DNA from: Sinorhizobium numidicum
GTDB taxonomy: Bacteria; Pseudomonadota; Alphaproteobacteria; Rhizobiales; Rhizobiaceae
Direction: 5' to 3'
Assembly: GCF_029892045.1 (NCBI RefSeq)
Contig: NZ_CP120368.1
Coordinates: 1,362,001-1,426,000, forward strand
DNA length: 64,000 nt
The notes beneath the pieces are model-generated. The model was not told the origin of the DNA. It was given only the letters and a program-made list of their open reading frames with translations, and made no database searches. Position 1 is the stretch's first letter; each line of letters begins with the position of its first letter. The position numbers and the translations under genes were made by a program. Below are positions 1 to 64,000 of this stretch, one piece after another.

Positions 1-770
1 TGGCCGGCATCCTGCTGAAGCTCGGCGGCTACGGCTTCCTACGCTTCTCGCTGCCGATGTTCCCGTTGGCGTCGGACTATTTCGCGCCGTTCGTCTATAC
101 TCTGTCGATCATCGCGATCATCTACACCTCGCTGGTGGCGATGATGCAGACCGACATCAAGAAGCTCATCGCCTATTCGTCCGTCGCGCATATGGGCTAT
201 GTGACGATGGGGACCTTCGCGGCCAACATACAGGGCGTCCAGGGCGCCATTTTCCAGATGCTGTCGCACGGCGTCGTCTCGGGCGCGCTCTTCCTTTGCG
301 TCGGCGTCGTCTATGACCGGCTGCATACCCGTGAGATCTCCGCCTATGGCGGCCTCGTCAACAACATGCCGAAATATGCCGTCGCCTTCATGGTCTTTAC
401 CATGGCGAACGTCGGTCTTCCGGGTACCTCGGGCTTCGTCGGCGAAGTGCTGACACTGGTGGGCGCGTTCCGGGCCAATACCTGGGTTGCCTTCTTTGCG
501 ACCAGCGGCGTCATTCTGTCGGCAGCTTACGCCCTCTGGCTCTACCGGCGGGTGATCTTCGGCGCGCTCGAGAAGGAAAGCCTTAAGACTTTGCTCGATC
601 TCTCCGCGCGTGAGAAGCTCATCCTCTATCCGCTGGTGGTTCTGACGATCTTCTTCGGAATCTATCCCGCGCCGGTCTTCGACGCGACCGCGGCCTCCGT
701 GGACCTCCTCGTCAACAACTACTCCGCAGCCCTGCAGGCAGCGCAAAACGTTGCGCTTTCGGTGCAATGA
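1..770 (+). CDS. nuoM: NADH-quinone oxidoreductase subunit M (3' part)
   Basis: This is the C-terminal half of the NuoM antiporter-like subunit of respiratory complex I; the 5' part lies outside the window, and the reading frame is open from base 3. The translated part has several hydrophobic helices and the proton-pump signature [15 protein letters not shown], with the conserved lysine pair of the Proton_antipo_M family, followed by [14 protein letters not shown]. In the family this inner-membrane subunit forms one of the proton channels coupled to quinone reduction. nuoN follows after 19 bases, as in the normal end of the nuoA-N operon. Confidence 0.97.
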
Positions 771-789
771 CCACAGGACGTGATTGGAC

Positions 790-2232
790 ATGACTGCTGA
801 AACCCTTTTCGCAAGCCTGCAACTTTCCATCCCGGAAATCATCCTGGCGATCGGCGCGATGGCGCTGCTGATGATCGGAGTCTTTTCGAGCGAAAAGTCC
901 ACGTCGACAGTGACCGGGCTTGCGGTCGCCTTGCTCATCATCGCCGGGCTGTGGCTCGTTCTGAAAACAGGCGAGGGACAGGCCTATGGCGGCGCCTTCC
1001 TCTCCGATCCCTTCTCGAAGTTCATGAAGGTTCTAGCCCTGATCGGTTCCATCACCGTGATGGTCATGACCGTCGGCCATGCTCGCTCGGCACAGATCGA
1101 CCGTTTCGAATTTCCAGTGCTGCTGGTGCTCGCGACGCTCGGCATGCTGCTGATGATTTCGGCCAACGATCTGATGTCGCTGTATCTGTCGCTGGAGCTA
1201 CAGTCGCTCGCCCTCTATGTGGTGGCGGCGATCAACCGCGACAGCGTACGTTCGACCGAAGCCGGCCTGAAATATTTCGTTCTCGGCGCCTTGTCGTCCG
1301 GCATGCTGCTCTACGGCATGTCGCTGGTCTACGGGTTCACCGGTCATACCGGTTTCGATGAGATTGCCGCTGCGCTGACGGCGGAAGGTCGCTCGCTCGG
1401 CCTCGTCTTCGGGCTGGTGTTCATTCTCGCCGGTCTGGCCTTCAAGATTTCCGCCGTTCCGTTTCATATGTGGACGCCGGATGTTTACGAAGGTGCGCCG
1501 ACGCCGGTGACCGCGTTCTTCGCGGCGGCACCGAAGGTTGCGGCCATGGCGATCCTCGTTCGCATCGTCATCAATGCATTCGAGCCGATCGTGGCCGACT
1601 GGCAGCAGATCGTCGTCTTCATCTCGATCGCTTCGATGCTGCTCGGTTCCTTCGCCGCCATCGGGCAGCGGAACATCAAGCGGCTGATGGCCTATTCTTC
1701 GATCGGGCACATGGGCTATGCGCTCGTCGGTCTTGCAGCCGGCTCGATGGCCGGCGTGCGCGGAGTGATCCTCTACATGCTGATCTACATGGTCATGACG
1801 CTCGGCAGTTTCGCCTGCATCCTCGCCATGCGGCGCAAGGAGGGTGAGCACGTCGAAAACATCGATGATCTCGCCGGGCTTTCGCAGACCAATCCGTTCA
1901 TGGCGACGGTGCTGACGCTCCTGATGTTCTCGCTCGCCGGCATTCCGCCGCTTGCCGGCTTCTTCGCAAAGTATTTCGTGTTCGTCGCGGCGATCGAGGC
2001 GCATCTCTACGCGCTCGCGATTATCGGCGTGCTCGCTTCCGTCGTCGGCGCCTATTATTACCTGCGTGTCATCAAGGTCATGTGGTTCGACGAGGCCAAG
2101 GGTGAGTTTGCCCGCACCGCCGGCGAACTGCGTCTGGTCTTTGGCCTTTCCGGTCTGTTCGTGCTCGGATACGTGCTAATCGGCGGACCGCTCGGGAGCG
2201 CCGCGGAAGTTGCGGCGCGGACGTTCTTTTGA
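790..2232 (+). CDS. nuoN: NADH-quinone oxidoreductase subunit N
   Basis: NuoN is an antiporter-like proton-channel subunit in the membrane arm of complex I. The 480-residue protein is hydrophobic throughout and carries [18 protein letters not shown] near residues 228-245 and [17 protein letters not shown] near 295-311, both typical of NuoN. I chose the ATG at 790, with AGGACG upstream, over an in-frame TTG two codons earlier. It is the last gene of the nuo cluster; its stop overlaps the TTG start of the next gene, so the biotin ligase gene is probably co-transcribed with complex I. Confidence 0.97.
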
Positions 2233-2996
2233 CCAGCGGGCAAGGCGGCGGCCGGATTTCGCCTGACGATTTCCGGCATGTCGCGCTCGCCGAGACCGTC
2301 TCCACCAACAGCGAGTGCCTGGCGAGGGCACGGGAGGGTGATCCGGGCAATCTCTGGATCACCGCGACGCGCCAGACCGGAGGGCGGGGACGGCGTGGCC
2401 GTGCCTGGTTCTCCGAGCCTGGCAACCTCTACGCCTCTTTGCTGCTCATCGATCCGGCGCCGGTCGAGCGTCTGCATTCGCTGCCGCTTGCCGTGGCCGT
2501 CGCCGTCCATCGGGCCATTCACAGGGTAATGCCTCCGGGCTCGGCGGACGTGGCGATCAAATGGCCGAACGACATTCTGATCGACGGTCGAAAAGTCTGC
2601 GGCATTCTCCTGGAAGGCGAAAGATTGCCGGACGGGCGCCACGCGCTGGTGATCGGCTGCGGAATCAATGTTGCCGTCATCCCGGAGGAAGCCCTTTACC
2701 CGGTCACCTCGCTTCGGCGCGAAGGCGCTACAATCTCGCCGGATGAACTCTTCGCCCATCTTTTCGCCACGATGGCGGAAGCCCTGTCCGTTTGGTATCG
2801 GGGCGCTGGCGTCGGTGTCATCATCGACCAGTGGCGAGCGGCTGCGAGAGGCATCGGGGAGCCAATCACCGTGAATTTGCCGGACCGGTCGCTTTCCGGG
2901 CGCTTTGCCGGTATTGATCAAGACGGCCGGCTGATGCTCGACACGGGCTCCGGCACGCTGCAAGCCATTGCGGCGGGCGATGTATTTTTCAGATGA
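2229..2996 (+). CDS. birA: biotin--[acetyl-CoA-carboxylase] ligase
   Basis: This enzyme activates biotin with ATP and transfers it to the lysine of the biotin carboxyl carrier protein AccB, which is encoded at 46.3-46.8 kb. The 255-residue protein has the biotin-adenylate loop [10 protein letters not shown] (residues 51-60), [20 protein letters not shown] with the catalytic lysine, and IGCGINV. It lacks the N-terminal helix-turn-helix of E. coli BirA, so it is a monofunctional group I ligase and not a repressor. The start is a TTG whose last two bases share the TGA stop of nuoN, which implies translational coupling; the next downstream ATG would remove the start of the domain. Confidence 0.95.
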
Positions 2997-3016
2997 ATAA
3001 GGAATAGAGGCGCACA

Positions 3017-4684
3017 ATGGCGCAGGAAGAAGAATTGGTTTTCTTGCCGCTTGGCGGCGTGGGCGAAATCGGCATGAACCTCGGCCTTTACGGCTATGGG
3101 CGGCCAGGCAATCGCCAATGGATTATGGTCGACTGCGGCGTCACCTTTCCCGGACCGGAGTTGCCGGGTGTCGAACTGGTCTTGCCCGATATCGCCTTCC
3201 TCGCCGAGGAGCGCCGCAATCTGAAGGCGATCATCATTACGCATGCGCATGAAGACCACTACGGTGCACTGAACGATTTGTGGCCGGGTCTGAACGTTCC
3301 CGTCTACGCCTCCCCCTTCACCGCCGGCATGCTTGAGGCCAAGCGCGATTTCGAGAGGGGCCGTGGCGAGATCCCGGTCACCATTTTCAAGCAGGGGGAC
3401 CGCATTAATGTGGGTCCCTTCAGTATCGAGGCAGTCGGCGTCAACCATTCGATCCCGGAACCGATGTCGCTCGTTATCCGCACGCCGCTGGGCACAGTCG
3501 TGCACAGCGGTGACTGGAAGATCGATCTGGAGCCGTCGCTCGGGCCTGTTACCGACGAGGCGCGCTTTCGTAAGATCGGCGAGGAAGGCGTGTTGGCCCT
3601 CGTCTGCGATTCTACCAATGCGCTGCGTGACGGTGTGTCGCCCTCGGAGAGACAAGTTTCCGAAAGCCTCGCCAAGATCATTGCCGACGCGGAAGGTCGT
3701 GTCGGCATTACTACGTTTTCTTCGAACGTCGGTCGTATTCGCTCCATTGCTGAAGCCGCCGAGGCAGCGGGCAGAGAGGTTCTCCTGCTTGGCAGCTCGA
3801 TGAAACGCGTCGTCAACGTCGCCAGGGACCTCGGGCTCATGGAAGGACTGAAGCCTTTCCTCGCAGAGGATGAATTCGGATATATTCCGCGCGACAAGGC
3901 TGTCGTTATCCTGACGGGCAGCCAGGGAGAGGCGCGGGCCGCACTTGCCAAGCTTTCCCGCGACGAGATGCGCAATGTTGCGTTTTCCGCCGGCGACACC
4001 ATTGTCTTCTCGTCACGCACCATCCCCGGCAACGAAAAGGCGATCAACGATATCAAAAACGGCTTGATCGAGCAGGGTGTCCACATCATTACCGACAGTG
4101 AGGCGCTGGTGCACGTCTCCGGTCATCCGCGCCGCAACGAGCTTCAGCAGATATATCAATGGCTCAAGCCGCAGATCGTCGTGCCCGTACACGGCGAGGC
4201 GGCTCATCTGACGGCACATGCCGAGCTGGCGCGGCATTCCGGCATCCCCAGCGTGCCGCGATTGCGTAACGGTGAAATGCTACGCCTTGCGCCAGGACCG
4301 GCGGAAGTCATCGACCAGGCGCCGCACGGCCGCATCTACAAGGATGGAACGCTGATCGGTGATTTCGACGAGATGGGAATCGGCGAGCGCCGCAAGCTCT
4401 CCTTCGCGGGCCATGTTTCCGTTAACGTGGTGCTCGATAATCGTTATGATTTCCTCGGCGATCCCGTTGTGGTTCCGATCGGACTTCCGGAGTTCGACGA
4501 CGAGGGCGAGGACATGGACGATACGCTTTACGACGCCGTGCTCGGCGCTGTGGAGAGCATTCCACGGGCAAAGCGGAAGGACCTTTCGACACTCCAGGAA
4601 GCAGTCCGGCGCGCCGTGCGCAGCACCGCCAATCAGGTTTGGGGCAAGAAGCCGCTGGTGACCGTCTTTGTCACCAAAGTCTGA
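3017..4684 (+). CDS. rnj: ribonuclease J
   Basis: RNase J is a metallo-beta-lactamase/beta-CASP nuclease that combines 5'-3' exonuclease and endonuclease activity; in alphaproteobacteria it takes part in rRNA 5'-end maturation and mRNA turnover. The 555-residue protein has the zinc motif THAHEDHYG near residues 74-82, the beta-CASP region, the late motif VPVHGEAAHL near 390, and the C-terminal RNase J extension ending in KKPLVTVFVTKV. The start ATG at 3017 has AGGAATAGAGG upstream. It lies 20 bases after birA, in the same direction. The organism therefore carries both RNase J and RNase E (rne at 49.8 kb), the usual rhizobial combination. Confidence 0.96.
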   Translation: MAQEEELVFLPLGGVGEIGMNLGLYGYGRPGNRQWIMVDCGVTFPGPELPGVELVLPDIAFLAEERRNLKAIIITHAHEDHYGALNDLWPGLNVPVYASPFTAGMLEAKRDFERGRGEIPVTIFKQGDRINVGPFSIEAVGVNHSIPEPMSLVIRTPLGTVVHSGDWKIDLEPSLGPVTDEARFRKIGEEGVLALVCDSTNALRDGVSPSERQVSESLAKIIADAEGRVGITTFSSNVGRIRSIAEAAEAAGREVLLLGSSMKRVVNVARDLGLMEGLKPFLAEDEFGYIPRDKAVVILTGSQGEARAALAKLSRDEMRNVAFSAGDTIVFSSRTIPGNEKAINDIKNGLIEQGVHIITDSEALVHVSGHPRRNELQQIYQWLKPQIVVPVHGEAAHLTAHAELARHSGIPSVPRLRNGEMLRLAPGPAEVIDQAPHGRIYKDGTLIGDFDEMGIGERRKLSFAGHVSVNVVLDNRYDFLGDPVVVPIGLPEFDDEGEDMDDTLYDAVLGAVESIPRAKRKDLSTLQEAVRRAVRSTANQVWGKKPLVTVFVTKV

Positions 4685-4735
4685 TTCCCCTGACGATGGC
4701 CTGGTGGCCGTCGATGAAGGGGAGGGAAGGGATCG

Positions 4736-5140
4736 ATGCTCGGAAGAGTGAACCACGTAGCGATCGCCGTGCCGGACCTATCGGCGGCCGCCGACAGCTA
4801 TCGCTCGATGCTGGGCGCCGATGTCACAGCGCCGCAAGCGCTTCCCGAACACGGTGTTACCGTCGTCTTCGTCACGCTTCCGAACACGAAGGTGGAATTG
4901 CTGGAACCGCTCGGCGACGCATCACCGATCGCCGCTTTCCTTGCCAAAAATCCGGCCGGCGGCATCCACCACATCTGCTACGAGGTGGCGGATATCATTG
5001 GGGCACGTGACCGGCTGAAGCAGGCAGGGGCGCGCGTGCTTGGCGACGGAACGCCGAAGATCGGTGCTCATGGTAAGCCCGTTCTCTTTCTCCACCCAAA
5101 GGACTTCCAGGGTACCTTGATCGAACTGGAAGAAGTGTGA
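4736..5140 (+). CDS. mce: methylmalonyl-CoA epimerase
   Basis: The enzyme interconverts the (2S) and (2R) forms of methylmalonyl-CoA, feeding propionyl-CoA carbon into succinyl-CoA. The 134-residue protein is a single vicinal-oxygen-chelate domain pair: NHVAIAVPDL at the start supplies a metal histidine (His7), GGIHHICYEV supplies His78/79, and QGTLIELEEV supplies the terminal glutamate. Length and motifs fit the family exactly. GGGAAGGGATCG precedes the ATG. It sits 51 bases after rnj and is probably read with it; the repeat that follows suggests the transcription unit ends here. Confidence 0.94.
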   Translation: MLGRVNHVAIAVPDLSAAADSYRSMLGADVTAPQALPEHGVTVVFVTLPNTKVELLEPLGDASPIAAFLAKNPAGGIHHICYEVADIIGARDRLKQAGARVLGDGTPKIGAHGKPVLFLHPKDFQGTLIELEEV

Positions 5141-5160
5141 CAGTCGGGCGCGCTCGATTT

Positions 5161-5265
5161 ACTGCAGGTTTTCCTTAAGTCGGAGCCGATTTAGGATAAA
5201 AACATGCAGCAGTTCAAAGTGTTACAGCGAGCTTTGTGCGTCTGAAAAGACGCATGGCGCTGTAA
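5161..5265 (-). repeat. rhizobial intergenic mosaic element, copy 1
   Basis: This is a copy of a family seen at least five more times here. Read on the minus strand it runs from a CTGTAA/CTACAG-type end, through a hairpin around GTCTTTTCAGACGC, a CACTTTGAAC block, a CATG block and a CTTAAGTCGGAGC-like second hairpin. Its inner 44 bases (5222-5265) are repeated inverted at 5321-5364. The layout matches the RIME/ABC-type intergenic repeats of Sinorhizobium and relatives; the family name is from memory, the repeat itself is seen. Confidence 0.8.
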
Positions 5266-5320
5266 TTGCCGGCCGCGCCGCGCGGGGCTATAACGCAGGC
5301 GAGATCGCCTCGGCAGCTGT

Positions 5321-5369
5321 CTACAGCGCCGTGGGTCTTTTCAGACGCACAAAGCTCGCGGTAATGCTT
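5321..5369 (+). repeat. partial mosaic element, inverted partner of copy 1
   Basis: CTACAGCGCCGTGGGTCTTT followed by TCAGACGCACAAAGCTCGCG forms an almost perfect inverted match to 5222-5265, with about 55 bases between the arms. A transcript across it could fold into a long hairpin just before the DUF1467 gene. It lacks the CATG/second-hairpin half found in the full copies. Confidence 0.75.
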
Positions 5370-5394
5370 CCAATTGAGACACGGGATTTCCGCA

Positions 5395-5664
5395 ATGTCC
5401 GCTTTTTCGACCTTTGCCATCTACTTCATCATTTGGTGGCTGACGCTTTTCGCGGTGCTGCCGCTGGGGGTCAGGACTCAGGCCGAAGAGAACGATGTCG
5501 TGCCGGGCAGCGTCGAGAGCGCTCCTGCGCGGTTCCGCGCTTTGCGCGTCGTTGTTCTCACCACCATCATCGCCGCTGCCATACACCTCGGCTGGTATAT
5601 CGTTTCAGTGAGGCTCGGATACGGCATCGATGCCATACCGCGCTTCGCACCGGAGTTCTATTGA
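5395..5664 (+). CDS. DUF1467 family membrane protein
   Basis: This is a small inner-membrane protein of 89 residues and unknown function. It has one helix at residues 5-25 (FAIYFIIWWLTLFAVLPLGV) and a second near 52-72 (VVVLTTIIAAAIHLGWYIVS), separated by the acidic loop RTQAEENDVVPGS, which is the typical DUF1467 layout in alphaproteobacteria. I chose the ATG at 5395; an in-frame TTG at 5374 would only add seven residues. In rhizobia a DUF1467 gene commonly sits next to proS, as here. The role is not known. Confidence 0.85.
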   Translation: MSAFSTFAIYFIIWWLTLFAVLPLGVRTQAEENDVVPGSVESAPARFRALRVVVLTTIIAAAIHLGWYIVSVRLGYGIDAIPRFAPEFY

Positions 5665-5755
5665 ACGGCCACTCAGAGCAAAAATCATGCCAGCGGGCAA
5701 ATGCTCGTCGCCGCACCCTCCAGTGTCATCAGCGGGTGCCGGCGGTCGCGGCAGG

Positions 5756-5798
5756 CAAGAGAGGCGTTATGCCGAGGCGGGGCATAAGGCCTCTCTTG
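5756..5798. terminator. long inverted repeat, likely terminator after the DUF1467 gene
   Basis: CAAGAGAGGCGTTATGCC pairs with GGCATAAGGCCTCTCTTG across a short GC-rich loop with a single mismatch, giving an 18-base stem. There is no strong T-run after it on either strand, so it may stop transcription only weakly or act as an RNA-stability hairpin. Confidence 0.55.
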
Positions 5799-5857
5799 AC
5801 AGTCATCAAATTGGCGAATTCGGTGGGATGATTCGTTGGAAGGCGATCGCGAAAAGC

Positions 5858-6006
5858 AAAAAAAAACAAGGCCAAAGCCTTGTTTTCTAAGTTTCGCGTG
5901 ATCTTTAATCCGTTTCCGGCGGCAGCGACAAGCGCGCCTAAGATCTTATCCTCCCAAGACTTGACCGCGAATTTCGGCAGGAATTTGGTCTTCTTGCCTG
6001 TTTTGT
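5858..6006 (-). ncRNA. trans-encoded sRNA, alpha-r9 (Smr9C-like)
   Basis: On the minus strand a promoter-like pair (6013-6041) points at a start near 6006, and a strong intrinsic terminator ends near 5858: AACAAGGC, loop, GCCTTGTT, then nine T. The predicted RNA is about 149 nt. From memory, the S. meliloti sRNA Smr9C (alpha-r9 family) is about this long and lies between a small hypothetical gene and proS, which is the position here. An open reading frame also runs through this strand but it crosses the terminator hairpin, so I do not call it a gene. The exact 5' end is inferred. Confidence 0.72.
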
Positions 6007-6012
6007 GAGCCG

Positions 6013-6041
6013 AAATTAGCTCAAACATTGGGCGCTGTCAT
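6013..6041 (-). promoter_or_regulatory. predicted sigma-70 promoter of the alpha-r9-like sRNA
   Basis: Read on the minus strand: ATGACA (6041-6036), 17-base spacer, TAATTT (6018-6013). The -35 matches TTGACA at five of six positions; the -10 is weaker. It places the start near 6006. Confidence 0.5.
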
Positions 6042-6085
6042 CTGCTTTTTTTGCATTTTTGCTACAGTCTGGCAAAATTTTCCCG

Positions 6086-6115
6086 TTGACAGCTACCGTC
6101 TTCGTCCTGTTACTA
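6086..6115 (+). promoter_or_regulatory. predicted promoter of proS
   Basis: TTGACA (6086-6091), 18-base spacer and TTACTA (6110-6115) resemble the rhizobial housekeeping consensus. A start near 6122 would give a leader of about 275 bases before the proS ATG. In that leader I see no T-box, no clear terminator and no convincing small ORF. Confidence 0.45.
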
Positions 6116-6398
6116 ACGTGCTCTTTTGACGCAGGGTGCGGCCCCGCGTTTCCTCCTCAAGGATCGATCCTTCCACGGCTCTCTTCCGCTGCGGCAGGGT
6201 TTTCTTCCGTGCGCGAAGCGGCTATGAACGCTTAACTCGAAAGCTTCCCGCCGGCGATCTCGGCAGGAAAATCAAGAGCCCGATTTCAAAGGCAACAGCT
6301 GCCCTTTCCTGTTCGCAGGCGAAGAGAGTAGCCCAAGCACAACGTCATTTCGCCCGAATCCATCGATAGTGCGAAATTCACCAGTTCTGGAAACCGTC

Positions 6399-7727
6399 AT
6401 GCGCCTGTCCCGCTTTTTCATGCCCATCTTGAAGGAAAACCCGAAGGAAGCGGAAATCGTTTCCCATCGCCTAATGCTGAGGACGGGCATGATCCGGCAG
6501 CAATCGGCCGGCATCTATACATGGTTGCCGCTCGGCAAGCGCGTGCTCGAGAAGGTGAACGCGATCATCCGCGAGGAGCAGAACCGTTCCGGTGCGATCG
6601 AACTGCTGATGCCGACCTTGCAATCCGCGGAGCTGTGGCAGGAGAGCGGGCGCTACGACGCCTATGGCAAGGAGATGCTGCGCATCAAGGATCGGCAGGA
6701 CCGGCCGATGCTTTACGGCCCGACGAACGAGGAGATGATCACGGACGTATTCCGCGCCTACGTGAAGTCCTATCGTAACCTGCCGCTCAATCTCTATCAC
6801 ATCCAGTTGAAGTTCCGCGACGAAATCCGCCCGCGCTTCGGCACCATGCGCTCGCGCGAGTTCCTGATGAAGGATGCCTACTCGTTCGATCTCGACCGGG
6901 AGGGAGCGGAGCATGCCTATATAAGGATGTTCGCCGCTTACCTGCGCACCTTCGACCGCATGGGCCTGCGCGCCATTCCGATGCGGGCCGATACCGGTCC
7001 GATCGGCGGCAATCTGAGCCATGAATTCATCATTCTCGCAGATACCGGCGAGTCCGAGGTGTTCTGCCACGAGGATTTCCTCAGTTTTGACGTTCCGGGC
7101 GAAGACACGAATTTCGACGACGTCGTCGGCCTGAAGGCGATCTTCGACAAGTGGACGTCGCGCTACGCGGCGACTTCGGAAATGCATGACGAGGCAGCCT
7201 TCAACGCTGTTCCGGAGGACCAGCGCCTGTCGGCGCGCGGCATCGAGGTCGGCCATATCTTCTATTTCGGTACCAAATATTCCGAGGCGATGGGGGCCAA
7301 GGTGCTCGGACCTGACGGCAAGGAACACGCGGTGCACATGGGTTCCTACGGCATCGGCCCGACCCGCCTCGTGCCTGCGATCATCGAAGCCTCACATGAC
7401 GATAACGGTATCATCTGGCCGAAGGCGATCGCACCCTTCGATATGGTCGTCATCAACATGAAAGCGGGGGATGCCGCTTGCGATGCTGCCTGCGGCACGC
7501 TCTACTCCGATCTCGGCAAGGCGGGATTCGACGTCCTTCTGGACGACACGGACGATCGCGCCGGAGCGAAGTTCGCGACTGCCGACCTCATCGGCGTTCC
7601 GGTGCAGATCATCGTCGGGCCGCGTTCGGTTGCCAATGGCGAAGTCGAGATCAAGGACCGCAAAACCGGTGAGCGCGAGACGATGACGATTGATGCCGCG
7701 ATCAACAAGCTGATTGCGACGAGATAA
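6399..7727 (+). CDS. proS: proline--tRNA ligase
   Basis: This class II aminoacyl-tRNA synthetase charges tRNA-Pro. The 442-residue protein has motif 1 ([17 protein letters not shown]), motif 2 ([17 protein letters not shown], from about residue 138) and motif 3 ([14 protein letters not shown], near 315), then the anticodon-binding domain. It is the short form typical of alphaproteobacteria, without the roughly 180-residue editing insertion between motifs 2 and 3, so Ala-tRNA-Pro would have to be cleared by another enzyme. I chose ATG 6399 ([15 protein letters not shown]), the start conserved in rhizobia, over an upstream GTG at 6369. lolC follows after 16 bases. Confidence 0.96.
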
Positions 7728-7743
7728 AGCGAAGGGAACGAAG

Positions 7744-9054
7744 ATGACCGCGGCCACGGAAGAGCAGGTGCAGGCTGCCGCTCAGTCTGGAATATCTTCC
7801 GGCCGTCCTTTTTCCGCTTTCGAACGCATGGTTGCCTGGCGCTACCTGCGCTCACGGCGAAAAGAAGCGTTCATCTCGGTCATCGCCGGCTTTTCCTTCA
7901 TCGGCATCATGCTCGGTGTGGCAACGCTGATCATCGTCATGGCGGTGATGAACGGTTTCCGCACTGAGCTCATTTCCCGCATCCTCGGCATGAACGGGCA
8001 TATGATCGTTCAGCCGCTCGATGGTCCGCTCACCAATTATGCCGATCTGGCCACCAAGTTCTCCGCGGTTCCAGGCGTAACGATGGCGATCCCGATGGTC
8101 GAGGGGCAGGTTCTCGCGCAGGGCATCGGCGATGCCTCGACGGGTGCTCTCGTTCGCGGCATCCGCGCCGACGACCTCATGAAGATGAAATCCATCTCGG
8201 AGCATATCCAGTCGGGCGATCTCGTCGGCTTTGCGTCGGGCAGCGGCGTCGCGATCGGCTCCCGGATGGCCGAACAATTGGGAATCCGCGTCGGCGGTAC
8301 GATCACGCTGACCTCGCCGAACGGTGACGTGACCCCGTTGGGAATGAACCCGCGCGTCAAGGCCTACACGGTTTCGGCGATCTTCGAGATCGGCATGTCC
8401 GAATATGACGCGACGATCATCTTCATGCCGCTCGAGGAAGCCCAGCTCTACTTCAACGCCGAAGGCCTCGTCCAGTCCATCGAAATTTTCGCCGAACGTC
8501 CGGATGCCGTCGATACCTTGCGCAAGCCCATCGAAGATGCGGCCGGTCGACAAATCTTCATTACCGACTGGCGAGACCGCAACAAGACCTTCTTTTCGGC
8601 GCTCCAGGTGGAGCGCAACGTGATGTTCATGATCCTCACCCTGATCGTCCTCGTCGCGGCGCTGAACATCGTTTCGGGTCTGATCATGCTGGTCAAGGAC
8701 AAGGGCAGCGACATCGCAATCCTGCGCACCATGGGTGCGACATCCGGATCGGTGATGCGCATTTTCTTCATGACCGGCGCCGCGATCGGCGTCGCCGGGA
8801 CGGTTGCGGGTGTGCTGCTCGGAATTGTCGTCTGCCTCAACGTCGAGTCCATTCGCCAGTTCTTTTCCTGGGCCTCGGGCGAGACGCTCTTCAATCCGGA
8901 GCTCTACTTCCTGAGCCAGCTTCCAGCGGACATGAATGCCGACGAGACCATCTCCGTCGTCGTGATGGCAATCGCGCTTTCCTTCCTTGCCACGATCTTT
9001 CCGGCCTGGCGCGCCTCGCGCCTCGATCCGGTGCAGGCCTTGCGGTACGAATAA
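7744..9054 (+). CDS. lolC: lipoprotein-releasing ABC transporter permease (LolC/LolE type)
   Basis: This is the membrane subunit of the Lol exporter, which releases mature outer-membrane lipoproteins from the inner membrane to LolA. The 436-residue protein has one N-terminal helix (ISVIAGFSFIGIMLGVATLI), a periplasmic MacB-like core, and three C-terminal helices (from VMFMILTLIVLVAALNIVSG) before SRLDPVQALRYE, the usual end. Alphaproteobacteria have one LolC/E-type gene next to lolD, as here. AAGGGA lies six bases before ATG 7744. lolD starts 16 bases downstream. Confidence 0.94.
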   Translation: MTAATEEQVQAAAQSGISSGRPFSAFERMVAWRYLRSRRKEAFISVIAGFSFIGIMLGVATLIIVMAVMNGFRTELISRILGMNGHMIVQPLDGPLTNYADLATKFSAVPGVTMAIPMVEGQVLAQGIGDASTGALVRGIRADDLMKMKSISEHIQSGDLVGFASGSGVAIGSRMAEQLGIRVGGTITLTSPNGDVTPLGMNPRVKAYTVSAIFEIGMSEYDATIIFMPLEEAQLYFNAEGLVQSIEIFAERPDAVDTLRKPIEDAAGRQIFITDWRDRNKTFFSALQVERNVMFMILTLIVLVAALNIVSGLIMLVKDKGSDIAILRTMGATSGSVMRIFFMTGAAIGVAGTVAGVLLGIVVCLNVESIRQFFSWASGETLFNPELYFLSQLPADMNADETISVVVMAIALSFLATIFPAWRASRLDPVQALRYE

Positions 9055-9070
9055 CAAGGACAAGAACTGA

Positions 9071-9757
9071 ATGAATGCGCGCGTGGCACTGCAGCTCACC
9101 GGTATCGAGCGGCACTATGGACAGGGCGACACCTTCCTTTCGATCCTCAAAGGAGCGGATTTCACCTTGAAGGGCGGCGAGACGGTTGCGCTCGTTGCGC
9201 CGTCGGGTACGGGCAAGTCGACGCTGCTTCACATTGCCGGTCTGCTTGAACATCCGGATGCAGGCGAGGTGATCGTGAACGGCATCGCCTGCAACGGGCT
9301 CAGCGATGATCGGCGAACGGCGATCCGTCGCAATGAGATCGGTTTCGTCTACCAGTTCCATCACCTCCTGCCGGAATTCTCCGCGCTCGAAAACATCATG
9401 ATGCCGCAGTTGATCGCCGGTCTGTCCAAGGCGGAGGCGGCGGAAAGGGCAAAGGCCCTGCTCGACTACATGCGCATCAGCCACCGCGCCGCGCATCGTC
9501 CGACCGAGCTTTCCGGCGGCGAGCAGCAGCGCGTCGCGATCGCACGGGCGGTGGCAAATGCGCCGCTTGTTCTCCTGGCTGATGAGCCGACCGGCAACCT
9601 CGATCCCGAGACCGCCGGCTATGTCTTCGAAGCACTGGAGGCGCTGGCGCGTCAGTCGGGGCTGGCTGCGCTGATCGCCACCCACAATCACGAACTGGCC
9701 TCCCTGATGGACCGTCGCGTGACGATCGAGGACGGCAAGGTCGTCGAAATGAAATAG
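9071..9757 (+). CDS. lolD: lipoprotein-releasing ABC transporter ATP-binding protein
   Basis: LolD is the cytoplasmic ATPase that powers lipoprotein release through the permease encoded just upstream. The 228 residues contain Walker [10 protein letters not shown] (about 43-51), the LolD-type sequence [20 protein letters not shown], the ABC signature [14 protein letters not shown], Walker [15 protein letters not shown] and the switch histidine in ATHNHEL. The LolD motif after the Q-loop separates it from other MacB-like ATPases. Last gene of the proS-lolC-lolD run. Confidence 0.95.
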
Positions 9758-9765
9758 CTCGAAGG

Positions 9766-9812
9766 CGCCGCGACTGTTCAGAGGCGTAAAGGTCGCGGTA
9801 GCATTTTGATTT
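9766..9812 (+). repeat. degenerate partial mosaic element after lolD
   Basis: GGCGCCGCGACTGTTCAGAG followed by GCGTAAAGGTCGCGGTAGCA and ATTTTGAT resembles the first half of the mosaic repeats at 36.0 and 49.6 kb, with several changes. The second hairpin is missing. It lies between convergent lolD and the DUF5680 gene. Confidence 0.6.
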
Positions 9813-9821
9813 GCTGCCTGA

Positions 9822-10289
9822 TCAGGGAACGATGAGCCCGCCGCGATAATTAAGCTCATAGGCTTCCTCGCCATCGACGAAGATCGTCTCGCGTCCGGAA
9901 AAATGCTCGGTCTCGCCGCTGCTGCTGTCGATGTAGCATCCATAAGCGTGCTGATACGCCATGCCGCCGAGGAAATGGCCTTTCTCGCGGTACATCGCCT
10001 GAAGTGCTGCCTTGATGATGATGCCGGTTCTTTGCGCGTCGATCAGATCCGGGCGGACGATGCGGCCGAAATAGTTCATCGCCCATCGGGGTTTCCCGTC
10101 GTGCCAGACGGTTTCCTGGCCGGCGAAATCGGTCCCGCCGAAATAGCTATCGAGATAGCGCCATGCGCCGCGTTCATGGCCGATATCGTTGGAGCCTGGC
10201 CGGCAGGCCGGAAGCATCGTGCCATTGCCCACATACGTCTTCGACTTGGCTTCGACGACGAAGTCCCTGAGTTCTTCGATGCTGACCAT
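9822..10289 (-). CDS. DUF5680 domain protein with a LexA box upstream
   Basis: The 155-residue protein resembles the DUF5680 family: an N-terminal ELRDFVVEAKSKTY segment, then SRPGSxD-like CRPGSNDIGHERGAW, DSYFGGTDFAGQETVWHDGK, and the end of the domain YELNYRGGLIVP. It has no signal peptide or membrane segment and no known catalytic motif; its function is unknown. I chose ATG 10289, with GAGGAAAC upstream. A GAAC-N7-GAAC LexA box lies 54 bases before the start, so damage induction is likely. It runs in the same direction as the secreted-protein gene upstream but has its own operator, so it may be transcribed alone. Confidence 0.8.
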   Translation of the reverse strand: MVSIEELRDFVVEAKSKTYVGNGTMLPACRPGSNDIGHERGAWRYLDSYFGGTDFAGQETVWHDGKPRWAMNYFGRIVRPDLIDAQRTGIIIKAALQAMYREKGHFLGGMAYQHAYGCYIDSSSGETEHFSGRETIFVDGEEAYELNYRGGLIVP

Positions 10290-10342
10290 GATGTTTCCTC
10301 GATCTCCGCGCGCAAGATGCCGCAACATCCTCCGCGTGTAAA

Positions 10343-10357
10343 GAACAAATAGGGAAC
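10343..10357 (-). promoter_or_regulatory. LexA (SOS) box of the DUF5680 gene
   Basis: GAAC, seven bases (AAATAGG), GAAC is an exact match to the alphaproteobacterial LexA operator GAAC-N7-GAAC (GTTC-N7-GTTC read towards the gene). It lies in the 82-base gap between the DUF5680 gene and the secreted-protein gene. Confidence 0.75.
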
Positions 10358-10371
10358 AAATAGCGGAAGTT

Positions 10372-10947
10372 TTACTCGGCACCGCAAGCCTTCTGACCGA
10401 TGTCGTCACTCCAGTCCTTGAGCAAAACGGTCGCGCCTCTGGCGGTGATCGGCTTGTTGTTTCTCGTTCCTTTGCCACTCAATACGCTGAAATCGCATTG
10501 CATTGTGGCATTGGGGTCGAGCGTGTCGTAGGACGAGTAGGTGTAGCCGGCGACGACGAAATCGGATTTGCGAAAGGCGATCGTGAGCTTTTGTTCCCAG
10601 CGTTCACGGCCGATAGCGTCATTGTGCGATGTGATCTGTATCGAGCCGTTCGACAGGCCAGTAATCGATGGCGCCTGGCCATAGAGTTCGAACGTTCCCC
10701 ATACTTTGTTGGGTATCTGCGACTTCAACGTGAGCCTGCCGACCTCATTGCTAAGATAGAGATAGATGGCATTGTCCTCGTCGCTGCCGTCGGCAGGCGC
10801 TACGAGAAGTGCCAGATCGCTTGCTCCATTCTTGTCCCAATCACCCGTTGCGGCAGAGACGATTCGGGCCGGGTCTATAGGCTCGGCGGCAAATCCGGGG
10901 GAGGGCAGCAGCAAAAGGAGAAAGGCGGAAATCAGACGTTTTTGCAT
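10372..10947 (-). CDS. secreted protein of unknown function
   Basis: The 191-residue product begins with a clear signal peptide (MQKRLISAFLLLLLPSPGFA, then AEP). The mature part contains GDWDKNGASDLALLVAPADG, which resembles the calcium-binding-like FG-GAP/VCBS repeat motif found in extracytoplasmic proteins, then mostly beta-rich sequence with one cysteine near the middle and one near the end. I recognise no enzyme motif. AGGGAG precedes ATG 10947, which starts the signal peptide; the frame stays open further upstream but without a credible start. Probably periplasmic. Confidence 0.75.
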   Translation of the reverse strand: MQKRLISAFLLLLLPSPGFAAEPIDPARIVSAATGDWDKNGASDLALLVAPADGSDEDNAIYLYLSNEVGRLTLKSQIPNKVWGTFELYGQAPSITGLSNGSIQITSHNDAIGRERWEQKLTIAFRKSDFVVAGYTYSSYDTLDPNATMQCDFSVLSGKGTRNNKPITARGATVLLKDWSDDIGQKACGAE

Positions 10948-11188
10948 TGGGACTCCCTGAGATGCAGTGTTCTTAAGAGCAGAACGAAGAGAGCATGGAT
11001 AATTCGCCGCGCGCATCCCGCATCTTCGCGGCTGGGTTTCGATCGCTTTCACGATTTTGGATTGATTCGATCCGGGCCGCCATGGCTTGCAGGCCGTATG
11101 CACGGCAAGCCGGATTAGCTGGCGCATGCGCGCGCGTTAACCATAGTTGCTGAATAGCGGGTCTTTTATGCGCGCTTGCTTGACTATT

Positions 11189-11214
11189 GAACGAAAAAAG
11201 AACAAAAAGGGAAC
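11189..11214 (+). promoter_or_regulatory. tandem LexA operator with three GAAC half-sites
   Basis: GAAC occurs at 11189, 11200 and 11211, so two overlapping GAAC-N7-GAAC boxes share the middle half-site. A -35-like TTGACT at 11180-11185 lies just before, placing the operator over the promoter. The next features downstream are the 28-codon ORF (11238) and dnaE (11451). Confidence 0.8.
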
Positions 11215-11237
11215 ACTAGCGGAAAAGGAGCCATGTT

Positions 11238-11324
11238 ATGACTGATTTCGTTCGTGATCTTGCCGCCTTCGCATCGATGAGCCTTTTCATCGCAAGCATT
11301 TCGGTGATTGCACTCAGCATGTGA
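11238..11324 (+). CDS. 28-residue membrane peptide under LexA control (candidate)
   Basis: This small ORF starts MTDFVRDLAAFASMSL and ends with FIASISVIALSM. Residues 8-28 are hydrophobic enough for one membrane helix, after a short charged N-terminus (Asp3, Arg6, Asp7). AAGGAG ends seven bases before the ATG, an excellent ribosome binding site, and the tandem LexA operator lies 24 bases upstream. In the family of ideas this fits best, Caulobacter SidA is a 29-residue SOS-induced inner-membrane division inhibitor; I do not claim sequence homology. It is too short for usual gene callers. Its transcript may continue into dnaE, 126 bases away. Confidence 0.65.
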   Translation: MTDFVRDLAAFASMSLFIASISVIALSM

Positions 11325-11450
11325 TCGCTGCTCGCCGGAACGCGGGCAATTTTCAGGCCGGCAAAAAACGCCCTGTGCTCGTCGTAAGGCTGGACAGCAG
11401 GGAACGGAAACGGGATATCCTCCGCACTGGACAGGAATCGGAGTGCGGCG

Positions 11451-14400
11451 ATGGCAAGTGATGAAGGCGTTGGGCAGGGCGTGACGGGTGCAGCAGATCC
11501 GCAGTTCGTTCATCTGCGCGTGCATTCGGCATTTTCGCTGCTCGAAGGCGCCCTGCCGCTGAAGAAGATCATCGGCAAGGCTGTCGCGGACGACCAGCCT
11601 GCGATTGGTATTGCCGACACCAACAATCTATTCGCTGCCCTTGAGTTTTCGCAGAAGGCCGCGGAAGACGGGTTGCAGCCGATCATTGGCTGCCAACTGT
11701 CGATCGACATGGAGGATGAGGCGGAAGGCGAGCGACGCGGCCACAGTCAGCATCTCGCAAGGCTTCCCGCGGTCGTTTTGATCGCCGCGACGGATGAGGG
11801 CTATGTTCGCCTTGTGGATCTTGTCAGCCGCGCTTACCTAGATGGCGAAGGCAGTCATGCGGTGCGCATAACACGCTCGTGGCTCGCCGATGGCGGTACG
11901 GATGGGTTGATGGCGCTGACCGGCGCCGGCGGCGGCCCGGTCGACATGGCGCTCAAGGCGGGCTCGCCGGCCCTGGCTGAAGCGCGCCTGAAGGCATTGA
12001 TCGAGCTTTTCGGCAATCGGCTTTACGTAGAGTTGCAGCGGCATGGCAACTTTGATCGTCGTCACGAAAATCGCATGATCGATCTTGCCTATCGGCTTGA
12101 TGTTCCTCTCGTCGCGACCAACGAACCCTTCTTTCCATCGCCGTCCGATTATGACGCTCATGATGCGCTGATGGCCGTCGCCCATAACGCAATGGTGTCC
12201 GACGACAGCCGTTTCCGCCTGACGCCCGATCATTACCTGAAGAGCCGCAAGGAGATGGCGGCTCTGTTCGCCGATCTGCCCGAAGCGCTGGAAACCACTG
12301 TCGAAATCGCCCGCCGCTGCTCGTTTATACTGAAAACCCGCGGTCCGATCCTGCCGCGCTTTACCGGTGCATCGGACGATCCGGAGGAGGCCGGGCGCGC
12401 CGAAGCTGCGGAGTTGCGCCGCCAAGCGGAGGAGGGGCTCGAGAATCGTCTGGCAAAGCTTGGCATGGCGCCCGGCTACAAGGAGGAGGATTATCGGGAG
12501 CGGCTGGCTTTCGAACTCGGCGTTATCGAGCGGATGAAGTTTCCGGGCTATTTCCTGATCGTTTCGGACTTCATCAAATGGGCCAAGCAGCATGATATTC
12601 CGGTCGGCCCCGGCCGCGGCTCGGGCGCCGGATCGCTGGTTGCTTATGCGCTGACGATCACCGACGTCGATCCGATGCGTTTCTCACTGCTGTTCGAGCG
12701 GTTCCTCAACCCGGAACGCGTGTCGATGCCAGACTTTGATATCGACTTCTGCCAGGATCGCCGCGAAGAAGTCATCCGCTACGTCCAGAAAAAATACGGT
12801 CGTGAGCAGGTAGCCCAGATCATCACCTTCGGTTCACTGCAGGCGCGTGCAGCCCTGCGCGACGTCGGTCGGGTGCTCGAAATGCCCTATGGCCAGGTCG
12901 ATAAGATCTGCAAGCTCGTGCCGAACAACCCGGCGAACCCGACGCCACTTTCGAAGGCGATTGAAGAGGAGCCGCGGCTGCAGGAGGAGGCGGAAAAGGA
13001 GCCGGTTGTCGCTCGGCTTCTTGACATAGCGCAGAAGATTGAGGGCCTCTACCGCCACGCCTCGACGCATGCGGCCGGCATCGTTATCGGCGACCGGCCT
13101 CTGTCGCAACTGGTGCCGATGTACCGCGATCCGCGTTCCGACATGCCGGTTACCCAGTTCAACATGAAATGGGTGGAGCAGGCCGGGCTCGTCAAATTCG
13201 ACTTCCTCGGCTTAAAGACACTGACGGTCCTGAAGACCGCGGTCGATTTCGTCGCCAAGCGCGGGATTCACATCGATCTCGCGAGCATCCCGCTCGACGA
13301 CACGAAGACTTATGAGATGCTGTCGCGCGGCGAAACGGTCGGCGTGTTCCAAGTGGAAAGCGCCGGCATGCGCAAGGCGCTGATCGGCATGCGTCCCGAC
13401 TGCATCGAGGACATCATTGCGCTGGTTGCGCTCTACCGCCCCGGCCCGATGGAAAACATCCCGGTCTACAATGCCCGCAAGCACGGCGAGGAAGAGATCG
13501 AATCGATCCATCCGAAGATCGACTATCTGCTCAAGGAAACGCAGGGGGTTATCGTCTACCAGGAACAGGTGATGCAGATCGCCCAGGTGCTCTCGGGCTA
13601 TTCGCTCGGCGAGGCCGACCTTCTGCGCCGCGCGATGGGCAAGAAGATCAAGGCGGAGATGGACCAGCAGCGTGCCCGCTTCGTCGACGGCGCCGTCAAG
13701 AACGGCGTGTCGAAGCCGCAGGCCGATCTGATTTTCGATCTTCTCGCGAAGTTCGCGAACTACGGCTTCAACAAGTCGCATGCGGCAGCCTACGCCATCG
13801 TTTCCTACCAGACCGCCTATATGAAGGCGCACTATCCGGTCGAGTTTCTAGCTGCCTCCATGACGCTCGACATGTCGAACACGGATAAGATCAACGACTT
13901 CCGTCAAGACGCGATGCGCCTCGGCATTCAAGTGAGTGCCCCCTCGGTGCAGAGCTCCTTCCGCCATTTCGAGACCGGCGACAATCGCATCTATTATTCG
14001 CTCGCCGCGATCAAGGGCGTGGGCGAATCGGCGGTCGAGCACATCGTTGCGGTTCGCGGCGATCGCCCCTTCGCCAGCCTTGAGGATTTCTGCCTCAGGA
14101 TTGATCCCAAACTCTTGAACAGGCGTGTTTTCGAAAGCCTGATTGCCGCCGGCGCTTTCGATTGCTTCGGATATGACCGGGCCGAGCTGATCGGAGGGCT
14201 TGACCGGATACTTGGCTTCGCCCAGCGCGCCCAGGAAAACAAGGTGAGCGGGCAGAGCGACATGTTCGGTGCCGGCGCTGCGACCGGGCCGGAAAAGATC
14301 GCTCTGCCTGCCTACACGCCCTGGCTCGCCTCGGAGAAATTGCACCGGGAGTTTCAGGTCCTGGGCTTCTACCTTTCCGCCCATCCGCTCGATACCTACA

Positions 14401-14948
14401 ACAAACTGCTGGCGAAGATGCGCGTGCAAACGTTTGCGGATTTTGCCGCGGCTGTGAAACAGGGGGCGACGGCAGGCAGGCTTGCGGGAACAGTGACGTC
14501 GAAACAGGAGCGCAAGACGCGCACCGGCAACAAAATGGGTATAGTCGCCTTCTCGGACGCTTCGGGCCAGTTTGAAGCCGTGCTCTTTTCGGAGATGCTG
14601 CACCAGTACCGCGACCTGCTGGAACCCGGCAAATCGCTGGTGATGACCGTGGCGGCGGAAGAGCGGCCGGAGGGCATTGGCCTTCGCATACAAACCTTGC
14701 GATCTCTAGAAGAGGAATCGCTGCAGATGCAGAAGGCGCTGCGCGTCTATGTACGCGACGCCGGACCCCTCCGCTCGATAGCCTCCCATCTGAATACCAA
14801 GGGCGACAGTCTCGTTTCCTTTGTCGTCATCAAGGATAACGGCCAGCGGGAGATCGAGGTCGAACTCAGCGAGAAATATCGGATCTCGCCCGAGATCGCC
14901 GCCGCACTTCGCTCCGCGCCCGGCGTTGTCGACGTCGAACTTGTCTAG
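11451..14948 (+). CDS. dnaE: DNA polymerase III subunit alpha
   Basis: This is the replicative polymerase DnaE1. The 1165 residues show the N-terminal PHP domain (FVHLRVHSAFSLLEGALPLKK), the C-family active site with GPGRGSGAGSLVAYAL and MPDFDIDFCQDRR (Asp430 and Asp432 approximately), the helix-hairpin-helix region near VKGVGE-like IKGVGESAVEHIV, and an OB domain (AGTVTSKQERKTRTGNKMGI). The length and PHP domain fit DnaE1 and not the shorter error-prone DnaE2, which is normally encoded with imuA-imuB. ATG 11451 is preceded by GGAG at a somewhat long distance. The tandem LexA operator upstream may also affect it. Confidence 0.96.
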   Translation: MASDEGVGQGVTGAADPQFVHLRVHSAFSLLEGALPLKKIIGKAVADDQPAIGIADTNNLFAALEFSQKAAEDGLQPIIGCQLSIDMEDEAEGERRGHSQHLARLPAVVLIAATDEGYVRLVDLVSRAYLDGEGSHAVRITRSWLADGGTDGLMALTGAGGGPVDMALKAGSPALAEARLKALIELFGNRLYVELQRHGNFDRRHENRMIDLAYRLDVPLVATNEPFFPSPSDYDAHDALMAVAHNAMVSDDSRFRLTPDHYLKSRKEMAALFADLPEALETTVEIARRCSFILKTRGPILPRFTGASDDPEEAGRAEAAELRRQAEEGLENRLAKLGMAPGYKEEDYRERLAFELGVIERMKFPGYFLIVSDFIKWAKQHDIPVGPGRGSGAGSLVAYALTITDVDPMRFSLLFERFLNPERVSMPDFDIDFCQDRREEVIRYVQKKYGREQVAQIITFGSLQARAALRDVGRVLEMPYGQVDKICKLVPNNPANPTPLSKAIEEEPRLQEEAEKEPVVARLLDIAQKIEGLYRHASTHAAGIVIGDRPLSQLVPMYRDPRSDMPVTQFNMKWVEQAGLVKFDFLGLKTLTVLKTAVDFVAKRGIHIDLASIPLDDTKTYEMLSRGETVGVFQVESAGMRKALIGMRPDCIEDIIALVALYRPGPMENIPVYNARKHGEEEIESIHPKIDYLLKETQGVIVYQEQVMQIAQVLSGYSLGEADLLRRAMGKKIKAEMDQQRARFVDGAVKNGVSKPQADLIFDLLAKFANYGFNKSHAAAYAIVSYQTAYMKAHYPVEFLAASMTLDMSNTDKINDFRQDAMRLGIQVSAPSVQSSFRHFETGDNRIYYSLAAIKGVGESAVEHIVAVRGDRPFASLEDFCLRIDPKLLNRRVFESLIAAGAFDCFGYDRAELIGGLDRILGFAQRAQENKVSGQSDMFGAGAATGPEKIALPAYTPWLASEKLHREFQVLGFYLSAHPLDTYNKLLAKMRVQTFADFAAAVKQGATAGRLAGTVTSKQERKTRTGNKMGIVAFSDASGQFEAVLFSEMLHQYRDLLEPGKSLVMTVAAEERPEGIGLRIQTLRSLEEESLQMQKALRVYVRDAGPLRSIASHLNTKGDSLVSFVVIKDNGQREIEVELSEKYRISPEIAAALRSAPGVVDVELV

Positions 14949-14977
14949 ACCCTTCAGCCATGATCGGGGCAGGGGAG

Positions 14978-16210
14978 TCAGCCGCCTGTCACCGTTCTTG
15001 TGATGGTGATGAAGTCCGTGCCCTCGCCGGTTTCCAGGCCGGAATCTGTATCGGAGATCGACAGCGACGAGCCGTTGGCGAGAAGACCTGCAATACGCTT
15101 ACGGACGTCATCGGGGATGCCGATACGGCTGAGGCTTTGCTGCAGGCTATTGGAGGCTGGCGGATCCGCATCGGCCGTGATGCCGAGCCGTTTTCTCGTC
15201 GCTTTCGGCAGCTCGTTTTCGAGGGAAACGCCGAACCATTTGCCCTCTCCGGTCTTGGCGTCGAAATTTTGGAACTGCAGAAAATGCGTTCCGAGTGCCG
15301 CTTCGGGTTTGTCGATGGTGACGCCAGCTTCAAAGAGTGGCTGAAATTGCCGGCGTACGCGAAGAACACCGTTCGGCGGCATTTCACGTTGGGCCTTGCG
15401 AAATACGGCCTCGATCAGTTCCGGCGTTATTTTGCCATCCGCGGGTAGCCGTTCCGCCGTTTGAAATGCGCGGATCGCTGCGAGCGTCGCCGGGCCGCTA
15501 AGACCATCTGCCAAGCCCGCCTCGTGGCCAAGCATGTTCAAAAGGACCTGGAGGTCGCGTACGGTCTCGCGCATCCCGCGTCTGGTGATCAGGATGCGGA
15601 TCGCCGCCTGCTCTTCGGCGGAGGCGGCCGGGGCCGGAGGCTTGACGGTCATCGCCACCTCGACGGCATTGTTATGGAGTTGGCCGATCGACGGGCGCAG
15701 AGGAACGTCCGACAGCGGCGGCAGTTCATGCTGTCGTGACTGTTTCGGTTGGAAGAGCACCGCACTCGACACCGCGGCAGGTGTCACCTGACGATCCGAT
15801 ATCAGGACGTGCATCCCATGGACGGTCATCTTGAAGAGATTGGCGGCGAACTTGCTCGGGAGCCGCACGCAGCCATGCGACGCGGGATAATCCGGCACGT
15901 GGTTCGAGCCATGGAGCGCGATCCCGGACCAGGTCAGCCTTTGCATGAACGGCATCGGCGCATTCGAATAGATGTTGGACTGGTGTTTCCGGCGCTTTTC
16001 GAGGATCGAAAAGATGCCTGTTGGCGTTCCGTGACCGGCTTTCCCGGTGGAAACTTTCGACGTGGCGACAATGGTGTCGCCGTCATAGACGACGAGGGAT
16101 TGCTGCTCCGTCGAAACGATAATCTGCAATGGCGCCTTGGTCCCGCCGGCAACTGCTGCCGGCGATGACATGAACAGAACGGCAAACCCGACCCTGAGAG
16201 TGAAACGCAA
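14978..16210 (-). CDS. L,D-transpeptidase with peptidoglycan-binding domain
   Basis: This secreted enzyme makes or modifies peptidoglycan cross-links, or links proteins to the wall. The 410 residues start with a signal peptide (cleavage near SSPAAVA-GG), followed by a YkuD domain: GTPTGIFSI, IALHGSNHVPDYPASHGCVR with catalytic Cys114. A peptidoglycan_binding_1 domain follows near residues 205-265 (LQVLLNMLGHEAGLADGLSG, AIRAFQTAERLPADGKITPE). The last 130 residues have no domain that I recognise. Rhizobial walls are rich in L,D cross-links and such genes occur in many copies. It is convergent with dnaE, 29 bases apart. Confidence 0.92.
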   Translation of the reverse strand: MRFTLRVGFAVLFMSSPAAVAGGTKAPLQIIVSTEQQSLVVYDGDTIVATSKVSTGKAGHGTPTGIFSILEKRRKHQSNIYSNAPMPFMQRLTWSGIALHGSNHVPDYPASHGCVRLPSKFAANLFKMTVHGMHVLISDRQVTPAAVSSAVLFQPKQSRQHELPPLSDVPLRPSIGQLHNNAVEVAMTVKPPAPAASAEEQAAIRILITRRGMRETVRDLQVLLNMLGHEAGLADGLSGPATLAAIRAFQTAERLPADGKITPELIEAVFRKAQREMPPNGVLRVRRQFQPLFEAGVTIDKPEAALGTHFLQFQNFDAKTGEGKWFGVSLENELPKATRKRLGITADADPPASNSLQQSLSRIGIPDDVRKRIAGLLANGSSLSISDTDSGLETGEGTDFITITRTVTGG

Positions 16211-16384
16211 AACCTACCCTCATCCGACACTGGAGCGCCGTACGTCCATGAGCGCGCAACGGCCGCACCTTCGATCAGAGCGCCTCATCCGCTTCCCTAA
16301 GACGGGCCGAAAGCGGAACACGCCCGAGTTGTCGAACGAGGGTATCGCTCAATATTTAAGGAATTGGATCACAGGCAGGCGAGG

Positions 16385-16472
16385 CTACAGCGCCGTGCTT
16401 TTTTCACGCGCAAAGGCGCTGTAGCACTTGAAGTGTGCATGATTTCATCCTTCCAATTCGAGGAATCATGCC
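16385..16472 (+). repeat. rhizobial intergenic mosaic element, copy 2
   Basis: CTACAGCGCCGTGCTTTTTT, CACGCGCAAAGGCGCTGTAG, then CACTTGAAGTG and a GCATGATTTC to GAATCATGC hairpin reproduce both halves of the family. It lies between the L,D-transpeptidase gene and the end of dinB. The rest of this 284-base gap shows no gene. Confidence 0.75.
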
Positions 16473-16494
16473 GTAGCGAGCAGGGCCTCATAAA

Positions 16495-17787
16495 CTACCG
16501 ATCACGTCGGCGATGGCCGAAGGTATATCCGGTTTCGACGCTCGTTTTGCCGAATTTGTCGCGCAGCTTGTTGATCGCATCCTCCGCGGCCGCCCGTCTC
16601 GTCGCCAGCGGATCCACAAGGTCCGGCGGGTCGGCGCGAGCCGGATCCGAGAGGTCGCTGACACCGATGCCGATCAACCTGTATTTCGTTCCGTCGACCT
16701 CCTTTTCGAGCAGTCGCAGCCCAGTGCGGAAAATGCGGTCCGCAAGGCGCGTTGGGCTGTCCAGACGACGGTTGCGGGTGCGGCTCTTGAAATCGGCAGT
16801 CTTGAGCTTGAGCACGACGGTTTGTCCTGCAAGCGCCGACTTGCGTAGGCGCAGCGCGACCTGTTCGCTCAGTCGTCTGAGATGCGCAATGAGTTCTTCG
16901 GGACGCGAAATATCCGCGTTGAAGGTCGTCTCGGAGGACACGCTCTTCGCTTCACCGTTCGTCTCGACCGTCCTCTCGTCGAGCCCTCGGGAAAGCCGAT
17001 AGAGCCTCTGTCCCATCGTGCCGTAGCGGCGCATGAGATCGGCCTCCTCCATCGTCTGCAACTGGCCGATCGTGCGGATGCCGTCCCGCTCCAGCGTCGT
17101 GGCAAAGCCCTTGCCGACGCCCCAGATCAGTGTAACAGGCCGCTCCTTCAGGAAGTCCACCGCTTCGGCCTGGCCGATGACGGAAAAGCCGCGCGGCTTC
17201 TGCAGGTCGGAGGCGACCTTGGCAAGGAACTTGCAGTAGGAGAGCCCCACAGAGACGGTGATGCCGACTTCCTGCTCTATGCGTCTGGCAAAGCGGGCAA
17301 GGGTGCGAGCAGGCGCATCATGATGAAGCCGTTCCGTGCCGCTGAGATCGAGAAATGCCTCGTCTATGGAGAGCGGCTGGACGAGCGGAGTCAATTCCAG
17401 CATCATCGCTCGCACTTCCCGCGTGACGCGCGAATATTTCTCCATGTCCGGCTTGATCACCACCGCCTGTGGGCAGGCTTCCAGAGCTTTGAACATCGGC
17501 ATGGCCGAGCGGACGCCGTTGATCCGGGCGATATAACAGGCGGTGGAAACGACGCCACGTTTGCCGCCGCCGATGATCACCGGCTTATCCGCGAGTTCCG
17601 GATTGTCGCGCTTCTCGACCGAGGCATAAAAGGCGTCGCAATCGATATGGGCCAGGCTCAGGCTGCGGAGTTCCGGATGGCGGAGAAGTCGGGGGCTGCC
17701 GCAGGCCAGGCAGCGTCGCGCCCCGGAGGTTTGTTCCTTGAGGCAGTCTCGGCAGAACCCAGGAATCGATGCAGCGCTGTCGGGCAT
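16495..17787 (-). CDS. dinB: DNA polymerase IV with N-terminal Cys4 motif
   Basis: This Y-family polymerase copies past DNA damage with low fidelity. The 430 residues hold the family core: [15 protein letters not shown] (catalytic Asp49), [13 protein letters not shown], the helix-hairpin-helix [20 protein letters not shown] and a little-finger domain. Before the core there is an extension with CX2C-X10-CX2C (Cys12, 15, 26, 29), which looks like a small zinc ribbon. The usual beta-clamp motif is not obvious at the C-terminus ([11 protein letters not shown]). A LexA box ends five bases before the ATG, so SOS repression is expected. Divergent from a GNAT gene. Confidence 0.95.
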
Positions 17788-17792
17788 ATCCG

Positions 17793-17807
17793 GAACAAAT
17801 GTTGAAC
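17793..17807 (-). promoter_or_regulatory. LexA (SOS) box of dinB
   Basis: GAAC-AAATGTT-GAAC is an exact GAAC-N7-GAAC site, read as GTTC-N7-GTTC towards dinB, starting only five bases before its ATG. Bound LexA would cover the start region. It also lies 55 bases before the divergent GNAT gene. Confidence 0.85.
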
Positions 17808-17862
17808 GTGGCGACTTTACGCTCTACGCTATTGAGTCTCAAGGCGGCGGTCGGAGGCGAGT

Positions 17863-18450
17863 TTGGATAATGCCCTACAGTTTGCTCCGGTGACAGCGGA
17901 TCGCTGGCGGGATTTCGAGCAGCTCTTTGGTCCCCAGGGAGCATTCTGCGGCTGCTGGTGCGCGGCCTTGCGCCTGCCGCATGCCATTCGTACCAAAATG
18001 TCGGCTGCGGAACGCAAGGACTTCATCAAAAATCGGATCGAAACCGGCCCGCCGCCCGGCATTCTCGGTTACCGTGAGGGAGCGCCCGTTGCCTGGGTTC
18101 AGGTCGGACCACGCCATGACGTTCCCCAATTCAATTCGCCGCGCACGGTCTCGCGGCCGCTCGAGGATCGCGAGGCAGAGGACGAAACTGTTTGGGCACT
18201 GAGCTGCCTTTTCCTGTTGTCGCCGCTGCGCGGCAAGGGATTGAGTCGCAGCATGCTCGCCGCCGCCATCGACCATGCACGTGCCGGGGGTGCCCGCTAT
18301 CTCGACGCGTGCCCGATCGATCATGCGAAACAATCGAAATCAGTCGTGCTCTGCACAGGCTCGACGGCGATCTTCGATGCTGCGGGCTTCGAGATCGTCG
18401 CCCGCCGGAAGGATGGGAGGCCCCTGATGCGATTGGACCTAATGCAGTGA
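17863..18450 (+). CDS. GNAT family N-acetyltransferase
   Basis: The 195-residue protein has the GNAT acetyl-CoA loop in LFLLSPLRGKGLSRSMLAAA (about residues 117-136, with R-G-K-G-L) and the later beta strand GGARYLDACPID. The middle strand WVQVGPRHDVPQF is the usual GNAT centre. An N-terminal cysteine-rich FCGCWCAA is typical of a subfamily found in many soil bacteria. The start is a TTG at 17863 with GGAGGCGAG upstream. The substrate is unknown. The gene is divergent from dinB and shares the intergenic region containing the LexA box, so it could be damage-regulated; that is inference. Confidence 0.82.
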   Translation: MDNALQFAPVTADRWRDFEQLFGPQGAFCGCWCAALRLPHAIRTKMSAAERKDFIKNRIETGPPPGILGYREGAPVAWVQVGPRHDVPQFNSPRTVSRPLEDREAEDETVWALSCLFLLSPLRGKGLSRSMLAAAIDHARAGGARYLDACPIDHAKQSKSVVLCTGSTAIFDAAGFEIVARRKDGRPLMRLDLMQ

Positions 18451-18523
18451 AGAACGAGCTCGTCGACATCACTAACGATCAGCGGACGATCGCTGAGATG
18501 AATGCCTCGGGACGTGGGCATGA

Positions 18524-18796
18524 TCAGTCGCCGTCAAAATCCATGGGGCCGGAGAGCGCCTGGTATGCCCGCACCACCTCTTCCGGAGGCGTTTGCGTTG
18601 CCGCACAGAAGGACATCAGCGTCGGCTCGTGGTCCATGAGAAAGGCGACCAGCCCACCCATGAAGCCTGGCTCACCGATCGCCGTGCGTAGCGAGGCCGC
18701 GTCGGTGCCCGTCAGCGTCAGGAAGCGCGACATGAGTTCCTGCTCGTCTGCAAGCCAGCCGAGAATGGCGATTGCCGTTTCATCAGCGCCCTTCAT
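18524..18796 (-). CDS. DUF3572 family protein
   Basis: A small soluble protein of 90 residues, mostly helical, starting [20 protein letters not shown] and with [20 protein letters not shown], which is the characteristic end of DUF3572. Its function is unknown. In rhizobia and relatives a DUF3572 gene is commonly found divergent from divK, exactly as here, which suggests an old neighbourhood rather than a recent insertion. The product ends in an acidic tail (FDGD). Confidence 0.85.
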
Positions 18797-18949
18797 GGCA
18801 TTGAACCTCTTTTCATTTTGCGGCGGGAATTACCTATTTTTCAACCAAATAGCGTTAGCCTGGCAACTACGGAAATGGGTCGAGTCGCTGATCGTGAAAC
18901 TTATATGTCTCCGAGGGACTTGCAAGGCGGCGGACAGCAAGGGGTCGAC

Positions 18950-19321
18950 ATGCCCAAACAGGTGATGATTGTTGAGGACAACGAGCTGAACATGAAGCTC
19001 TTCCGCGACCTGATTGAGGCTTCGGGCTACGCGACGATCCAGACGCGCAACGGCATGGAAGCGCTCGAGCTTGCGCGCAAGCACCGGCCCGATCTTATTC
19101 TGATGGACATCCAGCTCCCGGAAGTTTCCGGCCTCGAAGTTACCAAATGGCTCAAGGAGGATGACGAGCTTCATGTCATTCCGGTCATCGCCGTGACTGC
19201 TTTCGCCATGAAGGGCGACGAGGAGCGCATCCGCCAAGGTGGATGCGAAGCCTATGTTTCCAAACCGATTTCTGTTCCAAAATTTATTGAAACGATCAAG
19301 ACTTACCTGGGCGATGCCTGA
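18950..19321 (+). CDS. divK: cell-cycle response regulator DivK
   Basis: DivK is a single-domain receiver that links the PleC/DivJ histidine kinases to DivL and CckA, and so controls the CtrA master regulator and asymmetric division. The 123 residues contain the acidic pair Glu9-Asp10, the phosphorylation site Asp53 in [13 protein letters not shown], the switch Thr in [13 protein letters not shown] and Lys in AYVSKPIS. Start ATG 18950 gives [16 protein letters not shown], the conserved DivK beginning. pleD follows after 17 bases, the standard divK-pleD operon. Confidence 0.96.
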
Positions 19322-19338
19322 ATTCCGGGAAAATTGAT

Positions 19339-20706
19339 ATGACTGCGCGTATCCTCGTCGTCGATGACGTACCAGCCAATGTCACCCTCCTGGAGGCGCG
19401 CTTGATGGCTGAGTATTTCGACGTCTTGACGGCCGCAGACGGGCCTTCGGCATTGGCGATCTGCGAAAAGACATCGGTCGATCTGGTTCTGCTCGATATC
19501 ATGATGCCGGGCATGGACGGGTTCGAGGTGTGCGCGAGACTGAAGGCGAACAGCCGAACCGCGCATATTCCGGTCGTCATGGTCACCGCGCTGGATCAGC
19601 CGTCCGATCGCGTGCGTGGATTGAAGGCGGGCGCGGACGATTTCCTCACCAAGCCGGTCAACGATCTGCAACTGATGTCGCGGGTGAAAAGTCTGGTGCG
19701 GCTGAAAAACGTCAGCGACGAGCTGCGCCTCAGGGCGCAGACCGCGCAGACGATCGGCCTGCAGGAACTCGCCCGCCACGATCGTCCGGACGAGCCCGGC
19801 AATGTGCTGTTGGTCGATGGGCGCGCCTCATCCCAGGAGCGGCTTCTGCGTGCCCTGAAACCGATCGCAGAGGTCTCGATCACATCGGATCCTCAGGCCG
19901 CCCTGTTCGAAGCGGCGGAGAGCAATTTCGATCTGGTGATCGTCAATGCGAACTTCGATGGCTACGACCCACTACGTTTGTGTTCGCAGTTGCGCTCGCT
20001 CGAGCGCACGCGCTTCATACCGATCCTGCTCGTCGCGGAGCAGGGGAGCGACGAAATGATCGTTCGGGCGCTTGAACTGGGTGTGACGGACTACATCATG
20101 CGCCCCGTCGATCTCAACGAGCTGGTCGCTCGCTCTCTGACGCAAATTCGGCGCAAGCATTGCAATGACCAGCTGCGCGCGAGCGTGCAGCAGACGATCG
20201 AACTGGCGATCACGGACGATCTCACCGGACTGCACAATCGCCGCTATCTGGACAGTCATTTGAAGATGCTGACGGATAGAGCGACCGCGCGGGGACGGCC
20301 GCTCTCCATCTGCATTACCGACATCGACCGCTTCAAGCGGGTTAACGACACTTATGGCCACGACGCGGGCGACGAGGTGCTGCGGGAATTTGCCAGCCGT
20401 GTCCGCGCAACCGTGCGCGGAGCCGACCTTGCGTGCCGGTTCGGCGGCGAGGAATTTGTGATCGTCATGCCGGATACCACGCCGGAGATGGCCGCAATAG
20501 TCGCCGAGCGCCTTCGGCTTATGGTTGAAAGTCGCGGATTTGGCATCCCGCAGGCGGATACGGTTCTAAGTGTCACCGCATCTCTCGGCATCGCCAGCCT
20601 GCGGCCGGAGGGCGATACGGCAGAAGCTTTGTTGAAGAGGGCTGACACGGCCCTTTACCAGGCGAAGAACAGCGGGCGAAACCGCGTTGTCGCGGCGGCG
20701 GCCTGA
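19339..20706 (+). CDS. pleD: response regulator and diguanylate cyclase PleD
   Basis: PleD makes cyclic di-GMP during cell-cycle transitions. The 455 residues are receiver 1 (phosphorylation site Asp53 in LVLLDIMMPGMDGF), receiver 2 from about residue 153, and a GGDEF domain. Receiver 2 begins VLLVDGRAS, and where the phospho-acceptor should be it has LVIVNANFDGYD, so it is an adaptor that cannot be phosphorylated in the usual way. The GGDEF domain has the catalytic RFGGEEF (368-374) with an RGAD inhibitory site five residues earlier, so product inhibition is expected. Starts 17 bases after divK. Confidence 0.96.
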   Translation: MTARILVVDDVPANVTLLEARLMAEYFDVLTAADGPSALAICEKTSVDLVLLDIMMPGMDGFEVCARLKANSRTAHIPVVMVTALDQPSDRVRGLKAGADDFLTKPVNDLQLMSRVKSLVRLKNVSDELRLRAQTAQTIGLQELARHDRPDEPGNVLLVDGRASSQERLLRALKPIAEVSITSDPQAALFEAAESNFDLVIVNANFDGYDPLRLCSQLRSLERTRFIPILLVAEQGSDEMIVRALELGVTDYIMRPVDLNELVARSLTQIRRKHCNDQLRASVQQTIELAITDDLTGLHNRRYLDSHLKMLTDRATARGRPLSICITDIDRFKRVNDTYGHDAGDEVLREFASRVRATVRGADLACRFGGEEFVIVMPDTTPEMAAIVAERLRLMVESRGFGIPQADTVLSVTASLGIASLRPEGDTAEALLKRADTALYQAKNSGRNRVVAAAA

Positions 20707-20843
20707 CGCCCCGAAAGCCGCCAGTTCGAGAACCCCACGACTGTCGAAACGCGTGCTCGGCCCTTGCGCAGCTTCTCTTAAGTTGTATTCTCTGCCGCAT
20801 CGCTGATGCTGGGGCAAAGCATTTCCATAAGCGGCGGGTTCGG

Positions 20844-20903
20844 TTCTGTCCGAATCCGAGACAGAATTAACCAAACGCCGAGCAACCTTGCTTCGGCGGT
20901 TAA
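20844..20903. other. two adjacent inverted repeats after pleD
   Basis: TTCTGTC pairs with GACAGAA across nine bases (20844-20866). Immediately after, TTAACC at 20867 and GGTTAA at 20898 flank CGCCGA/TCGGCG, forming a second hairpin. The second is followed 20 bases later by a run of nine T, so together they may end the divK-pleD transcript. TTAACC also resembles a CtrA half-site, which I regard as unproven. Confidence 0.4.
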
Positions 20904-20959
20904 GAATCCGTTGATTTTTTTTTATTTTCAGGCAATGCTGATAAGCAAGGAAGTATAGC

Positions 20960-21119
20960 TTCCACCATCAATCGGTTACCCCATGATGCTCAGGTCCGCC
21001 GCATCTCCTGGGTCGTGGGGTCGGCCGGCTGGCTTCCGGTGTCCGCGGATTCCTCGTGCCGCAACCGGAGCCAGCCGGCCCCCTTTCAAAAACGCCGCTT
21101 CGAAAGAAGCGGCGTTTTT
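20960..21119 (+). ncRNA. structured RNA candidate between pleD and rpmG
   Basis: On the plus strand two stems precede an intrinsic terminator. Stem 1 pairs CCCCATGA (20979) with TCGTGGGG (21013), with CAGG/CCTG inside. Stem 2 pairs GGCCGGCTGGCTTCCGGT (21023) with ACCGGAGCCAGCCGGCC (21064), one base bulged. GGGG at 21017-21020 can pair in stem 1 or extend stem 2 to CCCC, so the stems compete. No gene lies downstream on this strand. The 5' end is a guess from a TATAGC at 20954; family unknown to me. Confidence 0.55.
21091..21119 (+). terminator. intrinsic terminator of the structured RNA candidate
   Basis: AACGCCGCTTC, GAAA loop, GAAGCGGCGTT followed by TTT. Stem of 11 perfect pairs with a tetraloop. 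It has A/T runs on both sides and could act in both directions. Confidence 0.8.
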
Positions 21120-21161
21120 CGTTTCGGCTCTGCTGCAAGATTCTCTTGGGTCGGAATCAAT

Positions 21162-21197
21162 TTGAGCGACCTTTGTACGTGTGAAAGGACGCACGGC
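21162..21197 (-). repeat. partial mosaic element near rpmG
   Basis: GCGACCTTTGTACGTGTGAA followed by AGGACGCACGGC matches the hairpin half of the family (minus orientation) with a few changes. Neither end is complete. Confidence 0.5.
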
Positions 21198-21229
21198 ATC
21201 GATCGAGCAACTGGGGGCAGCGCTGAACG

Positions 21230-21261
21230 AAAAAGAGCGCCGAACCTTGCGGTCGGCGCTC
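21230..21261 (-). terminator. terminator of rpmG
   Basis: Read on the minus strand: GAGCGCCGACC, GCAA loop, GGTTCGGCGCTC and five T, starting 25 bases after the rpmG stop. Confidence 0.85.
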
Positions 21262-21285
21262 TCCGAACGAATGGAAACGCTGATC

Positions 21286-21453
21286 TTACTTGATCTTCGC
21301 TTCCTTGAATTCGACGTGCTTCCTGGCGATCGGGTCGTATTTCGTCTTCGTCATTTTTTCCGTCATCGTACGGCTATTCTTGGTGGTGACGTAGAAGAAA
21401 CCCGTGTCGGCCGTCGACAGCAGCTTGATCTTGATAGTGGTAGCTTTCGCCAT
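21286..21453 (-). CDS. rpmG: 50S ribosomal protein L33
   Basis: This 55-residue ribosomal protein starts [20 protein letters not shown], continues with [20 protein letters not shown] and ends [11 protein letters not shown], which is the alphaproteobacterial L33. It binds 23S rRNA near the E site. The basic composition and length fit exactly. It is the cysteine-free form, so not zinc-dependent. AGGACGACC precedes the ATG. The gene stands alone with its own terminator, as in related genomes. Confidence 0.95.
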
Positions 21454-21546
21454 GGTCGTCCTGCCTTTACAAAAATGGAAGCCGTGGACAACCGGTTGCG
21501 GGCCACGGTCAAGGTTGGCGCGAAACTACAAATCGCGACCGAAAAG

Positions 21547-22731
21547 TCAAGGCCGTTTTGGCTTCAAAACGATCCGCACAACGGAAAGCGCAACATAAAG
21601 CCCGAAGAAGCCCGCGATAGCCCAGGCAAAACCGTCGTTGCCGGTGACGTCCATTGCCGCTCCGATCGCCTGTGGTCCCGCTACGGTTCCGACGGCATAG
21701 GAGAACACGAAGGCGGCATTGGCAGCGGCAAGATCGGCGCCCTGAAGCCGAGAGCCGAGGTGGCTGAGACCGACGGTGTAAAGACCGGAAACGCACCCGC
21801 CCCAGAACAACAGCACAAGCGCCATCATAATCCAGCTCTCAACCAGCATCGGCAGAAACAAGGCGCCGATGAGTCCAATCAGCGTCATCGCCGATAGAAG
21901 CGTGCGGCGATCCTTCACGCGGTCGGAGAGCATGCCGATCGGGATCTGAAAGATGAAGTTCCCCACACCCATCACCGTCAACAACAGCGCGGCTTGCGAT
22001 TCGGTGAAGCCCGCTCGCGTGCCGAAAATCGGAAAGAGCGAGAGCCCGCCTGATTCGACCGCGCCGAAGATGAACACGGCGGCGGTCGCCGTCGGTACCA
22101 GAAAAACGTAGCGCATGAAATGCCGGTCCGGCTTCTCGTCGAGGACGGGGCTCTCGTCGCGGGCGAGAAAGATCGGTATGGCCGCAAGCAGGATCACGCC
22201 CGCCCCGACAGCGAAAGGCAGGATCCCTTCGCTGCCGAGAATGGAAAAGAGCAGGGGACCGCTCGCAAAACCGAGCGAGAGCACGGTGCCGTAGATGCCG
22301 AGCACGAAACCGCGGCGATTGGGCGGCGCCGTCGCATTGATCCAGAACTCCGAGAGGATGAAGAGGACGGTGATCGCGCCGTGAAAGACCACGCGCAAGG
22401 GGAACCAGAGCCAGAAGTCGGTGATGTAATAGAAGCCGAGCGCACTGGCGGCCGCAAAGACGATCGCCAGCAGCATCGTCGGCGCGACACCGTGACGATG
22501 CGCGAACTTCGTCGTGAACGGAGCGGCGGCCATGGAGGCAAGACCGGCCATGGCAGAATTCAACCCGATCAGCGTGGAGGGAATCCCGCGCTTCTCCATG
22601 ATGATGCTGAGCAACGGAAGACCAAGGCCGATGGCGATGCCGACGGCGCTGATCGCAGCGACCGCCGCGATCAGCGACGGCCAGTGGATTTCGTCAACCG
22701 GTGCAGGCGTACCGGACGGCGGCTTTGACAT
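21547..22731 (-). CDS. MFS transporter
   Basis: A 394-residue inner-membrane protein of the major facilitator superfamily with about twelve helices. The loop between helices 2 and 3 is short, then TTKFAHRHGV; the central motif IPIGMLSDRVKDRRTLL between helices 8 and 9 is the second-half copy of the MFS signature. The family resemblance is to sugar-phosphate/drug-type UMF and YfkF-like carriers; the substrate cannot be told from sequence. Its reading direction continues the reverse-strand run that includes the NUDIX and DUF983 genes 13 bases upstream, so it may share their transcript. Confidence 0.88.
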   Translation of the reverse strand: MSKPPSGTPAPVDEIHWPSLIAAVAAISAVGIAIGLGLPLLSIIMEKRGIPSTLIGLNSAMAGLASMAAAPFTTKFAHRHGVAPTMLLAIVFAAASALGFYYITDFWLWFPLRVVFHGAITVLFILSEFWINATAPPNRRGFVLGIYGTVLSLGFASGPLLFSILGSEGILPFAVGAGVILLAAIPIFLARDESPVLDEKPDRHFMRYVFLVPTATAAVFIFGAVESGGLSLFPIFGTRAGFTESQAALLLTVMGVGNFIFQIPIGMLSDRVKDRRTLLSAMTLIGLIGALFLPMLVESWIMMALVLLFWGGCVSGLYTVGLSHLGSRLQGADLAAANAAFVFSYAVGTVAGPQAIGAAMDVTGNDGFAWAIAGFFGLYVALSVVRIVLKPKRP

Positions 22732-22744
22732 TCAGCAAGAATCC

Positions 22745-23461
22745 TTAGAGAAGCGTGCGGACGAACCGCCCATGGCGCGTGAAATAAAACGGTACGGCCC
22801 TTTCAGGAGGAAGCGAGGGATCCGATTCGAGGCCGCTTTTCAGATCCGCGAGGATGATGGCGGTGATCTCCGGTATGCGGAGGGACGAAAAATCGTTCAC
22901 ATCGATCCACTGCAAATCCTGAAGCTCCCGGCTGTCCAGCACCAGCGAAGGGTCGATGTCGGCTTCGTCCGCGAAAAGCGCGAAGAAACGCGTGTCGAAC
23001 CGCCTCGGGTGTCCCGGAGGAGTGATGGCCCGAGCCATATAGCGCAAGTTTGCAAGATCGGGAAGAAAAGGAAGGATGGGCTCTGCCCGCTTATGCGGCC
23101 TGCCGACGCTGACGCCGGCCTCTTCGTAGAGTTCTCTTACGGCAGCGATCGCGAGCGCCCGCGCGCGTGCGTCGGTAATCGGGCGTCCTTCGCTTGTCTT
23201 GAGCGTCCGCAAAACCGTTGGATGAAGATCGCTGGCAAATCCCAGCCGATGATCGCCAGGATCCCGGCGCCCACCCGGAAAGACGTAAAGGTCCGGCATG
23301 AAAGCATGGGCGCCGTGGCGTCTTCCGACCAATACGCGAACGCGTGCGCCTGAGCGGTCAAGAAGCATGATCGAGGCCGCGTCGCGCGGCCTTACCGGCA
23401 AGCGCTTGGGTGTTTCAGACGGAGGCGAGGGGAGACTGGCGCTGCCGCGCTCCGGCATCAT
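22745..23461 (-). CDS. NUDIX hydrolase
   Basis: A 238-residue hydrolase of nucleoside-diphosphate-linked compounds. The Nudix helix reads AIAAVRELYEEAGVSVG (residues 105-120), with the metal-binding REXXEE arrangement, and the preceding strand has LYVFPGGRRDPGD, where the glycines of the Nudix box begin. The length and the FALFADEADIDPS segment resemble the NUDT7/NUDT19-like group that acts on CoA derivatives, but the substrate is inferred. The start overlaps the stop of the DUF983 gene (ATG 23461; a second ATG at 23458 is possible), so the two are translationally coupled. Confidence 0.85.
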   Translation of the reverse strand: MMPERGSASLPSPPSETPKRLPVRPRDAASIMLLDRSGARVRVLVGRRHGAHAFMPDLYVFPGGRRDPGDHRLGFASDLHPTVLRTLKTSEGRPITDARARALAIAAVRELYEEAGVSVGRPHKRAEPILPFLPDLANLRYMARAITPPGHPRRFDTRFFALFADEADIDPSLVLDSRELQDLQWIDVNDFSSLRIPEITAIILADLKSGLESDPSLPPERAVPFYFTRHGRFVRTLL

Positions 23462-23913
23462 GCCGAAGGGTCTCGCTTCGGCAAGACGTCTTCCGGCCTA
23501 TCTTCCTCACCGCCGAACCCATGCATTTTCAAAGCCCATTGCAGCCCGATGACTGCGCCCTTCACCGGTTGCAACAGGCCTATCGAACTTGCAAGCGTGA
23601 CCGGTGCCCAGATCGCCAAATGCTGCCATGTCGAAAGCGGCAGCACGAGGTCCGTCATCATGTAGCCGCCGAGTACGAGGTGGCCGACGATCGTGACGAC
23701 GATATAAGGGGGGAAGTCATCGGCGCGGTGATGGTCCATGCGCTCGCCACAGGCGCTGCAGGCATCCACCGATTTGATGAAGCTGCGAAACAGGCGTCCG
23801 CTGCCGCAGGCCGGGCAACTTCCGAGAAAGCCGCGCTTGATCGAGCGGCCAACAGGCCGTTCTTCCTTCTGCGCTCCGCCGAGCTGAAGCATATCCGTTG
23901 CGGTTGCCTTCAT
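23458..23913 (-). CDS. DUF983 family zinc-ribbon membrane protein
   Basis: A 151-residue protein with an N-terminal CPACGSGRLF and CSACGERM pair, giving a four-cysteine zinc ribbon, the sequence DHHRADDFPPYIVVTIVGHL typical of DUF983, then two membrane helices (YIVVTIVGHLVLGGYMM and LAIWAPVTLASSIGLLQPV). The function is unknown; in some alphaproteobacteria DUF983 genes lie with cytochrome oxidase or RNase R genes. Here it sits between rnr and the NUDIX gene, overlapping the latter by four bases. Confidence 0.88.
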   Translation of the reverse strand: MKATATDMLQLGGAQKEERPVGRSIKRGFLGSCPACGSGRLFRSFIKSVDACSACGERMDHHRADDFPPYIVVTIVGHLVLGGYMMTDLVLPLSTWQHLAIWAPVTLASSIGLLQPVKGAVIGLQWALKMHGFGGEEDRPEDVLPKRDPSA

Positions 23914-23959
23914 GTCATTTCCTTCGTCTCGAACGGGCAGTAGCTCCGCCGGCCGATTA

Positions 23960-26332
23960 TTACCGCCCGCCGCGTGGCGGTCGCGTGCCCGGTCGCTTGC
24001 GTGCGCCGGCGCGATCGCGGCGGCCCGCCTTATGGAACGAGCGCGTCGCCGCTGGCATTTTTCGCCCCTCGCTCAACATCTCGAAGCGAAGCGCACCGGC
24101 AAGCGGTACCGCTTCGACAAGCTTGACACGCACCGGGTCGCCCAACCGATAGCCAAGTCCGGATTTTTCGCCGGAGAGGGCCTGGTGCGCTTCGTCGTAA
24201 ATGAAGTAGTCACGCCCGAGCGTAGATATAGGGATGAAGCCGTCGGCACCATAGGCGGGGAGGGTGACAAAAAGTCCCGCCTTGATCACGCCGGAAACGC
24301 GTCCGTCGAATTCCTCGCCGACACGACCGTTCAGGTGATGAGCGATGAGCCGATCGACAGTGTCGCGTTCCGCCGCCATCGCGCGTCGTTCAAAGGTGGA
24401 GATTTCCGCCGCGATGTCGTCCAGTACGCCTTCTTCCTGCGGCGTGATTCCGCCTTCACCGAGGCCGAGCGTTCCGACCAGGGCGCGGTGCACGATCAGA
24501 TCCGCATAACGCCGGATCGGCGAGGTGAAGTGTGCATAACGCATCAGGTTTAGCCCGAAATGGCCGATATTCTCCGGGCTGTAGATGGCCTGACTTTGCG
24601 AGCGCAACACCATCTCGTTGACTATCGTCTCGTACGGCTTGCCGTCGGCTTTCGAAAGAATCCCGTTGAAATGGTTCGATCGCATGCTGCCGCCCTTGGC
24701 GAGCGAGATGTCGAGGGTCGCAAGGAACTCGCGCAAGCTTTCCTGCTTGGCAAGCGAGGGCTGGTCATGGACGCGGTAGATCAGAACCTGCCGCTTCTGC
24801 TCCAGCGTTTCCGCTGCCGCGACGTTGGCCTGGATCATCATTTCCTCGATCAGCTTATGGGCATCAAGGCGGTCCGGCACGAAGACGCGATCGACAGTGC
24901 CGTCCGGCTTCAGGATGATCTTGCGTTCAGGTAGATCGAGTTCGAGCGGCTGGCGCCGCTCCCGGCCGTGACCGAGGATGCGATAGGCCTCCCACAGAGG
25001 TTTCAGGATCGTTTCCAGGATGGGGCCGGTTTTCTCGTCCGGGCCCCCGTCGATCGCAGCTTGCGCTTGGCTGTAGGAAAGCTTGGCGGCGCTCCGCATC
25101 ATGATGCGGTGGAACGTGTGGCCCGCTTTGCGGCCTTCCTTCGAAAAGCGCATCCGCACCGCCAGTGCCGGACGGTCGACGCCTTCCTTCAGCGAGCAGA
25201 GGTCGTTGGAAATGCGCTCGGGCAGCATCGGCACGACGCGGTCGGGGAAATAGACCGAATTTCCGCGTTTCAACGCCTCGTTATCGAGCGCCGATTTCGG
25301 CCGCACATACCAGGAGACGTCGGCGATCGCGACCGTGACGATCACGCCGCCAGGATTATCCGGCGAAGGATCGGGCTCCGCATAAACGGCATCGTCGTGA
25401 TCCTTGGCGTCTGCGGGGTCGATCGTGATGAGCGGCAGCGCGCGCCAGTCCTCCCGATGGGCCATGGTTGCAGGGGTCGCCGCTTCGGCTTCATCGAGGA
25501 CGCGTTGCGGAAAGATGTGCGGGATTCCGTGCGCGTGAATGGCGATCATCGAGATCGCCTTCTCGGAGGCGACCGAGCCGATGACGGTCTGCACCTGCGC
25601 GCGCGGCAGTCCGTAGCGTCCGACCCGCGCAAGATGTACCTCGACGAGATCGCCGTCCTTGGCTTCGCCGGTGAACTCCGGGTCGACGAGAACTTCCTCG
25701 CCGCGCTTGTCGATCGGCATCAGCCGGCCACCGCCGCCCGGGGTGGCGCGGAAAACGCCGAGCACCGCATCCTTGCGCTTGTCGAGCACCTTGATGATGC
25801 GTGCGGTGTAGGCCGGGCCGCCGCGGTCCTTCGAGGGGAAGATCTTGGCGAGGACCCGATCCCCGAGGCCGCCGACCGGCGTCTTGCCCTTCGCCTTGCC
25901 AACTGCCGACTGCCGGATAAGAACCGCCGGCGCGACGCCGTCGTCATCCAGCCACTCCGCCGGCCGACCGATCAGTTCGCCGTCAATGTCGCGTATGGTG
26001 ATGTCGAGAACGGTGACTGGCGGGAGGCTGCCCGGCCGGACGAGCGACTTGCGCTTCTTTTCGACGAGACCGTCCTCCTCCAGCGAGCGCAACAGGGCCT
26101 TGAGCTCGGCTCGGGCCTCCCCCTTAAGACCGAATGCCTTGACGATTTCCCGTTTTGAAGCTTGCTGCGGGTTTTCGGCGATGAAGCGCATGAGCACGTC
26201 GCGCGGCGGAACCGCACCGTGAATGATCGGTTCTTTTTCGGAGACAGATGCCGCCTTGGCCGCGCGCTGGGTCTTTTTGCCTGCGCCCTTTGCGGGCCGT
26301 TCGGTCGGGTCGCGCGGAATTCTGGTCAACAT
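23960..26332 (-). CDS. rnr: ribonuclease R
   Basis: RNase R is a 3'-5' exonuclease that degrades structured RNA and takes part in rRNA and tmRNA quality control. The 790 residues show an N-terminal winged-helix and cold-shock segment, the RNB catalytic domain with TIDPADAKDHDDAVYAEP (the aspartate cluster), RISNDLCSLKEGVDRPALAV and SPIRRYADLIVHRAL, and a C-terminal S1 domain (FDGRVSGVIKAGLFVTLP), ending in a basic tail (GRRDRAGARKRPG). Its ATG overlaps the topA stop, so it is translated after topA. Confidence 0.96.
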   Translation of the reverse strand: MLTRIPRDPTERPAKGAGKKTQRAAKAASVSEKEPIIHGAVPPRDVLMRFIAENPQQASKREIVKAFGLKGEARAELKALLRSLEEDGLVEKKRKSLVRPGSLPPVTVLDITIRDIDGELIGRPAEWLDDDGVAPAVLIRQSAVGKAKGKTPVGGLGDRVLAKIFPSKDRGGPAYTARIIKVLDKRKDAVLGVFRATPGGGGRLMPIDKRGEEVLVDPEFTGEAKDGDLVEVHLARVGRYGLPRAQVQTVIGSVASEKAISMIAIHAHGIPHIFPQRVLDEAEAATPATMAHREDWRALPLITIDPADAKDHDDAVYAEPDPSPDNPGGVIVTVAIADVSWYVRPKSALDNEALKRGNSVYFPDRVVPMLPERISNDLCSLKEGVDRPALAVRMRFSKEGRKAGHTFHRIMMRSAAKLSYSQAQAAIDGGPDEKTGPILETILKPLWEAYRILGHGRERRQPLELDLPERKIILKPDGTVDRVFVPDRLDAHKLIEEMMIQANVAAAETLEQKRQVLIYRVHDQPSLAKQESLREFLATLDISLAKGGSMRSNHFNGILSKADGKPYETIVNEMVLRSQSQAIYSPENIGHFGLNLMRYAHFTSPIRRYADLIVHRALVGTLGLGEGGITPQEEGVLDDIAAEISTFERRAMAAERDTVDRLIAHHLNGRVGEEFDGRVSGVIKAGLFVTLPAYGADGFIPISTLGRDYFIYDEAHQALSGEKSGLGYRLGDPVRVKLVEAVPLAGALRFEMLSEGRKMPAATRSFHKAGRRDRAGARKRPGTRPPRGGR

Positions 26333-29001
26333 CAGTCCTTCTTGGCTTTTGCGGCCGTCTTCGGTTTAGCCTTGGTCGCGGCCTTCGCTTTGGCACTCTT
26401 TGCTGCACCATTCGCGGAAGCCTTGGTGGTCTTCGCCGCAGTCGATCTGGTTTTGCCGTTTTTCGTTGCGCCGCCCTTGCCGGCGCGCTCGGCGATCAGG
26501 GCAAGCGCCTCTTCGACGCTGATGGATTGCGGATCCTTGCCCTTCGGCAGGGTCGCGTTGACCTTGCCCCAATTGACGTATGGGCCGAAGCGTCCGTCGC
26601 GCACGGTGATCGCACCGCCATCGGGATGCTCGCCAAGTTCCTTCAGAGCCGCCGCTCCCGTACGCCCGCGCCCGCCACCGGCCGCCTTCGACTGCTTGTC
26701 GGCCAGCACCGAAACCGCACGGTTGAGCCCGATCGAGAAGACATCCTCGATCGAGTCCAGATTGGCATAGGTGCCGTTGTGGAGAAGGAACGGACCATAG
26801 CGGCCGAGTCCGGAAGAAATCATCTTGCCGGTTTCCGGATGTGGGCCGATGTCGCGCGGCAGCGAAAGAAGGGCGACGGCCTTTTCGTGATCGATCGATA
26901 CGGGCGTCCAGCCCTTCGGCAGGCTGGACCGCTTCGCATCCTTGCCGTCGCCACGCTGCACATAGGGCCCGAAGCGGCCGCTGCGCAGCGTGATTTCTTC
27001 GCCCGTATGTGGATCCTTGCCGAGGCTCTGCGGCTCATTCGACGCGGACGCTTCCGCATCGCCGTTGCTTTCGGAAGAAAGCTGGCGCGTATAGTTGCAC
27101 TCCGGGTAATTTGAGCAGCCGACGAAAGCGCCGTATTTGCCGAGCTTCAGGGAAAGCTTGCCGGTTCCGCAAACCTGGCAGATGCGTGGATCGCTGCCGT
27201 CCTCCCGCTTTGGAAAGACGAGCGGCGCCAGCTCTTCGTTGAGCGCGTCGAGCACATTGGTGACGCGCAACTCCTTTGTGTCCTCGATCTGGGAGAAGAA
27301 GTCGTTCCAGAACTCGCGCAGAACATCCTTCCAGTTGAGTTCGCCGGCGGAAATCTGATCGAGCTTTTCTTCGAGCGATGCGGTGAAATCATATTCCACA
27401 TAGCGGGTGAAGAAGCTCTCGAGGAATGCCGTCACGAGGCGGCCCTTGGCCTGCGGCACCAGCTTGCGCTTGTCGGTCGTGACATAGTCCCGGTCGATGA
27501 GCGTGGTGACTGTCGCGGCATAGGTGGAGGGGCGGCCAATGCCGAGCTCTTCCATCTTCTTGATCAGCGTCGCTTCGGAATAGCGCGGCGGCGGTTCGGT
27601 GAAGTGCTGTGTCGCGTTGATCTTCTGTTTGGCGAGAGCCTCGCGCGCGTTGATCTCCGGCAGACGACCGCCTTCGTCACCCTCGTCCGCCTGCTCGCCA
27701 TCTTCCTTCATGTCGGTGTAGGCGGCGATGAAGCCGTCGAAGCGGATGACCGAACCGGTCGCCCGCAGACCGGCCCTCTTGCCGCCGTTGTCGGCGGTAA
27801 TCTCCGCAGTCGTCCTCTCGATCTCCGCAGACGCCATCTGGCTGGCGATGCCGCGCTTCCAGACGAGGTCGTAAAGCCTCAGCATGTCGCCGTCGAGAAA
27901 ACGGCGCACCTGGTCGGGCGTGCGGTTGAAATCCGTCGGACGGATGGCCTCGTGCGCTTCCTGGGCGTTCTTCGCCTTGGTGGAATAGAAGCGCGGCTTT
28001 TCCGGCATGTAGCGTTCGCCGAACTGGCTGCCGATCGCACGGCGTGCGGCATCGATTGCTTCCGGCGCCATCTGCACGCCGTCGGTACGCATATAGGTGA
28101 TGAGACCGACCATCTCTCCGCCGATGTCGACGCCTTCGTAGAGCTTCTGCGCGACCTGCATCGTGCGCGATGCCGAAAAGCCCAGCTTTGACGATGCCGC
28201 CTGCTGGAGTGTCGATGTCGTGAAGGGCGGCGACGGATTGCGCTTGACCGGCTTTGCTTCGACGCTGTCGACCACGTAAGTCGCGCCATCGAGCAGCGCC
28301 TTCAGCCGATTGGCCTCCTCGCTGTTGCCGATCGCCTTTGGCTGCAGCCGTTTGCCCTCCGCCGAGACAAGGCGCGCTTCGAATTCATCGGCCCGTGGCG
28401 TTTTGAGAAGCGCCGAAATGTTCCAGTATTCTTCCGAAACGAAGCGTTCGATCTCCCCTTCGCGATCGCAAACGAGGCGCAGCGCCACCGATTGCACGCG
28501 TCCGGCCGAGCGAGCTCCCGGCAGCTTGCGCCAGAGGACGGGCGAAAGGTTGAAACCGACGAGATAGTCGAGCGCGCGGCGGGCAAGATAGGCATCCACC
28601 AGCGAAATGTCGATGTCGCGCGGCTCGGCCATTGCGTCGAGCACGGCCTTCTTCGTGATCGCATTGAAGACGACGCGCTTGACCGGCTTGTCGCCGATGA
28701 CCTTCTTCTTCTTGAGCAGATCGAGCACGTGCCAGGAGATGGCCTCACCCTCGCGATCGGGGTCGGTGGCAAGAATTAAACCATCGGACGACTTCACCGC
28801 GTCGGCAATATCTTTCATCCGTTTCGCGGAGGCGGCATCGACTTCCCAAGACATTTCGAAGTCTTCATCCGGACGGACCGAACCATCCTTCGCCGGCAGA
28901 TCTCGCACATGGCCAAAGGAAGCAAGTACCTTGTAGCCGGGGCCCAGGTACTTGTTGATCGTCTTGGCCTTGGAAGGCGATTCCACCACTACAACATTCA
29001 T
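26332..29001 (-). CDS. topA: DNA topoisomerase I
   Basis: This type IA topoisomerase relaxes negative supercoils. After the Toprim domain (MNVVVVESPSKAKTINKYLG, ATDPDREGEAISWH), the active-site tyrosine is in GLITYMRTDG, and a zinc ribbon CQVCGTGKLSLKLGKYGAFV is followed by further topoisomerase C-terminal repeats (SGRFGPYVQRGDG, DGRFGPYVNWGK). The last 60 residues are Lys/Ala-rich, typical of rhizobial TopA. I chose ATG 29001; an earlier ATG at 29007 would add two residues. It is 890 residues long. dprA precedes by 229 bases; rnr overlaps its stop. Confidence 0.96.
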   Translation of the reverse strand: MNVVVVESPSKAKTINKYLGPGYKVLASFGHVRDLPAKDGSVRPDEDFEMSWEVDAASAKRMKDIADAVKSSDGLILATDPDREGEAISWHVLDLLKKKKVIGDKPVKRVVFNAITKKAVLDAMAEPRDIDISLVDAYLARRALDYLVGFNLSPVLWRKLPGARSAGRVQSVALRLVCDREGEIERFVSEEYWNISALLKTPRADEFEARLVSAEGKRLQPKAIGNSEEANRLKALLDGATYVVDSVEAKPVKRNPSPPFTTSTLQQAASSKLGFSASRTMQVAQKLYEGVDIGGEMVGLITYMRTDGVQMAPEAIDAARRAIGSQFGERYMPEKPRFYSTKAKNAQEAHEAIRPTDFNRTPDQVRRFLDGDMLRLYDLVWKRGIASQMASAEIERTTAEITADNGGKRAGLRATGSVIRFDGFIAAYTDMKEDGEQADEGDEGGRLPEINAREALAKQKINATQHFTEPPPRYSEATLIKKMEELGIGRPSTYAATVTTLIDRDYVTTDKRKLVPQAKGRLVTAFLESFFTRYVEYDFTASLEEKLDQISAGELNWKDVLREFWNDFFSQIEDTKELRVTNVLDALNEELAPLVFPKREDGSDPRICQVCGTGKLSLKLGKYGAFVGCSNYPECNYTRQLSSESNGDAEASASNEPQSLGKDPHTGEEITLRSGRFGPYVQRGDGKDAKRSSLPKGWTPVSIDHEKAVALLSLPRDIGPHPETGKMISSGLGRYGPFLLHNGTYANLDSIEDVFSIGLNRAVSVLADKQSKAAGGGRGRTGAAALKELGEHPDGGAITVRDGRFGPYVNWGKVNATLPKGKDPQSISVEEALALIAERAGKGGATKNGKTRSTAAKTTKASANGAAKSAKAKAATKAKPKTAAKAKKD

Positions 29002-29229
29002 CGTCATTCTCTGAGACAATCTGTTCTGGCAAAGCGCAAGCCCTGCGCGCCGATTATTGACGCCACGAAATGGACAGGGATTCGGGCGCGGTCAAGAGGG
29101 TTCCCTGAAAATAGCGATATCGCGAGCGACCGCAACCAAACGGCAACATTCGCCGTTACGCAACCAGAGGTCGTCTCTCTTCCTGTTTTGCAGGTGCCCC
29201 GATGTGGCAAACGGCGGCCGGTCGAAAGG

Positions 29230-30381
29230 TCATTCCTGCGGCGCGAGAGATACTAGGTTCCCCCCGTGCCGCGAGAGCTGGCCTGCAAGATCGAGTTCCA
29301 GAAGCACCAGATGGATCTGCGAGGCGGAAAGCTCCGTATGGCGGATGACATCGTCGATCGCGACCGGTGTCGGTCCGAGCGCCTCGATAATTCGGGCGCG
29401 GTCGCTATCATCCGGTGCCGCAGGCGTCGACCGGCTGTCTTCAACTGCCGGCTCCTTGACGTTGAGACGGGCGAAAAGATCTTCGCGGCTAAGGGGAGCT
29501 AGCGCCTCGAGCACATCCGCCGGAGATGTCGTGACGATCGCACCCTGTTTCAAGAGGTCGTTGGTACCATGACAGCGCGGATCGAGCGGGGAGCCCGGGA
29601 CGGCAAAGACAAGCCTGCCGAAATCGGCGGCATAACGAGCGGTGATCAGCGAACCAGAGCGGCTGGCCGCTTCGATGATGGCAACGCCGAGGCTCACTCC
29701 GGCTATGAGCCGATTGCGCCGCGGAAAATCGCGTGCACGCGGCTCCCAGCCGAAAGGCATTTCGCTGATCGCCAATCCTTCACCGGACGTGATCTCCTGC
29801 AACAGCGCAACGTTCTCGGGCGGATAGGGCTGATCGAGCCCGCCGGCGAGCGCGGCGACGGTGCCGGTTTGAAGACTGGCGCGGTGGGCGGCGGTGTCGA
29901 TGCCGCGAGCAAGCCCGGAGCTTATGACATAGCCGGACATACCCGCGTCGCGGGCGATCATGGCCGCAAATTTCGCTCCGCTGACCGAGGCGTTGCGCGA
30001 ACCGACGATGCCGAGTGAGGGGCGGGTTACCGCCTTGAGATTGCCTTTGACGGCAAGAAGTGGAGGGGCGCCGTCGATCTGCCGCAAGGCGGGCGGATAG
30101 TCGGGTTCGCCGATGCCGACGAACACGGCGCCGAACCGATACGCCGCCTCGAGTTCCCGTTCGGCATCGGCAGCAGTTGCGACGCGAACTGCCCGAGCCG
30201 AGCCGCCGCGCCGGGAAAGCTCGGGTAATGCGTCGAGCGCGGCCTCTGCCGTACCGAAGTGATTGATCAGGTCCCGGAACGTGGCGGGGCCGACATTGTC
30301 GCTGCGGATCAGGCGCAGCCAAGCGATTTTCTGCCGTTCCGTCAGCGCGACCCCGGTTCGTTGAGCGCTGGCGTTCAGCAT
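29230..30381 (-). CDS. dprA: DNA-processing protein DprA
   Basis: DprA loads RecA on incoming single-stranded DNA during natural transformation; in non-competent bacteria its role is less clear. The 383 residues include a helix-hairpin-helix-like start ([20 protein letters not shown]), the Rossmann core with [42 protein letters not shown] [15 protein letters not shown] and [17 protein letters not shown], and a C-terminal winged helix ([20 protein letters not shown]). I chose ATG 30381 because the sequence upstream overlaps plsY; its A overlaps the plsY stop by one base. Confidence 0.95.
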
Positions 30382-30992
30382 TATCCGTTTTCTCCGATCC
30401 TGCTTTCGGTGCCGCTCAGCAATCGTTGGATGTTGGCACGATGCTTGATCCAGGTGATGAGCGTCATTACGGCAAAGAGCACAGCCACGTTTCCGTGTCC
30501 AGTTGCATAAAGCGCAATCGGAGTAATGGCGGTTGCAACCAGGGCCGAGAGGGAGGAATAACGCGTGATCCTCGCCATCGCGAGCCATATCGCGCCGAAC
30601 ACGAGCACCATGACCGGAGCAAGGCCGAGCAGCACGCCGATATAGGTCGCGACGCCCTTGCCGCCCTTGAAGAAAAGCCAGACGGGATAGAGATGACCGA
30701 GAAAGGCAGCAAGGCCGGCGGCGATGCCGGCGTCGATACTCCACTGGGACGCGATCGCGGCAGCGGCCGTTCCCTTAAGGGCGTCCAGGAGCAGTGTGGC
30801 CGCGGCAAGCTTCTTGTTGCCGGTCCTGAGCACGTTAGTCGCGCCGATATTACCCGAGCCGATCTTGCGAACGTCGCCCAGTCCCGCCATGCGGGTGAGA
30901 ATGAGGCCGAAGGGTATCGAGCCCAGAAGGTAGCCGAAGACGAGGCACAAGAGCGTTGCAGGCAGTCCGAGCTGCCAGGAAAACATATCCAT
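30381..30992 (-). CDS. plsY: glycerol-3-phosphate acyltransferase PlsY
   Basis: PlsY transfers the acyl group from acyl-phosphate to glycerol-3-phosphate, the first step of phospholipid synthesis, at the inner membrane. The 203-residue protein has the three PlsY motifs: [32 protein letters not shown] (around residues 36-58), and [19 protein letters not shown], with several helices between. GGGAGGAA precedes ATG 30992. It lies between the pyrC-like gene and dprA, with one-base overlap on the dprA side. Confidence 0.95.
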
Positions 30993-31020
30993 CGGTTCCT
31001 CCCCGCCTAACCCGTTCGGC

Positions 31021-32313
31021 TCACAATGAATGAACGAGTTTACCGGCAACATAGGTTTGCACGACACGGCCGGTAAAGCGCGCATTTTCGAAAGGCGTGT
31101 TCTTTGAGCGGGAGACCAAGGCTTCCTTGTAAAGAACCCACGGCTCGTCGAGATCCAGCACGGCGATGTCCGCCTTCGCGCCCGGTTTCAGCGTACCGGC
31201 GGCGAGGCCGAAAATTTCGGCCGGGCGCGTGGACACCGCATCGATCAGCCGCATCAGCGGCACCTCGCCACTGTGATAGAGCCGGAGGGCGGCCGCCGCC
31301 AGCGTCTCGAGGCCGATCGCGCCATCCGCAGCATCTGCAAAGGGCAGCCGCTTGGTGTCCACGTCCTGCGGATCATGCGAGGAGACGATGATATCGATCG
31401 TGCCGTTGGCAAGCGCCTCGACCATCGCCACCCGATCGTCCTCACCGCGCAGCGGCGGCGACAGCTTGAAAAACGTCCGATACTCGCCGATGTCGTTCTC
31501 GTTCAGCGTCAGGTGGTTGATCGAGATGCCGCAGGTGACATTGGTCCCACGCTCGCGCGCCACGCGGACCGCCTCGGCCGATTCGGGAACGGAGATCTTG
31601 GCGGCGTGGTAAGCGGCCCTGGTCAGACCGGCGATGCGCAGGTCGCGCTCGAGTGGGATGATCTCGGCCTCGCGCGGCACGCCTGGAAGGCCGAGCAAGC
31701 TTGCGAGCAGTCCTTCGTTCATGACGCCATTGGCGCCGAGGTACTTGTCGCGGGTTTCAAGCGCGATCACTGCACCAAATTCCCGCGCGTAAGTCATGGC
31801 GCGACGAAGGACCAGCGTATCGTGAACCGGCTCCCTGCCGTTGGTGAAGCAGACAGCGCCGGCATCGCGAAGCAATCCAAGCTCGGTCATCTCTTCGCCG
31901 AGCAATCCCTTGGTGAGGGCGGCGGCCGGGTGGACGTTGACGAGCGCCCTGTCGCGGGCGGTCTTCTGCAGGAACTGAACGAGTGCGATCTCATCGATGA
32001 CGGGATCGGTGTCCGGCATGGCGATGAACGAAGTGACCCCGCCCGTCGCTGCGGCCTTTGCTGCGGACTCGATCGTCTCACGGTGCTCGCTGCCCGGCTC
32101 GCCGACGAAGACCCGCGCATCGACGAGACCTGGGACGGCGACGAGGCCGGCGCAATCCTTCACGAACGCGCCGTCCGGTGCGCCCTGGTTCTGCGCATCC
32201 TTTCCTGCCGCAAGGATCCGGCCGTCGCTCCCGACGATGACAGTGCCTGTCTCGTCGAGATTTCGGGATGGATCGATTATACGCAGATTTTTCAGAACGA
32301 GTGGTCTGGTCAT
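31021..32313 (-). CDS. pyrC: dihydroorotase-like protein, probably non-catalytic (PyrC')
   Basis: The 430-residue protein belongs to the amidohydrolase family around dihydroorotase, but the metal-binding HxH near the N-terminus is replaced: the normal VDxHVHxREPG reads [16 protein letters not shown]. Later positions also deviate ([28 protein letters not shown]), while [11 protein letters not shown] keeps one histidine. In Pseudomonas a similar inactive PyrC' is needed to assemble aspartate carbamoyltransferase, and the gene follows pyrB there too. Here it overlaps the pyrB stop. I infer a structural partner of PyrB; a true dihydroorotase should be encoded elsewhere. Confidence 0.85.
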
Positions 32314-33251
32314 AGGCGCGGCCCCTGGTTCTGCGAGAGGAGAAGCGTTTCCATCACTGCCATGCGAACGGCGACCCCCATCTCCACCTGCTGTTCGATG
32401 ACGCTTTGCGGCCCGTCTGCGATCTCGGAGGCGATCTCGACGCCGCGATTCATCGGCCCCGGATGCATGACCAGCGCATCGTCCTTCGCCGCCTTCAGCT
32501 TTTCCGCGTCGAGGCCGTAGTAGTGGAAATATTCGCGCACCGACGGCACGAAGGAGCCGGCCATGCGCTCGCGCTGCAGGCGAAGCATCATTACCACGTC
32601 CGCGTTCTTCAGGCCTTCCGCCATGGAATGGTAGACCTCCACACCCATCTGGGCGATCCCGGCGGGAAGCAAGGTCGCCGGTGCGACGACACGCACACGC
32701 GCACCCATCTGGTTGAGGAGCAGGATATTGGACCGGGCAACGCGCGAATGCAGCACGTCGCCGCAGATCGCGACGATGATCCGGGAAAGCTTGCCTTTGG
32801 CACGGCGGATCGTCAGCGCGTCGAGGAGCGCCTGCGTCGGATGTTCATGCTGACCGTCGCCCGCATTGACGACGGAGCAGGAGACCTTCTGGGCGAGCAG
32901 CGCCGCGGCGCCGGCCGAAGAGTGCCGGACGACGAGCACATCCGGGTGCATCGCGTTCAGCGTCATCGCGGTATCGATCAGCGTCTCGCCCTTCTTCACC
33001 GAGGAGTTGCCGACGGACATGTTCATGACGTCGGCGCCGAGCCGCTTGCCGGCCAGTTCGAACGAGGATTGGGTCCGTGTCGAGGCCTCGAAAAAGAGAT
33101 TGATCTGCGTCAGTCCGCGCAGCGTCGACGTTTTCTTCTCCCTTTGCCGGGAGATTTTGACGGCTTCGTCGGCGCGGTCGAGCAGGAGCGTGATATCCTG
33201 TTCCGTCAGCCCCTTGATGCCGAGCAGGTGGCGATGCGGGAAAGTGATCAT
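32310..33251 (-). CDS. pyrB: aspartate carbamoyltransferase catalytic subunit
   Basis: PyrB joins carbamoyl phosphate and aspartate in pyrimidine synthesis. The 313 residues carry the carbamoyl-phosphate site [20 protein letters not shown] (about 55-74), the second-subunit loop [20 protein letters not shown] and the aspartate site MRLQRER, then [15 protein letters not shown] 33251 has AAGGGCGGC upstream; an in-frame ATG at 33266 lacks a site. No pyrI regulatory gene is nearby; instead the stop overlaps the start of the PyrC-like gene, the arrangement of a PyrB-PyrC' complex. Confidence 0.96.
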
Positions 33252-33409
33252 AAGCCGCCCTTGCATTTCTGGAATTTGGCTCGCTCTATAAAGCGTGGCC
33301 CCTGGCGCGGCAAGCGGCGCACGGCGCCTTGCGAGGAAAACTTGTGCGGGGCCGGTGATCTTCCCGCGCGCCTGTTTCGCACCCGCGAAACTTGCGCTAG
33401 AACCGGCGC

Positions 33410-35062
33410 ATGAATCAGATGAACCGGACCGAACAGAAACTCGCCGAGCTGAACCAGCCCAAGCCCTGGTCCGGTATCAACGCCTATCGTTCCGATCCGC
33501 TGGTGGTCGATATCACCTCGAGCATGCCCAAGGCGCTGCGCGACGAATTCGACGCGCTCGGCCGTTATGTGACCTCGCCGGAGGCGCAGGAGCTGGCACG
33601 CATGGCGAACGAGGGCGTTCCGAAGCTGAGGACCCACGGGCCGCGCGGCGAGCGCCTCGATGTCGTCGAGTTCCATCCGGCCTGGCATGCGCTGATGCGC
33701 CGGTCGATGACGACCGGATTGCACTCGTCCGCCTGGGAGAATTTGCCGGACGAGCAGGGTCGATCGCACAAGGCGAGGGCGATCCGCTTCTATCTGACGG
33801 CGCAGCTCGAATGCGGCCATCTCTGCCCGCTGACGATGACGAGCGCCTCGGTTGCCGCGATCACCGCCTCGCCTGCCGTCCAGAAGGAATGGGCGCCGAA
33901 GATCCTCTCCCGCAAGTATGATTCGTCCAACCGGCCGTGGATGCAGAAATCCGCTGTCACGATTGGCATGGGTATGACGGAAAAGCAGGGCGGCACGGAT
34001 GTGCGCGCCAACACGTCTACCGCCGAACGCGTGGGCGAGGGCATCTACCGTTTGAACGGACACAAGTGGTTCATGTCCGCGCCGATGAGCGACGCCTTCG
34101 TGATGCTCGCACAGACACGCGAGGGACTCGGTTGCTTCCTGGTGCCCCGGCTGCTCGAGGACGGTGGCGCCAATGGCTTGCGCTTCCAGCGGCTGAAGGA
34201 CAAGCTCGGCAACCGCTCCAACGCGTCCACCGAGGTCGAGTTTTCGGATACTTTCGGGTTCTTGCTTGGAGCGCCGGACGCCGGCATCCGCACGATTCTC
34301 GACATGGTCACCCTGACGCGGCTCGATTGCGCGCTGGCTTCGGCCGGAATGATGCGCGCCTCGCTCGCCGAGGCCGTGCATCACACCCGCGGTCGCAAGG
34401 TTTTTGGCAAGGCGCTTGTCAGCCAGCCGATGATGACGCGGGTTCTCGCTGACATGGCTCTCGACGTCGCTGCTGCAAGTGCGCTCTCGTTCCGCCTCGC
34501 GGAGGCTTTCGACAAGGCCCACAGCAGTGCCGAGGACGCCGCGTACGCCCGCATTATGACGCCGGTGGCGAAATACTGGTGCTGCAAGATCGCCCCCGCC
34601 TTGATCTACGAGGCGATGGAGTGCCTCGGCGGCAACGGCTATGTCGAAGAAAGGGCGCTTGCCCGCCACTACCGCGAGGCGCCGGTCAACGCGATCTGGG
34701 AAGGCTCCGGCAACGTGATGGCGCTCGACGTATTGAGGGTGCTCGGACGCGGCAAGGAACTGTTCGAGCAGCTCTTCGCGGTCTTCGGTCGTGATCTTGG
34801 CCCTGCCGGTCGAAAGACGGTCGAAGTCCTGCGTGCAGCCATGTCACTCTGCGAGCGCGATGAAGGCGCGGCGCGCATGCTGGTCGAGCAACTGGCGCTC
34901 GCTGCGGCCGCGGCCGAACTCTATCGGCTCGGAGCCGGGCGCATCGCCGATGCGTTCCTGGAGTCGCGGCTGGCTGCCGGCTGGCGCTCGACCTACGGCA
35001 TGCTCGATTCGCGCTTTGATTCGGCCTACGTGCTCGATCTGCTCTATCCGGCAGCGACATAA
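33410..35062 (+). CDS. aidB: acyl-CoA dehydrogenase family protein, AidB type
   Basis: AidB homologues bind FAD and DNA and are made in response to alkylation damage in E. coli. The 550-residue protein has the acyl-CoA dehydrogenase core: [18 protein letters not shown] (flavin loop), [35 protein letters not shown], and the C-terminal [20 protein letters not shown] with [14 protein letters not shown]. The length (about 100 residues longer than simple dehydrogenases) and the extra C-terminal helices fit AidB. No ada gene is adjacent. Its 3' end overlaps the convergent transporter gene by 19 bases. Confidence 0.9.
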
Positions 35063-35979
35063 CGGGTGATGGAAAGGACGAGCGGTATGGTGAAGAACGA
35101 CACGGCCGTTTGTACCGTGGCGACGGCGGCGTAAAGCTCCGCATCTCCTCCCATCTGCTTGGCAAGAAGATAGCCGTTCATCGCGGTCGGAACGGCAGCA
35201 CCAAGGGCGATGACCAGCAAGGCATCGCCGCGGATGCCGAGCAGGGCGCTTGCGCCGACCATGAAGACAGGCATGACGATCAGCTTGAGCGCCACCGCGA
35301 GCACCGCGGCTCCGCTCGGCTTCAAGGCATCCGCGATCTTGAGGCCGGCGCCGACCATGATTAGACCGAGGCTGAGTGAGGCGGTCGCCAGCATGTCGAT
35401 CGCCGTCATTACGGGCGTATAGAGCTCGACACCTGCGAGATTGAACAATATCCCAAGTGCCGACGAGACGATGAGCGGATTGGTGATGATCTTCAAAAAG
35501 AAGTATCCGAGCCCGCGGCTGCGCCCGCTGAACCAGACCAGCACGGCAACATTATAGAAGTTGATCGGGATGATGATCAGCGTCATTACCAGCGCGGTCA
35601 GGCTGAGGCCGATCGCGCCGTAAAGCTTTTGTGCGATCGCGAGCGCCATGAACCCGTTCCAGCGCGTCGCGGTCTGAAAGATCGACGTGAAGGAGGCGCT
35701 GGAAATCCGCCTGCTGCGCAGGAAAGGCCAGGTGAGGAGGAGCGCTGCCGCCATCAGCGTCACGCTGCCGATCGTCGCGATCGCCGTCGCGTCCGCCTTC
35801 ATTCCGGTGAAATCCGCCTGCGCCAACGTCGAGAAGAGCAGCGCCGGAAAGAGGAGATAATAGCCGAACTGCTCAAGCCCGACCCAAAGTCCCTGGTCGA
35901 TGAGCTTCGTCCGCCGAAGCCAGATGCCGAGAAGCACGAGCAGAAAGACAGGCAGAATGCTTTCGAAAATAATCGTCAT
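35044..35979 (-). CDS. AEC family transporter (auxin efflux carrier-like)
   Basis: A 311-residue inner-membrane protein with about ten helices, beginning MTIIFESILPVFLLVLLGIW and carrying the family's central loop NPLIVSSALGILFNLAG. AEC proteins export small carboxylates or similar compounds; the substrate is not predictable. It has a charged loop RSRRISSASF after helix 3. The stop region overlaps the end of aidB on the other strand by 19 bases. A mosaic repeat lies just upstream of its start. Confidence 0.87.
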   Translation of the reverse strand: MTIIFESILPVFLLVLLGIWLRRTKLIDQGLWVGLEQFGYYLLFPALLFSTLAQADFTGMKADATAIATIGSVTLMAAALLLTWPFLRSRRISSASFTSIFQTATRWNGFMALAIAQKLYGAIGLSLTALVMTLIIIPINFYNVAVLVWFSGRSRGLGYFFLKIITNPLIVSSALGILFNLAGVELYTPVMTAIDMLATASLSLGLIMVGAGLKIADALKPSGAAVLAVALKLIVMPVFMVGASALLGIRGDALLVIALGAAVPTAMNGYLLAKQMGGDAELYAAVATVQTAVSFFTIPLVLSITRYVAAG

Positions 35980-36002
35980 GACGAGCCCGAGCAGAAGGAG
36001 GG

Positions 36003-36106
36003 CCTACGGCGCCGCGCGTCTGATCAGACGCACAAAGGTCGCTGTAGCACTTTGAATTACCGCATGATTTTGCCCTTAAATCGGTTCCGATCTAAAGAAT
36101 CATGCG
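36003..36106 (+). repeat. rhizobial intergenic mosaic element, copy 3
   Basis: CGGCGCCGCGCGTCTGATCA, GACGCACAAAGGTCGCTGTA, CACTTTGAATTACCGCATGA and TTAAATCGGTTCCGATCTAA then GAATCATGCG form a nearly complete copy with both hairpins. It lies between the AEC gene and the small membrane protein gene. Confidence 0.8.
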
Positions 36107-36152
36107 ACAGGCATAGTTCGCCGGATTGCCGCCCGCAAGCCGGAGTTCGTCT

Positions 36153-36404
36153 GTGAATATTAACCTTAACAAATGGTTTACGTTGCGCAGGGCCGCCGAG
36201 CGCGGAGATACTGCTTCGCAATTCACTGGAAATCCGGAGCGGAGCGGCTCGGTGAGAACTGGCTTATTGATCATCACAATGATGTTTTTTGCCGGACTGG
36301 CGCTGGACATAGGCAGCCTCGCGGTTGCGCTGGTCGCGTTTGTTCTGGCGGAACGCGCGATTTACCCGCTGTTTCGCGAGCCGAGCGCGGGGAGGGCAGC
36401 ATGA
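36153..36404 (+). CDS. small membrane protein of unknown function
   Basis: An 83-residue protein whose last 45 residues form two close helices (TGLLIITMMFFAGLALDIGS and AVALVAFVLAERAIYPLF), preceded by a soluble, basic segment (LNKWFTLRRAAERGD). I chose GTG 36153 because GGAG lies about seven bases before; starts upstream lack a site, and a shorter form from GTG 36249 is also possible. Its stop overlaps the ATG of the next gene (ATGA), so the two are coupled. I do not recognise the family. Confidence 0.6.
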   Translation: MNINLNKWFTLRRAAERGDTASQFTGNPERSGSVRTGLLIITMMFFAGLALDIGSLAVALVAFVLAERAIYPLFREPSAGRAA

Positions 36405-36739
36405 AGTGGCTTCTGATCTTCTGGGGCGGCCCCGTGGTGCTTTTGACCGGCTGGTATGGCCTATCGTACCATGACATGAGCTTCGGCGTCTTCATGTTGA
36501 CCCGCGAGGCGCATGATCTGGTATTTCGCGTCTACGGGCATGTTCTCGGAATTCCGCCGGAGAGCATTCCGCCGCTTGTTGCCCGGGCGATGGTTGTCGA
36601 CAGCCTGATCGTATTTGCTCTCGTCGCGCTCAGGAAACGCCGGCAGATCGTCGCGTGGTATCGGTCCCGTTTCGCCGCGGCTCAATCGCCGGAATCGCTG
36701 TCGGCCGCGAGCGAGGCCAATCTGTCCAGCGCTCCCTGA
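36401..36739 (+). CDS. DUF6105 family membrane protein
   Basis: A 112-residue protein with an N-terminal helix ([20 protein letters not shown]), the conserved segment [20 protein letters not shown], and a second helix near residue 68 ([18 protein letters not shown]). It is typical of rhizobial DUF6105 proteins, role unknown. GGGAGGGC lies before ATG 36401, within the end of the upstream gene. Its last 58 bases overlap the convergent 3' end of ruvX, so both genes share coding DNA there. Confidence 0.8.
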
Positions 36740-37170
36740 AGGATGAAGGAGGCGGCAGCCGAGTCGATGCGCTCGGCTCGCTTCTTTCGGGAAACGTCCA
36801 TCTCGATCAAGGCCCGCTCCGCCGCGACCGTCGAAAGCCTTTCGTCCCAGAGCACGAAGGGAATGTCCGTCTTCTCTCCCATATTCCGCACGAAGGCCCG
36901 GGTGGCTTGGCAGCGTGGCCCTTCGCTGCCGTCCATGTTGATGGGTAGTCCAATGATAAAGGCCGCAATCTTTTCCCTTGCAGCCATCGAGAGAAGAGCC
37001 TCGGCATCGACGCCGAACTTGACGCGGCGGATCACGCCGCGTGGCGTCGCAAAGCGCCGCCCGAGGTCGGACACCGACACGCCGATCGTCTTCGTGCCAA
37101 GATCCAGACCGGCGACCGCCTGGCGGGGCGGCAGCCATGCCGCCAGTTCTTCGATGGTGAGAATTGCCAT
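36682..37170 (-). CDS. ruvX: Holliday junction resolvase-like YqgF/RuvX
   Basis: YqgF is an RNase H-fold nuclease that in E. coli trims the 5' end of 16S rRNA precursor and has also been called a Holliday junction resolvase. The 162 residues contain [20 protein letters not shown] (catalytic Asp early), [35 protein letters not shown] (catalytic Glu) and [17 protein letters not shown] (late Asp). I chose ATG 37170; a longer form from 37233 has an atypical start. Three-prime end overlaps the DUF6105 gene. Confidence 0.92.
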
Positions 37171-37344
37171 GAGATTTGCCGATTCGATCTTTCCAATGAT
37201 CTCGTTTGATCCATATGCTGGCCGACGAGACAAATCACAAGAGCGGATCGAGGAAACGCCGGCAGCGGTTTTCGACCGTCGTCAACTTATCAGAAGCGAC
37301 CGCGCTGGATTGATCCGAATCCATCATGGTCGAAGGAGAATCTC

Positions 37345-38049
37345 ATGAAGATCAAATGGCTGGGCCATTCCGCCTTCCATATCGAGACCGCGAAGTCCAA
37401 GATCCTGATCGATCCGTTCTTCAGCGGCAATCCGGCGTTTCGCGACAGCGAGCGCAAGGCGGCGACGGCAGGGCTCACGCATATCCTGCTGACGCACGGC
37501 CATGGCGACCACGTCGGAGACACGGTGGCGATCGCCAAGGAAACGGGGGCGACGGTCCTTGCCAATTTCGACCTTTGCATGTGGCTCGGTCGGCAGGGCC
37601 TGTCGAAGCTGGAGCCCGGCAACACCGGAGGCACCATCCAGCTCGGTGCGTTCTCGGCAACGTTCGTCAATGCGCTTCACTCCTCGGCGCAGATCACCGA
37701 AGATGGTGTCTCTCATTCGCTCGGCAACGCCAACGGTCTGGTTCTTCACTTCGATGATGAGCCGACGCTCTATCACATGGGCGATACCGATATCTTCTCC
37801 GACATGGCGCTGATTAACGAGTTGCACGAGCCGGATATCGGCATGGTGCCGATCGGCGACCGCTTCACCATGGGCGGTGCCGTCGCGGCTCTCGCATGCC
37901 AGCGCTACTTCAAGTTCGGCACTGTCTTTCCGTGTCACTACCGTTCGTTCCCGATCATCGACCAGACGCCGGAAACCTTCATAGCCGGTATGGACGGCGC
38001 CTCTACGTTTGTCGCAACGCCCGAGGTGGGCGACGTAGTCACGGCCTAG
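37345..38049 (+). CDS. metal-dependent hydrolase, UPF0173 family
   Basis: A 234-residue metallo-beta-lactamase-fold protein with [10 protein letters not shown] at the start and the metal motif [17 protein letters not shown] (HxHxDH, about residues 49-65), [15 protein letters not shown], and [20 protein letters not shown] with [13 protein letters not shown] near the end. The UPF0173 family is widespread; proposed activities include lactonase-like hydrolysis, not proven here. AGGAGAATCTC lies before ATG 37345. Stands alone, before gatC. Confidence 0.9.
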
Positions 38050-38158
38050 CGAAAGCCCTATGCGGCCGCCTTAGGCGGACGGCCCCTTGATTCCCCCGTT
38101 GCACGCCATGCAACTCGCCTTTATAGCGGGGGGAAATCTTCAGATACCGGAGACGATC

Positions 38159-38446
38159 ATGTCCGTAGACATTGCCACCGTGAAGCGCGTCGCGCGCCTT
38201 GCCCGAATCGCCGTCAGCGAACAGGAAGCCGAGCGCATGACGGGCGAGCTCAATGGCATCCTCGGCTTCGTCGAGCAGCTCTCCGAAGTCAATGTCGAAG
38301 GCGTCGAGCCGATGACTTCGGTAATGCCCATGAAGATAAAGAAGCGGCCCGACATCGTTTCGGACGGCGACAAGGCGGACGACATCGTTGCCAACGCGCC
38401 GAATTCGGACCGCAACTTCTTCGTCGTGCCCAAGGTGGTCGAGTAA
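38159..38446 (+). CDS. gatC: Asp/Glu-tRNA(Asn/Gln) amidotransferase subunit GatC
   Basis: GatC wraps around GatA and stabilises the GatCAB enzyme, which amidates misacylated Glu-tRNA-Gln and Asp-tRNA-Asn. The 95 residues include [40 protein letters not shown] and the C-terminal [10 protein letters not shown], all typical. Start ATG 38159 follows GGAGACG. gatA begins 48 bases downstream; gatB is separated by the yjhX-like gene, at 40.7 kb. Confidence 0.95.
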
Positions 38447-38494
38447 CGAGCTGTCTCCCGCCCCGACCCCTTATTGCGAAAGTCCGATTGCACC

Positions 38495-39976
38495 ATGACC
38501 GAACTCACGAGCCTTACGATCGCCGAAGCCCGCGCGAAGCTTTCCGCCAAGGAAATCACCGCCGTCGAACTGGCCGATGCCTATCTCGCCGCGATTGAGT
38601 CAGCCAACGAAACGATCAACGCCTACATCGCTGTCACGCCGGAAAAGGCGCGTGAAATGGCCAAGGCTTCCGACGTCCGTATTGCGGCCGGCAAGGCCGG
38701 CGCTCTCGAAGGCATCCCCCTCGGCATCAAGGATCTGTTCGGTACCGAAGACATTCATACACAGGCCTGCAGCCACGTTCTCGACGGCTTTAAGCCGCGC
38801 TACGAATCGACCGTCACCCAAAATCTCTGGAATGACGGTGCGGTTATGCTCGGCAAGCTCAATATGGACGAGTTCGCCATGGGCTCCTCCAACGAGACGT
38901 CCTATTACGGTCCCGTGAAGAACCCGTGGCGCGCCAAGGGCTCGAATCTCGACCTCGTTCCGGGTGGGTCCTCCGGCGGCTCGGCGGCTGCGGTCGCAGC
39001 CCATCTTTGCGCCGGCGCCACGGCAACCGACACCGGCGGCTCGATCCGCCAGCCGGCGGCTTTCACCGGCACCGTCGGTATCAAGCCCACCTACGGGCGC
39101 TGCTCGCGCTGGGGTATCGTCGCCTTCGCGTCGTCGCTGGACCAGGCCGGGCCGATTGCGCGCGACGTGCGCGACACGGCGATCCTTCTGAAGTCGATGG
39201 CAAGCGTCGACCCCAAGGACACGACCTCCGTCGACCTTCCGGTCCCGGATTACGAGGCGTCCATCGGCCAGTCGATCAAGGGCATGAAGATCGGTATTCC
39301 GAAGGAATATCGTGTAGAAGGCATGCCGGAGGAAATTGAGGCGCTCTGGCAGCAAGGTGTTGCCTGGCTGAAGGATGCCGGCGCCGAGATTGTCGACATC
39401 TCGCTGCCGCACACGAAGTATGCGCTGCCTGCCTATTACATCGTCGCGCCTGCCGAGGCGTCTTCCAACCTCGCGCGCTACGACGGCGTGCGCTATGGCC
39501 TGCGCATCGACGGCAAGGACATTATCGACATGTATGAGAAGACGCGCGCCGCCGGCTTCGGCCAGGAGGTCAAGCGCCGCATCATGATCGGTACCTACGT
39601 CCTCTCGGCCGGCTATTACGATGCCTATTACCTGCGTGCGCAAAAAGTCCGCACGCTGATCAAGCGGGACTTCGAGCTTGCCTTTCACGCTGGTGTCGAT
39701 GCGATCCTCACACCGGCGACCCCTTCCTCGGCTTTCGGCATCGCCGACGAGGATCTCGCAGCCGATCCGGTCAAGATGTACCTGAACGACATCTTCACGG
39801 TGACGGTTAACATGGCGGGGCTTCCGGGCATTGCCGTGCCGGGCGGGCTCGACCACAAGGGCCTGCCGCTCGGGCTGCAGCTCATAGGCAAACCGTTCCA
39901 AGAAGAAACGCTGTTCAAGACGGCGCATGTCATCGAACAGGCAGCCGGCCGCTTTACGCCGGCCAAGTGGTGGTGA
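38495..39976 (+). CDS. gatA: Asp/Glu-tRNA(Asn/Gln) amidotransferase subunit GatA
   Basis: GatA is the glutaminase/amidase subunit of GatCAB and produces the ammonia used by GatB. The 493 residues show the amidase signature: catalytic lysine in [13 protein letters not shown], the [20 protein letters not shown] segment with cis-serine region, and the nucleophile in [15 protein letters not shown]. Start chosen at ATG 38495 ([13 protein letters not shown]); a TTG 21 bases upstream is less likely. Second gene of gatC-gatA. Confidence 0.96.
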
Positions 39977-40097
39977 CGCGTAAAGAGGCTGCGAGCCAGA
40001 AGTGACCTGAGCCGAGATCGGCCGACTCTTTGTCCGGATACCGGAGATGGGCGACACCCCCGGTATCCAACCTGCAGGTTGGGCGCTTTGCCGGTGC

Positions 40098-40352
40098 TCA
40101 GCGGTTGTCGAGCTCCGATCTGACGAGATGCAGTCCGCGTTCGGTAATGCGATAGGGCTTACCGGCCGACGATTTGATCGCCCTCTTGCGTTTCAGCTTG
40201 CGGAAAAGCTCGAGATCAACGCCAGGATAGACCCAGCCGTCTCTCGTAAAGCAGCGAATTTCCGCGATCGCTTTGCCATCGCGGGTGATTTCAATGCGGC
40301 CGCCCTGGGCCAAATGGTGAAGAATGCGCTGTTCTGCGCGTGAAATGTCCAT
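40098..40352 (-). CDS. yjhX: YjhX family (UPF0386) toxin-like protein
   Basis: The 84 residues start MDISRAEQRILHHLAQGG and contain RIEITRDGKAIAEIRCFTR, GWVYPGVDLELFRKLKRKR and GKPYRITERGLHLVRSELD, which match the UPF0386/YjhX family. In E. coli YjhX is a toxin silenced by the GNAT-type YjhQ next to it; here no antitoxin gene is adjacent, although two GNAT genes lie 1.9-2.4 kb away beyond gatB. The protein is a winged-helix-like DNA-binding type by appearance. Two palindromes lie just upstream of the start. Inserted between gatA and gatB. Confidence 0.87.
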   Translation of the reverse strand: MDISRAEQRILHHLAQGGRIEITRDGKAIAEIRCFTRDGWVYPGVDLELFRKLKRKRAIKSSAGKPYRITERGLHLVRSELDNR

Positions 40353-40360
40353 GGTTGAGT

Positions 40361-40387
40361 ATTCCGGAATGGCGTTCCTGAGAACGC
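40361..40387 (-). promoter_or_regulatory. two palindromes upstream of the yjhX-like gene
   Basis: ATTCCGGAAT (40361-40370) is a perfect 10-base palindrome; GCGTTC-CTGA-GAACGC (40372-40387) has six-base arms. They lie 9 and 20 bases before the ATG, so they could be operators for autorepression by the winged-helix product. Confidence 0.45.
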
Positions 40388-40708
40388 AGAAAACGTTCCG
40401 CAAATCGTGAGATAAGCGGGGTTCACGTTTCCGGCCCGCGCGCGCAATCCTATTGATGCGGGCAGGGGCCCTTACCGGGACTCAGACTCAAGGTACATAA
40501 AGACTCCATTCGGACGTCAGGATTTCTAGGGAAGAGCAGCGTGACCGTCAAGATGATGTCGGGGCATCTTCAGCGGCAGCAGGACGGCGTGGCTCGGACG
40601 TCGGCAAGAAGCGACGCCTCGGCCGGCCGGCTGCTCTCAAGCCTTGCACCGGCGGATCAATTGCTCTACCGAGAAACCTCGAATTCAGGCTTCAAAGAAG
40701 AGCATGAC
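40388..40708. other. intergenic stretch between the yjhX-like gene and gatB
   Basis: About 320 bases with no supported gene. The gatB frame stays open upstream to 40541 but the codons there (starting MTVKMM) look unlike gatB and the known start is 40709. Presumably it holds the gatB promoter. Confidence 0.5.
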
Positions 40709-42211
40709 ATGAGCATTGTCGACGTCCGCACACCCGATCCGAAACGCTTCATTCCCGGAGCCACCGGCGACTGGGAAGTCATCATCGGCATGGAGGTCCA
40801 TGCCCAGGTACTCAGCAATTCGAAGCTGTTCTCGGGAGCGTCGACGGAATTCGGCAACGCACCGAACTCCAATGTATCGCTCGTCGACGCGGCGATGCCC
40901 GGCATGCTGCCGGTCATCAACGAGGAATGCGTGAAGCAAGCTGTGCGCACCGGCCTCGGCTTGAAGGCCCAGATCAACCACCGCTCCATCTTCGACCGGA
41001 AGAACTATTTCTATCCGGATCTGCCGCAGGGCTATCAAATCTCACAGTACAAGGATCCGATCGTCGGCGAGGGCAAGATCATCATTTCCATCGGCCCGGA
41101 CCGTCAGGGCCAGTTCGAAGATGTCGAGATCGGCATCGAGCGCTTGCATCTGGAGCAGGATGCCGGCAAATCCATGCATGACCAGCAGCCTTTGATGTCT
41201 TACGTCGATCTCAACCGCTCGGGCGTGGCGCTGATGGAAATCGTGTCGAAGCCTGACATGCGGTCGTCGGACGAGGCGAAGGCCTATCTCACCAAGCTGC
41301 GCTCGATCGTCCGCTATCTCGGCACCTGCGATGGCAACATGGACGAAGGCTCGATGAGGGCCGACGTCAATGTTTCCGTTCGCCGCCCCGGCGAGCCCTT
41401 CGGCACGCGTTGCGAAATCAAGAACGTCAATTCTATTCGTTTCGTCGGCCAGGCGATCGAATACGAAGCGCGCCGCCAGATATCGATCTTGGAGGACGGC
41501 GGCGTAATCGATCAGGAAACCCGGCTCTTCGATCCGAACAAGGGCGAGACCCGTTCCATGCGCTCGAAGGAGGAGGCGCACGACTATCGCTATTTCCCGG
41601 ATCCGGACCTGTTGCCGCTCGAGTTCGACGACGCTTTCGTGGAGGCGCTGAGGGCGGATATTCCCGAACTGCCTGATGACAAGAAGGAGCGCTTCGTTCG
41701 CGATCTCGGGCTCTCCGTCTACGATGCTTCGGTGCTCGTATCCGAAAAGGCGATTGCTGACTATTTCGAGGCCGTGGCCGAAGGGCGTGACGGCAAGACG
41801 GCGGCGAACTGGGTCATCAACGACTTGCTAGGTGCGTTGAACAAAGCCGGCAAAACCATTGAAGAGACTCCCGTTTCTCCTGCCCAGCTCGGCGGTATCA
41901 TCGATCTCATCAAAGCCGGGACCATTTCCGGAAAACTAGCCAAGGATCTCTTCGAGATCATCTGGAACGAGGGCGGGGATCCGGCGGAGATCGTCGAGAC
42001 CCGTGGCATGAAGCAGGTCACCGATACGGGCGCCATCGAGAAGGCGGTAGACGAAATCATCGCCGCCAATCCCGATCAGGTGGAAAAGGCTAAGGCTAAG
42101 CCGTCGCTTGCCGGCTGGTTCGTCGGCCAGGTGATGAAGGCCACCGGCGGTAAGGCGAACCCGCAGGCGGTCCAGGCCCTGGTCAAGTCCAAGCTTGGCA
42201 TCGAGGAATAG
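40709..42211 (+). CDS. gatB: Asp/Glu-tRNA(Asn/Gln) amidotransferase subunit GatB
   Basis: GatB binds the misacylated tRNA and carries out the kinase and transamidation steps of GatCAB. The 500 residues show [78 protein letters not shown] and the C-terminal GatB/YqeY tail domain ([34 protein letters not shown]). ATG 40709 is preceded by AAGAAGAGC and gives the conserved start [15 protein letters not shown]. The GNAT gene that follows starts three bases after the stop. Confidence 0.96.
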
Positions 42212-42213
42212 CG

Positions 42214-42711
42214 GTGTTCTTCGTCCGTACGGCAAGCGATCGCGACCTGGAAAAGGTGTGCGCCCTTTTGGCCGAGACATGGCATGCGACCTACGACACC
42301 TTCTACGGCGTCGACAAGGTCAATGAATTGACGGCCAAATGGCATTCGATCGGGGCTCTGAGAGCCCGGTTGCATCGGAAGAATGCGGAGTTTGTCGTTG
42401 CGGATAATGGCCGCGAACTGGCGGGCATGGGCTACGCCGCGATGTCGGATACCTTGAAAAAGACCGTCATCCTTCACCAGCTTTATGTTCTGCCGAAGTA
42501 TCAACGGCACGGTATCGGCAGGGAGATGTTCGCAGAGCTTGAGACCTGTTTTCCCGATGCGGAGCTCATGCAGCTCGAAGTCGAACCGCAAAACCTGCAT
42601 GCCCTGGCATTCTACCGGGCGCATGGGTTCTCCGAAGTCGGCAGGACAGCGAGTTGCGGAGACGAGGAATCCGGCGTGCCCGCGCTCATTCTGGAGAAGC
42701 GTCTTTCCTAA
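42214..42711 (+). CDS. GNAT family N-acetyltransferase
   Basis: A 165-residue acetyltransferase beginning MFFVRTASDRDLEKVCALLA from a GTG start, with the acetyl-CoA binding sequence LHQLYVLPKYQRHGIGREMF (Q/RxxGxG/A loop) and the final strand ALAFYRAHGFSEVG. The substrate is unknown; the N-terminal TWHATYDTFYG segment is common in this subfamily. It starts three bases after gatB and is probably read from the same transcript. Confidence 0.88.
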   Translation: MFFVRTASDRDLEKVCALLAETWHATYDTFYGVDKVNELTAKWHSIGALRARLHRKNAEFVVADNGRELAGMGYAAMSDTLKKTVILHQLYVLPKYQRHGIGREMFAELETCFPDAELMQLEVEPQNLHALAFYRAHGFSEVGRTASCGDEESGVPALILEKRLS

Positions 42712-42747
42712 CGTTGCGGCGGCCGGCACACGGGCGGGAAAACGGAA

Positions 42748-43213
42748 ATGACGGTGGATGTTGATATTCGCGAAGCCGAACCGGCGGACCTGCCGGCAAT
42801 CATTGCGCTTTTTCGCGAGTGACAGGGTCGGTGGACACGGCGATACGACTGAACCGGAAGTCTTCCGTGACTATCTAGCCGCCTTCGAACAAATCCGTGC
42901 CTCTTGTTACCAGGCCCTTTATGTCGCTCTGCTCGAAGGCGAGGTCGTCGGAACATTGCAGACGGCGAGCTTGATATCGCTCCCCGGCCGCGGCAGTTCC
43001 AGCCTCGTCATTGAGGCGGTACGGACGCGCGAGGACATGCGCGGCCTCGGCATCGGAGAATGTATGGTTCGCCACGCGATCGCGGAGGCGCGGCAGAAGG
43101 GAGCGTCGAAGGTCCAGCTCACGTCAAACGCGGCGCGTGTCGACGCGCACCGGTTCTACGAACGCCTCGGTTTCGAGCGCAGCCATATCGGCTTCAAGAT
43201 GCGGGTGAAATGA
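42748..43213 (+). pseudogene. GNAT acetyltransferase with a +1 frameshift in a T run
   Basis: The ATG at 42748 starts MTVDVDIREAEPADLPAIIA and meets a stop after 24 codons. The rest of the protein continues in another frame (SDRVGGHGDTTEPEVFRDYL, then the acetyl-CoA loop EDMRGLGIGECMVRHAIAEA and FYERLGFERSHIGFKMRVK). Removing one T from the TTTTT run at 42809-42813 restores one frame of 154 residues with a continuous GNAT start. So this is either a real broken gene, a slippage-dependent gene or a sequencing error. It follows the intact GNAT gene after 36 bases. Confidence 0.8.
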
Positions 43214-43321
43214 CCGCAGGCAAAGCGGAATCACTGGACAAGGCATGAGCGGCGCGGCATAAGCGGGTGCATAATATTGATATCCGGCTGCCTTCCCATC
43301 GGCCGGAAAAGGACGATGCCC

Positions 43322-43717
43322 ATGAAACTTCTGCTGCAGATTTTCACCTGGTGGAACGGACAGACGATCGGTACGCGTTTTCACACCTGGCGCCATGGTG
43401 AGCGTGTGGGCGAGGACGAATTCGGCAATGTCTATTATCAGGGCGGCAAGGATTCCGAGGGCCGGACGCGCCGTTGGGTGATCTATGACGGTCCCGCCGA
43501 GGCATCGGCCATCCCGCCGGGCTGGCACGGCTGGATGCATCATCGTACCGATGTTTCCCCTGCCGACGAAAAATATGCCGCGCGTGAGTGGCAGAGGCCC
43601 CATCGCCCGAACCTGACCGGCAGTCCCTATGCCTATCGCCCGAAGGGATCGCTTGCCGGCAGGGGGCAGCGCCCGCGCGTTACCGGTGATTACGACGCCT
43701 GGACGCCGCGCTCCTGA
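43322..43717 (+). CDS. NDUFA12-family complex I accessory protein
   Basis: A 131-residue homologue of the mitochondrial complex I subunit NDUFA12 (B17.2), which alphaproteobacterial complex I also has as an accessory subunit. It has FTWWNGQTIGTRFHTWRHGE, EDEFGNVYYQGGKDSEGRTR, RWVIYDGPAEASAIPPGWHG, and a basic proline-rich tail. I chose ATG 43322, nine bases after AAGGACG; a second ATG six bases upstream would lie too near the site. It is separate from the nuo operon at the start of the window. Confidence 0.9.
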   Translation: MKLLLQIFTWWNGQTIGTRFHTWRHGERVGEDEFGNVYYQGGKDSEGRTRRWVIYDGPAEASAIPPGWHGWMHHRTDVSPADEKYAAREWQRPHRPNLTGSPYAYRPKGSLAGRGQRPRVTGDYDAWTPRS

Positions 43718-43792
43718 GCGTTTTCACAATCTGCACGCATGCGAACGAGACATGTCGATCACGGCGCAGCCACATTTGCGGGTTAGCGCCTG

Positions 43793-44275
43793 ATGTCTAT
43801 CAAGGATGAACGAAAAGCGCGCGGGAGACTGGCGGAAATGGCGTGTTCCTCTCTGCAGAATTGGATCGGCCGGACGGGGCTTGCTCTTGTCGTGGCCCTG
43901 CCTTTGATTTCCGCCACGGAAACGGCGGCCACGCGCCTTTCTAGCCCGGTCGCCATCTTTTCCGGCATCGACAAGATCACCGGCCGCATCACCACGTTTG
44001 ACGTCTATATCGGCGAAACGGTGCAGTTCGGCGCCCTGCAGGTAACCCCACGCGTGTGCTACAGCCGCGACGACACGGAAGCCCCGAAGACGACAACCTT
44101 CGTAGAGGTCGATGAAATCACCCTCGACCGCAAGATTCGCCGTATTTTCACCGGCTGGATGTTTGCCGATAGCCCGGGCCTTAATGCCGTCGAGCACCCC
44201 GTCTATGACGTCTGGTTGCAGTCCTGCAAGGCAAAATCCGACCTGCCCCCGCCGGATACAGCGGCGAAGCAATAG
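43793..44275 (+). CDS. DUF2155 family exported protein
   Basis: A 160-residue protein with a long basic N-terminus and a hydrophobic segment (TGLALVVALPLISATETAA) that looks like a signal sequence. The mature part has the DUF2155 pattern: AIFSGIDKITGRITTFDVYI, TVQFGALQVTPRVCYSRDDT, EAPKTTTFVEVDEI, RRIFTGWMFADSPGLNAVEH and DVWLQSC. Two cysteines may form a disulphide. Function unknown; a shorter start at 43838 is possible. In rhizobia it is commonly near the NDUFA12 gene and aat, as here. Confidence 0.85.
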   Translation: MSIKDERKARGRLAEMACSSLQNWIGRTGLALVVALPLISATETAATRLSSPVAIFSGIDKITGRITTFDVYIGETVQFGALQVTPRVCYSRDDTEAPKTTTFVEVDEITLDRKIRRIFTGWMFADSPGLNAVEHPVYDVWLQSCKAKSDLPPPDTAAKQ

Positions 44276-44330
44276 CGCTCATTCAACGGGAAGCGGCTAA
44301 GACCGGACCGGCGATCAGAAGCGGATCTAC

Positions 44331-44945
44331 CTAAAACGCAAGATCCGGCGAGGCGATCGCCTTCGCGAGCAGAACTTCATATTCGGCTTTAGGCACATCG
44401 ATCGCTCCGAACGATTTCAGGTGTTCGGTCGTAAATTGCGTATCAAGGAGCTGGAAGCCCTTTGCGCGGAGCCGCTCCACGAGGTGAACGAGGCAAATTT
44501 TCGAAGCGTCCCTGCGTCGCGAGAACATGCTCTCGCCAAAGAAGGCTGCTCCTAGCGAGACACCGTAGAGGCCGCCGACAAGCGTGTTGCCTTCCCAGGC
44601 TTCGACGCTGTGGGCATAACCCATATGGTGAAGTGCAGCATAAAGAGAGCGGATCTTATCGTTGATCCAGGTCGTCGGCCTGTCACGTGCGGGTGCTGCA
44701 CATCCGTCCACCACCGCTTCGAAAGCCGTGTCGTAGCGAATGTCGAAGGGGCGCCTGCGAATCGTCTTGGCAAGACTGCGTGAGACGTGGAAGCGATCCA
44801 GCGGTATGACGCCGCGGATTTCCGGTTCGACCCAGAAAAGTTCCGGATCATCGGCGGAATCGGCCATGGGAAACAGGCCGATCGAATAGGCGCGCAACAG
44901 CATGTCCGGCGTTATGTCCGGTTGTCTGCTGCGCGGCCCTTTCAA
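44331..44945 (-). CDS. aat: leucyl/phenylalanyl-tRNA--protein transferase
   Basis: Aat adds Leu or Phe from tRNA to proteins with N-terminal Lys or Arg, marking them for ClpS/ClpAP (N-end rule). The 204 residues include [51 protein letters not shown] [40 protein letters not shown] and [15 protein letters not shown], all typical. The start ATG 44945 lies ten bases from the accC stop, so it is likely the end of the accB-accC operon. It is convergent with the DUF2155 gene. Confidence 0.95.
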
Positions 44946-44954
44946 AGCAGTATC

Positions 44955-46298
44955 CTATGCGGATGTCGTGGCCAGATGGTGCTCCAGCCAGTGGATGTCG
45001 TAGTCACCGTTGGCAATGTCCTGATTGTTGATCAGGTCCTGGAAAAGCGGAAGCGTCGTCTTGATGCCGTCGATGACGAATTCGTCGAGCACGCGGCGCA
45101 GGCGCATCATGCATTCGACGCGTGTCCGCCCGTGAACGATCAGCTTGCCGATCAGGCTGTCATAATAAGGGGGAATACGGTAGCCTTGGTAGGCGCCGCT
45201 GTCGACACGCACGCCGAGGCCGCCGGGCGCGTGGAAATGCGTAATCGTGCCCGGGGAGGGGACGAAAGTGCGCGGATCCTCGGCGTTGATGCGGCATTCG
45301 ATGGCATGGCCCGAGAAAACGACGTCTTCCTGCTTGACCGAAAGCCCGGCGCCGGATGCGACGCGGATCTGCTCGTGCACGAGGTCGATACCGGTAATCG
45401 CTTCGGTGATCGGATGTTCCACCTGGAGGCGCGTGTTCATTTCGATGAAATAGAACTCGCCGTTTTCGTAAAGGAACTCGATCGTGCCGGCGCCGCGATA
45501 TTTCAATTTCTTCATCGCGTCGGCGCAGATCTGTCCGATCTTCATGCGCTGCTCGACGTTGAGAGCGGGAGAATTAGCCTCTTCCCAGACCTTCTGGTGG
45601 CGGCGCTGCAACGAGCAGTCGCGTTCGCCGAGATGAATCGCATTGCCTTCGCCGTCGCCCACGACTTGGATTTCGATATGGCGCGGCTTGCCGAGAAATT
45701 TCTCCATGTAGACCGCGTCATTGCCGAACGCCGCCGCCGCTTCGGTACGCGCGGTCGCCACGGCATGTTCGAGATCGGCTTCGTTCCTGGCGACTTTCAT
45801 GCCCCGACCACCGCCGCCGGCGGTGGCTTTGATGAGCACGGGAAAGCCGATCTCCCGGGCGACCTCAAGGGCGTTCTCGGGCTTTACTTCGCCGTCGGAA
45901 CCGGGGACGACCGGAATGCCAAGCTTCTCCGCCGTCTTCTTGGCGGTAATCTTGTCACCCATGAGGCGGATGTGTTCGGCCGTCGGGCCGATGAAGGTTA
46001 TGTCATGGGCGTCGAGGATGTCCGCAAACTTGGCGTTTTCGGAGAGGAATCCGTAACCCGGATGCACCGCATCAGCGCCGGTGATTTCGCAGGCGGCGAC
46101 GATCTGGTGAATGTTCAGGTAGCTTTCGCGCGACGGCGGCGGACCAATGCAGACGCTCTCGTCTGCCAGCCGTACATGCATCGCGTCACTGTCCGCCGTC
46201 GAATGTACGGCAACGGTTGCAATGCCGAGTTCCTTGCAGGCCCGCAGGACGCGCAGAGCGATTTCGCCGCGATTGGCAATGAGGATTTTCGAGATCAT
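44955..46298 (-). CDS. accC: acetyl-CoA carboxylase, biotin carboxylase subunit
   Basis: AccC carboxylates the biotin on AccB using ATP and bicarbonate, the first half-reaction of fatty-acid synthesis. The 447 residues show [20 protein letters not shown], the ATP-grasp glycine-rich loop [56 protein letters not shown], and [23 protein letters not shown] 46298 is used because a GTG six bases upstream adds only two residues. accB lies 12 bases upstream in the same direction. Confidence 0.97.
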
Positions 46299-46310
46299 CG
46301 CCACCGTGCC

Positions 46311-46778
46311 TTACTCGATCACGATCAAGGGTTCGCCATATTCGACCGGGGCGGCGTCCTGCACGAGAATCTCGATAACCTTGCCGGAGCGAGGAGACGG
46401 AATCTGGTTCATCGTCTTCATCGCCTCAATGATCAGGATAGTCTGACCTTCCTTGACCGTCGCACCGACCTCGACGAATGGGCGAGCGCCCGGAGCCGGC
46501 GCGAGATAGCAGGTGCCGACCATGGGCGCCGTTACTGCGTTCTTCGAGTTACGTCCGGTCTCGGGGGCAGGCTGAGCGGCCGTGGCGGGCTGCGCTGCGG
46601 CGACCGCGGGCGACGCCTGATAGGCGGGCATGGGCATTGCGACAGGCGTGCCGTTCCGCGAAACGCGGATGCGCAGATCTTCCTGTTCCACCTCGATCTC
46701 GGTCAGGTCGGTATCCTTGAGGATATTGGCGAGATCGCGGATCAGCGCCTGGTCGATACTCGGTTTCTTGTCAGCCAT
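46311..46778 (-). CDS. accB: acetyl-CoA carboxylase, biotin carboxyl carrier protein
   Basis: The carrier protein that holds biotin for acetyl-CoA carboxylase. The 155 residues start with a helical N-terminus (PSIDQALIRDLANILKDTDL), a proline/alanine linker (AAAQPATAAQPAPETG) and the biotinyl domain, with the biotin lysine in ILIIEAMKTMNQI and the thumb region APAPGARPFVEVGATVKEG. The ligase that attaches the biotin is birA at 2.2 kb. It begins 24 bases after aroQ and is followed by accC. Confidence 0.97.
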   Translation of the reverse strand: MADKKPSIDQALIRDLANILKDTDLTEIEVEQEDLRIRVSRNGTPVAMPMPAYQASPAVAAAQPATAAQPAPETGRNSKNAVTAPMVGTCYLAPAPGARPFVEVGATVKEGQTILIIEAMKTMNQIPSPRSGKVIEILVQDAAPVEYGEPLIVIE

Positions 46779-46802
46779 GGGAATATGAGCCTCGTGTTCT
46801 TC

Positions 46803-47249
46803 TTATTTCGACTTGTCTGTCAGGTTCTTTAGCGCATGCAGCGCCAGAATGTAACTCTGCGCGCCGAAACCGCATATCACGCCCTTTACGGCCGGTGCGA
46901 TCATCGACTTATGCCGGAATTCCTCACGCGCATGAATGTTGGAAAGATGCAGTTCCACCACGGGGACCGTGATCGCGCGAATGGCATCGTGCATGGCGAT
47001 CGAGGTGTGTCCGTAGGCGGCGGGATTGATGGCAACGCCGGCGGCCTTGTCGCCCGCCTCGTGCAGCCAGTCGACCAGCGTGCCTTCGTGGTTCGACTGC
47101 CGGAAGTCGACCTCGAACCCGAGCAACTTTCCTTCAGACTTGCACATTGCCTCGATGTCGGCCAGCGTCTGGCCGCCGTAAATGCCTGGCTCGCGCTTGC
47201 CGAGCGCATTCAGGTTTGGGCCATTCAGCACAAAAATCGTCGAGGGCAT
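46803..47249 (-). CDS. aroQ: type II 3-dehydroquinate dehydratase
   Basis: AroQ removes water from 3-dehydroquinate in the shikimate pathway. The 148 residues contain FVLNGPNLNALGKREPGIYG (catalytic Tyr of the lid), FRQSNHEGTLVDWLHEAGD, INPAAYGHTSIAMHDAI (catalytic His) and VELHLSNIHAREEFRHKSMI, then VICGFGAQSYILAL. Type II enzymes form dodecamers. First gene of the aroQ-accB-accC(-aat) run, as in many alphaproteobacteria. Confidence 0.96.
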   Translation of the reverse strand: MPSTIFVLNGPNLNALGKREPGIYGGQTLADIEAMCKSEGKLLGFEVDFRQSNHEGTLVDWLHEAGDKAAGVAINPAAYGHTSIAMHDAIRAITVPVVELHLSNIHAREEFRHKSMIAPAVKGVICGFGAQSYILALHALKNLTDKSK

Positions 47250-47296
47250 AAGGGATTCCGGTCAGATAATGGAGGGTTACCTATAGACTGATGGTT

Positions 47297-47327
47297 CCGC
47301 GAGGAAAAGCCCCTAGGGTCCTCGCGG
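47297..47327. terminator. inverted repeat between the DsbA-like gene and aroQ
   Basis: CCGCGAGGA and TCCTCGCGG form a perfect nine-base stem around a 13-base loop. No T-run follows, so it may be a weak terminator of the DsbA-like transcript or a pause site upstream of aroQ. Confidence 0.4.
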
Positions 47328-47379
47328 GATTTGTCCACAAGTCACGGTGATTCTGGGAAGAAGCGGCCCTCGAGAGTGG

Positions 47380-48147
47380 TCAGCAGACGGTCTTGCCGCA
47401 ACTGCGCATGTTTGCGACCTTCGTTTCGATTTCAGCGGCTCCCACGGCGCCGAAGACCGCCTCGTTGCCGATGACGTAGGAGGGGGTGCCGGTGATGCCG
47501 AGATCGTTGGCGAGTGTATAGGCCTCGCGCACGGCAGCGTCATTCGGTTCCTTTTCCATCTTCGCCCGCAGTTGCTCTTCGGTGACACCGAGCTTCGCGG
47601 CGACGGCAATCGCCGTTTCCTCCGTCGCGCGCTCTTCGCCGCCGAGCAAGGCGCGATGAAAGTCTCCGTATTTTTCGGGCGCGATCAGCCGAAACGCGGC
47701 GCTGACCTTGTGGGCTGCGAGCGAATCGGGGCCGAGAATCGGCAGTTCTTTCAACACGAAGCGGACGTTCTTGTCCTTGGTGAGAATCTCATCCATGTCG
47801 GAGAGCGCCCGTTTGCAATAACCGCAATTGTAGTCGTAGAACTCAACAATCGTCACATCCCCTTGCGGATTGCCCAGCGTCACGTCGTAAGCGGACTGGA
47901 AGATCGCCTTCTTGTTCTCGGCGATCGCCGCCTCGGCTGCTTCCTGCTGTTTGGCCCGTTGCTTGGCTGCAAGCGCTTCCTGGACCTCCAGCATGATTTC
48001 CGGATTGGCAAGCAGGTATTCTTTGATGAAGGCGCCGAACTCCTCCTTCTGCTTAGCATCAAGCGCTGCGGCCGACTGGGGCAGGGCGATGCCGGTTGCA
48101 AGCGCGATCAGCGTTCCGGCGGCAATCATCTTCCTGTTGAACGTCAT
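47380..48147 (-). CDS. DsbA family periplasmic thioredoxin-fold protein
   Basis: A 255-residue exported protein with a signal peptide (MTFNRKMIAAGTLIALATGI, cleavage near ALPQSAAA-LD), an N-terminal helical Com1/ScsC-type extension (EYLLANPEIMLEVQEALAAK), then a thioredoxin fold with active site NCGYCKRALSDMD, the insertion of DsbA-like helices, and the cis-proline loop ITGTPSYVIGNE. It probably oxidises, reduces or shuffles disulphides in the periplasm; the ScsC-like extension hints at isomerase or oligomer formation. Two extra cysteines are at the C-terminus (CGKTVC), unusual for DsbA. Confidence 0.88.
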   Translation of the reverse strand: MTFNRKMIAAGTLIALATGIALPQSAAALDAKQKEEFGAFIKEYLLANPEIMLEVQEALAAKQRAKQQEAAEAAIAENKKAIFQSAYDVTLGNPQGDVTIVEFYDYNCGYCKRALSDMDEILTKDKNVRFVLKELPILGPDSLAAHKVSAAFRLIAPEKYGDFHRALLGGEERATEETAIAVAAKLGVTEEQLRAKMEKEPNDAAVREAYTLANDLGITGTPSYVIGNEAVFGAVGAAEIETKVANMRSCGKTVC

Positions 48148-48484
48148 TCTTTCCTCGTTGTCTTTCCGTGCCCTGTCTTTCGTCCATTTCTTAGCAGCGC
48201 GTCAATGCGCCTGTTTGAAAGACAACAATGACTTGATCACGGTGATTTTCGGTTCGATGAACCAAAAACACCGCGATGGGTCCTAATAAATGAGACCGGA
48301 TGCGGGCGAGAAGCCGCGCCTCATCCCCGGCTTGCACCGGTTTGGTGGGAGCATAGAGTGAGCCGCAATGAAACGAAACGGCAATATCGGCGGAAATGCG
48401 GCACTCGCGGACTTGTGAAGCCGAAAGCGATCAGGCAAAGGGGCGGAATGCAGCCAACTCATGAGGAATTTGCCATTGGTAGAG
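48148..48484. other. intergenic region between divergent DsbA-like and aminotransferase genes
   Basis: About 340 bases with promoters of both genes expected. I found no convincing RNA hairpin, repeat or gene. The aminotransferase frame is open upstream to 48461 (MRNLPLVEMSK). Confidence 0.45.
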
Positions 48485-49633
48485 ATGTCGAAACGCAGCG
48501 CCGTCGAGCCTTTTCACGCCATGGATGTGCTGGCGGAAGCCACGCGGCGCCGTGATGCCGGCCATCCGGTAATCTCGATGGCAGTGGGCCAGCCGACCCA
48601 TCCCGCCCCGAAGGCCGCTCTCGAGGCGGCGCGGCGCGCGCTCGAGCATGGCCGACTTGGCTATACGGACGCACTCGGCACCCTGTCCCTGAAGACTGCG
48701 ATTGCACGCCATTACCATAGCCGCCACGGCATCACGCTCGATCCGCAGCGGATTGCGGTCACCACCGGATCGTCGGCCGGCTTCAACCTCGCGTTCCTCG
48801 CCCTCTTCGATCCGGGGGACTGGGTCGCCATAGCCCGGCCGGGATATCCAGCTTATCGCAACATCATGGCCGCGCTCGGTTTGAACGTGATCGAGATTGA
48901 GGCAAATGCCGAGACCGGCTTCACACTGACGCCCGATAGCCTTGAGAGCGCGGCAGCGCGTGCTGGCAAGCCGCTGAAGGGCGTGCTCCTTGCAAGCCCC
49001 GCCAATCCGACCGGAACGGTGACAGGAAAGGCGCGCCTGAAGGCTCTGGCTAACTACTGCCGCGCACAATCGATCGCTTTCATTTCCGACGAGATCTACC
49101 ATGGCTTGACTTTCGCCGGCGAAGAAACCACCGCCTTGGAAGTTGCCGACGATGCGTTTGTGATCAACTCGTTCTCCAAGTATTATTGCATGACCGGTTG
49201 GCGCATCGGCTGGATGGTGCTGCCAGAGGGAGAGGTGCGTGCGTTCGAGCGCATCGCGCAGAGCCTCTACATCTCGCCGCCGGAGCTTTCGCAGATCGCT
49301 GCCGAGGCAGCGCTTGGCGCACATGAGGAACTCGACGGCTACAAGAGGGCCTACGCCGCTAACCGGGACCTTTTGCTTGAGCGTCTGCCGCAGATCGGTT
49401 TTTCGATCGTCTCGCCGATGGATGGAGCCTTCTACGCCTATGCCGATGTCAGCCGTTTCACGAACGACAGCATGGTCTTCGCCCGTCGAATGCTCGCAGA
49501 GATCAATGTCGCCGCGACACCCGGCTTCGACTTCGACCCGCTCGAAGGCCACCGCACAATGCGTTTCTCCTATGCGGGATCCGCGGCCGAGATGGCGGAA
49601 GCGATGGACCGGATAACGCGCTGGCTGGCGTAG
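48485..49633 (+). CDS. pyridoxal-phosphate aminotransferase (aspartate-aminotransferase fold type I)
   Basis: A 382-residue class I/II aminotransferase. The PLP lysine lies in NSFSKYYCMTGWRIGWMVLP, with ASPANPTGTV and the arginine region of MRFSYAGS near the end. AVGQPTHPAPKAALEAAR and GYTDALGTLSLKTAIARHY fit the group of aspartate/tyrosine-type aminotransferases; the substrate is not certain. I chose ATG 48485 (MSKRSAVEPFHAMDVL), where rhizobial homologues start; ATG 48461 would add eight residues. It is followed by a mosaic repeat and a terminator. Confidence 0.88.
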   Translation: MSKRSAVEPFHAMDVLAEATRRRDAGHPVISMAVGQPTHPAPKAALEAARRALEHGRLGYTDALGTLSLKTAIARHYHSRHGITLDPQRIAVTTGSSAGFNLAFLALFDPGDWVAIARPGYPAYRNIMAALGLNVIEIEANAETGFTLTPDSLESAAARAGKPLKGVLLASPANPTGTVTGKARLKALANYCRAQSIAFISDEIYHGLTFAGEETTALEVADDAFVINSFSKYYCMTGWRIGWMVLPEGEVRAFERIAQSLYISPPELSQIAAEAALGAHEELDGYKRAYAANRDLLLERLPQIGFSIVSPMDGAFYAYADVSRFTNDSMVFARRMLAEINVAATPGFDFDPLEGHRTMRFSYAGSAAEMAEAMDRITRWLA

Positions 49634-49640
49634 GAGAGGG

Positions 49641-49743
49641 CCTGCAGCGCGTGCATTTTTCAGACGCACAAAAGGACGCTGTAGCACTTTGAACTGCTGC
49701 ATGTTTTTGTCCTTAAATCGGCTCCGCTTAAGGAAACATGCAG
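49641..49743 (+). repeat. rhizobial intergenic mosaic element, copy 4
   Basis: CTGCAGCGCGTGCATTTTTC, AGACGCACAAAAGGACGCTG, TAGCACTTTGAACTGCTGCA and TCGGCTCCGCTTAAGGAAAC form a complete copy with two hairpins. The second hairpin (CCTTAAATCGGCTCCGCTTAAGG) is well preserved. Confidence 0.85.
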
Positions 49744-49752
49744 TGGTCCTCA

Positions 49753-49785
49753 CAAAAAAAGCCCGGAACACTCCGGGCTTTTTTG
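49753..49785. terminator. bidirectional intrinsic terminator
   Basis: AAAAAAAGCCCGG-AACACT-CCGGGCTTTTTTG: a seven- to twelve-base stem with A and T runs on either side. It serves both convergent genes, the aminotransferase and rne. Confidence 0.9.
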
Positions 49786-49806
49786 TTTCAGTTGACCTGC
49801 TTCCTC

Positions 49807-52593
49807 TCAGAAGAAACCGCGGCGTTGCCACCAGCCGCCCTTTTTGGGCTTGGCCTGCTCGTCGTCATTACCCTCTGTTTTGGTCGGCGCGTTCGACGTG
49901 ATGACCGGCTCGGAGGCGATCGTTGCCAGGTCGCGATTTGCACGCGCCGGCTTTGCGCCTTCGAGGTCCGCAGCGGCTTCTTCGACAGCCGTTGCGTCTG
50001 CGGCTTCCGGCTGCGCCTCGACGGATTTCCCGGCGGCCGCGTCGATGTCCTCTGCGGCTTCCTCAGGCTTTGCCGCCTTCTTGCGGCTGCGCTTCGGCTT
50101 TGCGGGCTTCGGCTCTTCGATCACTTCTTCCGCGGCGGAGACTGCGGGAGCTGCGGCGACTTCTTCTACCGAAGCGGCCGCGGCACGATCCGCATCGTCG
50201 CCGCCAGCCTCCTCGTCACCGGCCTCGGCTGCAACCTCGCTCTCGTCTTCCGACTGCTCCAGTCGGTTGCGGCGACCGCCCCGCTTGCCACGGCGGCGGC
50301 GCTTGCGCTTTTGCTCGCTGTCGTCGGCTAAAGTCCCAGTGTCCCGAACGTCGCTCTCTTCCTCGGCTTCGTCGGTCTCGTCAGCCTCGTCGTCACCGGC
50401 GTCCCCGGCTTCGGAGGCGACTGCCTCCGGCGCCTGAGCTGCGCCTTTGCCGCGCCGGCGGCGGCGGCGCTTACGCTTGCGCTCAGCTTGACCGTCCGAC
50501 TGCGTCTTTTGCTGCTCCGCACGTTCGGCCGGCTTCTCTTCCGCGTCCTCTTCGTCCAGATCGTCCTCGATCACGATCTCTTCTTCATCTTCTTCCGGCT
50601 CTGGTCCGAAGTGCAGGAGCTGTTCGATCTTGACCGGATTTTCGACCGGCTCGCCGCGGTCGATTGCAAAGTGCTGTGCGCCCACATGCGCATCGGCCTC
50701 GATGATGATCGAAACGCCGAAGCGCTGTTCATAATCCATGATCGAGCTGCGCTTCTGATTGAGCAGGTAGAGCGCGATTTCCGGAATCGTCCGCACGGTG
50801 ATGTCGTGCGTGGTGTTCTTGAGCAGATATTCCTCAATACCGCGCAGGACATGCAAGGCGACGGAGGATTGCGAGCGGACGTGGCCCGTGCCGTTGCAGT
50901 GCGGGCAGGTCTGCATCGTGCTTTCCAGAACCGAAGCGCGAATGCGCTGGCGCGACATTTCGAGCAGACCGAAATGCGAGATCCGGCCGACCTGGATGCG
51001 CGCCCGATCGTTCTTCAGGCAGTCCTTGAGCTTCTTCTCGACGGAGCGGTTGTTCCGCTTCTCTTCCATGTCGATAAAGTCGATGACGATCAGGCCGGCG
51101 AGGTCGCGAAGTCGCAACTGTCGTGCCACTTCCTCGGCTGCCTCGAGGTTCGTCTGAAGGGCGGTGTCCTCGATCGAGTGCTCGCGGGTGGAGCGACCGG
51201 AGTTCACGTCGATCGAAACGAGCGCTTCAGTCTGGTTGATGATGATATAGCCGCCCGATTTCAGCGTGACCTGCGGCTGCAGCATGCGATCGAGCTGCGC
51301 TTCGATGCCGGAACGCGAGAAGATCGGATGCACGTCGCGATAGGGCTGAACGACCTTCGCGTGGCTCGGCATCAGCATCTTCATGAAGCTCTTGGCTTCC
51401 TTGTAACCCTCTTCGCCGGCGACGATGATCTCGCTGATATCCTTGTTGTAGAGGTCGCGGATCGAGCGTTTGATGAGGCTGCCTTCCTCATAAACCAGGC
51501 AGGGGGCGGTCGAGTTCAAAGTCAGTGTGCGGACGTTCTCCCATAGGCGCATGAGATATTCGAAGTCACGCTTGATTTCGACCTTGGTGCGGTTCGCACC
51601 GGCCGTACGCAGGATCACACCCATGCCTTGCGGCACTTCGAGGCCGCGGGCGATTTCCTTCAGGCGCTTGCGGTCCTGCAGGTTGGTGATCTTGCGGGAG
51701 ATGCCGCCGCCGCGTGCTGTATTCGGCATCAGAACCGAGTAACGGCCCGCGAGCGAGAGATAGGTCGTCAGCGCCGCACCCTTGTTGCCGCGCTCTTCCT
51801 TCGCTACCTGAACCAGCAGGATTTGCCGGCGTTTGATCACTTCCTGAATACGATATTGTTTGCGCGGCCTGCGAATCTGGCGGTCGGGAACCTCTTCCAT
51901 CGCATCTTCGGCACCGACGGACTCGATGACTTCCTTCTCGCCGTCATGGCCGTAGTCGTCGTCGTCTTCGTCCCGGCGGTGGCGCGGATCGACTTCCTCG
52001 GAAATCGAATCGGTATCGACCATGGCAGCCATTTCGCCGCCGCTGCTGCCTTCTTCGCTGAACTCTGCGCTCGCGTCCGTCTCGGCCGCCTCCTCCGCCG
52101 CCTTGGCTTTCGTGCGGCGCGCACGCTTTGGCTTAGCCTTCGCCTTGGGCTTCTCCGCCGGAGCTTCGAGCTCGGCCACTTCTTCTCCCGCCTCGCTCGC
52201 TTCGGCGTCCTCTGGCTCCATCACCGCGTCGGCTTCCGCCTCGAAGGATGCGGGCTTCCGATCGGCTGCGGTCTCAACCGGCTCGATATCGTCATCGCGG
52301 CGGGCCTCTTCGGCTTCCGCTTTCAACAGTGCCTGACGATCGGCGAGGGGAATTTGGTAGTAGTCGGGGTGGATTTCGGCGAAAGCCAGAAAACCGTGGC
52401 GGTTGCCGCCGTAATCGACGAAGGCCGCCTGGAGCGACGGCTCCACTCTGGTCACCTTCGCCAGGTAGATATTGCCGCGGATCTGCTTCTTATGTTCCGA
52501 TTCGAAATCGAATTCTTCTATGCGGTTCCCGCGAACGACAACGACGCGCGTCTCTTCTGAGTGAGACGCATCGATAAGCATTTTCTCTGCCAT
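49807..52593 (-). CDS. rne: ribonuclease E/G
   Basis: RNase E is the main endonuclease of mRNA decay and rRNA/tRNA processing, and a degradosome scaffold. The 928 residues start MAEKMLIDASHSEETRVVVV, followed by an S1 domain (RGNIYLAKVTRVEPSLQAAF) interrupted by a long acidic insertion (about residues 105-235), then the 5'-sensor and DNase I-like core with RALVSIDVNSGRSTREHSIE-like ALVSIDVNSGRSTREHS, the zinc-link MQTCPHCNGTGH and a long C-terminal region of Glu/Ala and RKRRRRRRG blocks. The tail ends KKGGWWQRRGFF, the rhizobial pattern. Confidence 0.95.
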   Translation of the reverse strand: MAEKMLIDASHSEETRVVVVRGNRIEEFDFESEHKKQIRGNIYLAKVTRVEPSLQAAFVDYGGNRHGFLAFAEIHPDYYQIPLADRQALLKAEAEEARRDDDIEPVETAADRKPASFEAEADAVMEPEDAEASEAGEEVAELEAPAEKPKAKAKPKRARRTKAKAAEEAAETDASAEFSEEGSSGGEMAAMVDTDSISEEVDPRHRRDEDDDDYGHDGEKEVIESVGAEDAMEEVPDRQIRRPRKQYRIQEVIKRRQILLVQVAKEERGNKGAALTTYLSLAGRYSVLMPNTARGGGISRKITNLQDRKRLKEIARGLEVPQGMGVILRTAGANRTKVEIKRDFEYLMRLWENVRTLTLNSTAPCLVYEEGSLIKRSIRDLYNKDISEIIVAGEEGYKEAKSFMKMLMPSHAKVVQPYRDVHPIFSRSGIEAQLDRMLQPQVTLKSGGYIIINQTEALVSIDVNSGRSTREHSIEDTALQTNLEAAEEVARQLRLRDLAGLIVIDFIDMEEKRNNRSVEKKLKDCLKNDRARIQVGRISHFGLLEMSRQRIRASVLESTMQTCPHCNGTGHVRSQSSVALHVLRGIEEYLLKNTTHDITVRTIPEIALYLLNQKRSSIMDYEQRFGVSIIIEADAHVGAQHFAIDRGEPVENPVKIEQLLHFGPEPEEDEEEIVIEDDLDEEDAEEKPAERAEQQKTQSDGQAERKRKRRRRRRGKGAAQAPEAVASEAGDAGDDEADETDEAEEESDVRDTGTLADDSEQKRKRRRRGKRGGRRNRLEQSEDESEVAAEAGDEEAGGDDADRAAAASVEEVAAAPAVSAAEEVIEEPKPAKPKRSRKKAAKPEEAAEDIDAAAGKSVEAQPEAADATAVEEAAADLEGAKPARANRDLATIASEPVITSNAPTKTEGNDDEQAKPKKGGWWQRRGFF

Positions 52594-53324
52594 CTAAGCT
52601 GTGCTCCTCGGCGCAACATTGCAACGGGAGACAGACCTGCTTCCTTGGGAAGGCTGCCAAACACGTTAGAAGCTGCGCCGGATGTGAAATATCCTGTTTG
52701 GCGCAGGTGATGGTGCAGCAGACAGACGGCAGCCGGAACGTTCATGTCCCGGGGCCTCTTTACTTCTGACCGATACTGCTGAGTCACATCAAAGACCAAA
52801 CAAGAATGCCAATGTCCTGGACCTTAGGGAGGTCCGATGAATTGCCCGCGTGGGGCAGTGGTGAGAATCACCATCAAGAACTCCGGCCACCGCCGGAAAT
52901 TTGCGATCCAGTATACGGGGAGGAAATGCAGCGACGGCGGATGAACACCTGCGGCCGCGGAAGTATGATACGGTTGCAACCGGCTGTTCCGGCTCGATCA
53001 CTCCCTGGCGCCAAGCTCTGGAAAGCTCCGGCTGCCCGGCCGACGATTCTATCCCGTCAACACTTTCTCCTTGTGACGCTTTTATGTTTTCTATGTCACA
53101 TTGGCAAGGGAAAAGCCTTTGCCGCCACAATATTGATCGATTCGGTTGCCCCGGTGAAAATTGACGTTAAGGAAGAGAATCAACCCGCCGAGCCGCGTCG
53201 CGCAGTGCCCATCCAAAGGCCTTGTCAAGGTTTGATTAACCATGAAGGTTCATTGGTTGGGGTGATGGCGGCTGGTGCCGAAAGGCCGCCGCTGGCATCT
53301 GAGAGGACTTATGGGAGACAGGGC
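52594..53324. other. long intergenic region between divergent rne and amiC
   Basis: About 730 bases. I see no supported gene: frames that are open here show no protein-like codon pattern. It should hold the promoter and 5' leader of rne and the promoter of amiC. Apart from the inverted repeat at 53072-53100 I found no strong hairpin with a T-run. Confidence 0.5.
53072..53100 (+). promoter_or_regulatory. TGTGAC/GTCACA inverted repeat in the rne-amiC gap
   Basis: TGTGAC at 53072 and GTCACA at 53095 are exact inverse copies, 17 AT-rich bases apart. The spacing is too wide for a CRP/FNR site (six bases) but fits a dimeric regulator or a hairpin in the amiC leader. Confidence 0.35.
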
Positions 53325-54587
53325 GTGGTAGAGCCTTCAGCAGCAGAGCTGCGTTCCGTGTGCGCGATAGCGGCGTGGCGCTGCCGAATGCGAGCAATTG
53401 CGGTTGCCGTGGTGGCTGCCTTAGCGCTTCCGATTGCCGCAGTGGGGGCCGCCGAGCCAGCTCCGCTGCTCGCTTTCGGCGCCCGGATCGCCGGCGACGA
53501 CGCCCGTACCCGCCTTGTGATCGAATTCGATCGCAAACCGGAGTTCTCGATTCACTATGTTGCAAATCCGCCTCGCGTCATCGTCGACCTGCCCGAGACG
53601 TCCTTTGGCTTGAAGCCGGAGAGCCTCGAACCGCGTGGGCTCTTCGATGCCATCCGCTATGGCGGGATGGGAGCAGGGGCGTCGCGCCTTGTGCTTTCCG
53701 CGAAGGGGCCGACCGAGGTGACGCATGCGGAAGTGAAGTCGGAGGAGGACGGCAAGGGGTTCCGGCTCGTGCTTGATGCCGCCAGAATAGACCAGGCCCG
53801 CTTCGACGAACTTCTCGGCGAACAGCGCTGGACGGGAACCGTACGTGCCGTCAAGACCGATCGACCGGTCATCGCCCCCGTCAAGAAGCCCGGCGCCTTC
53901 GTCATTGCCGTGGATGCCGGGCACGGCGGCATCGATACCGGTGCGATCGGCAGCCTCACCAAGACCGAGGAAAAACACGTAACGCTGGCTTTCGCAAAGG
54001 AACTGGTGGCGACGCTCAATCGCCAAAGCGGCATCGAGGCATTTCTGACGCGCGACCAGGATCAATTCCTCTCGCTGCCTCAGCGCGTGCAAATCGCTCG
54101 GCAGAGAAGTGCCAATCTGTTTATTTCCATCCATGCCGATACGCTGAAGCAGAAGGATATTCGCGGAGCCACCGTCTATACCATCTCCGATAAGGCATCC
54201 GACAACCTTGCCGCCGATCTTGCCGCGCGTGAGAACCTTTCCGACGAAATCGCCGGCGTGCCTCTGGAAAGCGAGCCGGCGGAGGTTGCGGATATTCTCA
54301 TTGATCTCACGCGTCGCGAAACCCAGGCTTTTTCAGTCAATCTCGCGCGTAGCGTCGTTTCTTCTTTCGAAGGACAGATCAAGCTGATCAACAATCCGCA
54401 TCGCCATGCCGGTTTCCGTGTCCTGCAGGCGCCGGATGTACCCTCTATCCTGCTGGAAATAGGTTTCATGTCGAACAAGGACGACGAGAAGCAATTGCTC
54501 GATCCGGAATGGCGCAAGAAAGTGTCAGAACTGCTTGCGGTTGCGGTTCAGCGCTACCGGCAGACAGCGGTTGCGAACGGCGGTTGA
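53325..54587 (+). CDS. amiC: N-acetylmuramoyl-L-alanine amidase
   Basis: AmiC cuts the peptide from muramic acid in peptidoglycan, for daughter-cell separation. It has a hydrophobic export segment (AIAVAVVAALALPIAAVGAA), an AMIN domain (LVIEFDRKPEFSIHYVANPP, DLPETSFGLKPESL) and an Amidase_3 domain: VIAVDAGHGGIDTGAIG (metal His), LSLPQRVQIARQRSANLFIS with SIHADTL, and SILLEIGFMSNKDDEKQLL with the catalytic Glu. I chose GTG 53325, with GGGAG eight bases before; ATG 53388 is a shorter alternative with no good site. It reads towards mrcA. Confidence 0.9.
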   Translation: MVEPSAAELRSVCAIAAWRCRMRAIAVAVVAALALPIAAVGAAEPAPLLAFGARIAGDDARTRLVIEFDRKPEFSIHYVANPPRVIVDLPETSFGLKPESLEPRGLFDAIRYGGMGAGASRLVLSAKGPTEVTHAEVKSEEDGKGFRLVLDAARIDQARFDELLGEQRWTGTVRAVKTDRPVIAPVKKPGAFVIAVDAGHGGIDTGAIGSLTKTEEKHVTLAFAKELVATLNRQSGIEAFLTRDQDQFLSLPQRVQIARQRSANLFISIHADTLKQKDIRGATVYTISDKASDNLAADLAARENLSDEIAGVPLESEPAEVADILIDLTRRETQAFSVNLARSVVSSFEGQIKLINNPHRHAGFRVLQAPDVPSILLEIGFMSNKDDEKQLLDPEWRKKVSELLAVAVQRYRQTAVANGG

Positions 54588-54949
54588 GTTCATGTCGCCC
54601 GCGGCGGGCGTATTGCGCGGGCTCGGCGGGCGCTTGCGTTCCGGAAGTGATTTGTGTCGCGCGGGTAACAGCGATATGCTTTTCAACAGGATGCGCACGG
54701 GATAATCGGAAATCAGCCCTATTTTACTCACAATCCGGGCACTTAGGAGATAGCCGCTCCGATTTGTCGGGAAACGGTGTTGATGCTTGAATTTCCTCGC
54801 CATATGAGGAAGCCGCAAACGCGTGTAGCTGATACCAGACGATTTCTGATGGAAGAGTTTGGCGAAGTCGATTTCGTTCACGGAAGACGGAGCCTTCAAG
54901 CACTCGGCGACCTGGCAATGGACGACAATAAGGTACCGGTATCTGACTG
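54588..54949. other. intergenic region between amiC and mrcA
   Basis: About 360 bases with no supported gene. Short ORFs present lack a good ribosome site. It probably holds the mrcA promoter and leader; I see no strong terminator after amiC. Confidence 0.45.
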
Positions 54950-57403
54950 ATGATCAGACTGATTGGATATTTTTTCGGCATTGGTGCGTTTCTGCTGCTT
55001 GGCATCGCCGCGGCCGTCGCGGTTTATCTCGGTGCTGTCACCAAGGACCTGCCTGACTATGAAGTGCTGGCCAAATATGCGCCGCCGGTAACCACCCGTT
55101 TTCATGCCGGCAACGGCGCGCTGATGGCTGAGTACGCGCGGGAGCGTCGGCTTTATCTGCCCATCCAGGCGATACCGGATCGCGTCAAAGCCGCCTTCAT
55201 TTCGGCCGAGGACAAGAATTTCTACCAGCATCCCGGCGTCGACATTACCGGCCTTGTCCGCGCTATCGCAGTCAATGTCCAGAATTTCGGTTCCGGCCGT
55301 CGTCCGGTCGGCGCGTCGACGATCACGCAGCAGGTCGCGAAGAACTTCCTGCTGACCTCCGACCAGACGATCGACCGCAAGATCAAAGAAGCGATCCTCT
55401 CCTTTCGCATTGAGCAGGCCTACAGCAAGGACCGCATTCTCGAACTGTACTTGAACGAGATCTTCTTCGGACTGAATTCCTACGGAATTGCCGGCGCTGC
55501 GCTAACTTATTTCGACAAGTCGGTGACGGAGCTGACCGTCGCCGAGACGGCTTATCTCGCCGCCTTGCCGAAAGGCCCGGCCAACTACCACCCGTTCCGC
55601 AAGACGGAAGCCGCGGTCGAGCGCCGCAACTGGGTGATCGACCGCATGGTTGAAAACGGCTACGTAACCAAGGCGGACGGCGAGGATGCGAAGAGGCAGC
55701 CGCTCGGCGTCAGCCCGCGGCGCGGCGGGGCCCACCTTTTCGCCTCGGACTTCTTTGCCGAGGAGGTACGCCGGCAGATCATCCAGAAATACGGCGACAA
55801 TGCCCTCTACGAGGGCGGGCTTTCGGTGCGTACGTCGCTCGATCCGAACCTGCAGATCGTGGCACGCAAGGCGCTGCAGGAAGGGCTCCTGAGCTATGAC
55901 GAGCGTCGCGGTTTTCACGGCCCGATCAAGACGATCGAGATTGGCGGCGACTGGGGTGAGCCGCTCGGTAATATCCCCATGCTGAGCGATGTCCCGGAAT
56001 GGAAGCTCGCTGTCGTGCTATCGGTCGACAGTGAGGGGGCGGAGATCGGCATTCAGCCGGCTAAGGAAGCGTCCGGAAAGATCGTCGCGGAACGTGTGAC
56101 GGGACATATTTCGGCAAAGAACATGCAATGGGCCTATCGCTCGGCGGGTGGTCAGCGCAAGACAGCGAAATCGCCGGAAGGCGTCGTCGGCCCCGGTGAC
56201 GTCGTCCATGTCGAGCCGCTGGAAGAGCAGGGCGAATATCGCCTTCGCCAGCCGCCGAGGGTGCAGGGCGGACTGGTTGCCATGGATCCCCATACCGGAC
56301 GTGTGCTCGCGATGGTCGGTGGCTTTTCCTACGGCCAATCGGAATTCAACCGCGCCACGCAGGCAATGCGCCAGCCCGGCTCCTCCTTCAAGCCATTTGT
56401 CTATGCAGCGGCGCTCGATAACGGCTATACGCCCGCTTCGGTCATCCTCGATGCGCCCATCGAGATCGTCGCCGGCGGCCAGGTCTGGCGTCCGGAAAAC
56501 TACGGCGGAGGCTCCGCCGGCCCGTCGACGCTCCGCCTCGGCATCGAAAAGTCGCGCAATCTGATGACGGTGCGGCTGGCGAACGACATGGGCATGAACC
56601 TCGTTGCGGAATATGCCGAGCGTTTCGGGATCTATGACAAGATGCCGCCGCTTCTTTCCATGTCGCTTGGCTCCGGTGAGACGACGGTGCTGCGGATGGT
56701 TTCCGCCTACGCGGTTCTCGCCAATGGCGGCAAGCAGATCAAGCCGTCGCTGATCGACCGTATTCAGGATCGTTACGGCAAGACCATTTTCCGGCACGAG
56801 GATCGCACCTGCGACAATTGCAATGCCAATGATTGGGCCGCTCAGGAAGAGCCAGTGCTGACCGACAACCGCGAACAGGTCCTTGATCCGATGACCTCCT
56901 ATCAGATCACCTCGATGATGGAGGGGGTGATCTCGCGCGGAACGGCCGCGGGCAAGATCAAGCTCGACCGGCCGATCGCCGGCAAGACCGGCACCACCAA
57001 CGACGAGAAGGATGCCTGGTTCGTGGGCTACACTCCCGATCTTGTTGCAGGTCTCTATCTCGGCTTCGACAATCCGGCACCGCTCGGCCGCGGTGCCACC
57101 GGCGGCAGCCTTTCGGCGCCGATCTTCAATGCCTTCATGCAGGAGGCAGTCAAAGGGACGCGTCCGAGCAAGTTTGTGGTGCCTGAGGGCATGAGCCTTA
57201 TCCCGGTCAATCGCAAGACCGGCATGGCCGCCGTAGAGGGCGAGCCGGACACGATCATCGAAGCTTTCAAGCCGGGGACGGGCCCCGCCGATACCTTCTC
57301 CGTCATCGGCGGTCTCGACCAGTATGTGCCGCCGGAGGAGATTCTTAAGAACTCTCCCCAGGCCAATCAGGCCGTGACTTCCGGCTCAAACGGCCTGTTC
57401 TGA
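54950..57403 (+). CDS. mrcA: penicillin-binding protein 1A
   Basis: This class A PBP polymerises and cross-links peptidoglycan. After one N-terminal helix (GYFFGIGAFLLLGIAAAVAV) comes the glycosyltransferase domain: ISAEDKNFYQHPGVD (catalytic Glu), GRRPVGASTITQQVAKNFLL, KIKEAILSFRIEQAYSKDRI and LNEIFFGLNSYGIAGAAL. An OB-like PCB domain follows near residue 320, then the transpeptidase: GSSFKPFVYAAALDNG (nucleophile Ser), SLGSGETTVLRMVSAYAV and KTGTTNDEKDAWFVGYTPD. It is 817 residues long, and the only such gene in the window. The prfB gene follows after 97 bases. Confidence 0.96.
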   Translation: MIRLIGYFFGIGAFLLLGIAAAVAVYLGAVTKDLPDYEVLAKYAPPVTTRFHAGNGALMAEYARERRLYLPIQAIPDRVKAAFISAEDKNFYQHPGVDITGLVRAIAVNVQNFGSGRRPVGASTITQQVAKNFLLTSDQTIDRKIKEAILSFRIEQAYSKDRILELYLNEIFFGLNSYGIAGAALTYFDKSVTELTVAETAYLAALPKGPANYHPFRKTEAAVERRNWVIDRMVENGYVTKADGEDAKRQPLGVSPRRGGAHLFASDFFAEEVRRQIIQKYGDNALYEGGLSVRTSLDPNLQIVARKALQEGLLSYDERRGFHGPIKTIEIGGDWGEPLGNIPMLSDVPEWKLAVVLSVDSEGAEIGIQPAKEASGKIVAERVTGHISAKNMQWAYRSAGGQRKTAKSPEGVVGPGDVVHVEPLEEQGEYRLRQPPRVQGGLVAMDPHTGRVLAMVGGFSYGQSEFNRATQAMRQPGSSFKPFVYAAALDNGYTPASVILDAPIEIVAGGQVWRPENYGGGSAGPSTLRLGIEKSRNLMTVRLANDMGMNLVAEYAERFGIYDKMPPLLSMSLGSGETTVLRMVSAYAVLANGGKQIKPSLIDRIQDRYGKTIFRHEDRTCDNCNANDWAAQEEPVLTDNREQVLDPMTSYQITSMMEGVISRGTAAGKIKLDRPIAGKTGTTNDEKDAWFVGYTPDLVAGLYLGFDNPAPLGRGATGGSLSAPIFNAFMQEAVKGTRPSKFVVPEGMSLIPVNRKTGMAAVEGEPDTIIEAFKPGTGPADTFSVIGGLDQYVPPEEILKNSPQANQAVTSGSNGLF

Positions 57404-57423
57404 CCTTTACCTGCCCTATAGCT

Positions 57424-57451
57424 GCCCGTCGCCTTTACATCGGCGGCGGGC
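57424..57451 (+). terminator. probable terminator hairpin after mrcA
   Basis: GCCCGTCGCC pairs with GGCGGCGGGC across an eight-base loop, with one mismatch, 20 bases after the stop of mrcA. No clear T-run follows, so termination may be partial. Confidence 0.5.
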
Positions 57452-57500
57452 GTCGCTATTTGAGCGTCAAATTCTTCAAAGGCACACAAGAAGCAGGATC

Positions 57501-58632
57501 ATGCGCAGCGAAATCGAGAATATTGTCGACGAAATCAAGCAGGCCATAAGCCTGCTGAGGAGGCATCTTTGACTGGGATCAGGCAGTAAGACGGCTGGAC
57601 TGGTTGAACAACAAGGCGGAAGATCCGTCGCTCTGGAACGATGCCGCCGAGGCACAGAAGATGATGCGCGAGCGCCAGCAGCTCGACGACAGTGTCACTA
57701 ACTTGCGCCGGTTTGAGCAGCAGCTCAACGACAACATAGAGCTCATCGAACTTGGCGAAGAGGAAGGCGATTCGGCTATCGTCGCCGAGGCCGAGGAGGC
57801 GCTCAAGCAACTGCGCAATGAGGCTGCGAAGAAGCAGGTCGAGGCCATGCTTTCCGGCGAGGCGGACCAGAACGACACCTATCTCGAAGTCCATTCGGGA
57901 GCCGGCGGTACCGAAAGCCAGGACTGGGCGAACATGCTGCTTCGCATGTATACCCGTTGGGCCGAGCGGCAGGGCTACAAGGTGGAACTCATGGAGATCC
58001 AGGACGGGGAAGAAGCCGGCATCAAGTCGGCGACACTCCTCGTCAAGGGTCACAATGCCTATGGTTGGTTGAAGACGGAGTCGGGGGTCCACCGGCTTGT
58101 GCGGATTTCGCCGTATGACAGCAATGCCCGTCGCCACACGTCATTTTCGTCCATCTGGGTCTATCCTGTCGTCGACGACTCGATCCAGATCGACATCAAC
58201 GAAAGCGACTGCCGCATCGATACCTACCGTTCATCGGGCGCCGGCGGCCAGCACGTCAACACGACCGATTCCGCCGTGCGCATCACGCATATGCCGAGCG
58301 GCATCGTCGTGCAGTGTCAGCAGGAGCGCTCGCAACACAAAAACCGCGCCAAGGCCTGGGACATGCTGCGCGCGCGGTTGTATGAGGCCGAGCTCAAGAA
58401 GCGTGAGGACGCGGCCAACGCCGAAGCGGCTTCGAAGACCGAAATCGGCTGGGGCCACCAGATCCGCTCCTATGTTCTCCAGCCCTACCAGTTGGTGAAG
58501 GACCTCAGGACGGGCGTCGAAAGCACGAGCCCCGGCGATGTGCTTGATGGCGACTTGAACGAGTTCATGGAGGCAGCGCTTGCCCATCGGGTCAGCGGCG
58601 GTGCCGATGCGGTCGTCGAAGACGTGAACTGA
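57501..58632 (+). CDS. prfB: peptide chain release factor 2, programmed +1 frameshift
   Basis: RF2 recognises UGA and UAA and releases the finished protein. The gene is join(57501..57569, 57571..58632): after 23 codons, ending LLRRHL, the frame meets CTT TGA C, preceded by the Shine-Dalgarno-like AGGAGG three bases upstream. A +1 shift at CTT gives [20 protein letters not shown] and a 376-residue protein. In the second part the GGQ motif lies in [20 protein letters not shown], and the codon-recognition region reads [14 protein letters not shown]. The autoregulatory signal means RF2 level controls its own production. Upstream AAGCAGGATC precedes the ATG. Confidence 0.95.
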
Positions 58633-58660
58633 TCACTGGCCGCGAAGCGATTTTTATTGC

Positions 58661-58692
58661 AAGGGCCGGGTGCTTGCGTCCGGCCCTTTTCT
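58661..58692 (+). terminator. intrinsic terminator of prfB
   Basis: AAGGGCCGG, nine- to ten-base loop, CCGGCCCTT followed by TTCTTTG, about 30 bases after the prfB stop. Confidence 0.8.
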
Positions 58693-58702
58693 TTGTCGAT
58701 TT

Positions 58703-59203
58703 TCAGTTCGTCGCGCGCTCGATCTTGATGTCGCCGAGGTCGTCGATCAGCACCGTCCAGGACTCCGGTTCCGTGGCGGACGGATCCGTTTTCAGATAAA
58801 CGGTCGCAAACATCCCCGGTTGCCGCGTAATGCCGGTCGAAGTTTCCGGCCGAATGTCCGTGACATACGGTTTCAATGCCGAGAACTCGTCCAGTTCGGC
58901 GGAAGAAATCACCTCGGGGCCTGCCGGCGTCGAGGCGATCTGCTGAAGGTGTATCCGTGCGGTGCCGTCGGACTGACGGACGGCGATGAGCTTGTAGTAG
59001 CCACGTTGGCCGTCTGCGCCCTTCGCCGTCGTGCTGCCGGTCTGCCCGGGCTCATCGTCCGGCAGGAGCGCGCCCTGGCTCTCTTCCCAATAGCCGGTGC
59101 TGGTCACGAAGATGACATTCGACGGAACGATGTCCGCTTCCTGCGCCCACAATCCGCCCGCGGGCAGGGCAAGGCAAAGAGCAAACAACAGGGCCTTGTG
59201 CAT
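58703..59203 (-). CDS. secreted protein of unknown function
   Basis: A 166-residue protein with a clear signal peptide (MHKALLFALCLALPAGGLWA, cut before QEAD). The mature part is acidic (EADIVPSNVIFVTSTGYWEE, LLPDDEPGQTGSTTAKGADG) and has beta-rich segments (RIHLQQIASTPAGPEVISSA, SWTVLIDDLGDIKIERATN), without cysteines. I recognise no domain. It is found in rhizobial relatives as a conserved hypothetical protein, as far as I can judge from composition only. Its ATG lies 25 bases from a perfect palindrome at 59229. Confidence 0.75.
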   Translation of the reverse strand: MHKALLFALCLALPAGGLWAQEADIVPSNVIFVTSTGYWEESQGALLPDDEPGQTGSTTAKGADGQRGYYKLIAVRQSDGTARIHLQQIASTPAGPEVISSAELDEFSALKPYVTDIRPETSTGITRQPGMFATVYLKTDPSATEPESWTVLIDDLGDIKIERATN

Positions 59204-59228
59204 CGTCGATTGATCCTTCGTAACGATC

Positions 59229-59240
59229 GGACGATCGTCC
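59229..59240. promoter_or_regulatory. 12-base palindrome upstream of the secreted-protein gene
   Basis: GGACGATCGTCC is a perfect palindrome, 25 bases before the ATG of the secreted-protein gene. It may be a regulator site; no regulator is known to me with this sequence. Confidence 0.35.
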
Positions 59241-59290
59241 GGCAGCTATCGCTTTTGAACCATATCACATTCGCCTTGCAACGTGTGATT

Positions 59291-60064
59291 TCAATTGGAG
59301 AACTGTTCGGCCAGGATGCGGTCGGACCAGGAGTGATCCGGATCGGAAAGAATCCGTGCGGTCAATTTTTCCGACTCGGCGATCCAGACCTTGACGACCG
59401 ATTTGACCTCTTGATGGTCGGCGACCGCGTTGACCGGCCGTTTTTCCGCCTCGAGAATCTCGATCTCTACGGTGACGCGATTGGGAAGCAATGCACCCCG
59501 CCAGCGCCGCGGCCGGAACGGGCTGACCGGGGTGAGCGCCAGAAGCGGCGCTTCCAGCGGTAGGATCGGCCCATGTGCGGAAAGATTGTAGGCGGTCGAG
59601 CCTGCGGGCGTCGCCAGCAGCAGCCCGTCGCAGGTCAATTCATCAAGCCGTGTCTTGCCATCGACGATAACCCGCAGCTTCGCTGCCTGATAGGACTGGC
59701 GGAAAAGGTAGACCTCGTTGATCGCCAATGCCGTAAAAGCATTGCCGTTGACGTCTGTCGTTCGCATTTCCAGAGGATGAAAGGCGTTTTCGACCGCATT
59801 GGCGATGCGCTCGTGCAGATGTTCGGTGCTGTACCGATTCATCAGGAAGCCGACCGAGCCGCGGTTCATGCCATAGACGAGTTTGCCGGTGTTCATCGTC
59901 CTGTGCAGCGTATGCAGCATGAAGCCGTCGCCTCCGAGGGCAACGATCACATCGGCCTCATCCGGCTCATGATTTCCGTAGATGGCCTTGAGATCTTCGG
60001 CTGCCTTCTGCGCCTCCTCTGCCGGGGAGGCGATAAAGGCGAGAGAGCTGAACTTGCGGGCCAT
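59291..60064 (-). CDS. nadK: NAD kinase
   Basis: This enzyme phosphorylates NAD to NADP with ATP. The 257 residues contain DVIVALGGDGFMLHTLHRTM (the GGDG nucleotide site, near residue 45), VYGMNRGSVGFLMNRYS, AINEVYLFRQS and LTCDGLLLATPAGSTAYNLS, all NadK hallmarks. I chose ATG 60064 (MARKFSSLAFIASPAEEA); the frame stays open for 22 more residues upstream, but the longer start has no good site. It is next to tRNA-Thr, on the other strand. Confidence 0.95.
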   Translation of the reverse strand: MARKFSSLAFIASPAEEAQKAAEDLKAIYGNHEPDEADVIVALGGDGFMLHTLHRTMNTGKLVYGMNRGSVGFLMNRYSTEHLHERIANAVENAFHPLEMRTTDVNGNAFTALAINEVYLFRQSYQAAKLRVIVDGKTRLDELTCDGLLLATPAGSTAYNLSAHGPILPLEAPLLALTPVSPFRPRRWRGALLPNRVTVEIEILEAEKRPVNAVADHQEVKSVVKVWIAESEKLTARILSDPDHSWSDRILAEQFSN

Positions 60065-60222
60065 GAACTCAGTCCGTTCCTCATTGCGGGGCAGAGCGGC
60101 GGTCAACGCAGCGCTCGCTTTTTCTGACACGGCGCCGCAAGGAACGCACTCGAAAAATTGGGAGAAACCGCATTTTTGCTTTACACGGAATCAGAATATG
60201 GTAACTCCCAGCACTGAAAGTG

Positions 60223-60298
60223 CCCTTATAGCTCAGTTGGTAGAGCGGCTGATTTGTAATCAGTAGGTCGGGAGTTCGAGTCTCTCTGGGGGCACCAT
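60223..60298 (+). tRNA. tRNA-Thr(TGT)
   Basis: A 76-base cloverleaf with encoded CCA. The acceptor pairs GCCCTTA with TGGGGGC (two G-T pairs), the D arm is AGCTCAGTTGGTAGAGC, the anticodon loop is TTTGTAA with TGT, and the T arm is GGGAGTTCGAGTCTCTC, with one weak pair. The discriminator is A. Confidence 0.95.
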
Positions 60299-60414
60299 TT
60301 TTTCAAGCATTTGCGCGAATTGGTCCGCCTCATCAGGCGCGTGGCGCCTCGGTTCAGGCTCCATGGCCGATAGTTATGCGCCATGCGCCGAATGTTCGGC
60401 CATGCGGCATCGCA

Positions 60415-61356
60415 TCAGATGTCGAACGACGTCGCTGGCCTCGGGTCTATTTCTCGGCACTTGGCGAGCGCGCTGAAAAGATTATCCGCCAGATAGTCGA
60501 TCAGCGCGCGGGTGGCTGGCAACAGGCCGTGGCGCGATGGGAAGACGAGGTGGACCATGACATCGCCGGATGTCCACTCGGGCAAGACGGGGACGAGCAC
60601 GCCGGTGCGGAAGGCGCGTTCGCAGATGTGATCCGGCAGCAGCGCTATCCCCATGCCCTCGATCGCGGCGCGCTCGAGAATGAGAAAGTCGCTGCATCCG
60701 ACGATCGGCCGATGGGCGATTTCAATGCTCCCTCCACTGGCATGGACGAGCCGCCAGATATCCGTGGGGTGCTGCTCGTTCATCGACAGCGTCGGCATTT
60801 GCGCCAGATTGTCGGTGGTGATTTCTCCGAGACGGGCAAGAAGCGTCGGGCTTGCGGCTAGCCGCTCCCGCACTTGGCCGAATTTGCGAACGATCAACTG
60901 ATTGTCGGTATCGAGCTCCCCCCGCGCGCGCAGCGCAACATCAATTCGTTCTTCGATCAGGTCTATGCGTCGATTGGTGGCCGTGATCAGCAGGCGGACA
61001 CCCGGGTACCTGCGATGAAACGCCGGCAGAATGTCGGCAACCATCGGCGTGAAGCCCACCGGACAGCCGAGCCGCACGATTCCCGTCGGTTCGGCGCGAA
61101 CCGCGGCGATTTCTGCCTCCGCCGCCGCGACGCCCTCCAGAAGTCCCTGGCAATGTTCGTAGAAGACACGACCGATTTCGGTCATTCGCAACTTGCGCGT
61201 CGAGCGTTCAAGCAGGCGAACGCCAAATTGTTCCTCCAGGCGCGCCACATGCTTGCTGAGCTTGGATTTCGGGATATTCAGGTCGCGTGCGGCGGCGCTA
61301 AAGCCGTTGTTCTTCACGACGGCCGCGAAGAGAGCGATATCATTCAGGTCCTGCAT
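60415..61356 (-). CDS. LysR family transcriptional regulator
   Basis: A 313-residue regulator of the LysR class with the N-terminal winged helix: LNDIALFAAVVKNNGFSAAA, RDLNIPKSKLSKHVARLEEQ, FGVRLLERSTRKLRMTEIG. The effector domain follows (GIVRLGCPVGFTPMVADILP, RGELDTDNQLIVRKFGQVRE) and resembles the AaeR/DsdC-like group that often regulates neighbouring oxidoreductases. It is divergent from azoR, and the 133-base gap has two inverted repeats, so it likely controls azoR, probably in response to quinones or aromatics (inference). I chose ATG 61356. Confidence 0.9.
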   Translation of the reverse strand: MQDLNDIALFAAVVKNNGFSAAARDLNIPKSKLSKHVARLEEQFGVRLLERSTRKLRMTEIGRVFYEHCQGLLEGVAAAEAEIAAVRAEPTGIVRLGCPVGFTPMVADILPAFHRRYPGVRLLITATNRRIDLIEERIDVALRARGELDTDNQLIVRKFGQVRERLAASPTLLARLGEITTDNLAQMPTLSMNEQHPTDIWRLVHASGGSIEIAHRPIVGCSDFLILERAAIEGMGIALLPDHICERAFRTGVLVPVLPEWTSGDVMVHLVFPSRHGLLPATRALIDYLADNLFSALAKCREIDPRPATSFDI

Positions 61357-61389
61357 CCTTGCCTCCATGGGCACCTTCTGATCGGAATT

Positions 61390-61452
61390 GTTTCCATCAG
61401 GAAACGGAATGTCAAATATTCGCGCACTTATCGCGTGATTGTTTTCCAATCA
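61390..61452. promoter_or_regulatory. two inverted repeats between lysR and azoR
   Basis: GTTTCC-ATCA-GGAAAC (61390-61405) and TGATTG-TTTTC-CAATCA (61436-61452) are perfect inverted repeats in the divergent gap. The second matches the T-N11-A shape of LysR operators. They are 30 bases apart, fitting a regulator with recognition and activation sites. Confidence 0.55.
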
Positions 61453-61489
61453 TATGTTGTGCACCGCAACGCAATACAAAGGTGCTCCC

Positions 61490-62110
61490 ATGAACATCCT
61501 CCATATCGACTCCGGCATCCTCGGCGAACACTCGGTTTCCCGCCGGCTGACGGCAGCGATCGTATCGCAGATCAAGGCCGATCAGCCTGATGCGAAGGTC
61601 ACCTATCGCGATCTCGCCTCCGAACGCACACCGCATCTTACCGGCGCCCAGATCATGGCGCCTGCCGATCTCGATGGCGTCGATCCTGCTCTGGCCGCAG
61701 ACGTTCAGATCGGCCGTCAGATGCTCGAAGAGTTCCTGGCTGCCGATACAATCGTCGTCGGCGCGCCCATGTACAACTTCTCCATTCCGAGCCAGCTCAA
61801 GGCCTGGATCGACCGCCTCGCCGTTTCGGGCAAGACCTTCCGCTACACCGAAGCTGGCCCGGAAGGGCTTGCCAAGGGCAAGAAGGTTATCATCGCCTCC
61901 ACGCGCGGCGGACACTATTCGGCCGCCCCGGCTTCTGCCATGGACCATCAGGAAAGCTACCTGAGGACCGTCTTCGGCTTCTTCGGAATCACCGACGTTG
62001 AATTCGTCCGTGCCGAAGGCCTGAACCTCGGCGCCGACGCGAAGCAGTTTGCCATCGCCGAAGCCGAAAAGACGATCGCCCAAGGCACCGTCCTGCGGCT
62101 GGCAAGCTAG
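61490..62110 (+). CDS. azoR: FMN-dependent NADH-azoreductase
   Basis: AzoR reduces azo dyes and, more relevantly, quinones, with FMN and NADH, protecting against thiol and quinone stress. The 206 residues show MNILHIDSGILGEHSVSRRL (flavodoxin-like), the FMN loop VGAPMYNFSIPSQLKAWIDR, GKTFRYTEAGPEGLAKGKK and STRGGHYSAAPASAMDHQES with YLRTVFGFFGITDVEFVRAE. ATG 61490 is used; earlier in-frame starts add unlike residues. The gene has its own terminator. Confidence 0.94.
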   Translation: MNILHIDSGILGEHSVSRRLTAAIVSQIKADQPDAKVTYRDLASERTPHLTGAQIMAPADLDGVDPALAADVQIGRQMLEEFLAADTIVVGAPMYNFSIPSQLKAWIDRLAVSGKTFRYTEAGPEGLAKGKKVIIASTRGGHYSAAPASAMDHQESYLRTVFGFFGITDVEFVRAEGLNLGADAKQFAIAEAEKTIAQGTVLRLAS

Positions 62111-62200
62111 CGCATCGTCCGAAGCCGGGGAATCCGTTTTTTCGAAAAGGACCCTGCGCAGCCTTGATCTGGACCGGTGCGAATACCGGTCCGTTGCGGA

Positions 62201-62240
62201 AGAATGCCGGCTGCCTCAGCAGCCGGCATTCTTCATTTTA
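62201..62240 (+). terminator. intrinsic terminator of azoR
   Basis: AGAATGCCGGCTGC, CTCA loop, GCAGCCGGCATTCT, then TCATTTTA: a perfect 14-base stem 90 bases after the stop. Confidence 0.85.
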
Positions 62241-62269
62241 GAAGCCAAGCATTTGCGCTATGCTGAGCC

Positions 62270-62536
62270 ATGAAACTGCGCGCCATATCGATTGCAGCAT
62301 TGTCTTTGGTGGCCGCCACCTTGGCTGCCTCTGCGGCGCCGCCGGATGCCCGCTGCACCTGCCGCAATCGTGACGGCTCCAAGTATGAACTCGGCGAGGT
62401 CGTTTGCATCAGCGTGGGCGGCGTCTCCTATCTCGCGCGCTGCGAAATGAACCTCAACGTCCTGACATGGAAGAAGCTGCGCGACGGATGTCCGACCGCG
62501 CAGCTCGGAACGGTAAGCGGCGCACTGCTTTACTGA
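62270..62536 (+). CDS. small secreted cysteine-containing protein
   Basis: An 88-residue protein with a signal peptide (MKLRAISIAALSLVAATLAA, cut near ASA-APP). The mature part has five cysteines (CTCRNRDG, EVVCISVGG, ARCEMNLN, DGCPTAQLG), able to form disulphides in the periplasm. I recognise no family. It ends in SGALLY. It is convergent with rlmB (10 bases between stops). GCTGAGCC lies before the ATG; the start is supported by the signal peptide. Confidence 0.75.
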   Translation: MKLRAISIAALSLVAATLAASAAPPDARCTCRNRDGSKYELGEVVCISVGGVSYLARCEMNLNVLTWKKLRDGCPTAQLGTVSGALLY

Positions 62537-62545
62537 GCGTGGGCT

Positions 62546-63421
62546 TCAGCCTTTCAGGAACTGCCGCGCCGCATACATGGCGATCGCGGCGGCGTTCGAG
62601 ACGTTCAGCGACTTGATTGCGCCCGGCATATCCAGTCGCGCCAGAGCCGTCACAATCTGTCTTGTCTTCTGCCGCAGTCCCTTGCCCTCCGATCCCAGCA
62701 CCAGGGCGATCTTCTCAGCAGAGAAAGTGCCTTCGAGCGGTTGCGGGCCGTCGGAATCGAGACCGATCGTCTGGAAGCCGAGCCTGTGCAATTCCTCGAT
62801 CGTGTCGGCGAGATTGGTTATCTGGATGTAAGGAATGAGCTCGAGCGCGCCGGAGGCCGACTTCGCCAGCACGCCCGATTCCGTCGGGCTGTGGCGCATC
62901 GTAGTGATGAGCGCACCGGCATCGAAGGCCACTGCCGAGCGCATGATCGCGCCGACGTTATGGGGGTCGGTCACCTGATCGAGCACCAGGATCAGAGGGC
63001 AGTCGCGCAACGCTTCGAGCCTTCGATGCGGCAGAGGCCGTGTCTCCAGCATCACGCCCTGGTGGATGGCGTCGGGGCCGAGAATTCTGTCCAGATCCTG
63101 CGGCGTCACGGTCTCGACCGGGAAGGGGAGCGCGGAGACGTCGCCGAGTTCCAGCCGGGCTGCGGCATTCTGCGTGACGCTGAGGCGTATGATCTGCCGC
63201 TCGGGATTGTCGAGCGCCGCACGGACGGTGTGCAATCCGTAAAGCAGCACCTGTTCCGGCGTCAGCGCCGGGGGCTTCCAGTCTGTTGCCAGCTTCTTGC
63301 GCTTGTCCTGACGCGGCGTCGGAATTTCGCCGCGCTCGCGGCGCGCATCGCGATGCGCTCGGCGAAGATTGGCGTAATGGGTGTCTCTGGCGCTCTTGTC
63401 GCCGGTCTTGTCCTTGCTCAT
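62546..63421 (-). CDS. rlmB: 23S rRNA (guanosine-2'-O)-methyltransferase RlmB family
   Basis: An SPOUT methyltransferase; in E. coli RlmB methylates G2251 of 23S rRNA. The 291-residue protein has an N-terminal substrate-binding domain (LLYGLHTVRAALDNPERQII), then the trefoil-knot domain: LVLDQVTDPHNVGAIMRSAV (motif 1), LVLGSEGKGLRQKTRQIVT (motif 2) and IKSLNVSNAAAIAMYAARQ (motif 3). The basic N-terminus (RRAHRDARRERGEIPTPRQDK) is a common extension. I chose ATG 63421. Upstream lies tRNA-Tyr on the other strand. Confidence 0.92.
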   Translation of the reverse strand: MSKDKTGDKSARDTHYANLRRAHRDARRERGEIPTPRQDKRKKLATDWKPPALTPEQVLLYGLHTVRAALDNPERQIIRLSVTQNAAARLELGDVSALPFPVETVTPQDLDRILGPDAIHQGVMLETRPLPHRRLEALRDCPLILVLDQVTDPHNVGAIMRSAVAFDAGALITTMRHSPTESGVLAKSASGALELIPYIQITNLADTIEELHRLGFQTIGLDSDGPQPLEGTFSAEKIALVLGSEGKGLRQKTRQIVTALARLDMPGAIKSLNVSNAAAIAMYAARQFLKG

Positions 63422-63636
63422 GCGCGTCTTATAGTGGGGTTCGGCGAGCGTTGGAAATGGTTTCGGAATGTTCGCCGGGTGTGCCTGTGGAGAATTTCTG
63501 AAATTTTGCGTTTCGCCGTGTTGACAGGACGAATGCAGGCGGTCATATACCCGGCGCAGATCGAGAGGCGGCAACAAAACGGCGCCGGTTCTTCCGCGAT
63601 CTCAAATGCTTGGTCGATTGATCCCGACAGAATAAT

Positions 63637-63721
63637 GGAGGGATGCCCGAGTGGTTAAAGGGGACGGACTGTAAATCCGTTGGCTCAGCCTACGTTGGTT
63701 CAAATCCAACTCCCTCCACCA
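63637..63721 (+). tRNA. tRNA-Tyr(GTA)
   Basis: An 85-base class II tRNA with encoded CCA: acceptor GGAGGGA with TCCCTCC, anticodon loop CTGTAAA with GTA, a long variable arm (GGCTCAGCCTACG) and T arm GTTGGTTCAAATCCAAC. Confidence 0.96.
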
Positions 63722-63744
63722 TTCTGCTTCAGGATCGAAGGCCC

Positions 63745-63818
63745 GCGGGTATAGCTCAATGGTAGAGCAGCAGCCTTCCAAGCTGAATACGCGGGTTCGA
63801 TTCCCGCTACCCGCTCCA
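63745..63818 (+). tRNA. tRNA-Gly(TCC)
   Basis: A 74-base tRNA with encoded CCA: acceptor GCGGGTA with TACCCGC, D arm AGCTCAATGGTAGAGC, anticodon loop CTTCCAA with TCC, T arm GCGGGTTCGATTCCCGC. It lies 23 bases after tRNA-Tyr, so they may share a transcript. Confidence 0.96.
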
Positions 63819-64000
63819 GTCTGTTTCCCTTCAGAATTAATTAATACGCAACTTCAGGTCATGCTCGCATGTCGCTGATTGCGCTGGCTTTCACGTTTCC
63901 GGAACACCGACGTGCCGTCAGCTCGGCGGATCTCTGTCTCTGCTCTTCGAAGAGGGTCGAGTCATGCGCTCCTGGTGCACGCAATTAAGTCTTGCGCAAA
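63819..64000. other. end of window after tRNA-Gly
   Basis: No gene recognised in the last 180 bases. It contains an AT-rich palindromic GAATTAATTAAT near 63836, followed by ordinary sequence; the next gene is outside the window. Confidence 0.4.

Follow-up and report, generated by a model that had tools for sequence, protein, structure and literature searches.

A 28-codon open reading frame (ORF) directly ahead of dnaE in Sinorhizobium numidicum very probably encodes the rhizobial orthologue of SidA, the Caulobacter division inhibitor: a peptide that would be LexA-repressed and damage-induced and would hold FtsW inactive. The gene lies in a window of 64,000 nucleotides, the whole stretch of DNA analysed here. 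Judged from its sequence and surroundings, the peptide is a new, so far unnamed member of the SidA kind, and its orthology with SidA appears well supported. It combines sequence homology to SidA and the same gene neighbourhood with a predicted single-helix membrane peptide of ~29 residues and a LexA-type box in the putative promoter.

Sequence elements ahead of dnaE

Three copies of GAAC on the forward strand (11189, 11200 and 11211) form two overlapping LexA-type boxes at 11189-11214. Box 1, GAACGAAAAAAGAAC (11189..11203), is present in 30/30 same-genus loci, while box 2, GAACAAAAAGGGAAC (11200..11214), which overlaps it, is intact in 18/30. The window has a single instance of the triple arrangement GAAC-N7-GAAC-N7-GAAC, and dinucleotide shuffles gave none; single GAAC-N7-GAAC boxes number six against 2.2 expected, and at least six were reached by 2 of 100 shuffles. 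A ribosome-binding site, AAGGAG (11225..11230, forward strand), stands 7 nt before the ATG, and this site or a close form of it is found in same-genus loci. The ORF itself, 28 codons and a TGA stop (11238..11324, forward strand; translation MTDFVRDLAAFASMSLFIASISVIALSM), encodes a SidA-type single-helix membrane peptide, as predicted from its single hydrophobic segment, with a hydropathy of 2.23 over the best 19 residues. ORFs with equal length, hydropathy and ribosome-site class arose in 4 of 2000 dinucleotide shuffles of 11130-11450. The peptide has no NCBIfam or Pfam match. Its constant downstream neighbour is dnaE (11451..14948, forward strand), which encodes the DNA polymerase III alpha subunit (PF07733, PF17657, PF02811, PF14579).

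The initial annotation had described the three GAAC copies at 11-base spacing with their two overlapping boxes, as well as an ORF of 28 codons with an optimal AAGGAG site, a hydrophobic helix and a stop, and all of these are found at the positions given above. It had also called the region promoter-like, which is the weakest point of that observation. A -35-like CTTGAC beside the boxes (11179..11184, forward strand) is kept in 30/30 aligned same-genus loci, but no good -10 is evident near it and a sigma-70 consensus scan returned no promoter.

Other genes of the same genome carry the same type of box. The LexA DNA-binding family has one match in the genome, and in front of the matching gene GAACACATATGGAAC stops 48 nt short of the ATG; recA has GAACAAGAATCGAAC upstream. 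The Caulobacter SOS box is GTTCN7GTTC, the opposite-strand form of GAAC-N7-GAAC (review PMC9578287). The sites at 11189-11214 can therefore be regarded as LexA-type, by their sequence and by this company.

Two further boxes occur within the window. A DUF5680 gene (PF18931; 9822-10289, reverse strand), divergent from the peptide gene, has GAACAAATAGGGAAC at 10343-10357, 53 nt ahead of its likely ATG. Among 30 same-genus loci, GAAC-N7-GAAC stands just ahead of the DUF5680 gene in 21/21 well-matching full-length copies, three diverged or partial copies (L006, L020, L027) are without it, and 6/30 loci have no copy; the gene is a candidate second SOS gene. In addition, GAACAAATGTTGAAC at 17793-17807 lies 5 nt ahead of the start used for dinB (16495-17787, reverse strand). 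Given this short distance, DNA polymerase IV may be LexA-controlled, or the true dinB start may be further in.

Conservation within the genus

A 351-base query was compared with 60 genomes, of which 33 matched (own included), 32 of them same-genus. The genus sample held 33 genomes, own included, and its sole non-match, G023, is 85% complete. The start, the 28 codons, the stop, the ribosome site and at least one GAAC-N7-GAAC are kept in 32/32 matching same-genus genomes, with no indel in the ORF across them (box and identity counts come from a first set of 30 loci, which two more loci complete to 32). For 26 distinct same-genus sequences, the Nei-Gojobori method gave pS 0.396, pN 0.053 and dN/dS 0.097, and sequence pairs differed on average by 0.082, 0.029 and 0.303 at codon positions 1, 2 and 3. 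Across 30 loci, mean pairwise identity was 0.87 in the ORF and 0.82 upstream of it; for the gap to dnaE, compared in 14 loci, it was 0.73. The codon pattern is opposite in two other sense and two antisense frames, and weaker in one antisense frame. Codon conservation and dN/dS had been proposed as a check by the initial annotation, and the outcome, a frame, start and box kept throughout under a low dN/dS, favours the rhizobial counterpart of SidA that the annotation had proposed.

One antisense frame is stop-free in 26/26 sequences, with pS (0.30) above pN (0.08). It is read as a mirror of the stronger sense codon pattern.

Relatives across Rhizobiales and other Alphaproteobacteria

A profile of 11 same-genus peptides was searched against 199 genomes of the family. 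Matches at E<=1 were obtained in 141, much of this tail being chance, and matches at E<=0.01 in 67/199, counted among the matches listed. Each of the best 30 family loci by E-value, among them three of the same genus with the own one counted, is situated ahead of dnaE and on its strand. A search of the order (297 genomes) gave 29 further loci, 21 of them ahead of dnaE on its strand, 17 outside the family; the remaining 8/29, not ahead of dnaE, had E-values of 0.004 or worse. Short ORFs with GAAC boxes ahead of dnaE, which the initial annotation had suggested looking for in other Rhizobiales, are found across Rhizobiaceae and beyond.

In most of these loci, a perfect box lies within 90 nt before the ORF (it is absent in L054, L064, L074, L076, L077 and L088). 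L284, L287 and L295 hold a peptide or peptide-like ORF with no perfect GAAC-N7-GAAC in the scanned stretch, and L308 has one perfect box and another one base off; imperfect boxes may be common. As a guess, L090 and L093 represent a Bradyrhizobium-like group carrying the peptide.

Similar arrangements are seen in other groups. For example, Devosia has a close form of the peptide ahead of dnaE. At the same place, a box and a short ORF of hydrophobic character occur in Methylobacterium, Methylorubrum and Marinicaulis, the likeness in the first two being one of position and hydrophobicity. Bosea has a short hydrophobic peptide-like ORF there with no perfect box, its likeness being one of position and hydrophobicity. 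Parvibaculaceae carry a form of 43-47 aa that shares the core and is annotated as 'hypothetical protein' in those sources that give it a name; in L121-L150 of this family, a variable N-terminal extension of ~10-16 residues precedes a conserved W..D.A.L core.

A class-wide profile search (A2, 385 genomes) returned mostly chance matches beyond G000, G837 and G262, and a dnaE-anchored reading was used for this reason. From DnaE alone (best DnaE matches first, plus 20 hand-chosen places), 105 usable loci were found, leaving out L145 and L167 (upstream sequence too short) and L279 (which duplicates L134). In 54/105 of them, a box lies no more than 500 nt ahead of the DnaE match, and 54/54 of these also contain a short ORF that is hydrophobic and has a ribosome site; five other loci have the ORF only, 46 have neither and none has the box only (Fisher P 2e-24). 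In one of these loci, L302, the scripted ORF is not SidA-type, and a SidA-type 29-mer missed by the ribosome-site filter was found by hand. When Parvibaculaceae are set aside (74 loci), the counts are 26 with both, none with the box only, four with the ORF only and 44 with neither (P 4e-16). Both P values overstate independence, as the loci share ancestry and were not sampled at random. The antisense strand of these stretches served as a control, and such an ORF was found there in 3/54. Azospirillum, Belnapia and Emcibacter are among those with neither a box nor such an ORF ahead of dnaE.

Homology to Caulobacter SidA

The Caulobacter PleD sequence (PDB) led to 80 loci, mostly in named genomes, and DnaE was searched in 35 of these genomes. 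It matched in 34/35; the one without a match is the sole genome bearing the title Caulobacter vibrioides, and the comparison thus rests on genomes other than that of the type species. Peptides of 29-31 aa lie directly ahead of dnaE in 13/13 Caulobacteraceae (Caulobacter, Phenylobacterium, Brevundimonas and another genus), with a perfect box upstream in 11/13. For Caulobacter, where naming was checked, the database name of this peptide is 'cell division inhibitor SidA'. NCBIfam NF033228 confirms the identity, as three Caulobacter peptides score 57-73 bits against a curated cut-off of 35 bits. Published anchors agree with a location of SidA ahead of dnaE: sidA is CCNA_02004 (PMC11034885), Caulobacter dnaE is CC1926 (PMC1839093), and SidA has 29 aa, resides in the inner membrane and acts on FtsW (PMC4211646). 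Mitomycin C strongly induces the sidA promoter (PMC5189948).

A profile of 22 peptides built without Caulobacteraceae was then compared with 13 whole Caulobacteraceae genomes, and its best match was the SidA locus in 12/13. In G937, the one miss, a matching peptide nonetheless stands ahead of dnaE (upstream scan, L290). The E-values of the 12 best matches range from 0.001 to 0.7, so that the weight is carried by the repeated place and not by the scores. With hhalign, Caulobacteraceae SidA (A5) against A6 gave P 4.4e-7 and a probability of 92.6%, with the register from Met kept, and A5 against A2 gave P 1.8e-4 and 48.7%. A5 against the same-genus set A1 was weak (P 0.012, 3.7%), and on these alignments the link between the same-genus peptide and SidA needs intermediates. 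The window peptide has no match to NF033228 (div_inhib_SidA, equivalog) even at E 10, and it is therefore not filed in that family. The initial annotation had proposed a rhizobial counterpart of SidA by analogy; the shared dnaE position and the profile built without Caulobacteraceae now lend this proposal support.

Relation to dnaE and other explanations

The gap between the peptide ORF and the FVHL codons of dnaE ranges from 169 to 315 nt (16/30 loci, where read). Within its variable background, a promoter-like element, CTGGAC-N17-GGATAT (11390..11418, forward strand), stands conserved in the 14 aligned gaps. A rhizobial sigma-70 consensus, CTTGAC-N17-CTATAT, is close to it. This conserved element makes a separate promoter for dnaE probable, and transcription started at the LexA promoter may also run on into dnaE.

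In Sinorhizobium meliloti 2011, a small ORF in the 5'-UTR of dnaE1, sORF25, was detected by Ribo-seq and a role as an upstream ORF (uORF) was suggested (PMC10117765). It is among the Ribo-seq sORFs missing from two annotations (PMC10117765), in agreement with the earlier expectation that the window gene would be missed by standard gene callers. The terms SidA and LexA have no occurrence in the main text of that paper. By its position, sORF25 is probably the counterpart of the window gene.

The suggested uORF role raises the question of whether the ORF is a leader whose translation tunes dnaE, the peptide itself being inert. Such a leader would agree with the finding that all loci accepted as relatives have the ORF ahead of dnaE, and with the authors' own suggestion for sORF25, but it is unlikely in view of residue conservation that reaches Caulobacter although the distance to dnaE is variable. 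The promoter-like element that dnaE has of its own in the gap also argues against it, as do the lack of a terminator-like site in 10950-11600 and of an Rfam match at E 1 in 10950-11700, and the Caulobacter peptide is a division inhibitor by experiment (PMC4211646). A terminator or attenuator was dropped as a candidate, since no terminator-like site was found in the stretch scanned.

Small SOS membrane peptides of another kind include TisB and DinQ, and the toxin type depolarises the membrane and causes dormancy. The window gene is alike in style, being short and hydrophobic with a LexA-type box, yet we consider depolarisation and dormancy instead of specific FtsW inhibition very unlikely, because homology and position match SidA; a known antisense RNA family was not detected with Rfam either (same stretch and E-value), although an undescribed RNA may be present. 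Short ORFs are common in this DNA (115 of at least 20 aa overlap the 8-kb stretch 8500-16500), and one might have arisen by chance below boxes that act on dnaE alone. The probability of this is close to nil: chance was rejected as contradicted by the codon pattern, with its dN/dS of 0.097 and the opposite or weaker pattern of the other sense and antisense frames, and the absence of indels in 32 genomes and conservation across several families point the same way. The SidA-type inhibitor is thus the preferred reading.

Proposed mechanism and the FtsW target

As a SidA-type inhibitor, the peptide would be controlled by LexA, which would keep its promoter shut by binding the GAAC-N7-GAAC sites. 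Upon DNA damage, RecA would trigger LexA cleavage and the peptide would be made. It would then insert in the inner membrane as a single helix and keep FtsW, the synthase of the septal wall, inactive (with FtsI/FtsN) for as long as repair lasts. All these steps, from binding by LexA and damage induction to insertion in the membrane and action on FtsW, are inferred from Caulobacter, and a checkpoint function likely follows from orthology with SidA.

A single protein of this genome matches the FtsW/RodA family, and it aligns with FtsW, compared with two matches each in three Caulobacteraceae genomes; Rhizobiales are described as being without the canonical Rod complex (PMC8546619). With the Caulobacter SidA suppressor sites in FtsW taken from PMC4211646, F145 and A246 are kept in this genome, and A31, the site of a SidA-specific suppressor, is T, a point against the SidA reading; A246 says little, as A is also found in RodA. 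The FtsW/RodA count and the kept sites fit, but do not prove, the FtsW route.

A broader reading is offered more tentatively, with somewhat less than even confidence. SidA would be no peculiarity of Caulobacter but an ancestral damage checkpoint in much of the Alphaproteobacteria, retained ahead of dnaE all along, and the FtsW route, with arrest of septation, would operate in polar-growing Rhizobiales with FtsW as the only SEDS synthase. Read-through from the LexA promoter may raise the replicative polymerase while damage lasts, so that the division stop and resynthesis would form one unit.

Comparison with known systems

No link between SidA and rhizobia was found in the literature searched, which lay outside most subscription journals, so that an earlier mention is possible; the peptide is hence a candidate for how rhizobia halt division after damage. 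If true, a function would be provided for a translated Sinorhizobium sORF of so far obscure role, and the division checkpoint would extend across several families. From the sequences compared, the SidA-type checkpoint looks older and more widespread than naming suggests. A further question would then be why a peptide of the SOS response has remained linked to dnaE over such a long time.

The closest known system is SidA of Caulobacter, which shares with the window gene a LexA-type box, a position directly ahead of dnaE and one hydrophobic helix. In ungapped register, both peptides have M1, R6, an acidic residue at 7, A10, S13 and F17. The window peptide differs in having 28 residues instead of 29 and in being without the W-M-M-C core and Q-L-V end of SidA. 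The likeness to sORF25 of S. meliloti 2011 is that of a small translated ORF in the 5'-UTR of dnaE1. YneA, SosA, ChiZ and DidA are comparable by description, as small membrane proteins that inhibit division and are produced in response to DNA damage, and YneA acts on FtsW (PMC13396833). DidA differs in being SOS-independent and 71 aa long (PMC4211646), and a low-confidence model places SidA at the side of FtsW TM7 that is opposite to the one used by YneA, SosA, ChiZ and DidA (PMC13396833).
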